From Shouchella hunanensis (GTDB lineage: Bacteria; Bacillota; Bacilli; Bacillales; Bacillaceae_D): 64,000 nucleotides of DNA. Below are positions 1-64,000 of this stretch, piece by piece. How positions within the stretch are numbered: position 1 is the stretch's first letter; every line of letters starts with the position of its first letter. Location: positions 1,786,001 to 1,850,000 of the forward strand of contig NZ_CP117834.1 of NCBI RefSeq assembly GCF_028735875.1, in the 5' to 3' direction. Below the pieces are notes generated by a model. It saw only the letters and a list, made by a program, of their open reading frames with translations. It did not search any database and was not told the DNA's origin. Both the position numbers and the translations under genes were made by a program.

Positions 1-554
1 TCGTTGCGAAGCATTTTAGTGAGCAAGGCAAATTGAACAATAATACGGTTGTCGCAACTGTTATGAGTAACCTTGGTTTTCATAAAGGATTGGAAGCGAA
101 AGGCATTCAAACCAAGCAAACGGCTGTAGGAGATCGATACGTCATGGAAGAGATGCGTAAAGGGAACTACAACCTAGGCGGCGAACAGTCTGGTCATATT
201 ATTTTTCTTGAGCATAATACAACGGGAGATGGCTTGTTATCAGGTGTCCAGCTCATTCAAATTATGAAGCAAACAGGCAAACCGTTATCCGAGCTTGCTG
301 GAGAGATGGAAACGTTTCCCCAATGCCTCATAAACGTACGCGTAACAGACCGTGATGCGGTAAAAGAAAATGAGCGCGTAAAAGAAATCATTGCTGAAGT
401 GGAAGCTGAAATGGACGGAGAAGGGCGCGTGCTCGTGCGCCCCTCTGGTACGGAGCCACTTGTACGGGTTATGGTGGAAGCGAAAACCGACGAATTATGC
501 GAGAACTATGTAAATCGAATTGTCGATGTAGTAAAAGAAGAACTTGGTGAGTAA
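1..554 (+). CDS. glmM: phosphoglucosamine mutase, 3' part (GlmM)
   Basis: GlmM converts glucosamine-6-phosphate to glucosamine-1-phosphate for UDP-GlcNAc, the wall precursor. The gene enters from the left edge in frame 3, so only about 183 C-terminal residues are visible. The sugar-binding motif GGEQSGH and the C-terminal phosphate-binding loop [12 protein letters not shown] are both present. The catalytic-serine domain lies outside the window. A strong terminator follows, and glmS lies downstream behind its own promoter and ribozyme, the usual Bacillus order. Identity is near certain. Confidence 0.97.
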
Positions 555-562
555 AGAAAAGA

Positions 563-603
563 AAAAGAGCATTCTCTGTATTTCAGAGAATGCTCTTTTT
601 TAA
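563..603 (+). terminator. intrinsic terminator of glmM
   Basis: Arms AGAGCATTCTCTG and CAGAGAATGCTCT around a short loop, followed by a run of T. The tail overlaps the last codon of the minus-strand RNHCP remnant. Confidence 0.9.
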
Positions 604-918
604 TAATAACGGCTTAATCGTATATCAGGCTGGTCGGTGTTTGTTGCCACTTTATTTAGCTGTTTCTTTCCGCACGTTACACATACATGGATAAGTTGGT
701 AGCCTTTTTTGTATGGTAGTGCAATGCTGTGGTTCCATTAAGCCGCCACACGTACTAGCCCGATCTCCGGGAATGATGTCTTGGTGCTTTGAGTATAAGC
801 AAAATGGACAGTGATTTCTGTAACTGCCATTAGCTCTGGTAATAGATGCTCTTATGGGGCACAGTCGTTAGGCATCGTCCCCTCGCAGGGCGGAAAGCGT
901 GAAAGAGCATAGATTCAT
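600..918 (-). pseudogene. decayed RNHCP-domain zinc-ribbon protein
   Basis: Read on the minus strand, an ATG at 918 has a good ribosome binding site (AAAGGAG) but meets TAA at 868-870 after 16 codons. The same frame then gives NGSYRNHCPFC, PGDRAS and CGGLMEP, the hallmark of the RNHCP domain. Near 727-733 the frame must slip by one base, after which IALPYKKGYQLIHVC, VTCGK and a natural stop at 600-602 follow. RNHCP proteins are small, Cys-rich, probably zinc-binding proteins of unknown function. One nonsense codon plus one frameshift, and a degraded N-terminus, make it a pseudogene. No ORF caller would report it because no frame stays open. Confidence 0.8.
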
Positions 919-1014
919 GACATCAGCTCCTTTACCGTTATGATTATAGCAATCCTAAAGCACCTTTTGAAGACACACGCATAAAGTAAAATTGTGAAGA
1001 ACCATTGAACATAA

Positions 1015-1043
1015 TTGACGACGGTTCTTCCATCCTATATGAT
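1015..1043 (+). promoter_or_regulatory. sigma-A promoter of glmS
   Basis: TTGACG at 1015-1020, a 17-base spacer, and TATGAT at 1038-1043. Transcription would start a few bases before the ribozyme cleavage site, as in other Bacillus glmS leaders. An 8-bp inverted repeat (GAAGAACC at 996-1003, GGTTCTTC at 1023-1030) overlaps the -35 and spacer. Confidence 0.7.
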
Positions 1044-1067
1044 GAATCTTGTATGATTGGATAAGAC

Positions 1068-1225
1068 TCATACAAAAAGCGCCAGGACTGACATGAGGTC
1101 AGTTGACGAGGAGAGGGCTAATCGATAATCGGCGGGTTCCCTCCGGCTGCGTGTGACAGCCGTAAGCTTTTGTAAAAAACAGTAAGGTGACTTAGTGTAC
1201 AAAAACAAAAGCCGCACACACATAC
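1068..1225 (+). ncRNA. glmS ribozyme-riboswitch
   Basis: The conserved core AGCGCCAG, GACGAGGAGAGG, ATCGATAATCGGCGG, CTCCGGCTG, GCCGTAAGCTTTTGT and AAGGTGACTTAGTG matches the B. subtilis glmS ribozyme in order. Predicted self-cleavage is between A1078 and G1079. Glucosamine-6-phosphate acts as cofactor; cleavage destabilises the mRNA and shuts off GlmS when the product is plentiful. The 3' border is approximate, because the last stem is less conserved. Confidence 0.95.
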
Positions 1226-1292
1226 AAAAACAAAGAGTGGGGGTAAGTCTGCCCCTGCGGTGATTTACTCCCACGTCGGGAGGATATTTACT

Positions 1293-3095
1293 ATGTGTGG
1301 AATTGTTGGTTACATCGGAAATGAAGATGCAAAAGAGATCTTGTTGAACGGACTTGAAAAGCTGGAGTATCGTGGTTATGACTCGGCTGGTATTGCAGTT
1401 CGTACAGAAGACGGCATGCATGTCTTTAAGGAAAAAGGACGAATTGCGACATTGCGTGACGCTGTTGATATGGATGTTGAGACGACTGTCGGGATTGGTC
1501 ACACACGTTGGGCGACCCATGGTGTACCAAGTCAGTTGAATGCCCATCCTCATCAAAGCTCTACTGAACGCTTTACCCTGGTTCACAATGGTGTCATTGA
1601 GAACTATCAACAAATGAAGCGTGAGTATCTTCAAGATGTACAGTTACAAAGTGACACGGACACGGAAGTAATTGTTCAGTTCATTGAACAGCTTTCTAAA
1701 GATGGCTTAACAACAGAAGCTGCAGTAAGCAAAGCGCTCTCCATGATGAAGGGTTCTTATGCGATTGCGCTTCTCGATAAAGAAGAGCCAGAGACTATTT
1801 TTGTAGGCAAAAATAAAAGCCCACTGCTTATTGGTGTTGGAGACGGTGTAAACGTTATTGCGTCGGATGCCATGGCGATGCTAAATGTGACCGATCAGTT
1901 TGTTGAAATTATGGATGAAGAGCTTGTGCTTGTTAAGCGTGATAGCATTGAAATTAAAACTCTTTCTGGAGAGGTTCAAAGCCGTAAGCCTTACACAGCA
2001 GAGCTAGATGCAAGCGATATCGAAAAAGGCACGTATGATCATTTTATGCTAAAAGAAATTGACGAGCAGCCTATTGTGATTCGTAACATTATCCAGAAAT
2101 ATCAACATGAAGATGGTTCAACACGTTTGGATGCAGATATCCGTGCTGCGATGCAACAGGCAGATCGTATCTACGTCATTGCGGCAGGAACAAGCTACCA
2201 CGCTGGTCTTGTCGGAAAGCAATTGCTTGAGCAAGTGGCGAATAAGCCTACAGAAGTGCATATTGCAAGTGAATTTTTGTACAATATGCCGTTATTATCT
2301 CAAAATCCACTCTTTGTGTTTATTTCTCAAAGTGGTGAAACAGCAGACTCTCGCGGTGTGCTTGTAGATGTGAAGAAAAAAGGGCATCGTACGTTAACGA
2401 TTACGAACGTGCCAGGCTCAACGCTATCGCGAGAAGCCGACTTCACGCTTCACACATTTGCAGGACCAGAAATTGCTGTCGCATCAACAAAAGCTTATAC
2501 AGCGCAAATGGCTGTTCTAACGCTTCTTGCTGTAGACACAGCGTATGCAGCAGGTCGTACACTTGATTTTGATCCTATTCAAGAACTAGGGATAGCGGCG
2601 AACGCAATGGAAGCTCTTTGTAACCAAAAAGACGAGTTCGAAAAAATTGCTCGTGATTATTTATCTGTGACACGTAATGCATTCTTTATTGGACGTGCGT
2701 CTGATTATTACGTAGCGTTAGAAGGTGCTTTAAAGCTTAAGGAAATCTCCTATATTCAAGCAGAAGGCTTTGCTGGTGGAGAGCTGAAGCATGGTACGAT
2801 TGCGTTAATTGAAGATGGAACACCGGTTATTGCTCTTGCCACGAATGAGCATGTAAATTTAAGCATCCGTGGAAATGTACAGGAAGTGGTTAGCCGAGGC
2901 GCTGCTGCTGTGATCATTTCAATGGAAGGTCTTGACCAAGAAGGTGATGCAGTCGTGTTGCCACGTGTGCACGAAAGCATTGCGCCACTTGTATCCGTTA
3001 TACCAACACAATTGATTGCGTACTATGCAGCGCTGCATAGAGGTTGTGACGTTGATAAGCCAAGAAACTTAGCGAAAAGTGTAACAGTAGAATAG
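1293..3095 (+). CDS. glmS: glutamine-fructose-6-phosphate aminotransferase (isomerizing)
   Basis: Makes glucosamine-6-phosphate from fructose-6-phosphate and glutamine, the first committed step of amino-sugar synthesis. The ATG at 1293 is chosen over an upstream GTG because it follows GGGAGG and gives MCGIVGYIG, placing the nucleophile Cys at position 2 as maturation requires. The protein is 600 residues, the normal length. The N-terminal glutaminase domain shows the HTRWATHG and HNGVIENY motifs; two SIS domains follow with GTSYHAG and SQSGETADS; the C-terminus is NLAKSVTVE. It is controlled by the leader ribozyme and ends at a terminator. Confidence 0.98.
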
Positions 3096-3107
3096 GATTG
3101 CATGTAT

Positions 3108-3146
3108 GAACCCCTTTAGATACGATGGTCTAAAGGGGTATTTCTT
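3108..3146 (+). terminator. intrinsic terminator of glmS
   Basis: ACCCCTTTAGA and TCTAAAGGGGT form an 11-bp stem with an 8-base loop, followed by a T-rich tail. Confidence 0.88.
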
Positions 3147-3200
3147 TATCGTTTGTTAAGTGAAAATTAAAATAAAAGTAAAGTGAGGGGGTTAACAACA

Positions 3201-5126
3201 ATGAATGTAAGCGGTTATTTAAGTGTTGAAGAATTGGTTTCAATGCCAACTCTATTCTCAGGAACCATCAGTGAAGACGGGAAGCAGGTAGCATTTATGA
3301 AAAGAACGGCTAACTGGGAAACTGATCGATATGACCAAACCATTTGGATTTATGAAAAGAAGAAAAATCGAACATACCCATTCATGACAGGTAGGAATGA
3401 CTGTACACAACCACTGTGGTCGCCTAATGGAAAGCAGATCGCGTACCTTTGTTCTGTCGAAAAGGAAAACCATAAGCAACACCAGATCATCGTTCAATCA
3501 CTGGATTCCGGCTATTCCTTACTCGTGACAAATGTAAAAGAAGCCATCCATTCATTTAAATGGGCGCCGAATGGGAACGGTATTTTTTATCGGGCATCCG
3601 TAAATAGGCCAGAATGGAGGAAGAAGTGTTACGAGTCAGAGACAGATATGCAGTATGTAGGGAAGGATTATCAAAATGACGGTCTTTACTATGTGCACCT
3701 AGGAGAAGACCGTTCGACTCTTCTAACCAATCCAGACAAGTCTCATGTTCATCAATTTGATGTTTCACATGATGGAAATAAAGTTGTCTATATGGCTACC
3801 CCTACTCCGGATAATGAAGAATACATAAATGGAGAACTCTTTATCGTTGACGTAAAAACAAGAGAGACGAGAAGGCTGCAAACGAATAAACTGTTAGGGG
3901 GAACGGTGTGCTTTTCTCCTGATGATAAAAAGATTTGTTATACAGCAAGTGTTAAGAACAAAGACTTTTACCAAAATCAAATTCAAGATCAAACCGTTGA
4001 AATCTATGAGCTTGGAAGTGGTAAAAGAACACAACCTCTAATCAATGTAGATAGTACAACAACGCCATTACGATGGACAGAGAAGGGTCTTTTTATTCGA
4101 TGGCAGCATAAAACCCATTATCTGATAGGGATGCTTTCAGAGAATGGTTCAGTAGAGGTAATAAGTAAAGATAGAGATAGAGTCGTGATGGAGGCGGCTA
4201 TAACGAAAAGTGGAGAGAATATCTCTTATATAAGTGCAAACCTTAACGAAACGTTTGATGTTTATGTAGATGGTTTAAAAGTGACGAGTGAGAATGATGT
4301 TTTTCATGAAAGAGTTAAGAGTAAAAGGAGGATCATTTCTTGGCTAAATCGTGATGGTGATGAAGTAGAAGGGGTATTAACGACTCCAGTAAATATTGAC
4401 GATAATAAACAGTACCCCTTACTAGTGGCTGCTCATGGTGGGCCTGCTTGGGCGTCTTTCCCGATTTTTTCAGGTTGTTTTAACGAAAAATACCCAATCG
4501 AAATGTTTATTGAGAAAGGATTTATCGTGTTAGAGCCTAATTACAGAGGGAGTTCAGGATATGGAAATGCGTTCTTGAAGGCAAATTTCAAGAAATTAGG
4601 TTTTACTTATTACGACGATGTTATTTCAGGGGTTGATTTCCTTGTGAAAAAAGGACTGGTCGATCAAGATCGAGTTGGTGTAATGGGGTGGAGCAACGGC
4701 GGCTACGTATCTGCTTTTTGTGCTACATTCAGCCAGCAATTTAAAGCGGCTTCAGTTGGTGGCGGGATTACAAACTGGTATACCCATTATGTCCATACTG
4801 ACATCCCATTCGTTATTCGGTCTTACTTTGGTGCTGATCCGTGGAAAGAACCAGAAATCTATCGTAAGACGTCGCCCACTACATACCTATCAACAGCTTC
4901 CACCCCGGTGTTGATTCAGCATGGTGAAAAAGATCTAAGGGTGCCAGTAGTAAATGGCTACGAGCTTTACAAAGGTTTGAAAGATCAAGGGGTTGCTACG
5001 GACTTTATCGTGTATCATGGCATGGCCTATCAGTCTGAGAAGCCAAGCATGAGCGTTGCAATTATGAATCAGAACCTTGCCTGGTTTTCGCACTATCTTT
5101 TAGGTGAAGAAATGGATGCTCCTTGA
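3201..5126 (+). CDS. S9-family prolyl oligopeptidase-like protein, catalytic His replaced
   Basis: A 641-residue protein with an N-terminal beta-propeller region (about 1-360, WD40/TolB-like repeats) and a C-terminal alpha/beta-hydrolase domain, as in acylaminoacyl peptidases. The ATG at 3201 is preferred over GTG 3183 because GAGGGGG sits 9 bases before it. The nucleophile is in GWSNGGY (Ser498) and the acid in EKDLRVP (Asp578). At the place where relatives have GH before a KP motif (as in GFGHGIxKP), this protein reads GMAYQSEKP, with Tyr610 aligned to the catalytic His. It may be inactive as a peptidase or use His605. No signal peptide was seen, so it is probably cytoplasmic. Confidence 0.85.
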   Translation: MNVSGYLSVEELVSMPTLFSGTISEDGKQVAFMKRTANWETDRYDQTIWIYEKKKNRTYPFMTGRNDCTQPLWSPNGKQIAYLCSVEKENHKQHQIIVQSLDSGYSLLVTNVKEAIHSFKWAPNGNGIFYRASVNRPEWRKKCYESETDMQYVGKDYQNDGLYYVHLGEDRSTLLTNPDKSHVHQFDVSHDGNKVVYMATPTPDNEEYINGELFIVDVKTRETRRLQTNKLLGGTVCFSPDDKKICYTASVKNKDFYQNQIQDQTVEIYELGSGKRTQPLINVDSTTTPLRWTEKGLFIRWQHKTHYLIGMLSENGSVEVISKDRDRVVMEAAITKSGENISYISANLNETFDVYVDGLKVTSENDVFHERVKSKRRIISWLNRDGDEVEGVLTTPVNIDDNKQYPLLVAAHGGPAWASFPIFSGCFNEKYPIEMFIEKGFIVLEPNYRGSSGYGNAFLKANFKKLGFTYYDDVISGVDFLVKKGLVDQDRVGVMGWSNGGYVSAFCATFSQQFKAASVGGGITNWYTHYVHTDIPFVIRSYFGADPWKEPEIYRKTSPTTYLSTASTPVLIQHGEKDLRVPVVNGYELYKGLKDQGVATDFIVYHGMAYQSEKPSMSVAIMNQNLAWFSHYLLGEEMDAP

Positions 5127-5330
5127 TTAAACGCTGGTGTCGAGATAACTAGTAGTATGAAAACGGAGGCCGATCTTCTACCTTACTTATGTAGAAGAAG
5201 ACGTATTTTCTTTATGTGCGGTGACTTTCATATGTAAGGTCCGCATGCTACGATGTTAAATTTTCGTAATTCGATTAAGACTATAGTAAACTTTATGGTA
5301 AGCAAGAATAGTAGGAAGGGGGACGTTGCG

Positions 5331-6182
5331 TTGCAAAAAGCGAACACGCATTATCAATCTCATGACTCGCTTATTGAGGTTTCAAACAAATTGTTTAAAT
5401 GTTTAGCCCAGCAGCTAGATGTTAATACAGCGTATATTGCCAAGAAAGAGCCAGGGTACATGGACGTGGTGAACGCCTATAATAGAGATAGGGAAATCGT
5501 TACAAATGATATGTCGGTTGAATACAAAGAGTCAAATTGTAAGTATGTGTTAGAGAATGAAGCGGGAATCCAGTACTTCACCAACTTAATGACGAATGCA
5601 AACACCGCAGAAAGACAGATAACGGAGAAATTACAGGTGAAAGCTTTTTTAGGTGTCTCGATCTACGGCTCGTCTGGTGAACCATTTGGGACGCTATGCG
5701 TAATGGATGAAGAAGAACGTCAGTTTTCGAAAGAAGACGTTACGTATATCCGCACCATTGCAGATGTCCTGTCATTTATTATTGAACTTGATGAAACGCA
5801 CGAAGATATTGATTTATTGAGCGTTCCAATTATTCCTATCTCAGCAGACATTGCCATCCTTGCGTTGCAAGGGAAAGTCAGTCAATCTAGAGCAGTGAAA
5901 ATTATGGACGATACAATGGGGTATGCTGTCGCTGAGCAAATAAAAACCATTATTATCGATATTTCAGAAATCGTCGTGAAAGGCGATGAGTTTATTGAGC
6001 ACTTAAATCGTCTTGTAGCAGCTTTAAATCTGATGGGCGTATCCGTCATGTTATCAGGTGTACCCATTCATTTAGCGGCAAACGAAGCGATCTCTCAAGC
6101 GTTGTCTACGTTAGATCTTCAATATGTGAAGAGCATTGAAGATGCGCTAGGCTTGCTTGGTTATGAGCTAACAGAACAGTAA
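5331..6182 (+). CDS. GAF-STAS domain protein (RsbR-like without phospho-Thr)
   Basis: A 283-residue protein. The start is TTG 5331, behind AGGAAGGGGG with an 8-base gap; a longer reading from 5253 lacks a ribosome binding site. Residues about 15-160 resemble a GAF sensor domain and about 164-280 a STAS domain like that of RsbR stressosome proteins. The positions where RsbR carries phosphorylated threonines read VVKGDE and SGVPIH, so neither Thr is present. That suggests a stressosome-like partner that is not switched by an RsbT-type kinase. No rsbS, rsbT or sigB gene is nearby. The exact ligand is unknown. Confidence 0.7.
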   Translation: MQKANTHYQSHDSLIEVSNKLFKCLAQQLDVNTAYIAKKEPGYMDVVNAYNRDREIVTNDMSVEYKESNCKYVLENEAGIQYFTNLMTNANTAERQITEKLQVKAFLGVSIYGSSGEPFGTLCVMDEEERQFSKEDVTYIRTIADVLSFIIELDETHEDIDLLSVPIIPISADIAILALQGKVSQSRAVKIMDDTMGYAVAEQIKTIIIDISEIVVKGDEFIEHLNRLVAALNLMGVSVMLSGVPIHLAANEAISQALSTLDLQYVKSIEDALGLLGYELTEQ

Positions 6183-6187
6183 AATTG

Positions 6188-6230
6188 AAGAAAAGCAAGT
6201 TTCTTAGGAAGGCTTGTTTTTCTACTTTTA
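6188..6230 (+). terminator. probable terminator after the GAF-STAS gene
   Basis: CAAG(TTT) pairs with the complementary end of GGCTTG, followed by TTTTTCTACTTTT. It supports starting the next gene at 6248 rather than at 6185. Confidence 0.55.
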
Positions 6231-6247
6231 CTAAAAAGGAGCGTCTA

Positions 6248-6592
6248 ATGTACATTGTTCACTTTATGCTAGCCATTCTATTAACGGCACTTTCCTATTT
6301 TAGTGGAAGTATGTTAGTAACGGATGGTTTAATGGTATGGCAAGCGCTACTGATCGGAGCAGTAGTAGTTTCTTTAGGGGCGTTAGCGGAAAAATGGAGA
6401 GCTCCTATGTGGTTGATTATTCTTATTCCGTTTCCTGTAGGGATGGGTTTATTATTTTTTCTTCTGAATGAGTTCCTTGTTACTTGGATAACCACGTATT
6501 TTATTACCTTGCTCATGTATACACTTATTCATTCTGTATTTAGTTTTTTCTTTAAATTTCATTCCCTTATTCCTGCTTGGAAACTATCCTAA
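6248..6592 (+). CDS. small multi-pass membrane protein, unknown function
   Basis: A 114-residue hydrophobic protein. The ATG at 6248 follows AAAAAGGAG; the longer reading from TTG 6185 would run through the upstream terminator. Four likely membrane segments are visible at about 2-20, 25-43, 50-70 and 80-103, joined by short loops; a short tail rich in Phe and Lys ends it. No family was recognised. It is a single gene in the same orientation as its neighbours. Confidence 0.6.
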   Translation: MYIVHFMLAILLTALSYFSGSMLVTDGLMVWQALLIGAVVVSLGALAEKWRAPMWLIILIPFPVGMGLLFFLLNEFLVTWITTYFITLLMYTLIHSVFSFFFKFHSLIPAWKLS

Positions 6593-6910
6593 GTAAACAA
6601 TAAACAATGGAGAGTGAATGAAGTCTTAATAAGATTGGTAGAATGTAAATGGCTTTTACACTAAATGACAGAATGCCGTACTATTAACTAGAGGGTTTGT
6701 TAAGGAAGGTAAAGAAGTTGACGACTACTCCTTTCGATTTTGGAAACAGTTCCCTTTTTGTCAATTATGAGAAAAAAGAAAGTGATCTTTCAATCTTGCA
6801 TAAAATGTTGTAAGAACTGCAAAACGTATTTAGTGTCCCGAATGTCGTGTGATAAGATTATGAATCTAGATTGAAAAATTACTGTCTAGTGTTAGGGGAC
6901 TTGAAAATTA
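6593..6910. other. 318-base intergenic stretch, no gene seen
   Basis: AT-rich sequence with no credible ORF on either strand and no strong hairpin. Weak promoter-like pieces occur (TTGACG near 6719, TAAGAT near 6853), but none has a convincing partner at 17 bases. It presumably holds the promoter of the LCP gene. Confidence 0.4.
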
Positions 6911-7927
6911 ATGGATTCTCGTCAGAAGAAAAGAAAAGTAAATCGAAAAAGAAGAGTATTAAAAATAACATTATTAGTTTCTACAGTATTGCTACTAGCA
7001 TTAGGTGCTGGTTTTTGGTATATCTATAGTCAAGTAAGCAACACAGCTTCTAACTCTTATGAACAATTAGAGCGAGGCGATAAATCGAATTTAAGAGTGG
7101 AGCCAGTTGATGTAGGAAAAGACAATTTTTCAATGTTGTTGCTCGGAAGTGATTATCGTGAAGGAGATGATTATGAGCGAACAGATACATTAATTGTGGC
7201 AACGTTCAATAAATCAGATCGTTCGATTATTTTAACGAGCATCCCACGTGATACGTACACAGAAATTATTGGTTATCACGGTGGTGGGATTTACGATAAG
7301 ATTAACCATGCCCACGCTTTTGGTGGAATGAGCATGGCTGTTGATACAGTTGAGAACTTATTAGATATTCCAATCGATCATTATGCGTTAATTCGTTTTG
7401 ATGGGTTTGTTGAAGTCATTGATGCTCTTGGTGGTGTGGAAGTAGACGTTACTTATGAGTTTGATTTTAAAGAAGCATCAACAAACGCTGATTATTCCTT
7501 TACAGAAGGGCCAACACAAATGGATGGTTCAAAGGCATTAGCCTATGCGAGAGAACGTAAATCTGTTGAAGGTGGCGGAGACAAAGGTAGAGGAATTCGC
7601 CAACAACAAATTATTGAATCTGTTATTAATGAATCAACTTCTATATCAAATATTACTAATTTTGATGATGTGCTTCAAGCAGTGGGTAATAACCTTAGAA
7701 TGGATTTAACAATGGGGAACATTGTCTCATTAAGCGGTTATGCTGGGTCAATTAATGATATTGAAAGCATGCAGTTACAAACGGAAGGATTTCGTCAAGC
7801 TAACGCGCAAGGACAAAGCATTTGGTATGAACGAATTGATCCAACGAGTTTACAAGAAATTCAAACAACATTAAAGGATCATCTTGAGATTGACGACTCT
7901 CTTCAAGCTGATTCAACGACGCAATAA
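6911..7927 (+). CDS. LytR-CpsA-Psr (LCP) family wall-polymer transferase
   Basis: LCP enzymes attach teichoic acids and other glycopolymers from lipid carriers to peptidoglycan on the outer face of the membrane. The 338-residue protein has a basic cytoplasmic start (KKRKVNRKRR), one membrane anchor at about 17-37, and an extracellular LCP domain. Family landmarks are MLLLGSDYR, the RTDTLI strand, the SIPRDTY loop with its catalytic Arg/Asp, DKINHAHAFGG, and YARERK. B. subtilis has three (TagT, TagU, TagV); which one this matches cannot be settled by eye. It is monocistronic, with a terminator directly after the stop. Confidence 0.9.
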   Translation: MDSRQKKRKVNRKRRVLKITLLVSTVLLLALGAGFWYIYSQVSNTASNSYEQLERGDKSNLRVEPVDVGKDNFSMLLLGSDYREGDDYERTDTLIVATFNKSDRSIILTSIPRDTYTEIIGYHGGGIYDKINHAHAFGGMSMAVDTVENLLDIPIDHYALIRFDGFVEVIDALGGVEVDVTYEFDFKEASTNADYSFTEGPTQMDGSKALAYARERKSVEGGGDKGRGIRQQQIIESVINESTSISNITNFDDVLQAVGNNLRMDLTMGNIVSLSGYAGSINDIESMQLQTEGFRQANAQGQSIWYERIDPTSLQEIQTTLKDHLEIDDSLQADSTTQ

Positions 7928-7958
7928 AGAAGCAGGTGTTCATCTGCTTCTTTTTTCA
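7928..7958 (+). terminator. intrinsic terminator of the LCP gene
   Basis: GAAGCAG, 8-base loop, CTGCTTC, then TTTTTT. Confidence 0.88.
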
Positions 7959-7983
7959 TGATTATCGAAAATGGAGGGCTGGA

Positions 7984-8496
7984 ATGAGGAAGTTAGAGTT
8001 CAAACCATATTGTGAGGATTGGAAACAACAATTTGAAAGTGAAAAGAAAAAAATCGAGAATGTATTAGGCGATCGTATCTTGGTCATCCATCATATTGGA
8101 AGTACGTCTATACCTGGAATGTTGGCTAAACCGACGATTGATTTACTAGTAGAGGTAACGTCTATTCAATCAATCGGTGAAGAGTTGTGTGTGCTTGGTT
8201 ATGAATCATTGGGGGAAAACGGTATAAAAGGAAGGAGATTCTTCCTTAAAAGCGAAGAAGGAAAAAGGACTCATCATGTACATCTCTTTGAAAACGCTTC
8301 AGATGAAGTCGAGCGACACTTGGCATTTAGAGATTATCTCATTGCTCATAAGGAAGAGGCGGTTCGCTATGCAGCCGTAAAAAAAGAATCAATGGCATTG
8401 GGACTTAGTGTTGACCAGTATCAGCGAAAGAAATCATCTCTTGTAGAACAATTAACAAAACGAGCATTGAGATGGGTAAAATCTCGTGAAAGTTGA
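7984..8496 (+). CDS. GrpB family protein (UPF0157, nucleotidyltransferase fold)
   Basis: A 170-residue protein beginning at ATG 7984, behind a GGAGGG site; the open frame extends upstream to 7936 but overlaps the terminator. The family signature IHHIGSTSIPGM followed by KPTIDLLVEV is present at about 36-60, the fold of minimal nucleotidyltransferases. In other genomes this domain is fused to dephospho-CoA kinase or stands alone; its substrate is not firmly known. The Asp pair expected for metal binding is only partly visible. Confidence 0.88.
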   Translation: MRKLEFKPYCEDWKQQFESEKKKIENVLGDRILVIHHIGSTSIPGMLAKPTIDLLVEVTSIQSIGEELCVLGYESLGENGIKGRRFFLKSEEGKRTHHVHLFENASDEVERHLAFRDYLIAHKEEAVRYAAVKKESMALGLSVDQYQRKKSSLVEQLTKRALRWVKSRES

Positions 8497-8565
8497 AACG
8501 AAAGTAGATGATTGTACGTAAATAGCGTAATGATTGACATTCACAACGTGTTGGAGGCATACATA

Positions 8566-9522
8566 ATGAAGAAAAAGTGGACGATGGTGACAGTAGCTGC
8601 TTTAAGTTTTCTGGCGGCTTGTAATGAAGTCGATGATGAGAATGAGGCAACCCAAACAGATGAAAATGACGAGACGGTTGAAACAGCAGGCTTAACAGAC
8701 GGAAATGGTGGTTTTTTATGGAAAATTGAACATGAAGATACCGACGTTTACTTGCAAGGAACGATTCATGTAGGACGTGAAGATTTTTATCCCCTTAATG
8801 AGCAAACAGAAGCGGCTTATGACGCGGCAGATGTGATCTTACCAGAAGTGGACTTAGTTGATGTGGATCAGAATGAAGTCGAGACGATGATGACTGGTCT
8901 GTCCTTATTAGAAGAAGGCCAAACCCTTGATGAGCTGATCTCAGATGAAGCATTTGAGAAGCTAGAGGCCATTTTTGCTGAATATGGTATGCCAGTCGAA
9001 CTCGTTCAGGGGTTTGAGCCATGGTTTGTGGAAAATATGTTGCTGTCATTTGCAATTGCTGAGAGTGATGTGGATGAAGCGTCTGGTGTAGACGAATATT
9101 TTCTAAACCGAGCTGTTGATGATGGAAAAGAAATTAGAGAGCTTGAGAGCATCGAATCGCAATTTAATGTCTTGTCTGGTTTTTCGATGGAGACTCAGAT
9201 TCAATTATTAGAACACAGGCTCCAGAACATGGATGAAGCAGGGGAAGAGCTTGAAACAATGGCAGATAGTTGGGTTGATGGTGACATTGAAGGATTGGTA
9301 GGGACTTGGGATGATTTAGAGGAGTCCGCTATAGATAAGGAATATGCATATGAATTAAATGAAGTCCGCAATTACGATATGGCCAATACGATTGCTGATA
9401 TTCTCCAAGAAAACAGTGGTCAAACGTATTTTGTCATTGTAGGTTCTTTACATTTAGTGGCCGAGCCAAGCATCGTGTCCATTCTGGAAGATGAAGGGTA
9501 CACAGTTGAGTTTGTTTATTAG
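8566..9522 (+). CDS. TraB/GumN family lipoprotein
   Basis: A 318-residue secreted lipoprotein. The ATG at 8566 follows TTGGAGG. A signal peptide with the lipobox LAAC puts the lipid-modified Cys near residue 17, followed by an acidic linker typical of alkaliphile exported proteins. The TraB (PF01963) domain begins at WKIE and shows LQGTIHVG, with the C-terminal GSLHLV motif. Members are proposed metal-dependent proteases or haem-binding proteins. Its role here is unknown; it is probably anchored on the outer membrane face of the cell. Confidence 0.85.
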   Translation: MKKKWTMVTVAALSFLAACNEVDDENEATQTDENDETVETAGLTDGNGGFLWKIEHEDTDVYLQGTIHVGREDFYPLNEQTEAAYDAADVILPEVDLVDVDQNEVETMMTGLSLLEEGQTLDELISDEAFEKLEAIFAEYGMPVELVQGFEPWFVENMLLSFAIAESDVDEASGVDEYFLNRAVDDGKEIRELESIESQFNVLSGFSMETQIQLLEHRLQNMDEAGEELETMADSWVDGDIEGLVGTWDDLEESAIDKEYAYELNEVRNYDMANTIADILQENSGQTYFVIVGSLHLVAEPSIVSILEDEGYTVEFVY

Positions 9523-9692
9523 CTAAAACCCTTTCAAAAGGAATGTCATGTGCATGCATCTCATATGAATAAGCAAAACCACCATTATGCTTCCCTTGAG
9601 TAGAGATTCTCTAGCCGTTTTGCTGATAAAGAAGGGAATTAAGTAGACGAAAGCGAATGGTTATACAAATCTTGTAGGGAAGTGAAAGCAGT

Positions 9693-9893
9693 ATGTCGGA
9701 TCGAAATCCAGGCCCTGAAGAGAGAAGAGAGTGGTTACGGCAGGAAGAGCGTAAGAGAAACCCTCTTGGAAATATGAATGATGCCCATAACGGTGGCGGG
9801 CTAACAGATTTAATAGGAATGCTAGGGTGGAAAACGACAGGGGTTGTTTTTAGCATTATGATTGTTATCCTTCTTGGACTTCTATTCATTTAA
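9693..9893 (+). CDS. small single-span membrane protein (DUF6366-like)
   Basis: A 66-residue protein from ATG 9693, with GGGAAGTG upstream. The N-terminal half is charged and carries PEERREWLRQEE and KRNPLGN; a Gly-rich turn and a single membrane helix (about 47-65) end the protein. The pattern fits the short DUF6366 family of Bacillaceae, assigned from memory of the motif only. It is followed after 27 bases by another small membrane protein. Confidence 0.65.
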   Translation: MSDRNPGPEERREWLRQEERKRNPLGNMNDAHNGGGLTDLIGMLGWKTTGVVFSIMIVILLGLLFI

Positions 9894-9920
9894 TGGTCTT
9901 TACGTAAAGGAGGCTGTCTT

Positions 9921-10187
9921 ATGTCAACGGCTACAACGAAAACAAACACGAATGCTGTTATAAGCTTATGCCTTGGCATTGTGTCACTAATCTTACCATT
10001 TGTCGGTTTACTAGTTGGCGTTATTGGTATTTTTTTAGCAAAATCGGCCCTTACGCAAATTGAACAGTCAAGTGAAGCAGGGAAAGGGATCGCTAGTGCT
10101 GGTCTTGTCTGCAGTGTTATAGGGATTGTTTTACAGTTGTTGTTAATTGTTGGTGGACTGTCTCTTGTCTTTTTTTCAATTGCATAG
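9921..10187 (+). CDS. DUF4190-like two-span membrane protein
   Basis: An 88-residue protein with AAAGGAGG before ATG 9921. Two membrane helices (about 13-35 and 60-86) flank a short loop, with the spacing NAVISLCLGIVSL then GKGIASAGLV found in DUF4190 proteins. Function unknown. It may be cotranscribed with the preceding small gene. Confidence 0.7.
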   Translation: MSTATTKTNTNAVISLCLGIVSLILPFVGLLVGVIGIFLAKSALTQIEQSSEAGKGIASAGLVCSVIGIVLQLLLIVGGLSLVFFSIA

Positions 10188-10195
10188 TGAAACGC

Positions 10196-10436
10196 TTAGA
10201 ATGAGAGGAGTAGGAAGCAAACATTGTTAAGAGAGCTGTCGGTTGCTGGGAAGGCAGACAATGAATCTTCTGAAGTCGCTTATGAGTGGCTAAGCTGAAA
10301 GAAAAGTAAGCTTAGACGGATGGTAAGGCCAATCGTTAAAAAAATGAGTTTTGTATACGGTTTATACAAATAAAAAAGAGTGGTACCACGTTAGGAGAAA
10401 CCCCTATCGTCTCTAAAGAGACATAGGGGTTTCTTT
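10196..10436 (+). ncRNA. T-box leader upstream of a GNAT gene
   Basis: Stem I elements AGAGAGC and GGTTGCTGGGAA are present, with a helix CATTGT (10222-10227)/ACAATG (10258-10263). The T-box AGTGGTACCACG lies at about 10380-10391. A terminator hairpin (GAAACCCCTAT and ATAGGGGTTTC, about 10398-10433) with a short T tail follows. The specifier lies inside GAATCTTC at 10263-10270 and could be AUC (Ile) or UCU (Ser). The UGGU bulge pairs with an A discriminator, favouring tRNA-Ile. It would permit expression when that tRNA is uncharged. Confidence 0.88.
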
Positions 10437-10456
10437 ATTAGAAGGGAGCAATCTAG

Positions 10457-10999
10457 ATGAGCGTAATTGAATTGACTACGAACCGACTCAAACTACGGTT
10501 ATTTCAAGAGGAGGAGGCTGAACATATTGCGGCACTTTGTAACAACTATGCCATCTATCGATCGACGTTGACGATGCCATATCCGTATACAGTAGATGAT
10601 GCACGGCTTTGGATGAAGAATCATCGGAAAAATATTGAGCAGGATAAACGGTATGAACTGGCGGTTACGTGTCAAAAAAGTGGCATGCTTTATGGTGCGA
10701 TTATGTTAAATCCGAACTATCAGCACAAGCATGGGGAGATGGCATATTGGATTGGTGAACCGTATTGGGGAAAGGGCTACGGAACAGAAGCATTGAGAGC
10801 GATGATCGATTTTGCTTTCATTGAGAAGAACTTACACCGAGTGTATGCTCGTTATTTTAAATCAAATCCCGCATCAGGAAGGGTTATGGAAAAGGCTGGA
10901 ATGACAAAAGAAGGTGTCTTAAAAGATCATGTGTATAAGGAAGGTGCGTTTGAAGATCTTGTTTATTACGGAATGGTTAATCCAACGTATACCGCGTGA
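10457..10999 (+). CDS. GNAT N-acetyltransferase, RimJ/RimL type
   Basis: A 180-residue acetyl-CoA-dependent acetyltransferase from ATG 10457 behind GAAGGGAG. The RimJ/RimL pattern is clear: LTTNRLKLR at the start, AYWIGEPYWGKGYGTEAL for the acetyl-CoA pyrophosphate loop, and RVYARYFKSNPASGRVMEKAGM near the C-terminus, split across strands beta-5 and beta-6. Members acetylate ribosomal protein N-termini, amino acids or drugs; the substrate here is unknown. The notable point is that it is the only gene behind a T-box, so its expression should answer to starvation for one amino acid. Confidence 0.9.
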   Translation: MSVIELTTNRLKLRLFQEEEAEHIAALCNNYAIYRSTLTMPYPYTVDDARLWMKNHRKNIEQDKRYELAVTCQKSGMLYGAIMLNPNYQHKHGEMAYWIGEPYWGKGYGTEALRAMIDFAFIEKNLHRVYARYFKSNPASGRVMEKAGMTKEGVLKDHVYKEGAFEDLVYYGMVNPTYTA

Positions 11000-11125
11000 G
11001 AAAAATGGTTAAATCAAACTTATGGACGACAAGATCAGGTATGGCAGATAAGGGTGTATTCTCTACTGTCCTAGCTTTCTTTTCGTTTTTTTAGGGGTAG
11101 CGAAATGAGGTATTCTATTTATATT

Positions 11126-11138
11126 GAATCATGTATTC
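11126..11138 (+). promoter_or_regulatory. possible operator upstream of arsR-type gene
   Basis: Quasi-palindrome GAATCATGTATTC just before the -35 box of the following gene. It could be the autoregulatory site of the ArsR-type protein; imperfect, so tentative. Confidence 0.35.
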
Positions 11139-11146
11139 TATAATTG

Positions 11147-11175
11147 TTGAATTAAGTGAATCTTTCTATTATGAT
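11147..11175 (+). promoter_or_regulatory. sigma-A promoter of the ArsR-MFS pair
   Basis: TTGAAT at 11147-11152, 17-base spacer, TATGAT at 11170-11175, 30 bases before the start codon. Confidence 0.65.
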
Positions 11176-11205
11176 AAAAGAAATAGAGTCATATAGGAGG
11201 CGCTT

Positions 11206-12255
11206 ATGGACGTTATACATTCAACCGTTCGCAAAAGAAAGACTTATGAAGTAGTGATACACCGGTCCATTTTGTGGGAATGTGCGTTAGGGATTGCTGC
11301 CATTACAAACGATCGGTTGCTCCACACGTTAGACAAGCCAACATCGTATTGGACGAAATTAAGGTCCAGCTTATCACAAGAGCTACAGGACAACCTCAAT
11401 TTGGTTCAAAAAAACAACTCTTGGAAAGCATTGCTACAACTCCTTCATCGGAAGAACTATAACGATATGAAGGAATTTGTAGACGATCTCCAGACATTAT
11501 CAGAAGTTGAACTGAAATTTACGTGTCTGCCGTTTATTGGGGAAGAGTATCAAGCGGTTCGGGAGTTGGCATCAATAGGTGACAAAAAGGCATGTAGTGA
11601 ACTACGAGAGGCTTCGGCTGAAAACCCGTTTTTTCCCGACTATATTACATTTATAACCACCGGTGATGCTTCGCAACTGAGGCAACATCTCATTGCCGTG
11701 CTGTCCCAATGGTATGAACAGGTGATAAAAGAGAATGTAGAGGAAGTTGAACAAATACTAGAAACCGATTATGAGGCAAAGGTGAAAATGAAAGAGCAAC
11801 TGTCACCAGAGACATTTGTTCAATGGGCAACAGGGGGAATTCAATATAAGCCGGAGCCTCAAGTTTTTACAGTATTGTTAATCCCGCAAACCTGTTATCG
11901 TCCGTGGAATATTGAAGCTGATCTAGAAGGCATCAAGGTGTTTTATTACCCGGTTGCCAATGCAAGTATGTTGCCGGCAGATCCATTTATGCTCCCTGAT
12001 TTCCTCGTGCAGAAATATAAAGCGTTAGGTGACGATGTACGCATGAAAATGGTCAAAATACTTCATGACAGAGATCGTAGCTTGCAGGAGATAACGGAAT
12101 TACTTGAGTTGGGAAAATCAACTGTCCACCATCATTTAAAAATGCTACGTTCTGCAAAATTAGTGACGGTAAAGGAATCAAAGTATACGTTAGAAAAAGA
12201 AGCATTTCCATTAATGGCAAAAGATTTAGAAGCATTTTTGCAACGACCTGTATAG
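11206..12255 (+). CDS. ArsR-family regulator with long N-terminal domain
   Basis: A 349-residue protein with ATAGGAGG before ATG 11206. The winged helix lies at the C-terminus (about 270-340): LGDDVRMKMVKIL, LQEITELLELGKSTVHHHLKML, then the wing LVTVKESKYTL. The first 260 residues form an uncharacterised sensory or dimerisation region seen in a subgroup of long ArsR proteins that sit next to MFS transporters. No Cys cluster for metal binding is visible in the DNA-binding part. The stop abuts the MFS gene, so it probably controls that exporter. Confidence 0.87.
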   Translation: MDVIHSTVRKRKTYEVVIHRSILWECALGIAAITNDRLLHTLDKPTSYWTKLRSSLSQELQDNLNLVQKNNSWKALLQLLHRKNYNDMKEFVDDLQTLSEVELKFTCLPFIGEEYQAVRELASIGDKKACSELREASAENPFFPDYITFITTGDASQLRQHLIAVLSQWYEQVIKENVEEVEQILETDYEAKVKMKEQLSPETFVQWATGGIQYKPEPQVFTVLLIPQTCYRPWNIEADLEGIKVFYYPVANASMLPADPFMLPDFLVQKYKALGDDVRMKMVKILHDRDRSLQEITELLELGKSTVHHHLKMLRSAKLVTVKESKYTLEKEAFPLMAKDLEAFLQRPV

Positions 12256-12264
12256 GTGAAACAA

Positions 12265-13476
12265 ATGAGCAAACACCAGTCTGTTTTTACACATAAATCA
12301 TTTGTTGCGTCTTGGAGTGGGAATGCTGTTTCAGAACTTGGAGGTGCATTTGGAACCTTTTGTAACGCCATTATTATTTTTCAACTAACGGGTTCCACAC
12401 TTGCACTAGGAAGTATGTGGCTACTCTATTTTACTCCTTCATTAATATTGCAACTGTTTATAGGGCCATTTATCGATCGTTGGAGTAAAAAATGGGTCAT
12501 GGTCAGTTGTCAGTGGGTAAGAGCTAGTGTCTTTTGTGTCCCACTTTTAGCGATGGCATCAGGAGAGGTGGCCATTTGGCATATCTATGTTGTCCAATTG
12601 ATCGTAGGTTTAGTGACCCCACTTTATGTTCCCGCAAATCAAGCACTTTTACCAACACTCGTAAATCGTGAATTATTAAAACAAGCAAATGCTTATATAG
12701 ATGGTACGGCGAGAATGATGATGTTTCTCTCTCCATTAGTTGCGGGGCTTGTAATTGAAGTAGTTGGTGTACCGATAACGTTACTGGTTGTTTGTAGTCT
12801 TCTGATTTTAAGTGGAGTCGCACTGCTCTTTATTGAAGAAAAACCTTCCTTACAAAGAGAGAGAAAACAGCCGTGGCTAGCTGAACTTAGAGAGGGCTAT
12901 CATTTTTTCTTCAAACAAAAAACGATGCTATGGCTAGGCGTTTTTCTTACTGTTGTCCAATTCGGAGTAGGTGTCACAATGGTTACGACGCTTCCATACG
13001 TCATCGACAATCTTTCAGGTACCTATGCACATTATGGGTATTTTATGGCAGGGTTTCCAATTGGTTATATGCTAGGGTCTATCATTGTTGCAAAAGTAAA
13101 TCGATTCCGTGGTAGGCGCGTGCTGTTTGGTGCCCTTGTCGTAGGTGGGATGACGTTTACTGTCTTGGCGTTAAACCAGAGTATTGCATTTGCCATCCTA
13201 ACGGAAGTCATTGGCGGCATGGCGATGGCGGTTTTTAGTATCCACCACTTAACGATCTGTCAGAAAATCACGCCTACACAACTTATGGGGAATGTTTTTT
13301 CTATACGGCTGTTGTTAATAAGGGCAAGCATGCCATTTGGTATCTTATTAGGTGGCACATTAGGTGATCTAATGGGGGTTCGCCCATTATATTTATTTAT
13401 TGGTTTTGTGATAAGTGGAACAGCTAGTCTTGGAATGTTGCTTCCTTATTTTAAATTTATTGATGATTCTGCTTAA
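12265..13476 (+). CDS. MFS transporter, probable drug exporter
   Basis: A 403-residue, 12-span permease of the major facilitator superfamily. The ATG at 12265 has TAGGTGA upstream; GTG 12256, directly after the regulator stop, is the alternative. Loop 2-3 holds the family motif in the form GPFIDRWSKKW. The second half repeats the pattern (LGSIIVAKVNRFRGRR). The family of ArsR-linked MFS proteins includes macrolide and bacteriocin exporters, but the substrate is unknown. It is translationally coupled to the ArsR gene. Confidence 0.88.
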   Translation: MSKHQSVFTHKSFVASWSGNAVSELGGAFGTFCNAIIIFQLTGSTLALGSMWLLYFTPSLILQLFIGPFIDRWSKKWVMVSCQWVRASVFCVPLLAMASGEVAIWHIYVVQLIVGLVTPLYVPANQALLPTLVNRELLKQANAYIDGTARMMMFLSPLVAGLVIEVVGVPITLLVVCSLLILSGVALLFIEEKPSLQRERKQPWLAELREGYHFFFKQKTMLWLGVFLTVVQFGVGVTMVTTLPYVIDNLSGTYAHYGYFMAGFPIGYMLGSIIVAKVNRFRGRRVLFGALVVGGMTFTVLALNQSIAFAILTEVIGGMAMAVFSIHHLTICQKITPTQLMGNVFSIRLLLIRASMPFGILLGGTLGDLMGVRPLYLFIGFVISGTASLGMLLPYFKFIDDSA

Positions 13477-13583
13477 ATTGACAATGAACAATCCTTTATG
13501 GATCGTACGTTTCTTATGTGTAAGAGAGAGGCGCCCGTCCCGAAGTGGCTGGTTTGTTTCTTCTTTAAATGGACAGAAAATAC

Positions 13584-13611
13584 TTGCATTGGTGCGATAG
13601 GTTCGTATATG
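13584..13611 (+). promoter_or_regulatory. possible promoter of the S66 peptidase gene
   Basis: TTGCAT at 13584-13589, 16-base spacer, TATATG at 13606-13611, 45 bases before the start codon. It lies in the 5' part of an open frame that is not credible protein. Confidence 0.5.
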
Positions 13612-13656
13612 ATGGCGTACTATCTTTTTTTAAGAATCGTAAGGGAGACTAGAGAC

Positions 13657-14673
13657 ATGATACGTTATCCTATGTTTGAAAAAGGAGCTAAAATTGGGGT
13701 TACAGCACCCTCTTCTGGAGTGCCTGAATCGTTACATCACCTCTTACACGCTGCGATTGCGCGTATGCAGCAAAGAGGGTATAACGTGAAAACGTGCCAC
13801 TCTGCGTGGACACAAAGCCTTGTTAGGTCAGCTAGTGGTGGCACACGTGGGCAAGAGTTTAATGACTTAATGAGTGATCCTGACGTGACATGCATTTTTC
13901 CACCGTGGGGTGGAGAGCTGTTAATTGAAATGCTGGAATTCGTGGATTTTGAGAAGGTTCAAGAAAAGTGGGTTCTTGGCTATTCTGATATAAGCTCACT
14001 CCTTCTTGCTATTACACTTAGAACAGGGGTAGCAACCGCTCACGGTACCAACTTTATTGATTTGAGAGGCAGTGAAACAGATCCAACTACGGCGATGTGG
14101 GAGACCGTATTACAAACGAACGTGCATGAAACAATCGTGCAATGTTCATCTACCTTATTCCAGCAACAGTGGGAGCATGATAACCCAACCGAATGGGTGT
14201 TTCATTTAACTGAAAAAACAGAGTGGAAATCAATAAATAAGAACGATCAGGAGGTAAGTGGACGTCTTGTCGGTGGGTGTATGGATACCATTCGTCACTT
14301 AATAGGGACGCCTTATGGGGATATCGCTACTTTTCAGAAAGCTACCGTTGGAGGCGATCCACTTCTATGGTATTTTGAAAACGTTGCGCTCTCACCAACA
14401 GACATGAAACGGACGCTTATGCAAATGAAGTATGCGGGCTGGTTTAACCACTGTAGTGGAATTGTTTTTGGAAGAAGTTCGGCTGAGGAAAGTGGGAATG
14501 GCTACAAGTTTACAGATGTCTATCAAGAAGTAAGCGATGCACTACAAGTACCTCTATTGTATGACCTTGATTGTGGGCATTTACCTCCCCAAGTGACACT
14601 TGTGAATGGTGCATATGGCACCATTGTAGTAGAAGGAGGAAAAGGAGAAGTGATCCAACGATTTAAGCCGTAA
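13657..14673 (+). CDS. S66-family LD-carboxypeptidase (MccF-like)
   Basis: A 338-residue serine peptidase. The open frame begins at 13498, but the first 53 codons are low-complexity and contain a promoter-like sequence; ATG 13657 follows AAGGGA and gives KIGVTAPSSG, the family's usual start. The nucleophile is in LGYSDISSLL, the Glu lies in the FGRSSAEES region, and the His in DCGHLPPQVTLVNG. Relatives trim tetrapeptides from murein (LdcA) or cleave microcin C-like peptide-nucleotides (MccF). The substrate is not decidable. It is cytoplasmic and probably monocistronic. Confidence 0.9.
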   Translation: MIRYPMFEKGAKIGVTAPSSGVPESLHHLLHAAIARMQQRGYNVKTCHSAWTQSLVRSASGGTRGQEFNDLMSDPDVTCIFPPWGGELLIEMLEFVDFEKVQEKWVLGYSDISSLLLAITLRTGVATAHGTNFIDLRGSETDPTTAMWETVLQTNVHETIVQCSSTLFQQQWEHDNPTEWVFHLTEKTEWKSINKNDQEVSGRLVGGCMDTIRHLIGTPYGDIATFQKATVGGDPLLWYFENVALSPTDMKRTLMQMKYAGWFNHCSGIVFGRSSAEESGNGYKFTDVYQEVSDALQVPLLYDLDCGHLPPQVTLVNGAYGTIVVEGGKGEVIQRFKP

Positions 14674-14686
14674 TAACAAGATGTCA

Positions 14687-14715
14687 TTGACTTTATACTT
14701 GATAATGCTTAATAT
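14687..14715 (+). promoter_or_regulatory. sigma-A promoter of the DeoR-type operon
   Basis: TTGACT at 14687-14692, 17-base spacer, TAATAT at 14710-14715, 30 bases before the ATG. Confidence 0.72.
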
Positions 14716-14744
14716 TGCTTATATATACTTAGTGAGGTGAGGGC

Positions 14745-15521
14745 ATGTATCAAGAGGAGCGCCTTGTTAAAATTGTATCGGAGCTTAAGAAAAGAGGTAA
14801 GCTTTCTAATCAAGACGTATGTCAGCTGTTGGATGTTTCTCGTGATACAGCACGACGGGATATTATTCGTCTTGTGGAAGAAGGAAATGCTGTACGAACC
14901 CATGGTGGAATTGCTTCAACATTCTTAATGAGTGAGCTAGAGAAGTACAAAGAGTCTGGCTTTAATGAACGAAAAGAACGTGCATCAAGAGAGAAAAGAA
15001 TGATAGCAAAGAAAGCTGCATCCGTATTGAAAGATAAGGATTTATGTTTTTTTGATGTGTCGACTACAATTGCAAGTTTAAGTACATTGGTTACAAAAAA
15101 AATAGCGGTCTATACGCATTCCCTTGATAATGCTGAAATATTAGCAAAAAAAGAGTTTGTTGATTTTCATTTGTTAGGCGGACGCTTTAATCAGGAGAAT
15201 CGTTTTTTTTATGACCTATATACGATCAAAAGTCAGCTAGAAGATGTGTATTTTGATTATGCGTTTATTGGAGCCGCTGGCTTAACGGAAGATGGCGTCT
15301 ATTTTGTTGATAAAGAGGATGCGCGGATTAAGAAAGAGGCGATTAAGAGAGCGAAGCGGGTTTATGTACTGACTGATTACGAAAAGTTTAATAAAACAAG
15401 CTATTATAAATCAGCTGGATTAGCAGATATTGATGTCGTAATTACAAATGAATTTCCTCCAGAAAATTTACGAGAGTGCTTTTTAAGCAACCATATTCAA
15501 GTGGAATTAACAGATTCTTAG
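14745..15521 (+). CDS. DeoR/GlpR-family transcription regulator
   Basis: A 258-residue repressor-type protein from ATG 14745 behind GTGAGG. The N-terminal helix-turn-helix reads LSNQDVCQLLDVSRDTARRD, then LVEEGNAVRTHGG, the DeoR signature. The C-terminal sugar-phosphate sensor domain (about 75-235) has FDVSTTIASL, LLGGRFNQENRF, FIGAAGLTEDGVYF and VLTDYEKFNK. It would bind a phosphorylated sugar. It lies 12 bases before a sugar O-acetyltransferase gene and probably controls that gene and itself. Confidence 0.93.
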   Translation: MYQEERLVKIVSELKKRGKLSNQDVCQLLDVSRDTARRDIIRLVEEGNAVRTHGGIASTFLMSELEKYKESGFNERKERASREKRMIAKKAASVLKDKDLCFFDVSTTIASLSTLVTKKIAVYTHSLDNAEILAKKEFVDFHLLGGRFNQENRFFYDLYTIKSQLEDVYFDYAFIGAAGLTEDGVYFVDKEDARIKKEAIKRAKRVYVLTDYEKFNKTSYYKSAGLADIDVVITNEFPPENLRECFLSNHIQVELTDS

Positions 15522-15533
15522 GAGTGTCAGCCA

Positions 15534-16082
15534 TTGATAACAGAAAAACAAAAAATGTTACGCGGAGAATTATATAATCCCGCTGACGAAGAACTGAGTG
15601 AAGAGCGCAAAAAGGCACGTGCATTAATGCATGCGTATAATCAGACGAATGATCAACGAGAAAGAGAAGAAACAATCATTGAGCTTATTGGTAAGTCTGA
15701 TGGTCAACCTGTATTTGAAGGCACGTTTAAATGTGATTATGGATACAATGTTCATGTAGGTAAGAATTTTTTTGCGAACTTTGACGCTGTGTTTTTAGAT
15801 GTATGTACCATTACGTTTGGTGATAACTGTATGCTAGGGCCAGGGGTGCATGTCTATACTGCGACGCATCCAATTGATCCGCACGAACGAGCGAGTGGAC
15901 TTGAATACGGGAAACCAGTCCAATTTGGGAACCATGTTTGGGTAGGAGGACGAGCCGTCATCAATCCAGGTGTGACCGTCGGAAACAATGTCGTTATTGC
16001 TTCTGGTGCTGTTGTAACAAAAGATGTTCCAGATAACGTTGTTGTAGGTGGGAATCCGGCGAGAGTGATTAAACCAGTTTAG
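15534..16082 (+). CDS. maltose/galactoside O-acetyltransferase (Maa/LacA type)
   Basis: A 182-residue hexapeptide-repeat acetyltransferase beginning at TTG 15534, with AGGAGTG upstream. The N-terminal Mac domain ([14 protein letters not shown], with the [10 protein letters not shown] helix) is followed by a left-handed beta-helix: [27 protein letters not shown] with the catalytic His, then [19 protein letters not shown] and NPARVIKP. It transfers acetyl from acetyl-CoA to free sugars, thought to aid detoxification or overflow. It forms an operon with the DeoR regulator and ends at a terminator. Confidence 0.95.
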
Positions 16083-16098
16083 AATAAGTTGAGATAAT

Positions 16099-16137
16099 AG
16101 AAAACAAGCACCACCGTTCACGGCAGTGCTTGTTTTG
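16099..16137 (+). terminator. terminator of the DeoR-maa operon (bidirectional)
   Basis: AAAACAAGCAC and GTGCTTGTTTT form an 11-bp stem between two convergent genes; A- and T-rich flanks suit both directions. Confidence 0.82.
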
Positions 16138-16145
16138 CTGTGTTT

Positions 16146-16982
16146 TTACGCTTCTTTCATTTGTTCAATTAAGTTGGAGATGCTTCGAACTTTTACATCG
16201 CCGAAAGTCATTGCTCCTTCTTCTAAATCAATATAGATTGATTTCATTCCGAGTGTTTGAGCAGGAATGATTTCATTTAAATAGTTGTCACCAATAGAGA
16301 GGGTTTTCTCAGGTGATGTGTTGTAACGGGTGATAATCTCTTCGAATCGTTGCTTCGTATATTGTGGTTTTCGAGCTGAAGTAATGACTTCGTGGAACAC
16401 ACCCTCTAACTGTAACAGGTGGAGTAGCCGTTCAACATCATCCTCGGTACTATTTGTCAGAAGAACAACCGATTTTTTCTCTTTTAAGGAAAGAAGTCCT
16501 TCGCGTAAACCTTCTATAACCGTGAGAGAAAAGTGTTCAGTTGCCATGTATTCTTTTGTTGCATCATAGGCAGGCTGTGGATCGGAAATACCATAATGAC
16601 GAGCAGCGACATTAGGGAGCCACCAGCCGTCACCAATTGCAATAAGCTGATCAAAATCGTAGCTGACAGGTGATGGATAAAGGTTTTCCCATTCGGTAGC
16701 TGAAACTTCTTCTCCATCCCATCGATGTACTTTTTTCACATGTCCTTTAAATGGATCTACTTCAATGACATAGTCGTTCTTAACATCGTAAGCCTTCCCA
16801 ATTGAGACAATGTGATTGCCTTTTTTCATTTCTTTATAGTCAGTAAAGAAACGCTCCTGTGTCTCTTCTGAAAGTTCTTTTGCAAGTGTGTCAGCGTAGT
16901 AATCAAAATGATCCGTATCTTCATAAAGTGTACCATCCAAATCAAAAATGACTAAATCTACGTCCTTAAAAAGGTTATTCAT
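16146..16982 (-). CDS. HAD-superfamily hydrolase
   Basis: A 278-residue protein. ATG 16982 is chosen because GGGGGT lies before it; the longer frame to 17009 has no ribosome binding site. Motif I is VIFDLDGTLYE with both Asp, motif II VVLLTNST, a Lys in RKPQYTKQ, and motif IV LSIGDNYLNE. A helical cap of about 130 residues lies between motifs I and II. HAD enzymes of this form are usually small-molecule phosphatases. The substrate is unknown. It converges on the maa gene and diverges from the isochorismatase gene. Confidence 0.9.
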   Translation of the reverse strand: MNNLFKDVDLVIFDLDGTLYEDTDHFDYYADTLAKELSEETQERFFTDYKEMKKGNHIVSIGKAYDVKNDYVIEVDPFKGHVKKVHRWDGEEVSATEWENLYPSPVSYDFDQLIAIGDGWWLPNVAARHYGISDPQPAYDATKEYMATEHFSLTVIEGLREGLLSLKEKKSVVLLTNSTEDDVERLLHLLQLEGVFHEVITSARKPQYTKQRFEEIITRYNTSPEKTLSIGDNYLNEIIPAQTLGMKSIYIDLEEGAMTFGDVKVRSISNLIEQMKEA

Positions 16983-17128
16983 CTTTTCTACCCCCTGAAT
17001 GAAATCCATTACGTATGCTTACTCTTTATTTTACCTTATTCGTCAAATCTCGTTTTGAAAAAGTATATGAAGGAATTAATCGGTTGCTTAGCGAATCCTT
17101 CTTATTCCGAAAAAATGGGGGGATTAAC

Positions 17129-17686
17129 GTGAAACAAGGTTTACTCATTATTGATACGCAAAAAGAGTTAGTAGATGGAAGCGAAGTAGAGGAAGGGGTT
17201 GTTGATAAACAACGATTGCTTGGGAATATAAACCACCTTATTAAAAAAGCGCGTGAACTGGGAGTTCCTGTTCTTTTCATTCGAGATAAAGATGTTGCAA
17301 ATGGAATGGGAGACGGGTTTGATGTTCACCCTTCTTTATGGAGAGAACAGAGCGATATTGTGTTTGATAAAGAAGCAACAAATGCGTTTTATCAGACAGG
17401 GTTACTTCAGCATATTAAGGAAAATGACATGCAGCATCTTGTTATTGCCGGTTGTAAAACAGAACATTGCATTGATACGGCAGTACGTACCGCTACAGTG
17501 AATGGTCTTGACGTAACATTGGTTGGCGATGCTCATTCTACCTCAAATACGAAATACTTAGCGGCACAACAAATCATTGATCATCATAACCATGCACTCC
17601 ATGGACATTATAATGTTGACCATTTTTCTATTGTACGCGAAACACAGGAAGAGGTTTTTTCACCAACTCACCATATGTATCGATAG
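17129..17686 (+). CDS. isochorismatase-family cysteine hydrolase
   Basis: A 185-residue protein starting at GTG 17129, behind GGGGGGAT; the open frame from 17015 has no site. The catalytic triad is visible: Asp in LIIDTQKEL, Lys in FIRDKDV, and Cys in AGCKTEHCIDTAVRTA. Family members include nicotinamidases, N-carbamoylsarcosine amidases and isochorismatases; here the substrate is not clear. It is followed 15 bases later by the HD-domain gene and probably forms an operon with it. Confidence 0.9.
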   Translation: MKQGLLIIDTQKELVDGSEVEEGVVDKQRLLGNINHLIKKARELGVPVLFIRDKDVANGMGDGFDVHPSLWREQSDIVFDKEATNAFYQTGLLQHIKENDMQHLVIAGCKTEHCIDTAVRTATVNGLDVTLVGDAHSTSNTKYLAAQQIIDHHNHALHGHYNVDHFSIVRETQEEVFSPTHHMYR

Positions 17687-17701
17687 AAGGGAGGAGAGAA
17701 A

Positions 17702-18643
17702 ATGATCATAAACGAACCGTTGTATCCTGACATATGCATGCTTCCTTGGGAAAAAGCGCTCTTTCAAACGAGATCCGTTAAACGACTGAAATATTTAGCG
17801 CACTATGGTGCAGGTTCATTGGTTTCTCCTGTTACTCACTCTAGGTTCGAGCACACAGTAGGGGTTTGGAAGCTGACAGCATGGTTTTTTCATGAGGATC
17901 GTGCATTACGCGCCGCAGCAATATTGCACGATATTGGACATCTGCCTTTTTCACATGCTGTTGAGCGAACACTTGGATACAATCATCACGTATTAACAGA
18001 AAGGCTGATTCAATCAGAAGAGATCTGTACCATCTTAAGGGACAATAAGATTAGGGTTGAAGATGTAGTAGCTTGCTTAAATCAAGAGAATGGTTTAACA
18101 GGTACAAGGGACATTATCGGCCTTGATCATGTGGACAGCTTTTTTCGTGATATGTATATGATGGGCGATGTGGATCGATTGCCTAATGAAATTCTTCCAT
18201 TTATGAACTGCACAAGAGCAGGGGTGGAGGCTGATGAAACGACGTGCTCGTTTATAATGAATTGCATCCTTAGTGATCATCAACTGTTTCTTTCGCCTTT
18301 ATTACTTGCAGCAGATCAACTATTAGCAAAAGCCGTACATCGTTATTGTAAACACCATAATGATGTAAGCATTAGCCTGTTAACAGATGATGAACTACTA
18401 AGTGTATTGAAGCGATCTCAAATTAAGGAAGTGGAAGAGCTACTCGATGTGCTTCTTTATCAAACAGAAAACCTTTCGTTTAGTGAGACTCTTACAGGTG
18501 AAGGATTGCTACTGAACGTTCAAAAGATCTACAATAAAGCCCCACTCTATAATGGGAAGTCATACGTTGAAACGAAGGACGGTGCGGAGAAAATAAGACA
18601 GTTACAACAACTTGAACAGACTTATAGCGCTGAATGGACGTGA
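17702..18643 (+). CDS. HD-domain phosphohydrolase
   Basis: A 313-residue protein with GAAGGGAGGAG before ATG 17702. The metal-binding HD motifs are intact: SRFEHTVGVWKL, LHDIGHLPFSHAVE and GLDHVDSFFRDMY. This form resembles SAMHD1/dGTPase-like proteins such as B. subtilis YdhJ. It probably hydrolyses a nucleotide; which one cannot be read from sequence. The stop lies 4 bases before the next gene's TTG, suggesting coupled translation. Confidence 0.9.
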   Translation: MIINEPLYPDICMLPWEKALFQTRSVKRLKYLAHYGAGSLVSPVTHSRFEHTVGVWKLTAWFFHEDRALRAAAILHDIGHLPFSHAVERTLGYNHHVLTERLIQSEEICTILRDNKIRVEDVVACLNQENGLTGTRDIIGLDHVDSFFRDMYMMGDVDRLPNEILPFMNCTRAGVEADETTCSFIMNCILSDHQLFLSPLLLAADQLLAKAVHRYCKHHNDVSISLLTDDELLSVLKRSQIKEVEELLDVLLYQTENLSFSETLTGEGLLLNVQKIYNKAPLYNGKSYVETKDGAEKIRQLQQLEQTYSAEWT

Positions 18644-18647
18644 TGAT

Positions 18648-19157
18648 TTGGATCAAAGAATGTACCCGACTGAAGGCTATGGTGACGAGATAGGTACGTT
18701 AGTAAGAATGCTTGAACTGGCACGATTTGAAACGATACGTGAGATAGAGGGATTAACGGTAGCTGAACTGGACTTTTTGTTGACAAAAAAGTCCAATTCA
18801 ATAGGTGCTTTGCTTCAACATATGGCGGCAATTGAACACATTCATCAGATTTTAACGTTTGAAAAGAGGGATCCATCAGAAGAAGAATTGGAAGAGTGCC
18901 GTGCAGCCTTATTTTTAGGCGAAGCTGGACGTAGCGAGGTAAAAGGAAACGAACTACATACATATTTAGAGCATCTTCGAGCAGTTCGTGACCGTACCTT
19001 AACCTATTTAAAGACTGTCGAGCGTGAATGGCTCTATGAAGAGAGTACATGGCCAGATGGTACACAGATTAATCATTATTTTCTTTGGTATCACGTGCTT
19101 GAAGATGAAATTAGTCACCGAGGTCAAATTCGTTTAATAAAGGCTCAGCTTAGCTGA
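18648..19157 (+). CDS. DinB-family protein
   Basis: A 169-residue four-helix protein. The start is uncertain: TTG 18648 follows GGACGTG just past the previous stop, and ATG 18660 is an alternative. The DinB (DUF664-like) metal site is visible: ALLQHMAAIEHIH, then the pair HVLEDEISHRGQIRLI near the C-terminus, supplying His residues on helices 2 and 4. Many members are bacillithiol- or mycothiol-dependent enzymes; whether this one uses a thiol is unknown. It is the last gene of the isochorismatase-HD-DinB group. Confidence 0.85.
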   Translation: MDQRMYPTEGYGDEIGTLVRMLELARFETIREIEGLTVAELDFLLTKKSNSIGALLQHMAAIEHIHQILTFEKRDPSEEELEECRAALFLGEAGRSEVKGNELHTYLEHLRAVRDRTLTYLKTVEREWLYEESTWPDGTQINHYFLWYHVLEDEISHRGQIRLIKAQLS

Positions 19158-19171
19158 ACCTTTGATGTGTT

Positions 19172-20638
19172 TTATGAGGTTCTTGTTACATGACGGGGCT
19201 TAAGTGTACCCCTTTGTAATTGCTCTACCATGTCTTTATCAGAGTGAGCGTCATAGTGAAATGGCTGTTTATATCGTTCGTGGCCTTTTCCTGTAATTAA
19301 GATCCAATCTCCTTTTTTGGCATGCTGCCATGCTTTTAGTATAGCAACGGTTCGATCAGGTACGACCTCCCCATGAGCCAAGGGAATAGCGAGCAATGTT
19401 CGGCGCATTTCTTCGGATGTCAGCTGATTTAAATCATCAAATGTTAATACGATATAATGACTCCATTTTTCGGTTGTGTGAATCATTGCTTTGCGTTTTC
19501 CTGTATCGCGTCCGCCTCTAAAGCCAAATATGTGGGTAATATGTTTAGCACCTAACTGTTTAATCGCTTGCAAACAATAGGAAAAAGCGTCTTCAGTATG
19601 GGCATAGTCAATCACAAATATGGCGCCGCTTGGATGCTGGAACGTCTCAAAACGTCCTGGTGCCCCTTTGAAGGTAAGGAATGCACTGCAAATGGCTTCT
19701 ATTTTTAGGTGCATTAGTTTAGCTGTTAAGTAAGCCATAGCGGCATTATAAATATTATGTTCACCACTCAACGGGACGTTTAATGATACTGATTCTCCAT
19801 TGTCGATGAGAGTCGTTTTCATCGGTAATCCATACGTAATCGATGCTATTTCCAGTTCTTGCCCGATGCCGATCGTGTGTAAAGAAAGAGGTTCAGTTTT
19901 TAACTCAGCAACTAAATTTTTTCCCCAGTTGTCGTATGTGTTAATGATCGCTTTTCCACCCGCATGAAGTAGCGAGAAGAGGGTTTTTTTTGCATGAAAA
20001 TATTTTGTCATCGTTTGATGGTAATCAAGATGATCGTGACTTAAGTTGGTAAAAAGGGCAAAGTCGAAGGATAAACCAGCAACCCGATGTTGTGATAACG
20101 CATGGGAAGAGACTTCCATAATAACGATATCGTCTGTGCTTTTAGCTAGTTGTTTATGGAGTTCGATAGGACCTAATGTTGTATTTTTATTGGACGTCCT
20201 CTCTGTTCCATTAATAATTGTAACGACTGTCCCAAACAAGGCACATGAATAGCCGGCCGTTTCGAATAGATGTTTAAGCATAAACGAGGTGGTCGTTTTT
20301 CCGTTTGTTCCAGTAATACCGATCATAATGGGTCTCTTGCCGTTTTTCTCATAAAAACGGCTCGCTAATTTAGCCAATACAAACCGGCTATTTGAAACGT
20401 GAACATAAGGGACAGACAAGTCTGTAAACGGCTCTTCTCCGACAATAACGCTAGCCCCTTTCCGAATGGCGTCATGAATGAAAGCATGACCATCAGAGGC
20501 GTAACCTTTAACCGCAATAAATACGTATCCAGGCCTAACGTCTGATGAACGATCTGTAACACCTTGAATAAGTTGAGCCGGATTAACAGTAGCAGGTAGT
20601 GGAGCGATGGATTGAAATAATAAATGAATGGGTTTCAT
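19172..20638 (-). CDS. MurE-like Mur ligase, atypical (no DNPR motif)
   Basis: A 488-residue Mur ligase with the full MurE layout: N-terminal UDP-sugar domain (DRSSDVRPGYVFIAVKG), ATP-binding loop GITGTNGKTTT at 108-117, the HALSQHRV region, SHDHLDYH, and C-terminal GRFE, DYAHTED, GFRGGRD. Standard MurE adds meso-diaminopimelate to UDP-MurNAc-dipeptide and recognises it with DNPR; here that position reads DDLN (401-404). The acceptor amino acid may therefore differ. It stands alone, far from the usual dcw cluster, so the genome probably has another MurE. GGGGGT precedes the ATG at 20638. Confidence 0.85.
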   Translation of the reverse strand: MKPIHLLFQSIAPLPATVNPAQLIQGVTDRSSDVRPGYVFIAVKGYASDGHAFIHDAIRKGASVIVGEEPFTDLSVPYVHVSNSRFVLAKLASRFYEKNGKRPIMIGITGTNGKTTTSFMLKHLFETAGYSCALFGTVVTIINGTERTSNKNTTLGPIELHKQLAKSTDDIVIMEVSSHALSQHRVAGLSFDFALFTNLSHDHLDYHQTMTKYFHAKKTLFSLLHAGGKAIINTYDNWGKNLVAELKTEPLSLHTIGIGQELEIASITYGLPMKTTLIDNGESVSLNVPLSGEHNIYNAAMAYLTAKLMHLKIEAICSAFLTFKGAPGRFETFQHPSGAIFVIDYAHTEDAFSYCLQAIKQLGAKHITHIFGFRGGRDTGKRKAMIHTTEKWSHYIVLTFDDLNQLTSEEMRRTLLAIPLAHGEVVPDRTVAILKAWQHAKKGDWILITGKGHERYKQPFHYDAHSDKDMVEQLQRGTLKPRHVTRTS

Positions 20639-20682
20639 ATGTTTACCCCCTTTCCAACAATTACGTATAATTAAGTTTAGAA

Positions 20683-20698
20683 TTTGCTAAAAAGCAAA
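20683..20698. repeat. inverted repeat between divergent genes
   Basis: TTTGCTAAAAAGCAAA, a 5-bp stem in the 127-base gap between the MurE-like gene and the HAD gene. It could be an operator; no regulator is adjacent. Confidence 0.3.
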
Positions 20699-20765
20699 TC
20701 CGAACCAAAGCAATTTTTAACAAATTGGATTGACAGAAATGAACCCGTAGAGAGTGGTGACAAAA

Positions 20766-21383
20766 ATGGACAGTATTATTTTTGATTTGGATGGTACGCT
20801 TTGGGATTCAAGGGAACAAGTTGTTGAAGCTTGGAACAAAGCCATTAGCAGAAGTGAGTTTCCAATTGAGAAGGTAGAAAAAGCCGATTTAACCCGTACA
20901 ATGGGTTTGGTAATTCCAAAAATTGCAAGCGTGTTATTCCCTCAGTTGACAGAAAGAGAACAAAAACAGTTGATGGATGCTTGTGGTGTTGAAGAATTAG
21001 CGCTTTTAAAAGAAAATGGGGCTTTGCTTTATGATGGGGTAGAAGAGGTTTTGCGTACCTTATCGAAAACATATAAGCTTTTTATTGTAAGTAATTGTCG
21101 GGACGGGTATATTGAGGCGTTTTTTCATTCTCACGGTCTTAGTCACTATTTTACTGATTATGAGAACCCAGGCCGTACTGGTTTACCTAAAGGAGAGAAT
21201 ATTAAGCTTGTTGTTGAACGGAATGGTCTACAAGCACCGTTATATGTAGGAGATACAATAGGGGATCAAAAGGCTGCAATGCATGCAGGTGTCCGATTTG
21301 CCTATGCTGCATATGGGTTTGGCCAATCGAATCACTATGATTACAAGCTGACCACTTTTAAAGAATTGCTTCAATTTGCATAA
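20766..21383 (+). CDS. HAD-family hydrolase (phosphoglycolate phosphatase-like)
   Basis: A 205-residue protein from ATG 20766; GTG 20754 is an upstream alternative with a poorer context. Motif I is IIFDLDGTLWDS, motif II FIVSNCRDGY, the Lys is in RTGLPKGENI, and motif IV YVGDTIGDQKAA. The small helical cap (about 15-80) is of the C1 type found in phosphoglycolate and beta-phosphoglucomutase-like phosphatases. The substrate is unknown. It converges on the aldehyde dehydrogenase gene across a shared terminator. Confidence 0.9.
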   Translation: MDSIIFDLDGTLWDSREQVVEAWNKAISRSEFPIEKVEKADLTRTMGLVIPKIASVLFPQLTEREQKQLMDACGVEELALLKENGALLYDGVEEVLRTLSKTYKLFIVSNCRDGYIEAFFHSHGLSHYFTDYENPGRTGLPKGENIKLVVERNGLQAPLYVGDTIGDQKAAMHAGVRFAYAAYGFGQSNHYDYKLTTFKELLQFA

Positions 21384-21420
21384 AAAAAGAAGGGGGCTTT
21401 ACGCCGCCCTTCTTAATTTT
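21384..21420 (+). terminator. bidirectional terminator between HAD and aldehyde dehydrogenase genes
   Basis: AAGAAGGGGGC and GCCGCCCTTCTT form the stem, with A-rich and T-rich sides. The right side overlaps the last codon of the minus-strand gene. Confidence 0.82.
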
Positions 21421-22858
21421 CGTCTTGATAGGCAAGATACATCACATGTGTTGATAAGAAGTCATTTAAGCCATGTTTTCCATCAGTGCCGCCAATACCG
21501 GATTGACGCATACCTGCGTGATAACCTTGAATCGCTTCGCCTGTCTCGCGGTTTACAAAGGTTTCACCGTAATGTAAATCTCGTGCTGCTTGCATCATTT
21601 CATTATAGTCATTTGTGTAGAGGGCTGATGCCAAGCCATAAATAGAGTCATTTGCATAGTCAATAGCCTCTGAAAATGTGTTGTACGTGGTAATCGGTAG
21701 AACGGGACCGAAGACTTCCGTTGTCATGATTTCATCGTCATGATTCACATTCGTTAATACAGTTGGAGCGTAGAAAAAGCCTCTTTCTTTGTCCATTCGT
21801 TTTCCACCAAGTTCAACATGAGCGCCAGCTTTCTTTGCATGATTCACGAGCTGTTCAACTTTTTCTAAATGATGGGAACTTGCTAACGGTCCCATATCAA
21901 TCTGATCTTCATTGAGAGAATAGCCAACCTTCGTATCTGCCATAGCCGCCACCATTTTCTTCGTGAAGGTTTCGGCAACCTCTTCTTGCACGTAAACACG
22001 TTCTGCTGAAATACAAGCTTGTCCGGCGTTTTCAATTCGAGAAGCTTTAATATGTTTGACAGCTAAATCGAGGTCAGCGTGTTTTGATACGATGATGGGC
22101 GCTTTTCCACCGAGCTCAAGGTTTACTTTTGTGATATTCTGTGCGGCTGCTTCCATCACTTTGGTTCCAGCAGGCACACTACCCGTCATACTAATAAGTG
22201 CCACTTTCGGATGGCTGGCAAGGCGGTTTCCTACTGTATCTCCTTTACCGGTCACTAGATTAAATACGCCTTTAGGTAAGCCGGCTTTATCGATCACCTT
22301 TGCAAAAGCAACTGCTGTATTCGGTGTTTCTTCAGATGGTTTAATGACGACTGAACAACCAGTAATAAGAGCTGTAGCGACTTTGCGAGCAAAAATAAAA
22401 ACAGGGTAGTTCCATGGAATAATACCTACTACAACGCCTATAGGTTTCTTTTGAATCAGAATTTGTTCATTTGGATCGTCACTTGGAACGATGTCGCCAC
22501 CAATTTTTCGGTTCCATTCTGACATATAGTGGAAGAAGTCAACAGCTGTATCAACTTCACCACGGGCCTCTTCAAGCGGTTTACCTTGTTCTTCGCTTAA
22601 CATTTTTGCATACGTTTCTTTGTCAGCTGCAATCGCGTCGCCAATTTGACGAACGATGCGACCTCGCTCCACTTGAGGAACCTTCTCCCACACTTTCTGA
22701 CCAGCCCAAGCCGATTCAACAGCATGGTTGGTTTCTTCTTCAGTAGCATCAGCAACTTGAGATAGTACTTCCTCTGTAGCTGGATTAACCACATCAATGA
22801 ACTCATGTGATTGTGAAGTTACAAATTCGCCGTTCATATATAAAGGTTGTACGCTCAT
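21413..22858 (-). CDS. NAD(P)-dependent aldehyde dehydrogenase
   Basis: A 481-residue enzyme that oxidises aldehydes to acids. ATG 22858 follows AAGGAG at 8 bases; GTG 22867 is less likely. The catalytic residues are present: Asn in IPWNYPVF, Glu in LELGGKAPI, and Cys in NAGQACISAERVY. The closest look is to lactaldehyde/succinate-semialdehyde type enzymes (AldA), but substrate is not fixed by eye. It is divergent from an NmlR/AdhR-type MerR regulator, which suggests induction by reactive aldehydes. Confidence 0.93.
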   Translation of the reverse strand: MSVQPLYMNGEFVTSQSHEFIDVVNPATEEVLSQVADATEEETNHAVESAWAGQKVWEKVPQVERGRIVRQIGDAIAADKETYAKMLSEEQGKPLEEARGEVDTAVDFFHYMSEWNRKIGGDIVPSDDPNEQILIQKKPIGVVVGIIPWNYPVFIFARKVATALITGCSVVIKPSEETPNTAVAFAKVIDKAGLPKGVFNLVTGKGDTVGNRLASHPKVALISMTGSVPAGTKVMEAAAQNITKVNLELGGKAPIIVSKHADLDLAVKHIKASRIENAGQACISAERVYVQEEVAETFTKKMVAAMADTKVGYSLNEDQIDMGPLASSHHLEKVEQLVNHAKKAGAHVELGGKRMDKERGFFYAPTVLTNVNHDDEIMTTEVFGPVLPITTYNTFSEAIDYANDSIYGLASALYTNDYNEMMQAARDLHYGETFVNRETGEAIQGYHAGMRQSGIGGTDGKHGLNDFLSTHVMYLAYQDEN

Positions 22859-22931
22859 TTTTTCCACTCCTTGTAAATCTTAATTTCTCACTGTATTCCC
22901 AAATGAATGGGGATGAAACATTGGAACAAAT

Positions 22932-22950
22932 CGCTTAACTGACGTAAGCG
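22932..22950. repeat. inverted repeat in the aldehyde dehydrogenase/MerR gap
   Basis: CGCTTA and TAAGCG spaced by 7 bases. It may be a regulatory site for the minus-strand aldehyde dehydrogenase gene or a small hairpin; undecided. Confidence 0.35.
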
Positions 22951-23008
22951 TTTTCTAGCTCAAGGTAAAAAAGGTGGTTATTCCATGACAAAATGTCTTT
23001 AGATCTTC

Positions 23009-23039
23009 TTGCCTTAAAGTGAACTCCAAGTGTTACGAT
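23009..23039 (+). promoter_or_regulatory. MerR-type promoter with 19-base spacer and AdhR-like operator
   Basis: TTGCCT at 23009-23014 and TACGAT at 23034-23039 are separated by 19 bases, the over-long spacer typical of MerR-activated promoters. The spacer region carries the dyad CTTAAAGTGAACTCCAAG (23013-23030), close to known AdhR/NmlR operators. Confidence 0.8.
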
Positions 23040-23060
23040 TAATAAAAAGGAGGGCATCCG

Positions 23061-23447
23061 ATGTTAATTTCAGAAGTGAGTGAAAAAATGGGTTTATCGC
23101 AAGATACGCTCCGCTATTATGAACGAATTGGTCTAATTCCTCCGGTAAACCGTAGTAAAAGCGGAATTCGTGAATACACTGAATTAGACTGCCGTAGAAT
23201 TGAGTTTGCGAAATGTATGCGTAGAGCTGGATTACCAATTGAGGTACTAATTGAATATGTGGCACTCTATCAACAAGGTGAAGAAACGGCAAATCCAAGA
23301 AAAGAACTATTAATTCAGCAGCGAGGGCAACTAAAAGAACGATTAAAAGAGATGACAGAGACGCTTGATCGATTAGATCAAAAAATAGCCCAATACGAGT
23401 CCATGAGTAAGGAAAAGCAAGTTGAGGTCACAGGACAATCGGTGTAA
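23061..23447 (+). CDS. MerR-family aldehyde-responsive regulator (AdhR/NmlR-like)
   Basis: A 128-residue regulator with AAAGGAGG before ATG 23061. The winged helix reads LISEVSEKMGLSQDTLRYYE then RLGLIPP-like IGLIPPVNRSKSG. In the next helix, CRRIEFAKCMRRAGL holds the Cys that in B. subtilis AdhR reacts with formaldehyde and methylglyoxal. A C-terminal coiled coil (about 80-118) gives dimers. Its own promoter carries an AdhR-like operator, and the divergent gene is an aldehyde dehydrogenase, so aldehyde sensing is a good inference. Confidence 0.9.
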   Translation: MLISEVSEKMGLSQDTLRYYERIGLIPPVNRSKSGIREYTELDCRRIEFAKCMRRAGLPIEVLIEYVALYQQGEETANPRKELLIQQRGQLKERLKEMTETLDRLDQKIAQYESMSKEKQVEVTGQSV

Positions 23448-23561
23448 GGCTTTTTTGTTGGCAAAGCAGTCTAATGTTTTATATGATACAAAATGAAGAA
23501 AAGCTTAAGTCCACATCAAGACAGATAGGAAGCATTGGGACGATGGAGAGGAACGATACAC

Positions 23562-23825
23562 ATGTGTTGTGTGGAAGATACGGTTGTGCCGCATTGCGAG
23601 GATACCATGAACGTGCAATGTGTGGATGTAAGAGATTACCACCTTGCCTATAAGGACGATTTTTTGAACACGATAAACATTCCATTGCCTTATTTAAAGC
23701 GTTATTATAAAGAGATAAACAAAAAGACGGTTCACTTAATTGGAAGAGATGAGCAAGAAATTAGTCGTTCTGCTCAATTTCTAAAGCGGAAAGGCTACCA
23801 TATTGTTGGATCGACCATACAATAA
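23562..23825 (+). CDS. rhodanese-like protein without catalytic Cys
   Basis: An 87-residue protein from ATG 23562 behind AGAGGAACG. The fold is suggested by VDVRDYHLAYKDDF, the INIPLPYL segment, the strand TVHLIGRD and the terminal FLKRKGYHIVG. Rhodaneses carry Cys at the start of the loop after that strand; here it reads GRDEQE, so sulfur transfer there is unlikely. Instead four Cys cluster in the first 20 residues (CC, then one Cys, then QCVDV). It may be a regulatory or metal-binding variant. Expression context is unclear. Confidence 0.65.
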   Translation: MCCVEDTVVPHCEDTMNVQCVDVRDYHLAYKDDFLNTINIPLPYLKRYYKEINKKTVHLIGRDEQEISRSAQFLKRKGYHIVGSTIQ

Positions 23826-23872
23826 CTGTATAACTAGATGAATTGGAATGGAGAGCTGTTGTCCGTTCTTTT

Positions 23873-23912
23873 TTTTACGAAAAAAAAAGAGCACATCATG
23901 TGCTCTCTTTTC
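23873..23912 (-). terminator. terminator of wrbA-like gene
   Basis: On the minus strand GAGCACATGATGTGCTC is followed by a run of T; the plus side is also T-rich, so it may also serve the rhodanese-like gene. Confidence 0.82.
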
Positions 23913-24521
23913 TTATTGACCTGCTTTTACCCAGCTCGTAACAGATACTGTACGTCTAGCCTGGTGTTTAACTGCTTCTTCAACGTCTTCAACCATATTG
24001 CCTTCTTGGTCAACTGTTACGCTTGTTCCATAAGGGTTTCCGCCAGAAGCGAATGCGACTGGATCTGTGTAACCAGGACCTGCAATGATTGCACCCCAGT
24101 GGAACATGGTTGTGTAAAGGGAAAGAACGGTTTGTTCTTGACCGCCATGCGCATTTGCTGCAGAAGACATGCCGCTGACAACTTTGTTTGCAAGCTTACC
24201 GCCTGCCCATAAACCACCAAGAGTATCAAAGAACTGCTTTGCTTGACCAGGAACGTTTCCAAAACGAGACGGTACGGAGAAAATAAAGCCGTCTGCCCAT
24301 TCCATATCTGCAGGCGTTACTTCAGGAACGTCTTTTGTTTCTTCAACATGGGCACGCCATGCAGGGTTAGAATCAATTGCTGCATCTGGAGCTAACTCTG
24401 GGAATTTTAGTACTTTCACATCGGCACCAGCTGCTGTTGCCGCTTCTTCAGCCCATTTTGCAAGCTGATAGTTTGTACCAGTAGAACTGTAATAGACAAT
24501 CGCAATCTTTTCGTTACTCAT
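23913..24521 (-). CDS. NAD(P)H:quinone oxidoreductase, WrbA type
   Basis: A 202-residue flavodoxin-fold enzyme reducing quinones by two electrons, which avoids semiquinone radicals. The start ATG 24521 follows AAAAGGAGAC. The FMN phosphate loop is YYSSTGTNYQLA, and the WrbA landmark PSRFGNVPGQAKQFFD is intact, with GGNPYG toward the C-terminus. It lies near the aldehyde dehydrogenase/AdhR genes, so the area may serve electrophile defence, but it has its own terminator. Confidence 0.93.
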   Translation of the reverse strand: MSNEKIAIVYYSSTGTNYQLAKWAEEAATAAGADVKVLKFPELAPDAAIDSNPAWRAHVEETKDVPEVTPADMEWADGFIFSVPSRFGNVPGQAKQFFDTLGGLWAGGKLANKVVSGMSSAANAHGGQEQTVLSLYTTMFHWGAIIAGPGYTDPVAFASGGNPYGTSVTVDQEGNMVEDVEEAVKHQARRTVSVTSWVKAGQ

Positions 24522-24640
24522 AATCGTCTCCTTTTGGATCTCTTGATCCGCTGTATTGGTATAACTCTAGTGTAGGTTGATTCAAACCTTAGCACAAGTA
24601 TGCACATAATTGTAACTTGGTATCGTTTTAGAAACTGTCA

Positions 24641-25485
24641 CTAGTGATGCTGTAACCAAGCGTTAATTTCAGACAAATAAGTGGGATGACGCCATGCTAG
24701 GACGGCTGCTTTAACGCCTTTTCATGTTCGTTCATGTTGAAAAAAAAGGTCACCTAGGAAGTAAGCGAGCCGCGGATAACCAAAGTGCTCTCCGCCATTA
24801 ATGGAATACCACTCACGAAACAACTGTTTCTCCGAAAGCTCGTTAAAATCCTTTAAAAAAGCTCGTTTTATGTCTATCTGATTTTCTTGAGCGAATAAAA
24901 ACCAATCTTTCCCACCTAACGACCCGTAGGTATAGTAAAGCTCGTCTGCTACATTTGGGACAATTTGTCTCGAAAAATGAGTTGCTACTCCTTCTCGATA
25001 CATGCCAAGCAGTAAACTCTCCCAACGAACCTGCTCCCAGTCGATTCCTTCGAGATCAGTCCACTGATTGTGAATCGCGTGGCCAATTTCATGAGCAAGT
25101 AACACACGTAAACCATCTCTGTTTTTAGGCAGTTGTTCTAAAGAGAGCATTATATCAGGCAAAATCTGCCGGTGAGTATAGGCATTTGAACTGTACGCGC
25201 CAACGATGAGGTAGATCGTTTGCCCATAGGTTAAGTGGAAGTGTTTTTCATAAAGATGCACGGTTTTATGTAGGAGGCTTGACAGCTGAACACGGAGATC
25301 GTTTATATGGATTAAATCAGTGGGTAGCGTTCGAGGGCACTCTGTAAGCGTAAATCAGTTTGTGTACAATGATAGGAGAAGTATTCAGTAAACACAGAAG
25401 GAAATGTAGCGTCATACTGGCGAAGTGTAAATAGGGTATGGGTGCTATTCGTTAGAAACGCTGGTGTCGTATCGACAATCTTCAA
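24641..25485 (-). pseudogene. zinc-peptidase-like protein, broken by frameshift and stop
   Basis: The intact gene would start at TTG 25485, behind a perfect AAGGAGGAT, and encode about 280 residues. The first frame runs 57 codons to TAA at 25312-25314. A one-base slip in the CCC run near 25320 restores the frame DLIHINDLRVQL, then LLAHEIGHAIHNQW, a HEXXH zinc site, and EGVATHFSR with a likely third ligand region. A second break is an in-frame TGA at 24722-24724. Past it the same frame continues as KGVKAAVLAWRHPTYLSEI to TAG at 24641-24643. It resembles predicted Zn-dependent proteases (DUF2268-like). Two separate lesions argue for decay. Confidence 0.75.
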
Positions 25486-25587
25486 AAGAGAATCCTCCTT
25501 TTTAAGTGATTATTTTATTTTATCATTTTCACTTATGGAAGTTGATTTTTATGAGGAAATCTTATAAAGTTTAGGTAGATGAGCGTA

Positions 25588-25841
25588 GATGGAGAGTAAG
25601 TACATTGGTGGCGTTACTGAAGAGAGCTAGTGGTTGGTGTGAACTAGTGTAGCGTGCGAATGGAATGGACTTCGGAGCTTCCTTGCTGAACGTTTAGTAG
25701 GCGAGGCGGACGTCTTACCGTTAAAAAAGACAGCGTATCAGAGCCAGACTCTCGTACGTATTGGAGTGCGTTTCAATGATGAAGCGAACAAAGGTGGCAC
25801 CACGGGTTATCCGTCCTTTTTGGATGGATAGCCCTTTTTCT
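25588..25841 (+). ncRNA. T-box leader of trpS, Trp specifier
   Basis: Stem I has GAAGAGAGC and GGTTGGTGTGAAC. The specifier loop carries AGTA on one side and GAATGG on the other; TGG at 25666-25668 reads Trp. The T-box AGGTGGCACCACG (about 25792-25804) has UGGC, which pairs with the G discriminator of tRNA-Trp. The terminator GGGTTATCCGTCC/GGATGGATAGCCC with T tail spans 25804-25840. Uncharged tRNA-Trp would favour read-through into trpS. Confidence 0.93.
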
Positions 25842-25865
25842 ATTGTCAAAAAGGAGGAAGACAAG

Positions 25866-26852
25866 ATGAAGCGGAGTTTAACAGGTATAAAGCCAACGGG
25901 AGATATTCACCTAGGAAATTATATCGGTGCTATTAAGCCAGCTTTACAGCTAGCAGCAAATCATGAATCTTATTATTTTGTTGCAAATGGTCATGGGCTA
26001 ACGAAACCTCACCAAAGAGAGGAGCTGCATGCTTTAACGAAAGGAGTTGTGGCGAGTTGGCTCGCATTAGGGCTTGATCCAAATCAAACAACCTTGTATC
26101 GACAATCGGATATTCCGGAGGTGTTTGAATTAAGTTGGATTCTCGCCACTCTTTCTCCGAAAGGATTAATGAACAGAGCCCATGCGTATAAAGCAATGGT
26201 TGATGAAAACGAAGCGAACAGCAGGGAATTAGATGCAGGCATCAATATGGGGCTCTTTACTTATCCTATTTTAATGGCTGCTGATATTCTTATAATAGAG
26301 CCAGATGTCGTACCAGTAGGAAAAGATCAAATCCAGCATATTGAAATTGCACGAGATCTAGGCTTAGCAATGCGTAGTCAGCACGGGTCAACAGTAAAGC
26401 TTCCAGAGCCTTACCTTATGGAGGATGTTGCAGTCCTTCCTGGTTTAGATGGGAGAAAAATGAGCAAAAGTTATGGAAATACAATCCCTTTATTTATGGA
26501 GAAAGACGAGCTTAAGAAGCGTATTTATAAAATAAAGACGAATTCGTTACCTCCGTCTGCTCCAAAAGATTCTGCAACATCAACAATTTACATGTTGTAT
26601 AAACAATTCGCGACAGCAGAGGAAGTGAAAGCGATGGAAGAAGCCTATCAGGCAGGAATAAGCTGGGGCGATGCAAAAGGTGAACTCTTCCGAGTTGCAA
26701 ACCGCAGGCTTGAGGAACCAAGGGAGCTCTATAAAGAATGGTTTTCAAGCCCTGAAAAGATGGAACGAGTCCTTAAAGATGGGGCGGAGAAAGCTCGACA
26801 GGTGAGCGTGCCTTTTTTACAAACGATAAAAAAAGAGATAGGATTAGCTTAA
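25866..26852 (+). CDS. trpS: tryptophanyl-tRNA synthetase, divergent subclass
   Basis: A 328-residue class I synthetase charging tRNA-Trp. ATG 25866 follows AAAAAGGAGGAAG; upstream in-frame codons lie in the T-box terminator. The HIGH-type motif is in TGIKPTGDIHLGNYIGA and the KMSKS motif in GRKMSKSYGNTI. These differ from the usual Bacillus enzyme (FSGIQPSG start and KMSKSNPN), and resemble the second TrpRS type found in some bacteria. Such auxiliary enzymes can resist tryptophan analogues like indolmycin. The usual active-site segment ADYHALT reads ANGHGLT. Controlled by the T-box just upstream. Confidence 0.93.
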   Translation: MKRSLTGIKPTGDIHLGNYIGAIKPALQLAANHESYYFVANGHGLTKPHQREELHALTKGVVASWLALGLDPNQTTLYRQSDIPEVFELSWILATLSPKGLMNRAHAYKAMVDENEANSRELDAGINMGLFTYPILMAADILIIEPDVVPVGKDQIQHIEIARDLGLAMRSQHGSTVKLPEPYLMEDVAVLPGLDGRKMSKSYGNTIPLFMEKDELKKRIYKIKTNSLPPSAPKDSATSTIYMLYKQFATAEEVKAMEEAYQAGISWGDAKGELFRVANRRLEEPRELYKEWFSSPEKMERVLKDGAEKARQVSVPFLQTIKKEIGLA

Positions 26853-26875
26853 AGAAATAGTAGGAGTTTTTAATT

Positions 26876-27229
26876 ATGCAAACCTTTCAATTACAATCAG
26901 CCTGGAGAAAGACGATTGCTGAGGGTGATTTAAACGAGCTTAAAGCGTTGCTAGCTGTCGGTAAGACAGAACGATTTATTCCCTATCGTCAAGCTTTTAA
27001 TTATCGAGGCGACTTACTTGTTACAGTGATTATTCAAAATCAATCTTCTGAAGAAGATGTCTGGGAGAGTAAGCTTATTGCCTGTGTCGAAGAGGGTGAA
27101 ACGATTGCAGAGCGGTCGTTTTCCATCCAAACTGTGCCTCCTTACACAAGTATGCCTTGGACCTTTATTTTTCCAAAGGACAGCCTTGCTCAAACACCTG
27201 TGAAAACAGGAACACTGCAAGAACGCTAG
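26876..27229 (+). CDS. SLAP-domain-like small protein
   Basis: A 117-residue protein starting at ATG 26876, 23 bases after trpS and with TAGGAG upstream, so probably cotranscribed. The centre shows a beta-rich layout (GDLLVTVIIQNQSSEEDV, then SIQTVPPYTSMPWTFIFP) matching the SLAP domain, where a PW-x-F-x-F motif ends the fold. No signal peptide is seen. SLAP domains occur in surface and accessory Sec proteins, but the cytoplasmic small forms are uncharacterised. A terminator follows. Confidence 0.6.
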   Translation: MQTFQLQSAWRKTIAEGDLNELKALLAVGKTERFIPYRQAFNYRGDLLVTVIIQNQSSEEDVWESKLIACVEEGETIAERSFSIQTVPPYTSMPWTFIFPKDSLAQTPVKTGTLQER

Positions 27230-27261
27230 TAAGGGTAAAAGGTGATAAATGAAAATAGGTT

Positions 27262-27297
27262 TTAGCCGTTGCGCTTGAGTGCAACGGCTTTTTTATA
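27262..27297 (+). terminator. terminator of trpS operon
   Basis: AGCCGTTGC, short loop, GCAACGGCT, followed by TTTTTT. Confidence 0.88.
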
Positions 27298-27427
27298 GAT
27301 ATGAAAGAAGGGAATTTTTAAGAATTTGTGACGAAATAGCAAACTCGATACGTGCAGTTTTTGTCGGTTGTGGTACACTATAGAGGCAGTATGGAAGAGG
27401 GTATCGGAGCGACTCTCGTAATAAAAG

Positions 27428-27458
27428 AAGAAACTTGTCGATTGCCTCGACAAGTTGA
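27428..27458 (-). terminator. terminator of yndM-like gene
   Basis: ACTTGTCG and CGACAAGT form an 8-bp stem; on the minus strand TTTCTTCTTTTATT follows, directly after the stop codon of the YndM-like gene. Confidence 0.7.
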
Positions 27459-27460
27459 TT

Positions 27461-27904
27461 TTAGTCACGGTCTTTTTTTATGGGTGAAGCTGGGTCTTCA
27501 TCTTTTGCGAATTCTGTGTCAAAAGCAAAGCGCGCTTTGTGCTGACGATGGCTTTCTTTCGTATACACATGCTTCATCAGGTAGCTATGAACAAAGACTT
27601 CGCAAAAGGTCATAATCCCTGTTGCTAAAATGCTACCCCATGCAATAAGCATGTAGTTTGCAAATAAAACTGATCCAAATACCCATACAATAAAGTAAGT
27701 GAGGATAAAGTCACTCACTAGTGCAACCCGGTTTCCAAACTGAGGTAGAATGATTAAATCAACAGCAATATAGGACAAAGTGGTTGTTAGCAAGGCAAAG
27801 GTTAGTACATCAACATAGGTTGCTTCTGTGAAAAAAAGAAAGCCAATACTAAAAGCAAATAAGGCAATGAGCAATTTGGTTAGAATGATACTAACGTGTT
27901 TCAA
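27461..27904 (-). CDS. DUF2512 (YndM-like) membrane protein
   Basis: A 147-residue protein beginning at TTG 27904, with AAGGAGGT at 7 bases. Four membrane helices occupy about 7-27, 32-52, 60-80 and 86-110, followed by a charged cytoplasmic tail (about 115-147) rich in His, Lys and Asp. The order of helices and the DLIILPQFGN segment match the YndM family. Function unknown; in B. subtilis yndM is a small stress- or sporulation-associated gene. Confidence 0.82.
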   Translation of the reverse strand: MKHVSIILTKLLIALFAFSIGFLFFTEATYVDVLTFALLTTTLSYIAVDLIILPQFGNRVALVSDFILTYFIVWVFGSVLFANYMLIAWGSILATGIMTFCEVFVHSYLMKHVYTKESHRQHKARFAFDTEFAKDEDPASPIKKDRD

Positions 27905-28031
27905 ATAAATACCTCCTTTTTATTCAGTTTTTCTGTTTTAGGTGAGCAATATACCTGTCATTTTGTATGTAGAAGGATTCTAAACAATAAAAAAAAGAGA
28001 AGATGTAAATTTCGATTGGGGGAGAGATCGT

Positions 28032-28469
28032 ATGCGCTTTGTGGCTATGACTGAGGATCAGGCAAAGTGGATTGCGTATCAATGGCAGTACAAGGGAGCT
28101 TATTCCTTTTTTCATGATGAAAAGAATTCTCGGACAACGTCTTTTTTAGAGTTTGGAAAGAAAAACACTTGGCAATACGCGGTTTACCGTGAAAGTGAGA
28201 TCATCGGGTTTATTGGCGTGAAGCGAATAAATGGAATGATTGAAATGGCTCCAGGGTTAAACCCTGAGGAGACTGGTAAGGGTAAGGGGAGAGCATTTGT
28301 TCAGAAATGTGTAGACTTCTTGAAGACGGAAACAAATCCAGAGACAATATGTGTGTTAATGGGTGGTGACAATACAAAGGCAAAGCACGTCTTTGAAGAA
28401 GTTGGATTTGAAGAACAGAGTGAGGAAGACAATAGCATGGTTCGCATGATCTATTCTGTGAACGGCTAA
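28032..28469 (+). CDS. GNAT acetyltransferase
   Basis: A 145-residue protein from ATG 28032 after GGGGGAGAG. It begins MRFVAMTEDQAKWIAYQW and has a core strand GFIGVKR, the acetyl-CoA loop as NPEETGKGKGRAFV, and the late NTKAKHVFEEVGFEE helix. The GNAT fold is clear although the pyrophosphate loop (Q/RxxGxG/A) is varied. The substrate is unknown. It ends at a shared hairpin with the BCCT gene. Confidence 0.85.
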   Translation: MRFVAMTEDQAKWIAYQWQYKGAYSFFHDEKNSRTTSFLEFGKKNTWQYAVYRESEIIGFIGVKRINGMIEMAPGLNPEETGKGKGRAFVQKCVDFLKTETNPETICVLMGGDNTKAKHVFEEVGFEEQSEEDNSMVRMIYSVNG

Positions 28470-28495
28470 ACGATCCTTCACTTATTAAGGTATAT

Positions 28496-28541
28496 AAAAA
28501 ACACGTCCTTCTTTATGTACAAAGGAGGACGTGTTTTTCTG
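28496..28541 (+). terminator. bidirectional terminator between GNAT and BCCT genes
   Basis: ACACGTCCT and AGGACGTGT with inner CTTT/AAAG pairing; A tract on the left and T tract on the right. Confidence 0.85.
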
Positions 28542-28548
28542 TTTATCA

Positions 28549-30447
28549 TTAGATGGTTCTGCGCAAAATTTCTTGTACTGCTTCTTTTTGTTCAATCTCC
28601 ACGAGAATGTATAGATAGTCTCCAGCTTGAATCATTGTACTCCCTGTTGGGGAGAGCATAGAATCCCCACGTTCAATCGCGCTTACGTTTACATGTGCAG
28701 GAAATTTAATCTCTGCAAGTGTTTTTCCGGCAATCCATGAATCGTCAGTTGTTTGAAAATGAACCATTTCTGCTGTTGCTCGACCGTTTGCTAATAACTC
28801 TCGTTTTAATTCCTCACGCCACTCAGACGTTAATTCTTTCTTTAAATCTTCGTATGCTTCTTCTTTCATTGCTTTCTTCAGTTCGTCATCATGGGCATTT
28901 TGCTTTCGACGTTGATCGGTCTTCCAGTCCCGTGTAAGCATTGTCCCCATTGCAATAAGCATAAAGACGAGAATGAAAGCGAATGGAAGCGCAGCTGTGA
29001 GTGCGGCGGTTTGTAGGGCATCGAGTCCACCATCTCCACTTACGAGAAGAACAGAAGCGGTACCGGCAATGAGAACCCCCCATAAGATTTTCAACTTAAA
29101 GCTTGGATTTAACGATCCGTTGGACGTCATAGAGCCAAGGACGAAAGCGGCGGAGTCAGCCGATGTGACAAAGAAAATGCCTACGACGATTACAGCTAGT
29201 ATGCTTGAAATCATGGTTAAAGGAAGCTGATCAAGCAAATAGAATAACGTTAATTCAACTTCGTTTGTTGCTACAGACGCCATATCAAAGACTCCGCTTA
29301 GCTGGATATCAAGGGCAGTCCCTCCAAAGACGGAGAACCAAATAACGGCCATCACCGTTGGAACGAGAAGAACACCAGCAATAAACTCTCGTATCGTACG
29401 GCCTTTTGAAATACGGGCAATAAATAAGCCAACAAATGGAGACCAGGACATATGCCAAGCCCAGAAAAAAATCGTATTTGCCCCTAACCAACCGTCATCG
29501 CTATAAGGATCCATTGAAAAAGACATGGAAACAACGTTTGCGGCATAGCTTCCAAGGGTCGTCACCATACTTTCTAAAAGCGTAATGGTTTGACCAGCGA
29601 ATAAAACAAAAAACATTAATATTCCTGCTAGAACAAGATTTAAATTGGTTAATCGTTTAATGCCTTTATTAATCCCGCGGACAGCTGAGAATAGAAATAA
29701 AAATGTAATAACAGCAATAATACTTAATTGTAATGGAATCCCATTTTCAAGGGGAGATAAAAAGGATATCCCACCTGAGATTTGTAGCGCGCTAATGCCA
29801 AATGTGGTTGCTACACCTGCGCAAGTTGAAATGACAGCTAATAAATCAATTCCCTTTCCCATCCAACCATCTGTTTTGTTTCCAAGCAATGGGTAGAAAG
29901 CAGAACTGATTAGAGCGGGGCGATTTTTTCGAAACTGTACATAAGCGAGGGTTAAACCAACTACTGAGAACGCTCCCCAAGCGTGCAGTCCCCAATGAAA
30001 TACCCCGTAACGAAGACCGACTTCTGCTGCATCTCCACCTTGTTCAGGTAAACTAAACGAATAACCTGGTGGCTGTTCAGCATAATAAAGAATTGGTTCA
30101 GCTACTCCAAAGAATACAAAGCCGACGCCTAATCCAGCTGCAAACAACATTCCGACCCATGAAATAAACGAATGTTCCGGGCGATCATTGTCTTTCCCTA
30201 ACCGTAGTTTTCCGAATGGGGATAAGGCCACAACGAGTCCGAATAAAATGAACAAGCTAGCAATGGTCATATAGAACCAACCGAAGTTTTCAATGATCCA
30301 ATCAAGTGCTGACTCTGCCGTTGCCCCTAAGTGACTTGGACTAATGATTCCCCATAATACAAACAGAACGATAATAATCGTCGAGGAAATTAATACAAAC
30401 GGCGAGGCTTGTTCTTTCAGGCTTTCCTTTTTAGGTGTACTGGCCAT
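28549..30447 (-). CDS. BCCT osmolyte transporter fused to an RCK_C/TrkA_C-like domain
   Basis: A 632-residue membrane protein; ATG 30447 follows AAAGGAG. Residues about 20-505 form the 12-helix BCCT core for betaine, choline or carnitine uptake. The glycine stretch AAGLGVGFVFFGVAEP and the tryptophan box FFWAWHMSWSPFVG are present, but the first Trp of the usual box is Asn and one WW pair is WH. A charged helix (about 510-555, KKAMKEEAYEDLKKEL) follows. The last 65 residues (GKTLAEI, AIERGDSMLSP, AGDYLYILVE) match the C-terminal RCK/TrkA_C domain of potassium channels and antiporters. Such domains bind c-di-AMP in several Firmicutes proteins. The fusion is unusual. Confidence 0.9.
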   Translation of the reverse strand: MASTPKKESLKEQASPFVLISSTIIIVLFVLWGIISPSHLGATAESALDWIIENFGWFYMTIASLFILFGLVVALSPFGKLRLGKDNDRPEHSFISWVGMLFAAGLGVGFVFFGVAEPILYYAEQPPGYSFSLPEQGGDAAEVGLRYGVFHWGLHAWGAFSVVGLTLAYVQFRKNRPALISSAFYPLLGNKTDGWMGKGIDLLAVISTCAGVATTFGISALQISGGISFLSPLENGIPLQLSIIAVITFLFLFSAVRGINKGIKRLTNLNLVLAGILMFFVLFAGQTITLLESMVTTLGSYAANVVSMSFSMDPYSDDGWLGANTIFFWAWHMSWSPFVGLFIARISKGRTIREFIAGVLLVPTVMAVIWFSVFGGTALDIQLSGVFDMASVATNEVELTLFYLLDQLPLTMISSILAVIVVGIFFVTSADSAAFVLGSMTSNGSLNPSFKLKILWGVLIAGTASVLLVSGDGGLDALQTAALTAALPFAFILVFMLIAMGTMLTRDWKTDQRRKQNAHDDELKKAMKEEAYEDLKKELTSEWREELKRELLANGRATAEMVHFQTTDDSWIAGKTLAEIKFPAHVNVSAIERGDSMLSPTGSTMIQAGDYLYILVEIEQKEAVQEILRRTI

Positions 30448-30775
30448 AAGCAACAACTCCTTTAATCTGTATTTACTATGTAAAAAAGATTTGTATTTCC
30501 GATATCCATACCCTAACAGAAGAAAGTTACAACATCAATTTTAAAAATACATACTATTTCGTTTTGTTTTTACAATAAAGAAAGAGGACGTGTCTGGATT
30601 AGGTTGCTTTGTCGTTTTGTCACAAGGTTTACTCTTACAACGTAGTCTATGTAGAAATTGGTATGAATTTGTAGATAAAAATTAGTTAAATGCCCGTTGA
30701 CTTTCCATGTGAAGGGGAGTAATATTCATCTTAGATTTTTTTTACAAACTACTATAGAAAAAGGAGATAGTCATC
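30448..30775. other. 328-base divergent region
   Basis: Lies between the BCCT gene (leftward) and the hydrolase gene (rightward). Apart from the hydrolase promoter at 30697-30725 it is AT-rich with no credible ORF. The BCCT promoter must lie here but was not identified with confidence. Confidence 0.4.
30697..30725 (+). promoter_or_regulatory. sigma-A promoter of the alpha/beta hydrolase gene
   Basis: TTGACT at 30697-30702, 17-base spacer, TAATAT at 30720-30725. Confidence 0.72.
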
Positions 30776-31639
30776 ATGGAGAGAGGCGTTGCTTCTTTTA
30801 CGTATGAGGATTTGACTTTAGAGTATTCGATTACGGGAGAAGGAGAACCGATATTATATTTACATGGTGGTCATTCCAATTGTTTAGAACAACTTGGTTT
30901 AGAAGAGCTTGTTGAGCAAGGGTATTCGGTTATTATTCCTTCTAGAGCAGGTTACGGTCATACATCAAAGAGAATCGGAAAATCATTGGAAACAGCATGC
31001 AGTTTTTATATTGAGCTTTTAAATGAGTTGCACATTGAAAAAGTGCACGTTATTGCCGCTTCAACAGGCGGCCCTTCAGGTATTTATTTAGCAAGCCATT
31101 ATCCCGAGCGTGTCAAAACGTTTACACTACAAGGGGCTGTAACGAAGCCGTGGAAAGAATCGAGAAAGCGTGACGCACTTATTAGTCGTTTTTTATTCTA
31201 TCCCTATGTGGAAAAATTTGTTTGGAAAGGTGTGTCCAGTTTAGCGCGATTTTCACCAGATATCGCCTTCAAAACGATTGCGCCGATTTATAGTAAGTTG
31301 CCTTACGAAGAAATTAAGGCGCGAACCTTATCCAGAGACTGGTATTTGTTTGATCGAATGACGGAATTTCAGCGCTCTAGACATGGGTTCTTAATTGATA
31401 TGCACCAAATCAGAAGATCGTTAGAAGAAGAACTTGATTCCATTCAAGCACCAACGCTTATTGTGCATAGCGTTAATGACGCAATTGTTCCTTTAGAGCA
31501 TGCAGAATATGCAAAAGGGCATATTCAAACAGCAAAACTATGTTGTTTAAACACGTGGGGGCACTTACTCTCGTTAGGAAAAGGTTCTGAAGAGCACAAT
31601 AATGAAGTGATTGGCTTTTTAAATCAACACTCTGCATAA
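30776..31639 (+). CDS. alpha/beta-fold hydrolase
   Basis: A 287-residue protein with AAAAAGGAG before ATG 30776. The oxyanion strand is LYLHGGHSN; the nucleophile elbow reads IAASTGGPSG, where Ser takes the centre of A-S-T-G-G rather than the common GxSxG; the acid is in HSVNDAIVP and the His in TWGHLLSLG. The cap region (about 125-215) is helical. Relatives include lipases, haloperoxidases and esterases; the substrate is unknown. No signal peptide, so probably cytoplasmic. Confidence 0.88.
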   Translation: MERGVASFTYEDLTLEYSITGEGEPILYLHGGHSNCLEQLGLEELVEQGYSVIIPSRAGYGHTSKRIGKSLETACSFYIELLNELHIEKVHVIAASTGGPSGIYLASHYPERVKTFTLQGAVTKPWKESRKRDALISRFLFYPYVEKFVWKGVSSLARFSPDIAFKTIAPIYSKLPYEEIKARTLSRDWYLFDRMTEFQRSRHGFLIDMHQIRRSLEEELDSIQAPTLIVHSVNDAIVPLEHAEYAKGHIQTAKLCCLNTWGHLLSLGKGSEEHNNEVIGFLNQHSA

Positions 31640-31672
31640 GCTGTACCAGACGATTAATGATGATATACATGA

Positions 31673-31747
31673 AAAAAGCGCGCCGATTGCACCGCTTTAG
31701 CGAGTTCTTTTAGAATTCTAGCTAGGGAAGCAACCGATGTGCTTTTT
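31673..31747 (+). other. long branched hairpin, RNA or DNA element of unknown kind
   Basis: An 18-base arm at 31673-31690 pairs with 31730-31747 with only two mismatches and a few G-U pairs. It encloses two smaller palindromes, CGCTTTAGCG (31693-31702) and TAGAATTCTA (31711-31720), giving a three-way-junction shape. TTTTTCTTTT follows the outer stem. It may be an elaborate terminator of the hydrolase gene or a structured RNA; no known riboswitch core was recognised. Confidence 0.6.
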
Positions 31748-31754
31748 CTTTTAT

Positions 31755-31770
31755 GTTGAAAAAATTCAAC
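31755..31770. repeat. small palindrome upstream of nupC
   Basis: GTTGAA-AAAA-TTCAAC. Could be an operator or minor hairpin. A TATAAT at 31920-31925 further downstream is a possible -10 of nupC without a clear -35. Confidence 0.3.
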
Positions 31771-32008
31771 CGTTGTGAAGGCTTATAAGGGATGGTTATG
31801 GCTGAATCTATACATTTTTTCCTATATTTATGTATTGTAGAAATGATTCTTAGTATTGTAACTTTTTATGAACGCATTGACTTCCTTACTCGCTTTTCAT
31901 AAGCTGAATCTTGTCAGGTTATAATATTTTTTGAAGAAAAATGCAAGAATTTCATACTTAAGGGAATAGTAAGGCGCAATGAAGACAAATTGCGTCGGGG
32001 AGGCTAAT

Positions 32009-33232
32009 ATGAACGTTTTATGGGGTATTATGGGCATTGTCATTTTACTTGCCTTTGCTTTTTTACTTTCTACAAATAAGAAAGCGATTAACTGGCGAAC
32101 GGTTTTGACTGCTCTAGCTTTACAAATTGTTTTTGCATTTATTGTATTATGGACGGATATAGGAAGCTACGTGCTTGAGCAAGTAACAAGAGGTGTACAA
32201 GCTGCTATTGATACTTCAGGTGCAGGAATTGATATGCTATTTGGGGGGATCTTTGCAGTTGAAGGGGTCGGAATGATCTTTGCATTCCAAGTGTTACCTG
32301 TTATTATCTTTTTCTCTGCTGTTATTAGTGTATTATACCACTACGGCATCATGCAATTTATTGTTCGTTATCTTGGTGGGGGGATCTCTCGTTTACTACA
32401 AACGAGCCGCGCTGAATCTGTTTCTGCAACGGGGAATATTTTCGTCGGACAAACAGAAGCACCTTTAATGATTAAGCCTTATTTAAATAAAATGACTGCT
32501 TCGGAGCTATTCGCAGTTATGACAGGTGGTATGGCAACAGTAGCCGGATCTGTTATGGCAGGTATCTCATTGATGGGTATTCCGTTAGAATACTTAATCG
32601 CTGCAACGTTTATGGCTGCGCCTGGTGGGCTATTAATGGCCAAAATGATTGTACCTGAAACAGAAGTAAGTGAAACAAAAGATACCATTAATTTAAAAGT
32701 AAAAAGTGAGTCTCGTAACTTTATTGATGCAGCATCAAATGGTGCGCTTGACGGCTTGAAATTAGCATTAAATGTTGGTGCGATGCTAATTGCCTTTGTA
32801 TCATTGATTGCATTAATTAACCTCTTATTATCATTTGTAGGAAACGGTATTCTTGGACTGGGTGTTATTACGTTAGAAGAAATCCTTGGCTTTGTTTTTG
32901 CGCCAGTTGCGTGGATTATTGGCGTTCCTTGGGGTGAAGCGCTACAAGCTGGTTCCTTTATCGGTCAAAAAACGATTGTAAATGAATTTATCGGTTTTGA
33001 AGCATTAACAAGCGCTGCTGGTGATTTATCTGAACGTACCTTCATTATTACATCGTTTGCGCTTTGTGGGTTTGCGAATATCTCTTCTATTGCGATTTTA
33101 CTTGGGGGACTTGGTGGCATGATTCCAGAACGTCGTCCGCTTATTGCAAAATATGGTGTGAAAGCCCTTATTGCTGCGACACTTGTTAACTTAATGAACG
33201 CAACGATTGCGGGAATGTTAATTGGTGGGTAG
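32009..33232 (+). CDS. nupC: NupC-family concentrative nucleoside transporter
   Basis: A 407-residue permease importing nucleosides with H+ or Na+. ATG 32009 follows GGGGAGG; an in-frame ATG at 31979 lacks a site. The family core is present: GNIFVGQTEAPLMIKPYL, then MTGGMATVAGSVMAGI, EAL-GSFIGQKTIVNEFIGF, and SFALCGFANISSIAI. Eight to ten helices are expected. It is monocistronic with a clear terminator. Which of the paralogues (NupC, NupG) it is cannot be told, so the symbol is a family label. Confidence 0.93.
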   Translation: MNVLWGIMGIVILLAFAFLLSTNKKAINWRTVLTALALQIVFAFIVLWTDIGSYVLEQVTRGVQAAIDTSGAGIDMLFGGIFAVEGVGMIFAFQVLPVIIFFSAVISVLYHYGIMQFIVRYLGGGISRLLQTSRAESVSATGNIFVGQTEAPLMIKPYLNKMTASELFAVMTGGMATVAGSVMAGISLMGIPLEYLIAATFMAAPGGLLMAKMIVPETEVSETKDTINLKVKSESRNFIDAASNGALDGLKLALNVGAMLIAFVSLIALINLLLSFVGNGILGLGVITLEEILGFVFAPVAWIIGVPWGEALQAGSFIGQKTIVNEFIGFEALTSAAGDLSERTFIITSFALCGFANISSIAILLGGLGGMIPERRPLIAKYGVKALIAATLVNLMNATIAGMLIGG

Positions 33233-33238
33233 TATAGT

Positions 33239-33269
33239 AAAGACAGTCTTAGGACTGTCTTTTTTTTAT
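33239..33269 (+). terminator. terminator of nupC
   Basis: AAAGACAGTCT, TAGG loop, ACTGTCTTT and a long T run. Confidence 0.88.
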
Positions 33270-33291
33270 TATTTGAGGAGTGTGAGACGAT

Positions 33292-33753
33292 ATGCAGGTT
33301 GTAAAAGCGACTTTAGAGGATGCAGAAACCATTTTAGCCTTACAAAAAGTAGCTTATCAAAGTGAGGCAGCTCTTTATAATGACTATACGATCTTACCTT
33401 TACACGAAACAATTGAGAATGCACAGGAAGCTTTCTCAAGTCATCTAATTTTAAAAGCATTAGACGATCAAGGCAGCATTCTTGGGTCTGTAAGAGGAAA
33501 AATAGAAAATGGCGTAACAAAGATTGGGAAGCTTATGGTTCACCCGTCAGCACAAAATCAAGGTGTAGGTAGAGCCCTTATGGAAGCTATAGAAAAAGAG
33601 CTTCCTTCTCCAACATATGCATTATTTACAGGGTCCAAAAGTGAAAAAAACTTATTTCTCTATCAAAAATTAGGGTATACGATTGTGTCTTACGGTTCAT
33701 TACCTGGTGAAGCCACTGTATTTGCTTTTTTAGAAAAGCGTAGTGAGCACTAG
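33292..33753 (+). CDS. GNAT acetyltransferase
   Basis: A 153-residue protein from ATG 33292 with TGAGGAGTG upstream. The acetyl-CoA loop is QNQGVGRALMEAIE preceded by the strand KIGKLMVHPSA; the terminal pattern NLFLYQKLGY completes the fold. It belongs to the small single-domain GNATs with unknown substrate. It precedes the YkuK-like gene by 60 bases and may be cotranscribed. Confidence 0.9.
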   Translation: MQVVKATLEDAETILALQKVAYQSEAALYNDYTILPLHETIENAQEAFSSHLILKALDDQGSILGSVRGKIENGVTKIGKLMVHPSAQNQGVGRALMEAIEKELPSPTYALFTGSKSEKNLFLYQKLGYTIVSYGSLPGEATVFAFLEKRSEH

Positions 33754-33813
33754 GCTTATTTTCTTACTCACTTGCATACAATGAACAAGGTCATAGTGTA
33801 AGTGAGGTTTTAC

Positions 33814-34299
33814 ATGCCTGATTATCGTACAGAGACTCGTTTAGAAAGACAGTATTTACTTCGTGATATCTTTACACGCATTGCAGCTTATTTAAACACT
33901 CATGGCTCTGAACCCTGCCATATTATTGTCGGGACAGATTCCCAAGTTCACGCTCAAACCACTCGTTTCGTTATAGGTGTTGTCATTCTTTCAAGCACTA
34001 AGCAAATGTGGACAGGTACACATCGATTAACAAAGCCTTATAAAATACATTCCATTTACGAACGGTTGCTTTATGAAACCCTATTAACAGAAGACGTGCT
34101 AACCGCATTACGAGTGAATGTAGGGAAAAAGCCAAACGTTACGTTCGAAGCGCATTTAGATATTAGTGGAGAAAATCAATTTTATTCAGCCCGCTATGCA
34201 AAAGAGTTAAGTGAGCGCTTATTGCGAATAGGTTTTTCGGCGAGGTTAAAGCCCTATGCTTATGTAGCTAGTCATTATGCCAATCGGTATACAAAATAA
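33814..34299 (+). CDS. YkuK family RNase H-like protein (DUF458)
   Basis: A 161-residue protein; ATG 33814 follows AAGTGAGG, while GTG 33802 is the upstream alternative. The DUF458 pattern is recognisable: an N-terminal helix, IIVGTDSQVHAQTTRFVIGVV with the acidic residue of an RNase H-like beta-sheet, YKIHSIYERLLYET, and the HLDISGEN strand followed by LRIGFSARLKPYAYVASHYAN. The name follows B. subtilis YkuK. A nuclease activity is predicted from the fold, not shown. Confidence 0.85.
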   Translation: MPDYRTETRLERQYLLRDIFTRIAAYLNTHGSEPCHIIVGTDSQVHAQTTRFVIGVVILSSTKQMWTGTHRLTKPYKIHSIYERLLYETLLTEDVLTALRVNVGKKPNVTFEAHLDISGENQFYSARYAKELSERLLRIGFSARLKPYAYVASHYANRYTK

Positions 34300-34322
34300 A
34301 CCGCCACGATTAGCGAGGCGGT
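34296..34322 (-). terminator. terminator of cotD-like gene
   Basis: On the minus strand AACCGCC and GGCGGTT form the stem, followed by TATTTTGT. The upstream arm overlaps the last codons of the coat gene. Confidence 0.65.
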
Positions 34323-34513
34323 TGTCTCCAGGGCTGCTGTATGTTGATAGGTGGTGGGGGTAATTCTCTGTTCACAAACGACTCTGTATGAGGGTATTGA
34401 TGAACGTGTCGGTAGACTTTATTTGTGACATAGTGAGTAACGACAGGTTGAATTTCACGGACAACATATTCTTCTACATGTGGTCGTTGTAGGTGCTTAG
34501 GTCGATGAAACAT
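34310..34513 (-). CDS. CotD-like inner spore coat protein
   Basis: A 67-residue protein rich in His, Pro, Tyr and Val, from ATG 34513 behind AAAGGAGGT. The segment VVTHYVTNKVYRHVHQYPH followed by TESFVN matches the CotD family, in which a PH-x-N/S-x-V core sits between His-rich ends. CotD is an inner-coat protein made in the mother cell. A sigma-K-like promoter lies just upstream, supporting the assignment. The gene is isolated between YkuK and the AI-2E transporter. Confidence 0.75.
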   Translation of the reverse strand: MFHRPKHLQRPHVEEYVVREIQPVVTHYVTNKVYRHVHQYPHTESFVNRELPPPPINIQQPWRQPPR

Positions 34514-34538
34514 CTACACATACCTCCTTTGCTATATG

Positions 34539-34568
34539 TAGTCTATGTGGAAATGGTAAAAGCGGTAT
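34539..34568 (-). promoter_or_regulatory. sigma-K-like promoter of cotD-like gene
   Basis: On the minus strand, CATAGACTA (34539-34547) matches the sigma-K -10 consensus CATANNNTA exactly. ATACC at 34564-34568 supplies an AC -35 at about 16-17 bases. Confidence 0.65.
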
Positions 34569-34604
34569 AGGCGTATACGTACCCATACAGAACAGGTATG
34601 AAAT

Positions 34605-34640
34605 AAAGACCGTTTCGCGTTTTGCGAAACGGTCTTTATA
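34605..34640 (-). terminator. terminator of AI-2E family gene
   Basis: GACCGTTTCGC and GCGAAACGGTC form an 11-bp stem; TTTATTT follows on the minus strand. Confidence 0.85.
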
Positions 34641-34641
34641 A

Positions 34642-35736
34642 TCAAGTTCTCTTTGGGGTGGATCGCATTCGAATTCGTATTAATCGATACGTATGCTGCA
34701 CAATGACCTTACCAACCGCATAAGTCGGTACAGCAAGTAGAATGCCAATAAAGCCTGCGAGTTGGCTCGCTACAAGTAAGACGAAAATAATGGTCAGTGG
34801 GTGAACAGCAAGTTGGCGTCCCATGATTTGTGGAGAGAACACATTGCTTTCAATTTGCTGAATAATTACGACACCGCCAATAACGAGCAGCGCTGTAAAA
34901 GGTGAATCAAATAATGCGACCACAACAGCTGGAGCAGTCCCGATCCAAGGTCCAATAAAGGGAATAACGTTTGTAAATAAGGCAACAAGTGCTAAGATTA
35001 ACGCGTAATCTAAGCCTAAAATTAAGTACCAAATTAAACAAAGTACCCCAACACATGCACTCACAAGGAGCTGTCCTTGAATATAACTACTTAATGCATT
35101 ATCTAAATCGCTTAATACGCGCTTACCTTCTTCTTGTTCTCTTGCTGGAAATTGATTAATGACCATCATTGGTGCTTTGTTTCCTTCTTTAAGCATGTAG
35201 AACAGAACAAAAGGGATAATCACAACGACAATAACAAAGTTTGCTACCGCACCAATAAAGGATCCGATGCTATCAACGGCAGATTCTAAATAACCTTGCA
35301 AGTTCTCCGATAAGGTATTCGAAATATTCTCGAGAGAAAAATCCATGGAGTCGAGCACATTTTGAAAGGCTGGCTGTTCTTGTAAGCCTTCAAAGAATTC
35401 TTGTACCATGTTTGCGTACCTTGGAATGTTGTTAACAAACGACATAATTTGGTTCTGAATGATTGGTCCTATATACAGCACGGCGCTTGTTAATAGACCG
35501 ATTAAAACAAGAAACACAATTAAGATTGAAACGCCACGATGTATTTTTTTACTGAGTATATTAACGAACGGTCTCAGTAAGTAATAGATAATGAGCGCAA
35601 TGACAATTGGAGCAAACAATGTCTGAAACAAAACCGCTATTGGCCTGAAAATAAAATCTACGAGCGAGCCTAAATAGATAATCAGAAAAATAATGATAAT
35701 CCAACAAGCGAATCGAAACGCTTTACTCTCCATCAA
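34642..35736 (-). CDS. AI-2E (YdiK/PerM) family membrane transporter
   Basis: A protein of about 364 residues with eight membrane helices. The start is uncertain: TTG 35736 has AAGGAGGG at 10 bases, ATG 35733 is 3 bases on, and ATG 35769 lacks a site. The family pattern is a helix pair, a long extracellular domain (about 60-140), then the C-terminal block ALILALVALFTNVIPFIGP, with GTAPAVVVALFDSP and QLAVHPLTIIFVLL. Members are proposed exporters of autoinducer-2 or Na+(Li+)/H+ antiporters, the latter shown for some alkaliphile homologues. Confidence 0.88.
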   Translation of the reverse strand: MMESKAFRFACWIIIIFLIIYLGSLVDFIFRPIAVLFQTLFAPIVIALIIYYLLRPFVNILSKKIHRGVSILIVFLVLIGLLTSAVLYIGPIIQNQIMSFVNNIPRYANMVQEFFEGLQEQPAFQNVLDSMDFSLENISNTLSENLQGYLESAVDSIGSFIGAVANFVIVVVIIPFVLFYMLKEGNKAPMMVINQFPAREQEEGKRVLSDLDNALSSYIQGQLLVSACVGVLCLIWYLILGLDYALILALVALFTNVIPFIGPWIGTAPAVVVALFDSPFTALLVIGGVVIIQQIESNVFSPQIMGRQLAVHPLTIIFVLLVASQLAGFIGILLAVPTYAVGKVIVQHTYRLIRIRMRSTPKRT

Positions 35737-35905
35737 GGTATGTATGCCCTCCTTCCATTTCCTTCTCATGTGTATTCAAAAGAGATTTGTAAAAACACTA
35801 TATCACAAAATACCTGAAATCCAATGAAATTTCCATTTCTACAGTTTGAAGTTGCTAGAATAGGGAATATCTCAAATACTATGATCCACTAAAAGGGTGA
35901 GCGCA

Positions 35906-37444
35906 ATGCGAATAGTAACCGGAGAAGAAATGGCAAGCGTTGAAGCGATTACCATGAATAAAATTGGTTTACCTGGTGTTGTGTTAATGGAAAATGCAGG
36001 CAGAGAGATTGCCCGTAAGCTGATCGAGCAGTACGGTGATAAACGCTATTTACTATTAATAGGTGCAGGGAATAATGGCGGAGACGGTTTTGCTGTTGCA
36101 CGAATGCTAATGGAGCAAGGGATCACTGTCATGACATGTATTATACCGGATGAAAGTCGCTTCGGTGGGGATGCAAAGCAACACAAGCGAATATATGAGC
36201 AGAGTGGTTACAGATGGAAGTACTGGCATGATATCGAGTCAGAATGGTTGGAACTGCTTTGCGAAATAGATGTTATTGTTGATGCGATGATCGGAACTGG
36301 GATAAAGGGTTCGCTAAAAGATCCTTATCCAGCTATTATAAAACAACTAAATCGGTCACAGAAGGAGATTGTATCCATTGATTTACCGACTGGCGTACCG
36401 GCAGATGAAACAGCGATTGCTCATGAAGCGGTGTATGCAGGCAAGACGTATTCATTACAGCTCATGAAGCTAAGCTATTTTTTAGAAGCGACAAAACCAT
36501 TTTACGGGAAGATGGAAGTGTTGCCAATTGGTGTGCCACCAGCTACGTTCAAGCACCTTGAAAAGCAACGTTGCGTATGGGGAGAGGAAGAAGTTTTTCA
36601 TAGCTGGTTTACCTCTAGTTCGTTTGCACATAAAGGGAAGAATGGTCGGATTGGTATTATCGCCGGAAATGACAACATGCCTGGTGCAGCAAGTCTTGTC
36701 ACGACGGCGGCGGTCCAAAGTGGTGCAGGCTTAACAACTGTTGGAACAACCCGTCCTGTCATCCAAGCCATTGCCACTCATGTGAAAGAGGCAATGTTTA
36801 CGACGCTATCCTCGGATAAAGACGGGATATTGGCTCCTACAGAAAGCGAACTGTTAGCATTTTATGAGAATAAGACGGTTTTAACAATTGGACCAGGTAT
36901 TGGAAGAGGAGGGCATGTGAAGGACGTTGTCTCACATGCGATTACTCATTTTAAAGGACCATTAATTTTAGATGCAGATGCTTTACATGTCGTTCCAAGC
37001 TGTCTTGAGTCCATACGTAAGCGTCAAGCACCTTTAATTATAACGCCCCACCCTGGAGAGATGTCGATGCTGACAGGCTATGGAGTCGAGCACATAAAGC
37101 AAAGGCGATTTGAAGTTGCTGAGGCGTTCGCACGGACAAATGGGATCTATGTCGTTTTAAAGGGACCTCATACGATTGTAGCGATGCCTGATGGCTTCCT
37201 GACTGTCAATATGTCAGGGAATGAAGGGTTAGCTAAAGGGGGATCGGGTGACGTATTAACTGGTATGATAACTGCATTGGTTACGAGGCAAAAAACGCAA
37301 GTCGCTTTATCGACTTCTGTTTATTTACACGGTTATGCAGCTGATTTATATAAAGAAGAAGGATGGAGTACAGATAGCATTACGCCAAGTCATTTAATTG
37401 CTAAACTGCCGGATGCGTTTAAAGTGGTAACATCAAAGTCATGA
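35906..37444 (+). CDS. nnr: bifunctional NAD(P)HX epimerase/ADP-dependent dehydratase
   Basis: A 512-residue repair enzyme for hydrated NADH and NADPH. ATG 35906 is preceded by AAGGGTGA; GTG 35897 is an alternative. The N-terminal epimerase domain (about 1-215, YjeF_N) shows VLMENAGREIA, GAGNNGGDGFAVAR and DAMIGTG. The C-terminal kinase-like dehydratase (about 225-510) has GRIGIIAGNDNMPGAAS, TIGPGIGRG, ITPHPGEMSML and the anion-hole motif GGSGDVLTGM. The protein length and domain order are standard. Confidence 0.95.
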   Translation: MRIVTGEEMASVEAITMNKIGLPGVVLMENAGREIARKLIEQYGDKRYLLLIGAGNNGGDGFAVARMLMEQGITVMTCIIPDESRFGGDAKQHKRIYEQSGYRWKYWHDIESEWLELLCEIDVIVDAMIGTGIKGSLKDPYPAIIKQLNRSQKEIVSIDLPTGVPADETAIAHEAVYAGKTYSLQLMKLSYFLEATKPFYGKMEVLPIGVPPATFKHLEKQRCVWGEEEVFHSWFTSSSFAHKGKNGRIGIIAGNDNMPGAASLVTTAAVQSGAGLTTVGTTRPVIQAIATHVKEAMFTTLSSDKDGILAPTESELLAFYENKTVLTIGPGIGRGGHVKDVVSHAITHFKGPLILDADALHVVPSCLESIRKRQAPLIITPHPGEMSMLTGYGVEHIKQRRFEVAEAFARTNGIYVVLKGPHTIVAMPDGFLTVNMSGNEGLAKGGSGDVLTGMITALVTRQKTQVALSTSVYLHGYAADLYKEEGWSTDSITPSHLIAKLPDAFKVVTSKS

Positions 37445-37499
37445 TAGTGGGTAAAACTGGGCATACTGATACAATCATAGGAAAAGGAGTCTAGACACA

Positions 37500-38087
37500 A
37501 TGAAAAAAACACCATTTATGTATATGACGGTATTTACTGCTCTATCACTGCTCGCTGCTTGTAATCAAGATGAGGGTCCAGGTGAAATGAACCCTAACCC
37601 AGAGCCTGGAACTGTAGAAGAAGACAATGGCGCACAAGAGAATGAAACGATGATGTCGTATATTCGTTTAGATGATGCGCTACAACATTTTAACAATGCG
37701 TTTCCAGATGCATCACTTACATCTGTTAAGTACGATGCTCAAAATCTACATTATGAATTAGATGGTATAGATGACGATTCCGAATATGAACTGGTTATAC
37801 ATGCAGAAACGGAAGAAGAGATCAATCAACAAACAGAACCTCTCGATGCTGAAGATGCTGGAGGTGTTGAACGTGAAAGAGAAGCCATTGAGTTAGAGGG
37901 TTTAATTGAACCAACTGATGCTGTAGGGACTGCTCAAAATGAAATTTCTGGTGCGATGAGAAGTTGGGAGCTCGAACGAGACGGAAACCGAATTTACTAT
38001 GAAGTGAAAATTGAAGTAGACCAGGAAGAACACGAAGTAACCATTGATGCCGAATCCGGAGAGATTATTGAAATTGATCGAGATTAA
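37500..38087 (+). CDS. PepSY-domain lipoprotein
   Basis: A 195-residue exported lipoprotein with AAAAGGAG before ATG 37500. The signal peptide ends at the lipobox LLAAC (Cys about 21). An acidic linker (residues 22-60) leads to two PepSY-like repeats: DDALQHFNNAFPDASLTSVKYD with YELDGIDDDSEYELVIHAET, and TAQNEISGAMRSWELERDG with IYYEVKI, EHEVTIDAESGEI. PepSY domains often bind or inhibit proteases on the cell surface. No protease gene is adjacent. Confidence 0.85.
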   Translation: MKKTPFMYMTVFTALSLLAACNQDEGPGEMNPNPEPGTVEEDNGAQENETMMSYIRLDDALQHFNNAFPDASLTSVKYDAQNLHYELDGIDDDSEYELVIHAETEEEINQQTEPLDAEDAGGVEREREAIELEGLIEPTDAVGTAQNEISGAMRSWELERDGNRIYYEVKIEVDQEEHEVTIDAESGEIIEIDRD

Positions 38088-38092
38088 AAGAG

Positions 38093-38133
38093 TGTAAGGT
38101 GCTTATGTAACAAATAGGCACCTTATTTTTTAT
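38093..38133 (+). terminator. terminator of PepSY lipoprotein gene
   Basis: TAAGGTGC and GCACCTTA around a 15-base loop, followed by TTTTTT. Confidence 0.8.
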
Positions 38134-38184
38134 GCTTCTTACGATAAATGCTATGATTGGATAAAGACAATAGGGGGGGAACGA

Positions 38185-38844
38185 ATGAGTACCCATCTTT
38201 TTTTATTTGGAAGCGGGCCTCCGTTTACAGAAAAATTAGGTAAGCGTTTCGTCGAGGTCATGAGTGAGAAAACATGCATCATTTTTGTTATCGATCGACC
38301 TGGGATTAATGATTATCGTAAAATGTACGAGGGAATGTTGAAGTCGTTAGGGGTGCATTGTTTATTTCGCCCGCTGCCAGCAGTGTCAGAGCAGGGAATT
38401 TGCGATGAATTGAAGGCTTGCGGAGGGATTATAATCGGCGGTGGAAATACAGAGAAATACATAGATGAATTGGTGGAAACAACGATTGGTCCAACGATTA
38501 GAGATCAATTTCATACAGGTATTCCTGTTGCTGGGTTTTCGGCAGGCGCCATTATGAGCATGGAGAAAAGCATGATATCGGCTAAAGACCATCCAAGTAA
38601 ACGTTTAAACGTGCGGAAGGGATTAGGTTTGCAACAGCAAACACAAGTGGCCGTTCATTTTAGTGAATGGAAGGAAGAAGAACATTTACGTATGATAACG
38701 AAAGACTATGGGATTGAAGGGTTTGGTATTAATGAAAAATCTGGTATTTATTTTAAAAACGGAACAAAAGAAATGATTGAAGGATCAGGTGTTTACAAGA
38801 TTCATGCAGGTGTTTTACACAAGCTGGAGGTAGAAAACAGATGA
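38185..38844 (+). CDS. S51-family peptidase (peptidase E/cyanophycinase-like)
   Basis: A 219-residue glutamine-amidotransferase-fold serine peptidase from ATG 38185 after GGGGGGAAC. The strand LFGSGPPF, the pocket IIIGGGNTEKY, the nucleophile GFSAGAIMSM and the later EGFGINEKSGIYF block all match dipeptidase E relatives. The family cleaves Asp-X dipeptides or beta-Asp-Arg. The substrate is unknown. Its stop overlaps the next gene's ATG by 4 bases, so the two are coupled. Confidence 0.88.
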   Translation: MSTHLFLFGSGPPFTEKLGKRFVEVMSEKTCIIFVIDRPGINDYRKMYEGMLKSLGVHCLFRPLPAVSEQGICDELKACGGIIIGGGNTEKYIDELVETTIGPTIRDQFHTGIPVAGFSAGAIMSMEKSMISAKDHPSKRLNVRKGLGLQQQTQVAVHFSEWKEEEHLRMITKDYGIEGFGINEKSGIYFKNGTKEMIEGSGVYKIHAGVLHKLEVENR

Positions 38845-39347
38845 ACATCGTTTATCGGGAAGCTAGAAAAAAAGACGCAAAAAGCATGATCGACCATGTG
38901 AAGTTTGTTTTCACGGAGAACCCTACTTTTTATGGAACGCGGGCAGATGAATTTCAAATGACTATTGAACAAGAAGAACAATGGATAGAAAAACATCAGA
39001 AACATGGCTTTCTTTATTTGGCAGAAATAGATGACGTAATAGCGGGAATGATTCATTTCCTCCCTTCAAAAAGCAAACGTCTTTCCCATCAAGGTATGGT
39101 AGGCATTAGTATAAAGGAGTTTTATGCAGGGCAAGGAATTGGTACTGAATTAATGACTCGCCTTTTACGCTGGGCAAAAGCTCAAGCGAATATTGAAAAG
39201 GTCTCATTGGAAGTTTTCTCCAATAATGAACGCGGTCTTTCTTTATATAAGAAGTTAGGCTTTCAAGAGGAAGGCCGATTAAAAAGAAATGCGCGTCTTG
39301 ATGATGGTACATATGTAGATGATATTCGCATGGCGCAGTTTGTTTGA
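38841..39347 (+). CDS. GNAT acetyltransferase
   Basis: A 168-residue protein whose ATG overlaps the previous stop (ATGA), with CTGGAGG upstream. The acetyl-CoA site is EFYAGQGIGTELMTRLLRW, with the later FSNNERGLSLYKKLGF and EEGRLKRN pattern of the phosphinothricin/YhhY subgroup. The substrate is unknown; coupling to an S51 peptidase suggests a shared peptide or amino-acid role. A long hairpin follows. Confidence 0.9.
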   Translation: MNIVYREARKKDAKSMIDHVKFVFTENPTFYGTRADEFQMTIEQEEQWIEKHQKHGFLYLAEIDDVIAGMIHFLPSKSKRLSHQGMVGISIKEFYAGQGIGTELMTRLLRWAKAQANIEKVSLEVFSNNERGLSLYKKLGFQEEGRLKRNARLDDGTYVDDIRMAQFV

Positions 39348-39368
39348 GTTACATACATTCGTGTGTTT

Positions 39369-39416
39369 CGGATTTCCGGAAGCCATAGAAGGCCGAAATC
39401 CGCTCAGGTTCCTTTT
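39369..39416 (+). terminator. probable terminator of S51-GNAT pair
   Basis: CGGATTTC and GAAATCCG enclose a second stem GGAAGCC/GGCC; the tail CCTTTTTAG is only modestly T-rich. Confidence 0.6.
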
Positions 39417-39449
39417 TAGAGATTGTTACAGTGTATAGAAAGATTCAGA

Positions 39450-39480
39450 TTGACTGTTACGTTACGTTATAAGTTAGGCT
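39450..39480 (+). promoter_or_regulatory. MerR-type promoter of the ABC exporter operon
   Basis: TTGACT (39450-39455) and a weak -10 TAGGCT (39475-39480) are 19 bases apart. The spacer holds GTTACGTTACGTTA, with the TTACGT repeats seen in operators of TipA-like MerR proteins. Confidence 0.6.
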
Positions 39481-39502
39481 AAGTAGAAGAAGGGGGAATT
39501 AG

Positions 39503-40255
39503 ATGGAACTCACAATTGGTCCATTTGCAAAACAAGTAGGCACAACGGTTCGAACATTACGGTATTATGATCAAATTGGCTTACTTGTGCCACTTCGTTT
39601 GAACGATAAAAGTCAGAAGCTTTATACAAGCTTAGAATGGAAAACGTATCAGCAAATTGCTGTATGTAAATATTTAGGGATGACACTTGATGAAATTAAA
39701 GCACAGCTTGAAGATCGTATCATGAGTGGTGAAGAGTTGCTAGCCTTTCAAAAACAAGTGATTGAGAAAAAACAGACTGAATTAAATGAAACAATGAAAC
39801 TTATCACAAGGGCGCAACGTTTATATGAAGTAGAGAACCCGATTAGCGGAGTGACCGATGAATTAACATTTAGTTTATTAGATGCATTTAGGCGTGAAAA
39901 AGATCAAATTCAAGCATTTAAACAGTATTTCTCTGGTGACAAAGCGATTGTTTCACAACTAGATAAATATAACGAACCATCGTTACAGCAAACAATGGAT
40001 AAAGAAGGATTGCAGTTCTGTTTGAATGTCCATTGGGCCATGCAAAAAGGAGAAACACCGGACAGTCCTTATATAAGAGAATTGATTCAACGTTTAGTAG
40101 AACGTAACCCAGAGTTGAGAAAAATGATCGCAATTGTAAAAGATGATGCATTTATTCAAAAACATAGTGATTTGTTTAATCTGTATTTTCCAGAGGAGTT
40201 AGGCGACTTTATTTATACCGCGCTTACGAATTATATGCATGTGGAAGAGGAGTAA
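39503..40255 (+). CDS. MerR-family regulator with effector-binding C-terminus
   Basis: A 250-residue regulator from ATG 39503 behind AAGGGGG. The winged helix reads LTIGPFAKQVGTTVRTLRYYD, then IGLLVPL and SLEWKTYQQIAVCKYLGMTLDEI. After a coiled coil (about 80-115) a C-terminal TipAS-like helical domain (about 120-245) would bind a drug. The stop is 4 bases before the ABC exporter's ATG, and the promoter has the over-long MerR spacer. It therefore probably activates its own operon when a toxic ligand is present. Confidence 0.88.
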   Translation: MELTIGPFAKQVGTTVRTLRYYDQIGLLVPLRLNDKSQKLYTSLEWKTYQQIAVCKYLGMTLDEIKAQLEDRIMSGEELLAFQKQVIEKKQTELNETMKLITRAQRLYEVENPISGVTDELTFSLLDAFRREKDQIQAFKQYFSGDKAIVSQLDKYNEPSLQQTMDKEGLQFCLNVHWAMQKGETPDSPYIRELIQRLVERNPELRKMIAIVKDDAFIQKHSDLFNLYFPEELGDFIYTALTNYMHVEEE

Positions 40256-40259
40256 TGAA

Positions 40260-42002
40260 ATGGAAGAGAAACAGCATCAATCCATTAATATCAAAGCGTT
40301 TATTGCCATGATTCGGCCATTCTTACCACGAAAGCTATTGCTTGTGCTTGCAGTCGTCCTTGTTGTTTTTGAGACGGCGCTTGCTCTCATTGTACCGCTG
40401 TTAACCATGAACTTTATTGATGAGATGACGGTGATCGGGTTTGAGTGGTCAACCATAGCCTTATTAGGAGCTGTATTTTTAGCGCAGTTAGTTATGTCAG
40501 GAATCGCCATCTATACAATGGTCTATATCGGTCAAAAGGTCGTTTATTCTTTAAGAGAAACGGCTTGGAAGCGGATCTTGCACTTACCTGTTTCATTTTT
40601 TGATCGTCATTCATCAGGAGAAATGATGAGTCGCATGACGAATGATACCCTTGTCATTAAAGACTTTATGACGATGCAATTAATTCCTTTTATTTCGGGA
40701 TTAATCTCTATTATCGGTTCAATTATTATTCTGTTTGTTTTAGACTGGAAAATTACCCTTATGATGCTAGCGGTAGTACCAGCATCCTTACTTGTCATGA
40801 TGCCACTAGGTAGAAAAATGTATCGTGTCTCCCGCTCCTTACAGGATGAAACAGCTTCATTCCAAGGTGATTTAGGACGTGTGCTCGCTGATATTCGTCT
40901 TGTAAAGGCGTCTTTAGCTGAAGATCAAGAGAAACAAGTAGGCATTAATCGAATGGCAAATCTATTTGGTTTCGGTTTACGTGAAGGAAAGATCATGGCT
41001 GTCATCCAGCCAATTATGATGAGTTTAATGCTTATTATGCTCGTTGTGATTTTTGGTTATGGTGGAATGCGTGTTGCGGCTGACACATTAACAGCAGGGG
41101 CTCTTGTTGCCATTATCTTTTATTTATTTCAAATATCTGTTCCATTTACGCAGATGGCCAACTTCTTTACGCAATTACAGAAAGCACTGGGTGCAAGCGA
41201 ACGGATGGAAACCATATTGAGTGCAGAAGTAGAACAAGATTCGTTAGAGACAACGAATACGGTTGAACAACTTGATGCGTTAGCCTTTCAAGATGTGTCG
41301 TTCCAGTATGCTGATGACAAAAAAATTCTTCAGCATGTTACCTTTACAGCTCGGGTTGGTGAAATGACAGCTTTTGTAGGCCCGAGTGGGGCTGGGAAAA
41401 CGACGTTGTTCTCACTCATTGAACGATTCTATTTGCCAACAGATGGAACCATTCAGTACCGTGGTGTGTCAACAGCATCTATACCTCTTAATGAATGGAG
41501 AGAGAAGATTGCATATGTTTCACAAGACTCTCCTATTATGTCAGGGACGATACGAAGCAATTTAACGTATGGGTTGGAGCATGTTCCCAACGACTTTGTC
41601 GAGGAGGCCGTGCATGCTGCCAATTTAAAACAGTTTTTAGAAGGATTGCCTGATGGATTAGAAACAGAGGTTGGAGAGAGAGGCATTCGTTTATCAGGTG
41701 GCCAAAAACAGCGACTCGCTATTGCAAGGGCAATGATACGAAATCCTAAAATTTTGCTTCTTGATGAAGCAACCGCACACTTGGATAGCGCGTCAGAAAA
41801 GCTCGTTCAAGAAGCACTTGAACGATTAATGACTGGACGTACAACGTTAGTCATTGCACACCGACTTGCGACTGTCCGCAACGCTGATCAATTAATTGTA
41901 CTAGAAGGTGGCAAAGTAACAGGTTCAGGAACTCATCAAGAATTGTTAGAGAAACACAGCTTGTATCAAGAGCTTGTTAAGCAGCAGCTTCATGTAGATT
42001 AA
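40260..42002 (+). CDS. ABC exporter, fused membrane and ATPase domains
   Basis: A 580-residue half-transporter acting as a dimer, with GAAGAGGAG before ATG 40260. Six membrane helices (about 20-300) precede the ATPase: Walker A GPSGAGKTTLF, Q-loop YVSQDSP, signature RLSGGQKQRLAIARA, Walker B ILLLDEATAHLD and H-loop VIAHRLAT. It resembles BmrA-type multidrug exporters. Coupling to a MerR regulator with a drug-type domain supports export of an antimicrobial, but the substrate is unknown. Confidence 0.94.
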   Translation: MEEKQHQSINIKAFIAMIRPFLPRKLLLVLAVVLVVFETALALIVPLLTMNFIDEMTVIGFEWSTIALLGAVFLAQLVMSGIAIYTMVYIGQKVVYSLRETAWKRILHLPVSFFDRHSSGEMMSRMTNDTLVIKDFMTMQLIPFISGLISIIGSIIILFVLDWKITLMMLAVVPASLLVMMPLGRKMYRVSRSLQDETASFQGDLGRVLADIRLVKASLAEDQEKQVGINRMANLFGFGLREGKIMAVIQPIMMSLMLIMLVVIFGYGGMRVAADTLTAGALVAIIFYLFQISVPFTQMANFFTQLQKALGASERMETILSAEVEQDSLETTNTVEQLDALAFQDVSFQYADDKKILQHVTFTARVGEMTAFVGPSGAGKTTLFSLIERFYLPTDGTIQYRGVSTASIPLNEWREKIAYVSQDSPIMSGTIRSNLTYGLEHVPNDFVEEAVHAANLKQFLEGLPDGLETEVGERGIRLSGGQKQRLAIARAMIRNPKILLLDEATAHLDSASEKLVQEALERLMTGRTTLVIAHRLATVRNADQLIVLEGGKVTGSGTHQELLEKHSLYQELVKQQLHVD

Positions 42003-42003
42003 A

Positions 42004-42052
42004 GAAAGCGATCGCGACCTACCGTTAAAGAGGCGCGATCGCTTTTTTTAGG
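42004..42052 (+). terminator. terminator of the MerR-ABC operon
   Basis: AAGCGATCGCG and CGCGATCGCTT form the stem, then TTTTTT. It ends at the stop codon of the convergent DinB gene. Confidence 0.88.
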
Positions 42053-42548
42053 CATTTGGAAAAGACGGATCTGATTTTAATTCCCGGATTTGATTAATAT
42101 GGCGTTGCTCGTGATATGTCCGTAAGTCAACCCATTGTTGTAGAGATAAACGACCAAAGACAGGATGCTTTGCTGATTGTTTATCAAGTCGATCCTGTTC
42201 AGTAGACGCCACTTCTTCGTCAAGTAGCTGCTTTTCTTGCTGTAACCGCTCAAGCAAGGTAGTTTTAAAAAACGGGCCAGGGTTAGGGGCGACGATATCT
42301 GGAGCTTCAATTTTAATTGAACGGTCTAATGCTCGTTCAATTGGTTTAATCGGTGCTTCGTCTTCTTTATTTTTGGTTAGCGTGTATTGCAACGTTAATA
42401 AGACTTGATGATCCATTTTAATTAAGTGATCACATACTTCTCCAATGGTCCAATTCGATTTAATACGAAAGTTAAGCTGTTCGTCTGTCAAAGCATCTAG
42501 TTCTTGTACTAATTGATTTCGAACATCCATTCTACTTACGTTAGGCAT
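42048..42548 (-). CDS. DinB-family protein (DinB_2 type)
   Basis: A 166-residue protein; ATG 42548 follows AAAAAGGAG, while the open frame to 42629 has no site. DinB-type features are WTIGEVCDHLIKMDHQVL near residue 35 and RTYHEQRHINQIREL near the C-terminus, giving three His for a metal. The central region (PGPFFKTTLLERL) resembles DinB_2 proteins. Function unknown, possibly thiol-dependent. Confidence 0.82.
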   Translation of the reverse strand: MPNVSRMDVRNQLVQELDALTDEQLNFRIKSNWTIGEVCDHLIKMDHQVLLTLQYTLTKNKEDEAPIKPIERALDRSIKIEAPDIVAPNPGPFFKTTLLERLQQEKQLLDEEVASTEQDRLDKQSAKHPVFGRLSLQQWVDLRTYHEQRHINQIRELKSDPSFPNA

Positions 42549-42620
42549 ATCGCATGTCTCCTTTTTCAATCGATGTAGCTTGTTTTCGCTATTAACCGTG
42601 AAAGTCCTTGTCCCTTTTTG

Positions 42621-42648
42621 TTGAATCAAAGTGATTTTAGTGTAAAAT
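42621..42648 (+). promoter_or_regulatory. possible promoter of the cat leader
   Basis: TTGAAT (42621-42626), 16-base spacer, TAAAAT (42643-42648), about 83 bases before the leader ATG. Confidence 0.55.
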
Positions 42649-42730
42649 ACGATAAAAGATAACCTATCATCACGCGATGGTACAGTCGTTCAGTTAATCG
42701 TAAAAGTCACTGTCATAAAGGAGTGAGTAG

Positions 42731-42760
42731 ATGGTTAAAACAGATAAGCTAGCCTCCTAA
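42731..42760 (+). CDS. cat leader peptide (translation attenuation)
   Basis: A nine-codon ORF, MVKTDKLAS, with AAAGGAGTG upstream. It begins with the same MVKTD as the leader of cat-86, whose nascent peptide inhibits peptidyl transferase. Chloramphenicol stalls the ribosome near codon 6. The last codons, GCC-TCC-TAA, are the left arm of a hairpin that hides the cat ribosome binding site. Too short for ORF callers. Confidence 0.88.
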   Translation: MVKTDKLAS

Positions 42761-42786
42761 ACTAGAAACGATTTCATTTAGGAGGC
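42752..42786 (+). promoter_or_regulatory. attenuator hairpin sequestering the cat ribosome binding site
   Basis: GCCTCCTAA (42752-42760) pairs perfectly with TTAGGAGGC (42778-42786); the right arm contains the AGGAGG site of cat at 42780-42785. A ribosome stalled in the leader would open it. Confidence 0.9.
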
Positions 42787-42792
42787 GGAAAT

Positions 42793-43443
42793 ATGACATT
42801 TACAGTGATAAATCGAAGAAGATGGAAGCGCGAAGAAATGTTTGCGCATTATATAAAGCAAAAGACCACATTTAGCATAACAACGGAGCTCCAAGTAGAT
42901 GTGCTGTACAAAAGGGTGAAGCAAAAAGGATATAAATTTTATCCGGCCTTTCTCTATATGGTGACATCTGTTGTTAACAATCATGTAGCCTTTCGAATGA
43001 GTTTTAACCAAGAAGGAGAGCTTGGCTATTGGTCTCACCTTGAACCGGTCTATACGATTTTTCATGAGAAGACAAAGCTTATCTCAGGTATTTGGACGTC
43101 AATGAATAAACACTTTGGTCACTTTCATACATCTTACTTACAGGATGCTATGACGTATCAAGGTAGCCAAGCGCTTTTTCCAAAAAAGCAAGTGCCTGAA
43201 AATGCGGTTTCCATTTCAATGATACCGTGGACATCTTTTACAGGGTTTAACTTAATGATTCATCAAGACATCAATCATCTTCTCCCTATCGTTACTGCTG
43301 GGAAGCTAATTGAAAAAAATCAATCGCTCTACTTGCCTGTATCATTACAAGTCCACCATGCTGTTTGCGATGGATACCATGCAAGTGTCTTTATGAACGA
43401 TTGTCAACGAATGGCTAATCAAGCACATGAATGGTTGAAATAA
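42793..43443 (+). CDS. cat: chloramphenicol O-acetyltransferase, type A
   Basis: A 216-residue trimeric enzyme that acetylates chloramphenicol. The start ATG 42793 follows TTAGGAGGC. The catalytic motif HHAVCDGYHA is at 188-197, and the family's N-terminal pattern (RRRWKREEMFAHY, then FSITTELQVD) and core FRMSFNQEGELGYW are intact. The length is normal. Its leader predicts induction by the drug. Chromosomal cat genes are known in Bacillus clausii; no transposase or plasmid gene lies nearby, so it is probably resident. It ends at a terminator. Confidence 0.95.
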   Translation: MTFTVINRRRWKREEMFAHYIKQKTTFSITTELQVDVLYKRVKQKGYKFYPAFLYMVTSVVNNHVAFRMSFNQEGELGYWSHLEPVYTIFHEKTKLISGIWTSMNKHFGHFHTSYLQDAMTYQGSQALFPKKQVPENAVSISMIPWTSFTGFNLMIHQDINHLLPIVTAGKLIEKNQSLYLPVSLQVHHAVCDGYHASVFMNDCQRMANQAHEWLK

Positions 43444-43448
43444 AGCGT

Positions 43449-43481
43449 AAACACCAATTCTAAAAAGAATTGGTGTTTTTC
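43449..43481 (+). terminator. terminator of cat
   Basis: AACACCAATTCT and AGAATTGGTGTT form a 12-bp stem with AAA loop, then T run. Confidence 0.9.
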
Positions 43482-43536
43482 ATTCGATTGAAATTTCATT
43501 TTCAGGGAATGAATAATGTAGGAAAGGAGTGTTAGA

Positions 43537-44472
43537 ATGCGTGCAGTAGCAATTGATCAGTATGGTGGGATTGAACAGCTGAAAGAAATAGAAATGGAGA
43601 GACCAACGGTAGAATCGGGACAGGTACTCGTTCGTTTAGAAGCGACATCGATTAACCCAATTGATTGGAAGCTCCGTGAAGGATACTTACAGCAGATGCT
43701 AGATTGGTCCTTTCCCATTGTGTTAGGTTGGGATGCGGCTGGTGTTATTGAAGAGGTAGGAGAAGAAGTAACAGAGTGGAAAGTAGGAGATCGGGTTTTT
43801 GCTCGTCCAGAAACGACGCCACATGGCACGTATGCCGAATTTGTAGCCGTGGACGCCTATTTATTGTCTTTTATACCTGATAATATGACTTCTGTAGAGG
43901 CGGCAGCTGTTCCTCTTGCAGGACTAACGGCATGGCAGTCACTCTTTACCTATGGCCATTTAACAAAAGGAGATCGAGTGTTAATTCACGCTGGCGCAGG
44001 TGGTGTCGGTCACCTGGCAATTCAACTAGCAAAACATGCAGGAGCATACGTTTATACGACCGCTAGTAAAAAAAACCATGAGCTCGTTAAAAAATTAGGG
44101 GCTGATGAAGTGATTGATTATAAAACGGAATCGTTTGAAGAGCGCTTATCCGAGCTAGATCTTGTTTTTGATACAGTTGGAGGAGATGTCCAGTCCAATA
44201 GCTACAAGGTGCTAAAAAAGAAAACCGGTCGACTTGTTACAATTGTGGGCGTACCAGACGAAAAGGAAGCCGCTAGGTACGATGTTAAAGCCCATGGTGT
44301 ATGGCTAAAACCTGACGGTGAACAATTAAAACGGCTAGCAGGCCTTATGGAAGAAAGCCAGCTAAAAGTGGTCATTCATGCGTCTTATCCTTTTGGGGAA
44401 AAAGGAATAAAAGACGCCCACTCTCTTAGTGAAACGGGCCATGTATCAGGAAAAATCGTCATTACGTTTTAA
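43537..44472 (+). CDS. zinc-independent NADP(H) oxidoreductase (MDR family)
   Basis: A 311-residue medium-chain dehydrogenase/reductase from ATG 43537 after AAAGGAG. The N-terminal GroES-like part has SINPIDWKLREGYL and GWDAAGVIEEVG; the Rossmann site is VLIHAGAGGVGHLAIQLAKH. The Cys and His ligands of zinc alcohol dehydrogenases are absent, as in quinone oxidoreductases. It probably reduces quinones or enals. Substrate unknown. Terminator downstream. Confidence 0.92.
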   Translation: MRAVAIDQYGGIEQLKEIEMERPTVESGQVLVRLEATSINPIDWKLREGYLQQMLDWSFPIVLGWDAAGVIEEVGEEVTEWKVGDRVFARPETTPHGTYAEFVAVDAYLLSFIPDNMTSVEAAAVPLAGLTAWQSLFTYGHLTKGDRVLIHAGAGGVGHLAIQLAKHAGAYVYTTASKKNHELVKKLGADEVIDYKTESFEERLSELDLVFDTVGGDVQSNSYKVLKKKTGRLVTIVGVPDEKEAARYDVKAHGVWLKPDGEQLKRLAGLMEESQLKVVIHASYPFGEKGIKDAHSLSETGHVSGKIVITF

Positions 44473-44473
44473 T

Positions 44474-44517
44474 GAAAGTGGAGTTCTTCTTTCTCGCAAA
44501 GAAGGACTTTTTTTTAT
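44474..44517 (+). terminator. terminator of the oxidoreductase gene
   Basis: GAGTTCTTCTTT and AAAGAAGGACTT pair around CTCGC, then eight T. Confidence 0.85.
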
Positions 44518-44525
44518 TTTTTCTA

Positions 44526-44578
44526 ACTGAAATAAAATTTTATTTATAATGATTTAATAATTGACATATAATTTCAGT
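44526..44578 (+). promoter_or_regulatory. operator region of the MurNAc operon
   Basis: A perfect 16-bp palindrome AAATAAAATTTTATTT (44530-44545), and wider arms ACTGAAAT (44526-44533) and ATTTCAGT (44571-44578) that straddle the -35 box. GAAAT/ATTTC half-sites are typical of RpiR-family repressors such as MurR. Confidence 0.6.
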
Positions 44579-44589
44579 AGAATGATAAT
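44561..44589 (+). promoter_or_regulatory. sigma-A promoter of murQ operon
   Basis: TTGACA (44561-44566), 17-base spacer, GATAAT (44584-44589). Confidence 0.78.
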
Positions 44590-44695
44590 AAGAGTAGGTA
44601 ACAAGCTTTTAATGGACTCCTTTCAACTTTTCATGTGAATAACGTTCGTTAAAAGTGTTTTGGCTTATTAGGAACTAGAGTGAAGGATGTGAGCA

Positions 44696-45589
44696 GTGTT
44701 GTTAGACAAATTACAGACGGAACTACGAAACATTCGTTCCATGGATCTCGACGAAATGAATCGCTACGATATTCTCAAGTTAATGAATGAAGAAGATGCG
44801 ACAGTGCCAACAGCAATTGAACGCGCACTTGTAGAAATTGAAGCAGCGACAACCCTTGTCATTGATTCCCTTTCTTCTGGTGGCAGGCTTATTTATGCTG
44901 GTGCCGGAACATCTGGACGTTTAGGCGTGCTAGATGCAGTTGAGTGCACACCAACATTTGATATGCCGGCAGAGCGGGTGTTAGGTCTTATAGCAGGAGG
45001 AGAGGGTGCTTTTTTAAAAGCAGTTGAAGGAGCTGAAGACGAGCGTATTCTTGGTGCGAATGAATGTAAGCGCATTAATGTATCCGAGAAAGATACTATT
45101 ATTGCGTTAGCAGCAAGTGGGCGCACCCCTTATGCAATTGGTGTATTAGAGGAAGCAAACAAAAGGGGCGCTCATACGGTAGCGATTAGTTGTAATCGTC
45201 ATGCAGAAATGAGTCCCTATGCAGATGTTGCGATAGAACTGGAAACGGGTCCAGAAGTACTGACTGGCTCAACCCGGTTAAAAGCAGGAACGGCGCAAAA
45301 GCTTGTATTAAACATGATTTCGACGGTTTCCATGATTGGTATTGGCAAAGTGTATCAAAATTTAATGGTAGATGTTCAGCCGACGAATGCAAAGCTTGTT
45401 GAACGCTCAAAACGAATTGTCATGGAAGCAACCGATGCGAATGCAGGAGATGCCGAACGTGCTTTACAAGAAGCGGATGGTCATGTGAAAACGGCGATCG
45501 TCATGCTACTGTTAGACTGCACTGGACACGAGGCAAAAGCGAAATTAGAAAAGGCGAATGGGTTTATTCGAAAAGCAGTGAATTCATAA
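44696..45589 (+). CDS. murQ: N-acetylmuramic acid 6-phosphate etherase
   Basis: Splits the lactyl ether of MurNAc-6-phosphate to GlcNAc-6-phosphate and D-lactate in cell-wall recovery. The 297-residue protein starts at GTG 44696, with GAAGGATGTGAG upstream; TTG 44699 is an alternative. The SIS domain is clear: RLIYAGAGTSGRLGVLDA, ECTPTF, a catalytic Glu in AEDERI, LAASGRTPYAIG and the LTGSTRLKAGTAQKL block. It heads the murQ-murP-mupG operon with a strong promoter and palindrome. Confidence 0.96.
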   Translation: MLLDKLQTELRNIRSMDLDEMNRYDILKLMNEEDATVPTAIERALVEIEAATTLVIDSLSSGGRLIYAGAGTSGRLGVLDAVECTPTFDMPAERVLGLIAGGEGAFLKAVEGAEDERILGANECKRINVSEKDTIIALAASGRTPYAIGVLEEANKRGAHTVAISCNRHAEMSPYADVAIELETGPEVLTGSTRLKAGTAQKLVLNMISTVSMIGIGKVYQNLMVDVQPTNAKLVERSKRIVMEATDANAGDAERALQEADGHVKTAIVMLLLDCTGHEAKAKLEKANGFIRKAVNS

Positions 45590-45605
45590 GAGGAAGGTGA
45601 AGTGC

Positions 45606-46961
45606 ATGAACAAAGACCAACAAATGGCCTCAGCTATTTTAAAGCATGTTGGTGGAAAAGAGAATGTTGACAACCTCACGAACTGCATGACAAGAGTACG
45701 TATTAGGGCAAAAGACGACACGGCGGTGGATAAGGAAGCCTTAAAAAAAATTGATGGGGTTATGGGTGTAGTAGAAGACGATACATGGCAAATTGTCGTC
45801 GGCCCAGGAACGGTGAATGTCGTCACAGCAGAAATTCAAAAGCTTATAGGTGAAGATAACGAGTTATCATTTGAAGAAAAAAATGCCAGGGATGCTGCAG
45901 CTCGAAAAGAACGAAATAAAACACCGTTTAAGCAGTTTTTAAGACGACTCGGAAATATCTTTATTCCGCTTATTCCTGGTTTAGTTGCGTCAGGTATTAT
46001 AAATGGCGTCGCACAATTCTTAATTAACTATGGGTTGAGAACGGAAGATCACACGTGGCTCCTGTTAATGACGATTCTTGGCGGCGGCTTGTTCATGTAT
46101 CTAGCGATTTTAGTAGGTTGGAATACAGCAAAAGAATTTGGTGGAACACCGGTTTTAGGGGCCATCGCAGGTATGTTTATTTTTAATCCGGCTCTTGAGC
46201 AGGTAACGATTTTTGGTGAGCAGCTTCAGCCTGGACGTGGTGGACTGTTTGGCGTTATTTTCGCTGCATGGCTAATGGTCTTCTTTGAACGAACCATTCG
46301 GAAGGTTATGCCAAGATCAATCGATATCATATTTACATCTCTATTTACAGTATTAATCGTAGGAGCGCTTTCTATTTACGCTGTCATGCCTGTAGCAGGT
46401 GTGTTAGCAGAAGGCATTACATCAGGTATCAATTCGGTCTTATCAATTGGAGGCCCACTTGCAGGAGCAGTGATGGCAGGTTTCTTCTTACCGCTTGTAA
46501 TGGTTGGGCTTCATCACGGCTTAACGCCTATTCATTTAGAGCTCATTAACACGTTTAATTTTACAACATTATTACCTATTCTAGCGATGGCAGGAGCAGG
46601 TCAAGTTGGTGCTGCTATTGCGATCTTTATTAAAACGAAAAACCAACGTTTACGCACTATTATTAAAGGTGGTTTGCCTGTAGGGTTTTTAGGAATAGGT
46701 GAACCGTTATTATATGGCGTAACCCTTCCTTTAGGACGACCGTTTATAACAGCGAGTATGGGAGCTGCTGTCGGTGGAGCCATACAAGCATCGTTTGGAA
46801 CAGGGGCGCTAGGGATTGGTGTTTCAGGCCTATCGCTGACGCCACTCATTGCGGAAGGGAATTACGTGCAATATTTAATTGGAATTGCTGTAGCGTATTC
46901 ATTAGGCTTTCTATTTACGTACTTGTTCGGCTTCAAAGAAGAAATGGCTAAAGGAATCTAG
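45606..46961 (+). CDS. murP: PTS MurNAc/MurNAc-GlcNAc EIIBC component
   Basis: A 451-residue phosphotransferase permease; ATG 45606 follows GAGGAAGG, GTG 45597 being less likely. The EIIB domain (about 1-85) carries its phospho-Cys in NLTNCMTRVRI; the EIIC domain (about 105-450) has ten helices with LIPGLVASGIING, VMVGLHHGLTPIH and GIGEPLLYG. In the company of murQ and mupG it would import MurNAc or MurNAc-GlcNAc with phosphorylation. No EIIA domain is fused, so it must use a separate glucose-type EIIA. Confidence 0.94.
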   Translation: MNKDQQMASAILKHVGGKENVDNLTNCMTRVRIRAKDDTAVDKEALKKIDGVMGVVEDDTWQIVVGPGTVNVVTAEIQKLIGEDNELSFEEKNARDAAARKERNKTPFKQFLRRLGNIFIPLIPGLVASGIINGVAQFLINYGLRTEDHTWLLLMTILGGGLFMYLAILVGWNTAKEFGGTPVLGAIAGMFIFNPALEQVTIFGEQLQPGRGGLFGVIFAAWLMVFFERTIRKVMPRSIDIIFTSLFTVLIVGALSIYAVMPVAGVLAEGITSGINSVLSIGGPLAGAVMAGFFLPLVMVGLHHGLTPIHLELINTFNFTTLLPILAMAGAGQVGAAIAIFIKTKNQRLRTIIKGGLPVGFLGIGEPLLYGVTLPLGRPFITASMGAAVGGAIQASFGTGALGIGVSGLSLTPLIAEGNYVQYLIGIAVAYSLGFLFTYLFGFKEEMAKGI

Positions 46962-46975
46962 GAGTGTGAGCAATC

Positions 46976-48031
46976 ATGAAACTCGGTGCATCGGTTTATC
47001 TTCATGTACCAATTGAAGAACAGCTACCCTATTTAGAAAAAATCAATGAATATGGTTTTCAAACACTCTTTACATCCCTTCATATTCCAGAAGACGATGT
47101 CAGTCTATATGCCGAGCGCTTGAAACGGCTAGGTCGTTTTGCAGAAGAGAAGGGGATGGCACTTGTTTGCGATGTATCCCCTCAGTCAATGGCTCATCTG
47201 CAACTAACTTGGGAAAATGCTAGTCTTTTACGAGATTGGGGTGTAACCGGATTGCGAATCGATTATGGAATGGAGGCAGAAATTGTTGCTGATATCTCCA
47301 GATCCTTAGCGATTATTGTCAACGCAAGCACCGTAAAGGCGGAAGACATTGCAGCATTAAAGCAAGCAGGGGTGTCGTTTGACCACATTGAGGGATGGCA
47401 TAATTTTTATCCTCGTCCAGAAACTGGGTTAGGTCGAGAGAATTTCAACAACATGAATGAGCGCTTACAACAGGCGGGCTTTAAGCGAATGGCGTTTATT
47501 CCTGGCGATGGAAAGCGAGGACCACTCTATGAGGGGCTGCCAACGTTAGAAGCGCATCGCCGTTGGAGTCCATTTGCCGCTTGGCTTGATTTATATAGCC
47601 ATAACGCCGTAGATACGGTAATCGTCGGTGACCCTCAATTAAATGAGAGTAGTTTACAACAGTTAGCGGTTTTTCAACAGCAAGGCGTTATTTTATTGCG
47701 AGCAAAAGCGTATGTGGACGTTCCTCCTATCATTGATAAACATTGTAATCGACCCGACGAAGCAAGAGATGTTATTCGTTCAGTCCAATCACGAGGAATG
47801 GCTCAACAAACGAAACAAAAGGTTAAACCAAACCAAACCATTGAGCGTTTGGTTGGTTCAATAACCATGGATAATGAACGGTACGGACGCTATCAAGGAG
47901 AAATTCAACTAACAAAGCGGGATTTACAAGCCGATGCGAAAGTGAATGTTATTGGTAGAGTGATTGAAGAAGATCGTCCTTTACTGAACTACCTAAAGGC
48001 CAATCAACCGTTTTGTATTAAATGGATCTAG
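46976..48031 (+). CDS. mupG: 6-phospho-N-acetylmuramidase (DUF871, MupG-like)
   Basis: A 351-residue TIM-barrel protein of the DUF871 family from ATG 46976 after TAGGAGTG. In Staphylococcus aureus MupG hydrolyses MurNAc-6P-GlcNAc taken up by MurP. Visible features are the opening strand KLGASVYLHVP, GLRIDYGMEA, the block HNFYPRPETGLG, FIPGDGKRGPLYEGLPTLE and a C-terminal beta domain (about 245-351). Its place behind murQ and murP makes the function likely. The operon ends at a terminator. Confidence 0.88.
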   Translation: MKLGASVYLHVPIEEQLPYLEKINEYGFQTLFTSLHIPEDDVSLYAERLKRLGRFAEEKGMALVCDVSPQSMAHLQLTWENASLLRDWGVTGLRIDYGMEAEIVADISRSLAIIVNASTVKAEDIAALKQAGVSFDHIEGWHNFYPRPETGLGRENFNNMNERLQQAGFKRMAFIPGDGKRGPLYEGLPTLEAHRRWSPFAAWLDLYSHNAVDTVIVGDPQLNESSLQQLAVFQQQGVILLRAKAYVDVPPIIDKHCNRPDEARDVIRSVQSRGMAQQTKQKVKPNQTIERLVGSITMDNERYGRYQGEIQLTKRDLQADAKVNVIGRVIEEDRPLLNYLKANQPFCIKWI

Positions 48032-48041
48032 CATGTGATGA

Positions 48042-48080
48042 AAGCCGGGCATAGAAAGAAGTATGCCCGGTTTATTTTTT
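48042..48080 (+). terminator. terminator of the murQ-murP-mupG operon
   Basis: GCCGGGCAT and ATGCCCGGT pair around a 9-base loop, then TTTATTTTTT. Confidence 0.88.
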
Positions 48081-48147
48081 ATGACCAATTGCAACTTTTC
48101 AATCCATTGCACCGTATAATAGAATAGAAGAAAAGGGGGAGCGAGTA

Positions 48148-50571
48148 ATGAATAGAAGGAAACAACGTATCATGTTAATCTTTGTTGTACTCTGTCTCGT
48201 ATTCATGTTTCCGATGCAGGTGTTTGCGAGTGTTACCGTTGACGATGAAGCAAATTTCTTTTCTGCTGAGGAGATTGCTGCTATTGAAGCAGCCGCAAAC
48301 GATACATACTTTAATTATTATGTCACTACATTAGAAGGTACGAATGGGCAATCTCCTTCAAACGCGGCACTAGAGGTCATTGAACGTGTCGGTAGTGAAG
48401 GCTATCACTATTCCATTTTTATTGACGCAGAGGCAAGTGAAGTGTATTTAAACTACATACCTAATGGAGAAGCGGAGTCTGTTATTGGCAATGAGCGAAA
48501 TGCCGTGCAAATTATTGATAATGAGTTCTTGCCAGCGGCTTCTACAGGAGAATACGGTCAGGGTGTTATAAATATAATGGATCATCTTGAAAGAGAGCGA
48601 ACGAGTGGGACAGTTGCTGCGTTTTTATTTGTTGGAGCCTTAGGGATTGCCCTTATCGTTTCGTTGTTTTACCTACGAGCACAGAAGAAAAAGCGTCTAG
48701 CGCATGTTCACTCTCTTCTTGACCGACAAAAGCGAATTTTAGCAGATGTTTTAAAGCCTTATCACGAAGCAAAAGAGCGTGTGGAGCTTTCTCGTGGTAA
48801 TACGCAGCAATTGTTTATTGACAAACAAGAAGAGCTTTTTGCGATTTTAACAAACGCTCAAGAACAAGAACAGGAACTAAAAACATGGCTTGACGGAGCT
48901 GGTAAGAAAAAGAAAAATGACGTTTTACAAGCAACAGTTGATTTCACGAACAGCATTACTGCTCAAGAAGAACAACTTGAAACGAAAAAAGAACAATTAA
49001 AAGAGATGTTCGATCAGGAGCTGAAAATTTCAGGGTTAATCAAAGCGATTGAAGAGAAAGTAACAGGTATAAGAGACACGCTTGAAGAGATGAAGCGCAA
49101 AACAAATCTTCCGTATACGTACTTGGAAAGTGATATCCAAGCGGCAGAAGAAAAAATGGCGGAAATGTCGGCAGCTGATGATTCACTTGACTATCTGTAT
49201 GCTGCGCAATTAGCAGAGGCAGCCGAGGAGGCATGTGCGACAGCAGAAACACATGTTGACCAAATTAAGACGCTTTTAGCGAAAGAAGCTGAATTGATCG
49301 AACGAATTGACAAGCAAGGTAGAGAGATTGATCAAATTGTAGAGCGAGAGCAATTACGCTTAAAAGAGGAAGACCCTCACGCATTATTAGAAGCTGCTCG
49401 ACAATCCCATTCTCAGCTACACCATGCAATAGAGGTCGGAAACGCGAAAGAAGCGATCCACATCTACGATTCAATGGATGCAGCAATTAACGATGCGCTT
49501 CAGCGAGTAAAGCAGTTACTTGTGTACCGAGATGAAACAAAAAGAGAACTAAGCGAATTACAGGAGAGTATGCGGGCCATTCGACTTGATCCAGAATCGT
49601 TTCGCATTCAAATGGATAAAGTGCGTCATACGTATCACTCCTCCCATTGGCATTCGATAGAATCCGATTATCATGAGGCAACCAATTTGTATGATCGTAT
49701 GCTCCATACGATGAATGACGTTGACAAGATGCTTCAGCTCGACAGCCAAGAATATAAAAAGGCCAATCAAACCATGCAGGACTTATTGGCACAATATAAA
49801 ACATTAACCGAATTACATGGGCAAAGCTTCTATCTATTTGACCGGTTAGAACAGCAGAAACAATCTCTATATAGAGAAGCGAGAGCGATGAATGATGATA
49901 TTCAATCATTGGAGCATCAGCTTCACCACCATCGACTTCGGTTTAACAGTCATCGCATAGAAGAATTGTATCGTTCTGTGACGAATGCTATTCGCTTATT
50001 AGACGTTACGCCAATCCAGTTATTTTCCGTAGAAGATGAATTAGAGCACGTAAAGCAAGAGTTTCCTTATGTCCAAAAAGAAGTGCAATCGTTTATTCAA
50101 GATAAAGAGCGATTGGAGCGAGAGTGGCGAGATGTCTCTTCTTCCTATCAGCATATGTCCCGAAAGCTAGGTTTGAATTTTAGCCAGTCGACGTTCAAAA
50201 GGCGCTATGATGAATCTGCTCGACAAGTGGACTATTTGATTACGGAGGGACAATTTGCAAGTGCTAAACGAGAGATTGATTTAACACGGAGATTAGTAGA
50301 TGAAATGCGTGATGAAGAACGAAGAATGGCAAGGAAAGCTGCTCAAACAGCAGCAGTACTTCATACAGTAAACCGAAACAATAACCGTGGCTCACGAGGA
50401 GGAGGTTCAGGCGGTTCACGCGGGGGTGGTTTTGGAGGTTCCGGAGGCTCGCGAGGAGGCGGCTTTGGAGGTTCCGGTGGCTCAGGCGGTTCGCGAGGAG
50501 GCGGTCGAAGTATGGGCGGCCGCGGAGGTGGATCCAGCTTCCGAGGAAAAGGAGGCGGACGAAAGTTTTAG
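48148..50571 (+). CDS. TPM-domain membrane protein with long coiled coil and Gly/Arg-rich tail
   Basis: An 807-residue protein with AAAAGGGGGAG before ATG 48148. A signal peptide (1-27) precedes a TPM-type domain (about 30-150: VDDEANFFSAEEIAAIEAAA, then YHYSIFID, NAVQIIDNEFL), one membrane helix (about 154-176), and about 560 residues of heptad-like helix rich in Glu, Gln and Lys on the cytoplasmic side. It ends with a 63-residue tail of GGSRGGGFGG-type repeats. Short TPM proteins with Gly-rich ends (YgcG) are common; the EzrA-like coiled-coil insertion is not. Function unknown; a scaffold at the membrane is an inference. Monocistronic. Confidence 0.8.
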   Translation: MNRRKQRIMLIFVVLCLVFMFPMQVFASVTVDDEANFFSAEEIAAIEAAANDTYFNYYVTTLEGTNGQSPSNAALEVIERVGSEGYHYSIFIDAEASEVYLNYIPNGEAESVIGNERNAVQIIDNEFLPAASTGEYGQGVINIMDHLERERTSGTVAAFLFVGALGIALIVSLFYLRAQKKKRLAHVHSLLDRQKRILADVLKPYHEAKERVELSRGNTQQLFIDKQEELFAILTNAQEQEQELKTWLDGAGKKKKNDVLQATVDFTNSITAQEEQLETKKEQLKEMFDQELKISGLIKAIEEKVTGIRDTLEEMKRKTNLPYTYLESDIQAAEEKMAEMSAADDSLDYLYAAQLAEAAEEACATAETHVDQIKTLLAKEAELIERIDKQGREIDQIVEREQLRLKEEDPHALLEAARQSHSQLHHAIEVGNAKEAIHIYDSMDAAINDALQRVKQLLVYRDETKRELSELQESMRAIRLDPESFRIQMDKVRHTYHSSHWHSIESDYHEATNLYDRMLHTMNDVDKMLQLDSQEYKKANQTMQDLLAQYKTLTELHGQSFYLFDRLEQQKQSLYREARAMNDDIQSLEHQLHHHRLRFNSHRIEELYRSVTNAIRLLDVTPIQLFSVEDELEHVKQEFPYVQKEVQSFIQDKERLEREWRDVSSSYQHMSRKLGLNFSQSTFKRRYDESARQVDYLITEGQFASAKREIDLTRRLVDEMRDEERRMARKAAQTAAVLHTVNRNNNRGSRGGGSGGSRGGGFGGSGGSRGGGFGGSGGSGGSRGGGRSMGGRGGGSSFRGKGGGRKF

Positions 50572-50572
50572 A

Positions 50573-50601
50573 TGAGGCTTACTCCTAAGCCTCTTTTTTT
50601 A
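50573..50601 (+). terminator. terminator of the TPM protein gene
   Basis: GAGGCTTA, ACTCC loop, TAAGCCTC, then seven T. Confidence 0.9.
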
Positions 50602-50665
50602 GTATGTACCAATAAGTCTGGTATGATATGGATAAGTATAGTTTAAGAAAGAAGGCGAGCGCTCA

Positions 50666-50959
50666 ATGAAGATTGTCATAAGCGATCCAGCGGCAAAATG
50701 GTTTAAAGAAGACTTTCCGATGGGGAAAAACGATAAGATTAAATTCTTTTCGAAAGTGTATGGTTCTAGTCCTGTACAAGAAAACTTTGCCCTAGGTTTT
50801 ACAGCAGAGGATGCACCAAATAAAATGGCTGTAAAAACGGAGAGGAATGGCGTTGAATTTTTTGTTGAAGAAGAAGATGTCTGGTTCTTCGACGGACACG
50901 ATCTGTATGTTGATTATGATGAAAAAGAAGATGAGTTACTTTTTGATTATAAGAAATAG
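50666..50959 (+). CDS. HesB-like protein (YneR type)
   Basis: A 97-residue protein with AAGAAGGCGAG before ATG 50666. It has the HesB/IscA-like beta fold: KIVISDPAAKWFKEDF at the start, DKIKFFSKVYGSSPVQENFALG, then VEFFVEEEDVWFFDGHDLYVDY. The Cys residues that hold Fe-S clusters in IscA are absent, as in B. subtilis YneR, so cluster carriage is doubtful. Function unknown. Confidence 0.88.
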   Translation: MKIVISDPAAKWFKEDFPMGKNDKIKFFSKVYGSSPVQENFALGFTAEDAPNKMAVKTERNGVEFFVEEEDVWFFDGHDLYVDYDEKEDELLFDYKK

Positions 50960-51034
50960 AACCTACCTAAAACAAGCTAGCTCCTATCAATACGATCAGA
51001 GATCAAACACTTCAGGTTCTTAAAGGAGGAGAAA

Positions 51035-51481
51035 ATGGCAGATTATATTAAAGAGATGCGAGCATTAATTGGGCGACGACCATTTATTCTCGTTGGCGCA
51101 ACCATTCTGGTCTATAATCGTGCAGGGGAAATCTTGCTACAACATCGGAAAGATACGGATGAATGGGGATTGCCCGGTGGGGTCATGGAACTTGGGGAAA
51201 GTTTTGAAGAAACGGCAGCAAGGGAGTTATGGGAAGAGACAGGCTTGCAGGCGAAAGCTTTCACATTCGTCGATTTAGTTTCAGGTAAAGACTATTACTT
51301 TCAATATCCCAACGGTGATGAAACCTATAATGTAAGCGCGGTTTACCGAGCTGAGGAAGCGTTCGGAACATTAGGTGGTAGTGATGGCGAGAGCTTAGCG
51401 CTTGCATACTTCCCTAAGGAAGATTTACCAGCAAAAATGGATTCGCGTGCAGTTCTTATCTTAAAAAAGCAACTGAAATAA
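51035..51481 (+). CDS. Nudix hydrolase
   Basis: A 148-residue nucleoside-diphosphate-X hydrolase from ATG 51035 after AAAGGAGGAG. The Nudix box is complete: GGVMELGESFEETAARELWEETGL at 46-69 keeps the metal-binding REXXEE. The N-terminus (DYIKEMRALIGRRPFILVGA) is typical of the small ADP-ribose/NADH-type enzymes of Bacillaceae. The true substrate is unknown. A hairpin with T run follows at 51564-51608. Confidence 0.94.
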   Translation: MADYIKEMRALIGRRPFILVGATILVYNRAGEILLQHRKDTDEWGLPGGVMELGESFEETAARELWEETGLQAKAFTFVDLVSGKDYYFQYPNGDETYNVSAVYRAEEAFGTLGGSDGESLALAYFPKEDLPAKMDSRAVLILKKQLK

Positions 51482-51563
51482 ATAAGGATAAGTGAACAAA
51501 GCGATCCGTACCTGTTTGTGACAAAATCTATCGTCACGACTAAGGCAACCATAAATAATGACT

Positions 51564-51608
51564 AGAGCAGGCTAACGCTACTATACGAGTGTAAACTGCT
51601 TTTTTTTT
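51564..51608 (+). terminator. terminator after the Nudix gene
   Basis: AGAGCAG/CTGCT outer stem with inner ACGCT/AGTGT pairing, then nine T. Confidence 0.65.
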
Positions 51609-51629
51609 CGTCTTTGTTTCGTTTAGGGA

Positions 51630-51657
51630 TTGCTATTCTTTAAGGGAGTAGTATAAT
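51630..51657 (+). promoter_or_regulatory. sigma-A promoter of the siderophore uptake genes
   Basis: TTGCTA (51630-51635), 16-base spacer, TATAAT (51652-51657). Confidence 0.65.
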
Positions 51658-51663
51658 CGTAAA

Positions 51664-51678
51664 TGAGTATCATTATCA
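51664..51678 (+). promoter_or_regulatory. Fur box
   Basis: TGAGTATCATTATCA matches the 7-1-7 consensus TGATAATNATTATCA at 12 of 14 fixed positions and lies just after the -10 box, where bound Fur would block transcription under iron sufficiency. Confidence 0.82.
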
Positions 51679-51701
51679 TTTGGTTTATGGGGGAGAATAG
51701 A

Positions 51702-52685
51702 TTGAAGACAGCGAGTAAATTTTTATCTGTACTATCGATTGGCTTGTTAGCAGCATGTGGCGGTGGAGAAACAAATTCTGACCAGTCTTCTAACCAAGGC
51801 AACAGTGAAGAAAGTATAACAGTTTCAGACATTCACGGTGAACATACATTTGAGTCAATACCTGAGAAAGCAGTTGTTCTTGATTGGATTTTTGCGGAAA
51901 ATCTTCTATCTCTAGGAATAGAGCCAACAGGAATGGCTGAAATTGAATCCTACCAAGAATGGGTAGATATTGGTTCAGAGGGATTAGAAAATACAGTAGA
52001 TGTTGGTTCACGATCAGAACCGAATCTAGAAGCTATTGCCCAACTAGAACCAGATGTCATCTATGCGATTAATTTTAGGGCGGATGCGATGATGGAAGAG
52101 TTGGAGAAGATCGCGCCAGTACTTGTATATAATCCTTATCCAGAGGAAGAACTTGGTCAAACACAGTACGAAGAGATGGAAGAAACGTATCTAGAAATGG
52201 CTAAATTATTTGATAAGGCCGATGAGGCGAACGATGTGCTAGCTGATTTAGAGACGACATATGAAGAAGCACAACAGGCACTGTCTGAAATGGAGTTAGA
52301 CACAAAAGAATTTGCGTTAACGATGGCATACAGTGATAATCAAGCACCTGCTTTTCGCATTTCTACACCGAATGCCCTAGCTGTTGAGATTTTAGAACGA
52401 ATGGGGTTAGAAAATGTCTACGATTCAGGAAGCTTTGAGCCTTACGGATTTTCAACAGTAGGTGTGGAAGAGTTTACTAAAGTAGAAGATGCAAATCTCT
52501 TACATATTGTACAAGGTGATGACAATGTGTTTGAAAATCAACTAAAAGATAATTCTGTCTGGAATGACCTTACGTTTACGAAGGAAGATCGTGTTTATGC
52601 TCTTGGTGGCGACACATGGCCATACGGTGGACCGTTATCAGCAGAAAAACTAGTACACCGCACGTTAGAAGTGTTAGATCAATAG
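51702..52685 (+). CDS. iron-siderophore ABC transporter binding lipoprotein
   Basis: A 327-residue lipoprotein starting at TTG 51702, behind GGGGGAGA. The signal peptide ends with the lipobox LLAAC, followed by a GGGE linker. The fold is the FhuD/FecB type: TFESIPEKAVVLDW, a helical backbone, LEAIAQLEPDVIYAINF, and VYALGGDTWPYGGPLSAEKL near the end. It captures ferric siderophore outside the cell. The Fur box upstream and the permease 3 bases downstream agree. The siderophore class is unknown. Confidence 0.92.
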   Translation: MKTASKFLSVLSIGLLAACGGGETNSDQSSNQGNSEESITVSDIHGEHTFESIPEKAVVLDWIFAENLLSLGIEPTGMAEIESYQEWVDIGSEGLENTVDVGSRSEPNLEAIAQLEPDVIYAINFRADAMMEELEKIAPVLVYNPYPEEELGQTQYEEMEETYLEMAKLFDKADEANDVLADLETTYEEAQQALSEMELDTKEFALTMAYSDNQAPAFRISTPNALAVEILERMGLENVYDSGSFEPYGFSTVGVEEFTKVEDANLLHIVQGDDNVFENQLKDNSVWNDLTFTKEDRVYALGGDTWPYGGPLSAEKLVHRTLEVLDQ

Positions 52686-52688
52686 AGA

Positions 52689-54659
52689 ATGGCTGTAATG
52701 AAATACCAAAAAAATAAGTCCGCTCTGTCTTTTTTGCTAGGGAGCTTGATTCTAATTGGGTTGTCTATTGTTCATCTCATACAAGGTCAAGCGGATTTAA
52801 CAATCGTTGATTTGTTTTCAAGCTGGGATCAGCGAACCGAGGCGATTATGGGTGTACGCTTCCCTCGGTTAATTGTTGGGATCCTTGCTGGAGGCTGTTT
52901 AGCTATGGCTGGTTTGGTTTTACAGACAATGACGAAAAATCCATTAGCCTCTGCCGGAACATTGGGTATTAATGCAGGGGCTTATCTATTCGTTGTCATT
53001 GGTACCCTGTTCTTTCCAGGTGTGAACGCATCTTTTCTTTTTTCGTTTTTAGGAGCTTGTTTTGCGGCTTTTCTTGTCTTTATGCTAGCTGGAAAAACGA
53101 TGTCACCGGTGCGGGTTGTACTAACAGGTATGATTATTACATTACTGTTCGGCGCGTTAACAAGCAGTCTCCAGCTCATGTATGAGCAAGAATCCAATGG
53201 CTTGTTTTTATGGGGTGCGGGTACATTAATGCAAAATGACTGGTCTGGTGTCGCTTTTATTTGGCCGTTTGCGCTCCTATTGGGACTACTAGCCATCCTA
53301 AGTGGAAAGAAATTTGATCTTATACATTTGGGTGATGAAGCGGCAAAAGGCTTAGGTTTACCTTTAGGATTTGTTAAGACATGGGGGTGGGCACTAGGAA
53401 TTCTGCTTGCGTCTGCAACAGTCAGTGTAGTTGGACCGATTGGTTTTATTGGATTAATGGCACCACATCTTGTCCGATTAATGGGTATTCGTGGACACCG
53501 TCTACAGTTTGTCCATACGTTTATGTGGGGGGCTGTTATTCTTATTGCAGCAGACGTGCTTTCGCGATTCATTTCACCGAATAGTGAACTTCCTGTTGGG
53601 GCGATGACCGCTTTTATTGGAAGTCCGTGGTTAATGTATTTAGCCTACAAAGCTGCTCGGAAAATGAGAAGCGATAAACAAAAGCTAAATAGTTCAAAAA
53701 AAACGTTGAACCCTGTTGTTGTTACTACTTCTCTTATATGTGTATCACTTCTAGTCGCTTATGTGTCCATTTCTTTTGGAGGTGGACAATTCACGAGTAT
53801 ACAAGAAATGTTCACAGGCAAAATAGTTGATCAAGTCATGGTTCAGTTTCGTTGGCCAAGGGTCTTGGTTTCCTTTTTGGTCGGAGCATTGCTCGCTTTA
53901 TGTGGAGCACTCTTGCAGAACGTCTTAAAAAATCCATTAGGCGATCCGTCTATTATTGGCATCACCTCTGGAGGTGGGGCTGGTGCACTTCTTATTCTTG
54001 TGTTATTTCCATCGTTACCGTACTTCTTTTTACCGTTAGGTGCTGTAATAGGCTCCATTATTGCCGTTTTAATCGTCATTTTGGCGACGAAAAAATCTGG
54101 TTTTGAGCCAATCTCTTTGGCACTAATGGGCGTGGCGGTATCAGCGATGGCTTCCGGTGTTATTCAAATCTTAACGGTCAAAGCGAGTTTAAGTGTCTCG
54201 CCTGCGCTTGTATGGTTAGCGGGAAGTACATACAGTTCCACCTGGAACAATGTCTTCATGTTATTGTTGATGCTGCTCATACTTGTTCCGTTTACTCTTT
54301 TCTTGAGCAAGCATTTAAATGTACTTGCTTTCTCAAATGAAGTATCGATTTCATTAGGTTCAAAAGTAAAGCTGTTGCGAATCACGTCCATTGTCATAGC
54401 CGTTTTAATCGGCGCAGTATGTGTGTCGATTGTGGGAGCAATTGGTTTTGTCGGCTTATTAGCGCCACATGCAGCTCGAGCATTAGTCGGATCGTCGTTT
54501 CAACGAGTTATTCCTGTTTCGATGATGATTGGCGGCACTTTACTTATTATCGCTGACTTTTTAAGTCGCTATATTCTGTACCCTACAGAAATTCCGTCTG
54601 GTTTGCTCGTGGCATTAGTCGGAGCACCGTATATTCTTTATGTGATGAGGAAGCTGTAG
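52689..54659 (+). CDS. iron-siderophore permease, two FecCD domains fused
   Basis: A 656-residue permease made of two tandem FecCD-type halves (about 1-325 and 345-656), as in E. coli FhuB. Each half holds the family motifs: LAGGCLAMAGLVLQTMTKNPLASAGTLG-like in half one and ALLALCGALLQNVLKNPLGDPSIIG-like in half two, and each ends with GPIGFIGLMAPHLVR or GAIGFVGLLAPHAAR, which contacts the ATPase. The start is ATG 52689, with ATG 52698 possible. Bacillus usually has two separate permease genes. No ATPase gene follows; a shared one elsewhere must energise it. Confidence 0.93.
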   Translation: MAVMKYQKNKSALSFLLGSLILIGLSIVHLIQGQADLTIVDLFSSWDQRTEAIMGVRFPRLIVGILAGGCLAMAGLVLQTMTKNPLASAGTLGINAGAYLFVVIGTLFFPGVNASFLFSFLGACFAAFLVFMLAGKTMSPVRVVLTGMIITLLFGALTSSLQLMYEQESNGLFLWGAGTLMQNDWSGVAFIWPFALLLGLLAILSGKKFDLIHLGDEAAKGLGLPLGFVKTWGWALGILLASATVSVVGPIGFIGLMAPHLVRLMGIRGHRLQFVHTFMWGAVILIAADVLSRFISPNSELPVGAMTAFIGSPWLMYLAYKAARKMRSDKQKLNSSKKTLNPVVVTTSLICVSLLVAYVSISFGGGQFTSIQEMFTGKIVDQVMVQFRWPRVLVSFLVGALLALCGALLQNVLKNPLGDPSIIGITSGGGAGALLILVLFPSLPYFFLPLGAVIGSIIAVLIVILATKKSGFEPISLALMGVAVSAMASGVIQILTVKASLSVSPALVWLAGSTYSSTWNNVFMLLLMLLILVPFTLFLSKHLNVLAFSNEVSISLGSKVKLLRITSIVIAVLIGAVCVSIVGAIGFVGLLAPHAARALVGSSFQRVIPVSMMIGGTLLIIADFLSRYILYPTEIPSGLLVALVGAPYILYVMRKL

Positions 54660-54664
54660 ATTCA

Positions 54665-54696
54665 TTAAAGGCCACGCTGATGTGTGGTCTTTTTCA
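54665..54696 (+). terminator. terminator of the siderophore uptake genes
   Basis: AAAGGCCAC and GTGGTCTTT form a 9-bp stem, then T run. Confidence 0.75.
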
Positions 54697-54850
54697 TCGT
54701 TTCATGATGAATAGCAATTGTTGCATACAATAAGGTCATTTATTGGCGAATGATCGTGGAAATAGTGTAAAAAATAGCGAATTACCAGTTATTAGTCTTC
54801 TTTTGTCAGAATGTTTGTGTAATAATGGTGTGAAACGAGGAGGGATCAAA

Positions 54851-55054
54851 ATGTTTGTTCTATATCGCAATTTAAACGGGAATCAATGGTTTTTAACGAG
54901 TGGTAATAAGCGTAAATTCTTTTCTAGCTACGAAGAGGCTTATTTATTAGCGGTTAAACTGAATAGCATGCTTCTAAAAGAAGTAGATCCATCAGACTAT
55001 TGGACGGTAGCGTATATAGAGAAACATTCCTCTCTCATTATCCCTTGTGAATAA
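54851..55054 (+). CDS. small hypothetical protein
   Basis: A 67-residue protein whose ATG 54851 follows a strong GAGGAGGG; the open frame to 54743 has no support. It has an aromatic N-terminal half (MFVLYRNLNGNQWFLTSGNK) and an amphipathic helix (about 24-42), ending PCE. No membrane helix and no family recognised. The stop codon sits inside a terminator hairpin (55040-55066). Confidence 0.6.
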   Translation: MFVLYRNLNGNQWFLTSGNKRKFFSSYEEAYLLAVKLNSMLLKEVDPSDYWTVAYIEKHSSLIIPCE

Positions 55055-55066
55055 GGGATTTTTTAA
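55040..55066 (+). terminator. terminator overlapping the small gene's stop
   Basis: ATCCCTT, loop GTGAATA, AAGGGAT, then T run; the stop codon lies in the loop. Confidence 0.8.
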
Positions 55067-55115
55067 CCTAGTTACCTAGATATTCCTTAATAAGAGAAGA
55101 GGATGTGCTTAGAAT

Positions 55116-55940
55116 ATGCGCTATATATCGTTAACAACATGGAGTTTAAACAGATTATTAGGCCCTCTTTATTGGAATGAATGGGATGAAGAGAATCAAA
55201 AGATTACGACAAGAATAGAAGAGAGACCAGCAGTCCATTCTTTAGAGGAGCTGCCACAAGTGCTATCGCAAGAAGGATTTCACGCTTTGGAAGTGATACA
55301 CCCACACTTCTCTTCAACAGATTCGCATTACTTACAACGTGTACGAGCTGCTTTTGAAAAATCGTCTATTCAGCTATTCTCAATATTAGTCGATTATGGT
55401 GATTTAAGCCATAAAGATCCTGTTAGACGATCTGCTGATCAAGCATTTCTTAAAAAATGGATTGATAGTGCCGCTGAAGTTGGAGCAACTTGCATTCGCG
55501 TAATTGGTGGAGAGGCGCGACCTGACGACAAAGAAAGCTTGAAAAGAGTATCTCATGAGTTGACGGAATTAGCAGCATATGGAGAACAGAAAGGAATTGG
55601 TATCCTTACTGAAAACTTCAAGAGCCTCACATCGACGGCTGAGAACTGCTTGTTTTTACAGAATAACTCTGACATTAAAGGGTTAATAACGGACTTCGGT
55701 AATTTTTCTGGTCAAGGAAAAAAGAACGACATTCGTAAAACACTACCATATAGCAAATCAATCCATGTAAAAGCATTACGTAATCAAGACGGTACAATGA
55801 AAAAAGCTGAACTTGAAGAAAACTTAGAGTTAGTTAAACAAGCAAAATATGCAGGTCCTTTAACGATTGTGTACGATGGACCAGACGATATGTGGGCAGG
55901 TATTAATGAAGTGAAACAAGTTGTAGAGGGATATTTATAA
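55116..55940 (+). CDS. sugar phosphate isomerase/epimerase-like TIM barrel
   Basis: A 274-residue protein of the xylose-isomerase-like AP-endonuclease 2 superfamily. The strand-helix rhythm and metal site are visible: FHALEVIHPH, SILVDYGDL, CIRVIGGEA, GIGILTENF (Glu ligand), GLITDFGNF (Asp) and SIHVKAL (His), with IVYDGPDDM at the end. Members isomerise keto sugars or myo-inositol derivatives. The substrate is unknown. The AGAGGATG site is rather far from ATG 55116. A terminator separates it from the 5-oxoprolinase operon. Confidence 0.85.
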   Translation: MRYISLTTWSLNRLLGPLYWNEWDEENQKITTRIEERPAVHSLEELPQVLSQEGFHALEVIHPHFSSTDSHYLQRVRAAFEKSSIQLFSILVDYGDLSHKDPVRRSADQAFLKKWIDSAAEVGATCIRVIGGEARPDDKESLKRVSHELTELAAYGEQKGIGILTENFKSLTSTAENCLFLQNNSDIKGLITDFGNFSGQGKKNDIRKTLPYSKSIHVKALRNQDGTMKKAELEENLELVKQAKYAGPLTIVYDGPDDMWAGINEVKQVVEGYL

Positions 55941-55945
55941 AGGGA

Positions 55946-55984
55946 ACAAAGCCGCTGCGATAAATTGTAGCGGCTTTGTCTTAG
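55946..55984 (+). terminator. terminator of the isomerase-like gene
   Basis: AAAGCCGCT and AGCGGCTTT pair around GCGATAAATTGT, then GTCTTAG; modest T tail. Confidence 0.72.
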
Positions 55985-56114
55985 TAAACTGGTAAAGTTG
56001 TGCCATAGTGCTGAATGAATTGGTATGGTAGAATGGTACATTATTAAAGAAAGATTGATCGGAAATATTTTCTGACTATTTTAATTACATAGGAATTTTA
56101 AAGGTGGTTTTTGA

Positions 56115-56828
56115 ATGGAAGAGACACCCTCTTTTTACTCACTTAGTGAAACATCGGTTACGGTGAATCTTGGTAGTACCGTAAGTCCTGCTGTACAAGC
56201 TCGTGTTCAACAGCTACTCATGAATCTTAACCACGAACCGTTTCCCGGTTATCAAGAATCGGTTCCGAGCTATATTGGCTTAACGGTTTTTTATGATCCA
56301 ATGAAGGTAACAACAAAAGCGGGCAGTGTCGCTACCGAAGTGAAGGCCATATTGAGAGAACGAGTCTCTCACATTGGCAATGAGTCTAATAGGCAAAAAG
56401 GCAACCACGTAACGATTCCAGTTTGTTATGACCTTGAATTTGGACCTGATTTAAGCGATGTTGCGACAAAGAACGGCTTATCGAGAGAAGAAGTGATTCA
56501 GATTCATACATCTGGGAAGTACCTTGTTTACATGATTGGCTTTGCACCAGGCTTTCCTTTTCTTGGGGGAATGGATGAGCGCATTGCAACACCGAGGCAC
56601 GCTCAGCCTAGAACAGAAATCCCAGCAGGTTCTGTTGGCATTGCAGGCAGCCAAACAGGAGTATACCCCATTGCAACGCCTGGGGGATGGCAGCTTATTG
56701 GTCAAACACCTTTAACCCTCTTTTCAGCGAATCGAGAGGTTCCAAGCTTACTAAGTGCGGGGGATCACGTCACATTTAAACAGATTACAAAAGAAGAATT
56801 TATACAGATGAAAGAAGGGGAACGATGA
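56115..56828 (+). CDS. pxpB: 5-oxoprolinase subunit PxpB (KipI-like)
   Basis: A 237-residue subunit of the ATP-dependent 5-oxoprolinase PxpABC, which opens pyroglutamate to glutamate. ATG 56115 follows AAAGGTGG. The cyclophilin-like C-terminal domain shows VYMIGFAPGFPFLGGMDERI and PAGSVGIAGSQTGVYPIATPGGWQ, both hallmarks. In B. subtilis the same protein, KipI, also inhibits the sporulation kinase KinA. Its stop overlaps pxpC by 4 bases. Confidence 0.95.
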   Translation: MEETPSFYSLSETSVTVNLGSTVSPAVQARVQQLLMNLNHEPFPGYQESVPSYIGLTVFYDPMKVTTKAGSVATEVKAILRERVSHIGNESNRQKGNHVTIPVCYDLEFGPDLSDVATKNGLSREEVIQIHTSGKYLVYMIGFAPGFPFLGGMDERIATPRHAQPRTEIPAGSVGIAGSQTGVYPIATPGGWQLIGQTPLTLFSANREVPSLLSAGDHVTFKQITKEEFIQMKEGER

Positions 56829-57859
56829 GTATTTTAGTTGAAGAGGGAGGTTTATTTACGACCATTCAAGATTTGGGTCGAAGAGGTTATCTTCATCAAG
56901 GTGTGTTAGAAAGTGGTGCAATGGATCGTCAGTCCGCTCGTAATGCGAATGTAGCCGTTGCTAATGATGAAAATGAGGCAGTTCTTGAGATGACCTTAAT
57001 TGGCCCGGTGCTTACGTTCCAATCAACAGCGCTAATTTGCATGACAGGAGACGGTATGACTCCTTTTCTTGATGGTGATCCATACCCAGTTGGTTATCCT
57101 CTCATTGTTCCAAAGGGGACGACTTTATCGTTTAAAGCAAAAAAAGAAGGCATGCGAACCTACTTAGCGGTTGCAGGTGGATTCAATGTTCCGAACGTGA
57201 TGGATAGTAAAAGTACATATATACGAGCCGGTATAGGTGGTTATAAAGGGAGAAACCTAAAAAAAGGAGATGACCTTGAGCTAGGTAATCCAAATAAACT
57301 GGTTCAACCAGTTATCGAAAAGATAGAGAAGGATAATCAAGTCTGGAGATCGGACTGGCATGTTAATGGTCCGATCGATGAAGCAAATGAACTGAACCGA
57401 AACGTGATTCGTGCTATTCCTGGAACACACTTTGAACGTTTAAACGAGGAAAGTAAGCACCAGTTGTTTAAAACGAGATTCACTGTTAAAAATCAATCGG
57501 ATCGAATGGGGTACCGCTTGCAGTCTCAAGCCCGTATTGAGTTTAACGATTCGTTTAGTCTGTTATCAGAAGCGGTTGCACTTGGTACGGTTCAAGCGCC
57601 GCCAGATGGTCAGCTTATTATTTTAATGGCAGACCGTCAAACGACAGGCGGTTACCCGCGTGCGCTTCAAGTAGCTTCTGTTGATATATGCAAAATAGCC
57701 CAACTACGTCCAGGACAGTCATTTACATTTACGGAAGTCTCGCTGAAAGAAGCAGAACGTTTGTATGTAGAGTACGAAAGAGCAATAACGATTAGGAAGC
57801 ATGGGATTCGATTAAAGTGGAAACAGTGTGGAAGTGAATATGGAGAAAGGAGTCGATGA
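56825..57859 (+). CDS. pxpC: 5-oxoprolinase subunit PxpC (KipA-like)
   Basis: A 344-residue partner of PxpB; ATG 56825 lies in ATGA overlap, with AAAGGGGAAC upstream. Family motifs are TTIQDLGRRGYLHQGV, SGAMDRQSARNANV, YLAVAGGFNVP, and the late DGQLIILMADRQTTGGYPR block. KipA counteracts KipI in B. subtilis; the enzyme role is the better-supported one. It overlaps ycsI by 4 bases, so translation of the three is coupled. Confidence 0.95.
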   Translation: MSILVEEGGLFTTIQDLGRRGYLHQGVLESGAMDRQSARNANVAVANDENEAVLEMTLIGPVLTFQSTALICMTGDGMTPFLDGDPYPVGYPLIVPKGTTLSFKAKKEGMRTYLAVAGGFNVPNVMDSKSTYIRAGIGGYKGRNLKKGDDLELGNPNKLVQPVIEKIEKDNQVWRSDWHVNGPIDEANELNRNVIRAIPGTHFERLNEESKHQLFKTRFTVKNQSDRMGYRLQSQARIEFNDSFSLLSEAVALGTVQAPPDGQLIILMADRQTTGGYPRALQVASVDICKIAQLRPGQSFTFTEVSLKEAERLYVEYERAITIRKHGIRLKWKQCGSEYGERSR

Positions 57860-58644
57860 ATATGGCGCAAAGTGAACGAGAGCAGCTTATGACCGACATT
57901 CGAAATGGACTCTATACAGGCCCAACATCTGGGCTAGCAAGAGGATATGCCCAAGCTAATTTAGTTGTGCTTCGAAAAAAAGATGCGTATGACTTCCTGC
58001 TTTTTTGTCAGCGAAATCCACAATCGTGTCCATTATTGGATGTAACGGATGTTGGTTCGGCTATTCCAAAAATGATGGGCACTCATGCAGACTTACGAAC
58101 GGATCTTCCACGCTATCGTGTTTATCGAGGCGGTGTTTTAACAGAGGAGCGAACGGAAATAGGTGAGCTTTGGGAAGAGGATATGGTTTGTTTTCTTATT
58201 GGCTGTAGCTTTACGTTTGAAGAAGCACTACTTGCTAATGGAATACCAATACGACATCAAGAAGAGAATGTCAATGTACCGATGTATCTCACCTCCATCC
58301 CTTGTGAACAAGCCGGATCTTTCCATGGCAATATGGTCGTTAGCATGCGACCGATGTCACAAGCGTTCGCCATTCGAGCATCCCTTGTAACCGCGCGTTT
58401 TCCTTCTGTCCATGGGGCGCCTGTTCATATTGGTGATCCAGCTGCAATTGGCATTGAAACGATTCAAGAACCTGACTTCGGGGGTCGAGTCACGATTAAA
58501 GAAGGAGAGGTTCCCGTTTTTTGGGCTTGTGGCGTAACTCCTCAAGCTGCTGCAATGGCGAGTAAACCAGATCTAATGATTACCCATGCCCCAGGCCATA
58601 TGTATATTACAACGAAAAAAAATGAACAATTAGGAGTCTTGTAG
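57856..58644 (+). CDS. ycsI: DUF1445 putative hydro-lyase (YcsI-like)
   Basis: A 262-residue protein in the DUF1445 family, start ATG 57856 with AAAGGAG upstream. Landmarks are GLARGYAQANLVVL, YRVYRGGVLTEER, the conserved FLIGCSFTFEEALL with its Cys, and FWACGVTPQAA with HAPGHMYITT at the end. Related DUF1445 regions occur in D-glutamate cyclase of mitochondria, which forms 5-oxo-D-proline. Its place among 5-oxoprolinase genes suggests it handles a related stereoisomer; this is inference. The stop abuts ycsG. Confidence 0.9.
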   Translation: MNMAQSEREQLMTDIRNGLYTGPTSGLARGYAQANLVVLRKKDAYDFLLFCQRNPQSCPLLDVTDVGSAIPKMMGTHADLRTDLPRYRVYRGGVLTEERTEIGELWEEDMVCFLIGCSFTFEEALLANGIPIRHQEENVNVPMYLTSIPCEQAGSFHGNMVVSMRPMSQAFAIRASLVTARFPSVHGAPVHIGDPAAIGIETIQEPDFGGRVTIKEGEVPVFWACGVTPQAAAMASKPDLMITHAPGHMYITTKKNEQLGVL

Positions 58645-59856
58645 ATGAACCATCCCATAAGCGAAAAAGATCGCAGAAAGTTTTTAACTGGTGCTATTTT
58701 CTTAATGGCAACGTCCGCCATTGGACCTGCATTTTTAACACAGACCGCTCGATTTACAGAACAATTTCTAGCGAGCTTTGCCTTTGCTATCCTAATCTCA
58801 CTTATTATCGATATTGGTGTGCAAATGAACATTTGGCGGGTTATTTCGGTATCAGGAAAACGGGGTCAAGAGATTGCAAATGCACTTCTCCCTGGATTAG
58901 GCTATGTCATTGCAGGGCTAATTTTATTTGGGGGTTTTGCGTTTAATATCGCGAACATCGGTGGTGCAGCTCTAGGACTAAATGTATTGTTTGATTTACC
59001 TTTGACCATTGGAGGCTTAATCACAGCGGTTTTAACGATTGGCTTATTTATGTTTAAACGATTTGGACCGGTGATGGACCGAGTCATGCAAGTGTGTGGC
59101 ATCATTATGCTATTAATGGTCGGGTATGTCATGTTTAATAGTAGTCCACCTGTTCAAGAAGCCGCCTATCGAGCCATTGTACCAGAAGGTTACATGATGC
59201 TTCTGTTGCCGATTGTCACCATTGTTGGTGGCACAGTCGGCGGGTATATCTCCTTTGCTGGAGGGCACCGCCTTGTTGATGCAGGGATTACAGGAAAAGA
59301 AAACGTCAAATTTGTTGGTCGAGCAGCAAATTTAGGTATACTGACTACAGGTATTATGCGGGTGTTTTTATTTTTAGCTGTACTCGGCGTTGTAACAGCT
59401 GGTTACAGTTTGGATGAGAACAACCCAGCAGCAACCGTCTTTCAAGTAGGCTTAGGGGATGTTGGCTATTATTTGTTTGGTCTTGTGTTGTTTGTAGCAG
59501 CGATTAGTTCAGTGATTGGTTGTGCGTACACGAGTGTATCGTTTTTGCGTTCCTTTCATCCCATTTTTGCGAAGAAGAACAACTTATTCATCGCAGGATT
59601 TATTATTATTTCAGCGCTTATCTTTTTGACGATTGGCCAACCTGTTCAGCTACTGATTTTAGCAGGTGCGTTGAACGGTTTGATTTTGCCGGTTGTGCTA
59701 ACGACCATTTTAATTGCTTCAAGAAAAAAATCGATTGTCGGTGATTATCATCATCCAACGTGGTTAATTGTATTTGGAGCTTTAACGGTAATTGTCACAA
59801 TGGGTGCGGGTTATATTGCACTTGAAGGCATAGTCAATTTATGGACTGGCAATTAA
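58645..59856 (+). CDS. ycsG: NRAMP-like transporter (YcsG-like)
   Basis: A 403-residue, 11-helix permease with TAGGAGTC before ATG 58645. It has the NRAMP-like fold, starting GPAFLTQTARFTEQF, then NIANIGGAALGLNV, and SFAGGHRLVDAGITG. The metal-site motif DPGN of manganese NRAMPs is absent at the first helix, where the segment reads GPAFLTQ, so metal transport is doubtful. Its operon suggests uptake of 5-oxoproline or a similar anion. This is an inference. Confidence 0.87.
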   Translation: MNHPISEKDRRKFLTGAIFLMATSAIGPAFLTQTARFTEQFLASFAFAILISLIIDIGVQMNIWRVISVSGKRGQEIANALLPGLGYVIAGLILFGGFAFNIANIGGAALGLNVLFDLPLTIGGLITAVLTIGLFMFKRFGPVMDRVMQVCGIIMLLMVGYVMFNSSPPVQEAAYRAIVPEGYMMLLLPIVTIVGGTVGGYISFAGGHRLVDAGITGKENVKFVGRAANLGILTTGIMRVFLFLAVLGVVTAGYSLDENNPAATVFQVGLGDVGYYLFGLVLFVAAISSVIGCAYTSVSFLRSFHPIFAKKNNLFIAGFIIISALIFLTIGQPVQLLILAGALNGLILPVVLTTILIASRKKSIVGDYHHPTWLIVFGALTVIVTMGAGYIALEGIVNLWTGN

Positions 59857-59877
59857 CGAACGAGAGGAGAGAGGTTC

Positions 59878-60642
59878 ATGGGAAAAGTAGTAGATATGAA
59901 TAGTGATATGGGTGAAAGTTTTGGCGCGTATACTCTAGGAAATGATCAAGAGTTAATGGCCTATATTTCATCTGCAAACGTTGCGTGTGGCTTTCATGCA
60001 GGCGATCCGAAGACAATGCGTGAGACTGTGAAACATGCATTGGAATCGGGAGTTGGCATAGGTGCACACCCTGGATTGCAAGACTTAATTGGGTTTGGAC
60101 GAAGACCAATGGAGATTACGCCTGAGGAAGGCTACGATCTCGTGCTCTATCAAATTGGCGCGCTTTTAGGAATGACCAAAGCAGAAGGCGGAACATTGCA
60201 TCATGTAAAGCCTCACGGCGCTCTTTACAACATGGCTGCAAAGAATAAAGAACTTGCTATGGCCATCGCCAAAGCCGTTTACCATCTCGATTCAACGCTT
60301 GTATTATATGGCCTTGCAGGGAGTGCTCTTATTGATGCAGGGAACGAAGTCGGGCTTCAAACAGCAAGTGAAGTGTTTGCCGATCGTACGTATCAAGCAG
60401 ACGGGAGCTTAACATCGCGACGGTCACCTGATGCCCTTATCCATGATCCTGAACAAGCGAGTAAACAGGTGCTACGTATGGTGAAAGAAGGCAAAGTCAT
60501 GACCCAGCAAGGCGAGGATATTGATATTGTAGCAGACACAATCTGTATACACGGTGATGGTGCACACGCCCTTGCATTTGCAAAAGACATTCACGCAAAG
60601 ATGACAGCCAGCGGTATAACAGTGCAACGAATAAAGGCATAA
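59878..60642 (+). CDS. pxpA: 5-oxoprolinase subunit PxpA (LamB/YcsF family)
   Basis: A 254-residue TIM-barrel subunit from ATG 59878 after GAGAGGAGAG. It begins with the signature [18 protein letters not shown], then [41 protein letters not shown], and ends with [11 protein letters not shown]. The barrel probably binds 5-oxoproline while PxpBC supply ATP. It closes the operon pxpB-pxpC-ycsI-ycsG-pxpA, the reverse of the B. subtilis order (ycsF first), and kipR is absent. Confidence 0.95.
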
Positions 60643-60723
60643 TGCCATTGGTTTAGTTGAAGAAGAGGTTGAGACATAACTGATTTTATAACTGAAAGAA
60701 GATATGTATTTTAACTTATCATA

Positions 60724-60790
60724 AAACAAAAAGCCGAACTATAACTGCATGCCTTTAAGGCATTTCAGACAACAGTTCGGCTTTTTCATC
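60724..60790 (+). terminator. bidirectional terminator between pxpA and the chemoreceptor gene
   Basis: AAAAAGCCGAACT and AGTTCGGCTTTTT pair over a loop that holds a second hairpin ATGCC/GGCAT. Confidence 0.85.
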
Positions 60791-60832
60791 GTCAAGAACC
60801 TTTACGGCTCTCGTTGTTTTTTGTATCGCTCG

Positions 60833-62839
60833 TTAAACGGTATCTGTATCAACGTCAAATTGGCGAATTAATTGTTTTAATTCATCTGCTACTTCACTTA
60901 ATTGTTCGACAGAAGCAGAAATTTCCTCCATGGAAGCAAGTTGCTCTTCTGTAGAAGCTGAAATGTTTTGCATACTTGCTGAAGCCGTCTCACTTATAGA
61001 AGAGAGATCTTGGAAAGTAGTGACAAAGGCCTCACTATCTTTCCCAAGAGAAGCTACATTTTTAGCTGATTCATTCACTTCTGTTGCGACAACTTGAACA
61101 AATTGCTTCATCTCTTCAAACGATAGCCCAGCAGTCTGTACCACTTCAATCCCTTTGTTCACTTGGTCTGAGCTCGTATTCATTTGTTCAATGGTTCTCT
61201 CGGTGTCTTGCTGCACGGATAGAACCAGTTCAGAAATGGTTTCAGTTGAAGATGCCGTCATATCGGAGAGTTTTCTCACTTCATCTGCCACGATTGAGAA
61301 ACCTCGTCCGTGTTCTCCTGCTCTTGCCGCTTCAATTGCTGCATTTAATGCTAAAAGGTTTGTTTGTGTAGCAATTCCTTTAATGGTTTCAGTTACTTCT
61401 TCAATTTCGCTAGAGCGCTTTCCTAATGTATCAATGTGTATCGATAAATGTTTAAACGTGTCTTTAATTTGAGTCATTTGTTCAATAGCATCGGTAATAG
61501 CGTCATTTCCTTTTGAAACAGTTATGGCAGCGTTATCGGTAGTGCTATGAATATGGTTGGTCTTTACCACGACATCATTTACGTCGTTTGACATATCACT
61601 GGCCACTTTTTCACTTTCCCGTACGCTTGTGCTTTGCTTTTCGACGCCGCTTGCTACTTCTTGAACAGCCTCTGTAATTTGTTCAGTTGCACTCATATTT
61701 TCATGTGTAATGGACGCTAATGTATCGGCTGCTTGAGAAAGGTCAGTCGATTTGTCTTGAATGTTTGTAATCATGAGCACTAGGGATGCGCGCATTTTTT
61801 CAAACGAACGACCAAGACGCCCAATTTCGTCTGTTTGTTTTGGATTTACTTCATAGGCAACTGACAAGTTACCTCCTGCCATACGTTCGGATACGCTTAT
61901 TAATGTTTGGATAGGTGAAGTGATGGACCTAACTAGAAAATAGATAACGGTACCTCCGATTAAAATAGCAATCGACAGCACGGTAATAGCGCTAATGAGA
62001 ATCGGCATAACCGCTTCATTCATCTCTTCCTCATACATCGATGCGGCGATTGTCCAACCAGTGATTTCATTGGATTTAAAGGTTAAAAGTTGATCGTCTC
62101 CGTTAGATGTATAAGATAGAAAGCCTTCGTTATTTTCACTATAGGATAGAAAAGATTCATCAGCTTCGGTTCCCGGCTCTTCATAAGGATGAGATACATA
62201 AGTATTGTTTTCATCTAATAAAAATACGTAGCCTGTTTGGCCAATGGAGATACTGGATAAAAGATCTGAGATAACGGTTAACTCTAAATTAAGAGCGGCA
62301 ACACCTAATCCGTCATCTGTCGTACGGGCAATGGTTGTTACAGGTTGTTCGGAAGACTGAGAGATATAAGGCGATGTGATGATAACGTCTCCAGACTGTT
62401 CCATCGCACGTTGGTACCAAGGTCTTTCCCTTGGATCATAGTCAGGTGGATTTTGAAAAGACGAGGGTGAGTTAATGAAATCGCCAGTTTCCATACCAAC
62501 ATAAGTTTGTTCAACATGGTTTTTAGTTGCTTGGAAAGAATCAAGCAAGAATCGCTGAGCTCCTGGGTCGTCCTCGGAGAAATCTGCTAAATCACTGGCT
62601 GAAGCAATATAGTCAATATTCTCTACTTGAGATTCTATAAAAAGACTAAGGGTTTCATCTACAATGGCAAGGCTCTCCTCGGTAGCAGAAGTCATTTCAT
62701 CCATTACAGCTTCTTTTGCATTTTGATAAGAAATAACCCCAATGAGAGAACTTGGAATGACTAAAATAGCAGTAAAACCAATAAATAATTTCGTTCGTAA
62801 CTGCATAAATTGGATACTTTGTAAAAACCGTTTCAACAT
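60833..62839 (-). CDS. methyl-accepting chemotaxis protein, Cache type
   Basis: A 668-residue chemoreceptor; ATG 62839 follows TAGGAGA. Two membrane helices (about 17-37 and 283-305) enclose a dCache sensor with a ligand-box segment [16 protein letters not shown] and AALNLEL. HAMP covers about 306-358, and the cytoplasmic signalling rod ends in the hairpin tip [35 protein letters not shown]. Cache MCPs of Bacillus (McpB/McpC like) sense amino acids. The final residues VDTDTV carry no pentapeptide tether. Ligand unknown. Confidence 0.95.
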
Positions 62840-62976
62840 AATCAATCTTCTCCTAACTGTTTTACATAAACCGCAACACCCTTAATATCGTCATGAATAA
62901 ATGTATATTGAACCTTTTATATGAAAATAATCAAATCAAATTAAATAACGGAAACGACGGTGAAGCTAGAAAATAA

Positions 62977-63009
62977 AAAAAGGATGATCAACTGATCATC
63001 CTTTTTGGT
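62977..63009 (-). terminator. terminator of pspA-like gene
   Basis: AAAAAGGATGATC and GATCATCCTTTTT form a nearly perfect stem around AGTT/AACT; T tail on the minus strand. Confidence 0.9.
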
Positions 63010-63010
63010 A

Positions 63011-63685
63011 TTATTTATTACTATTTAACTTCGCTTTTAAAGCAGCAAGTTCATCGTCAACCCCGCTTGATTGATCAAGGGCAGCTAATTCATCATCAAG
63101 TGATTTATTAGCGCTTCTAAGCTCGCCTTTCGCGTCGGCCTCTGCTTCTTGGCGCATGACTTTCTCTTCCATTCGGTTAAAGCCACCGCGCGCACCGCTA
63201 TTACCAATAGATGAAAGAGACTCGTTCACTTTCGCGCGTGCTTTAGCGCTTTCTGAACGTGCTTTCAGTGAATCTTTCTTCATATTCATATCACGGTATT
63301 CGTCTTTCATTTCACGGAGCTTATCTTTTAGTTCTTCTGATAATTTCGCTGATTCAGCATGAGACTCTTGTAGTGCATCGCGTTGCCCTACATGTTTATT
63401 CTTGTCTTCTAATACACGACGAGCGAGATCTTCATCGCCAGATTCAAGTGCGCGCATGGCTTGCTCTTCTCGTTTAGAGACGAGTTCAGTAGCCTCATCG
63501 GCTTGTTTTTTGAGCATTTTTTCGTTAGCGATTTGTTTAGCAACAGCAGCCTCAACCTCAGAAATGTCTTTCTCCATATCAAGCAAATATTGATCAAGCA
63601 TCTTGCCTGGATCTTCTGCTTTGTTTAACATTGAATTCATTTCGGAAGAGACAATAGTACGAACACGATTAAAGAAACGAAACAT
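63011..63685 (-). CDS. PspA/IM30-family phage shock protein
   Basis: A 224-residue coiled-coil protein that forms rings on the inner membrane and protects it against stress. ATG 63685 follows GGGGGAAG; the longer frame to 63778 has no site. It starts MFRFFNRVRTIVSSEMNSML, followed by the family's EDPGKMLDQYLLDMEKDI and a long helical hairpin, then FNRMEEKVMRQEAEADAKGE. In B. subtilis two relatives (LiaH and PspA) respond to envelope stress; no lia genes are nearby, so plain PspA is more likely. Confidence 0.93.
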   Translation of the reverse strand: MFRFFNRVRTIVSSEMNSMLNKAEDPGKMLDQYLLDMEKDISEVEAAVAKQIANEKMLKKQADEATELVSKREEQAMRALESGDEDLARRVLEDKNKHVGQRDALQESHAESAKLSEELKDKLREMKDEYRDMNMKKDSLKARSESAKARAKVNESLSSIGNSGARGGFNRMEEKVMRQEAEADAKGELRSANKSLDDELAALDQSSGVDDELAALKAKLNSNK

Positions 63686-63881
63686 CGGATCTTCCCCCTT
63701 TAAAATAAGTACCCCTAAGATAGCATATCTTGCTTGCTTATAGATGTAAATACGTAAAGGAAATCGAAATGGTTTCATTTTTTATTTCGAGTAACGATTG
63801 TAAAAAGACGGCCGCTGCTTCTTTCAAGCTGTCTCTCTATGGTATGCTTAAGGTAAAGACAGAAGTCGGGGAGTGGGACGT

Positions 63882-64000
63882 ATGAAGCGAATTGCCATTG
63901 ATATGGATGAAGTGATGGCCGATTTCACAAAAAAACATCTTGCACTTTTTAATGCGGATTATAATGAAGCCATTACGGTGGAAGATTTACAAGGGAAGAA
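63882..64000 (+). CDS. 5'(3')-deoxyribonucleotidase, 5' part
   Basis: A gene running off the right edge; ATG 63882 follows GGGGAGTGGG. The first 39 residues MKRIAIDMDEVMADFTKKHL and what follows match the NT5C-type HAD deoxyribonucleotidase, with the phosphate-acceptor motif DMDEVMAD (both catalytic Asp). It would dephosphorylate deoxynucleotides. The body of the protein is outside the window. Confidence 0.85.
   Translation, partial: MKRIAIDMDEVMADFTKKHLALFNADYNEAITVEDLQGK

Follow-up and report, generated by a model that had tools for sequence, protein, structure and literature searches.

A lineage-specific BCCT-family transporter carrying a C-terminal RCK_C domain in Shouchella hunanensis and its relatives

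Background

Does Shouchella hunanensis encode a carrier of compatible solutes that ends in a domain known from potassium transport, and if so, what could such a tail do? The question is raised by one open frame in the window, that is, the whole 64,000 nucleotide stretch of contig NZ_CP117834.1 that was analysed. An original prediction, made from the letters alone, had described this frame as a BCCT osmolyte transporter fused to an RCK_C/TrkA_C-like domain and had proposed that the fusion could be gated directly by c-di-AMP. Control of betaine or carnitine uptake by c-di-AMP has been reported, in the accessible part of the source, for the ABC systems BusA and OpuC and for the repressor BusR (PMC10243994). 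Here we describe the architecture, distribution and origin of the fusion, identify the closest kin of its tail and weigh what the tail may do.

Results and discussion

A single open frame combines a BCCT transporter with an RCK_C domain

The features of the locus are the following.

28549 to 30447, minus strand: BCCT-RCK_C fusion gene, 632 aa, ATG start (open frame)
28933 to 30396, minus strand: BCCT transporter domain, residues 18-505 (PF02028, 5.8e-178; BetP, 1.5e-118; Foldseek matches BetP, TmaT and BetT)
28789 to 28932, minus strand: charged C-terminal helix, residues 506-553, BetP-like (AlphaFold helix 475-553; phmmer)
28561 to 28785, minus strand: tail with RCK_C domain (PF02080 at residues 567-628, 1e-14; 3jxo, rmsd 0.8; lead-in homologous with CPA1 antiporters)
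30457 to 30462, minus strand: AAGGAG, ribosome-binding-site-like (sequence read)
28497 to 28538, no strand assigned: 18-pair stem-loop between the convergent ends of the fusion gene and a GNAT gene (consensus scan only)

The gene has the extent that had been predicted: its ATG at 30447 on the minus strand has AAGGAG ahead of it at 30462-30457 and its stop is at 28549. Judged from the orientation of its neighbours, it stands alone. The stem-loop is a terminator-like match of the consensus scan, scored on the plus strand. The window is 99.6% identical over 10.2 kb to Shouchella miscanthi, which the taxonomy files under S. hunanensis.

Pfam profiles place BCCT (PF02028) on residues 18-505, covering profile positions 1-483 of 485 with 592.7 bits against a gathering score of 27, and TrkA_C (PF02080) on residues 567-628 with 54.6 bits (cut-off 27), both above curated cut-offs within one open frame. 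The predicted RCK_C identity of the C terminus is hereby borne out. The same search found RCK_C alone, the fusion protein having no TrkA_N (RCK_N) match.

Between the two domains lies the charged helix. In the AlphaFold model it prolongs the last membrane helix, the whole spanning residues 475-553, and runs straight into the tail. The C-terminal helix of BetP is an osmosensing, regulatory element, and the phmmer match with BetP extends through the charged helix to residue 548, ending before RCK_C. The last 65 residues, which follow the helix, had been predicted to resemble RCK_C and not the osmosensing tail of BetP or OpuD; the helix itself is BetP-like, and the domain has been added to it rather than taking its place.

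The BCCT core and its putative substrate

The solved structures nearest to the BCCT part are those of BetP from Corynebacterium glutamicum (1.5e-118), with which it shares the BCCT fold at 37-40% identity over the aligned chains. The best 50 Foldseek rows consist of BetP, TmaT, BetT and one carnitine transporter, with TM scores (target) of 0.71-0.93, which is a BetP-like fold. In BetP numbering, obtained as the chain offset of the phmmer alignment, the fusion protein keeps W189, W194, W371, W373, W377, T467 and S468, whereas W374 is replaced by H, Y197 by F and M150 by L; we take all of these positions to have functional roles in BetP. The BetP-site residues are identical in 11 fused rows of the alignment, and the 14 unfused rows agree with them apart from an I at M150 in ten.

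The altered tryptophan box, FFWAWHMSW, is real. It had been read as a hint of an unusual substrate, and we considered a substrate change tied to the fusion. This was rejected since H stands at W374 with and without the tail, in all 25 aligned proteins (11 fused, 14 unfused). Against the glycine betaine equivalog NF047988 the protein scores 586.7 bits, below the cut-off of 650. From its sequence, a betaine-class osmolyte is the likely substrate.

Distribution, origin and selection

Among 60 genomes, the host and 59 relatives, the fused form is found in 12, of which one copy begins at a contig end and another has a broken frame in its BCCT part. Ten of the 12 genomes from the host genus have it, as do both genomes from another genus in that family. 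Since two genomes of the host genus lack it, the fusion is not indispensable there. RCK_C is absent from the C-termini of all 18 unfused orthologue loci read (57-65% identity), which to the eye show charged, helix-like stretches of varied length.

Two peptide patterns of the tail, short enough to miss divergent or independent BCCT-RCK_C fusions, yielded ten confirmed loci when 84,980 species genomes were scanned. All ten are fused BCCT genes, the frame being broken in one and another being truncated where its contig ends. They derive from six named Shouchella, Bacillus sp. JCM 19041, Alkalihalobacillus pseudalcaliphilus, A. trypoxylicola and Virgibacillus sp. YIM 98842, several being of the same species as genomes of the 60-genome set. 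A tail search of three partly overlapping Bacillota samples (398 class, 298 order and 398 phylum genomes) gave scores of at least 97 bits for the host genome only, plus three relatives in the order sample (G003, G005 and G015); the next-best scores were 67.3, 74.2 and 62.8 bits, respectively. The 398 Bacilli genomes thus hold one fusion, that of the host. Among the lower-scoring or CPA-sized loci that were fetched, BCCT is found in none of 41, these being 39 CPA1 antiporters, one ClC and one contig-edge fragment. In a plasmid collection 23 records match junction plus tail, none with at least 60% identity and none covering 80% of the query; the annotated ones are TrkA or potassium/proton antiporter.

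The BCCT tree of 25 rows (11 fused, 14 unfused) has the fused proteins as a single clade (100/99), with the Virgibacillus copy as the first branch inside it (98/92), and the fused/unfused label changes once in 100% of 200 bootstrap trees. Hence, the fusion arose once. For the tail, dN/dS was usable in five of nine pairs, dS being saturated in the other four, and amounts to 0.030, 0.054, 0.070, 0.164 and 0.171. Because of these low values we conclude that the tail is under purifying selection. The BCCT-RCK_C fusion is real, conserved and specific to this lineage.

Two of the fused loci, S. clausii AKU0647 (L067, with frames of 201 and 484 aa) and the copy of genome G004 (L014), have the BCCT part split in two frames, either as a disrupted copy or by sequencing error; related species have intact copies.

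Fold and conserved stretches of the tail

Modelled alone, the tail reaches a mean pLDDT of 85. The best PDB match of this model (m727bfe63434f) is the RCK_C domain of TM1088B (3jxo_A; rmsd 0.8 A, TM 0.78/0.82, 37% identity), so that profile and fold comparison both match RCK_C, and neither of the computational outcomes named in advance as contradicting the original prediction, a missing profile match or a different fold, came about. Later matches include MthK and TrkA, and RCK_C structures with bound c-di-AMP (4ys2, 5f29) appear at ranks 42, 45 and 46 with an rmsd of 1.8-2.0. The tail and full-length models are monomer predictions that drew on alignments of these same sequences; they support assignment of the tail to the RCK_C fold class rather than proving it independently.

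The fused tails conserve two stretches, HFQT and H-[VI]-[NS]-[VI]-S, at which the antiporter tails in the alignment are different. Since they are kept in the one group and different in the other, they suggest a putative specific site.

The tail is kin to the RCK_C domain of CPA1 antiporters

Where the tail came from is suggested by its nearest matches. In the search of 398 Bacilli genomes, 28 of the 29 other fetched loci encode a CPA1 antiporter core in frame with the match, the remaining one being a 113-aa contig-edge fragment. Three of these 28 (L034, L035, L049) were scanned, and all three exceed the cut-off of NF003716, 'potassium/proton antiporter'. Fused tails and CPA1 antiporters share a lead-in, G-R/K-x-N/T-A-E-M, ahead of the Pfam domain. 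A profile of eight fused tails matches single sequences at 4e-22 for a CPA1 antiporter of the same family, 3.8e-5 for S. aureus CpaA and 0.07 for B. subtilis KtrA.

A domain tree of 71 rows, which includes five CpaA/YjbQ rows, EcYcgO and SaKtrA and leaves out eight rows of two distant groups, places the 12 fused tails in one clade (99/97) within an unresolved comb with CPA1 rows. KtrA, KhtT, YugO and CpaA group in another part of the tree (89/91), a group that also takes in two CPA1 rows on long branches. With 77 columns and 26 of 68 inner branches open, the deep forks of this tree are poorly resolved, and the position of EcYcgO, on a long branch beside CpaA (90/52), is possibly false. Taken with the profiles, the tree supports a tail that appears nearest to the RCK_C of CPA1 K+/H+ antiporters (YcgO/CvrA type), then to CpaA and least to KtrA.

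The likeness is confined to the tail. With Bacilli homologues of YcgO/CvrA (NF003716) the fused RCK_C shares the lead-in, 30-44% identity and its place behind a membrane transporter, but those proteins have an antiporter membrane part instead of BCCT, and E. coli YcgO, in the part of its description available, carries an extra CorC domain. Accordingly, NF003716 matches the fusion protein by the tail alone (profile positions 395-483 of 499; 43.6 bits, the cut-off being 355) and not by the antiporter membrane domain. A full NF003716 antiporter over cut-off was found in none of 12 fused and 10 of 18 unfused genomes (Fisher p 0.0016), a count that covers 30 of 36 family genomes and in which the fused genomes, sharing one origin, are not independent. 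Its absence from fused genomes would fit capture of the domain followed by loss of the donor.

What the domain does in YcgO offers a comparison. The RCK domain of E. coli YcgO has been proposed to activate the membrane part, and the substitutions L421S and P438Q in it impair function, the latter partially, in the accessible text of PMC11808508, whose authors state that the domain names rest on predictions. Residues 421 and 438 of E. coli CvrA are L and P, and P438 aligns with the proline of an FP pair that is present in 12 of 12 aligned fused tails.

RCK_C is also fused to transporters of something other than K+: the ClC chloride channel EriC carries it at its C terminus, in another transporter family. 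Our searches met RCK_C-like domains in one further ClC channel (L094) and, by inspection, as repeats in five loci with DASS-like transporters (L091, L103-L106).

Gene neighbourhood

In six loci of the S. clausii group (L008, L009, L010, L065, L066, L067), but not in the window, a KtrA-like gene (243-aa ORF) stands head-to-head with the fused BCCT gene. The RCK_C of these KtrA-like proteins reads HLSP where other KtrA read SPxP (three copies aligned). At 28469-28549 of the window the BCCT and GNAT genes are directly adjacent, without the three-ORF block, a TRAP-type transporter by inspection, that separates them in four other Shouchella loci (L064, L066, L067, L068). T-box leaders lie at 10188-10417 and 25577-25821, the latter just before an ORF that on inspection resembles tryptophanyl-tRNA synthetase. 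The gene for one of the two DAC-domain proteins (c-di-AMP cyclase) of the host is located 2.2 kb before the window start (C1:1783494-1783847 of the host genome), near a glmS ribozyme at 1067-1221.

A proposed mechanism and its alternatives

The reading that we favour, and hold to be probable though far from assured, is that of a BetP-like osmolyte importer whose own C-terminal helix is extended by an RCK_C domain of the CPA1 K+/H+ antiporter type. The domain may have been captured from such an antiporter. The RCK_C copies would pair, as RCK_C domains do, and the pair would take up another conformation when a cytosolic ligand binds or ions act on it; this change could then pass along the 48-residue helix, reach the transport core and switch uptake. 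By analogy with YcgO, the tail might act as a built-in activator. Candidate ligands are c-di-AMP, another nucleotide, and K+ or ionic strength. The geometry of pairing is not obvious, because BetP is a trimer in its solved structure (title of 4c7r) whereas the RCK_C domains of BusR form dimers (accessible text of PMC8517857); the domain might connect one trimer with another, or one of its copies might stay unpaired.

That the ligand is c-di-AMP, the osmotic second messenger, which would then be coupled directly to osmolyte uptake and at high levels would close or weaken it, strikes us as less likely than not, and a compatible-solute importer switched through its fused RCK_C by c-di-AMP or another cytosolic nucleotide is put forward equally tentatively. 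What speaks for c-di-AMP is that the host genome encodes two DAC-domain (diadenylate cyclase) proteins and that a short loop is common to the tail and S. aureus CpaA, whose RCK_C was solved with c-di-AMP (4ys2, 5f29, 'with CDA') and shares the fold and P-x-G-x-T as well. The RCK_C proteins KtrA, KhtT, BusR and CpaA bind c-di-AMP in several Firmicutes (PMC5919688, PMC8517857 and PMC11302148, as partially available), and S. aureus can do without c-di-AMP once the betaine transporter OpuD is lost, the accessible part of the 2020 study stating that binding of c-di-AMP to OpuD was not known and that too little OpuD protein had been obtained (PMC7299772). Against this, the tail is by sequence nearest to CPA1 antiporters rather than to the known c-di-AMP binders; for those of the YcgO type the accessible text reports no binding, and the term does not occur in that of the YcgO study (PMC11808508). 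This domain type is also present in E. coli, which has no c-di-AMP pathway according to the available part of PMC8517857, and no DAC match was found among the controls. Compared with the tail, CpaA lies on a separate branch of the domain tree, its profile similarity is weak (3.8e-5, probability 71) and an FPFxGD motif is not common to the two. KtrA, KhtT and BusR belong to the same domain family, but the tail loop is two residues shorter than in KtrA, KhtT and YugO, the long IRxxxG loop is not found, and of the BusR positions, mapped by spacing against B. subtilis KtrA, P181 is G while N157 and H160 vary; the differences at the BusR positions weigh little, as KtrA and KhtT rows vary there too. 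The short loop was in fact dropped as an argument against binding, given that CpaA has it, and little can be made of the KtrA motif's second Pro, which several KhtT rows do not have. Among other relatives, B. anthracis YugO was assayed yet is missing from the binders reported in the accessible text of PMC11302148, and the isolated RCK_C of EriC from group B Streptococcus gave no c-di-AMP signal, its authors allowing for binding by the whole protein (PMC5919688, partial text).

The tail could instead be a ligand-free pairing module that links or stabilises transporter oligomers and switches nothing. Dimerisation of BusR RCK_C without ligand (PMC8517857, in part) and the occurrence of RCK_C without RCK_N in the fusion protein are in keeping with this, while HFQT and H-[VI]-[NS]-[VI]-S, conserved in fused tails and different in antiporter tails, point to a specific site; we regard a ligand-free pairing module as unlikely. 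Pairing of the tail with another RCK protein such as KtrA, which would physically join K+ and osmolyte uptake, appears highly improbable: the head-to-head genes of the S. clausii group speak for it, but the KtrA-like gene is not beside the fusion in the window or in the S. oshimensis, S. xiaoxiensis, two Alkalihalobacillus and Virgibacillus loci, and the RCK_C types of tail and KtrA are distant in the 71-row tree. An artefact in which faulty sequencing or assembly had run two genes together was rejected, with hardly any chance left to it, on account of recurrence in many species, the profile E-value of 1e-14 and selection on the tail. Eleven intact sequences, all different and drawn from three genera, have the same joint; no evidence for an artefact was found, the broken frame of one S. 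clausii assembly lying inside the BCCT part.

Conclusions

The original prediction knew of no described BCCT-RCK_C protein, and none was found in the open-licence full-text literature as partially available, a body outside of which most subscription journals fall. As far as that literature shows, the lineage-specific combination of BCCT with RCK_C is new within a known transporter family.

Bacterial osmotic adjustment has two halves, K+ and compatible solutes, and RCK_C is known on the K+ half. Present in a few related soil bacteria, the fusion suggests that K+ and osmolyte uptake may share a kind of switch. It also points to transfer of a regulatory domain from an ion antiporter to an importer of osmolytes; in the lineage concerned, no full NF003716 antiporter was found in the 12 genomes that carry the fusion. 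In the BCCT transporter described here, a piece of 80 residues is small and separable and belongs to a known family of sensor domains. If the fusion were indeed switched by c-di-AMP, it would link the osmotic second messenger to BCCT uptake within one protein, a link for which S. aureus OpuD gave genetic evidence only, by the accessible text of PMC7299772 (2020).
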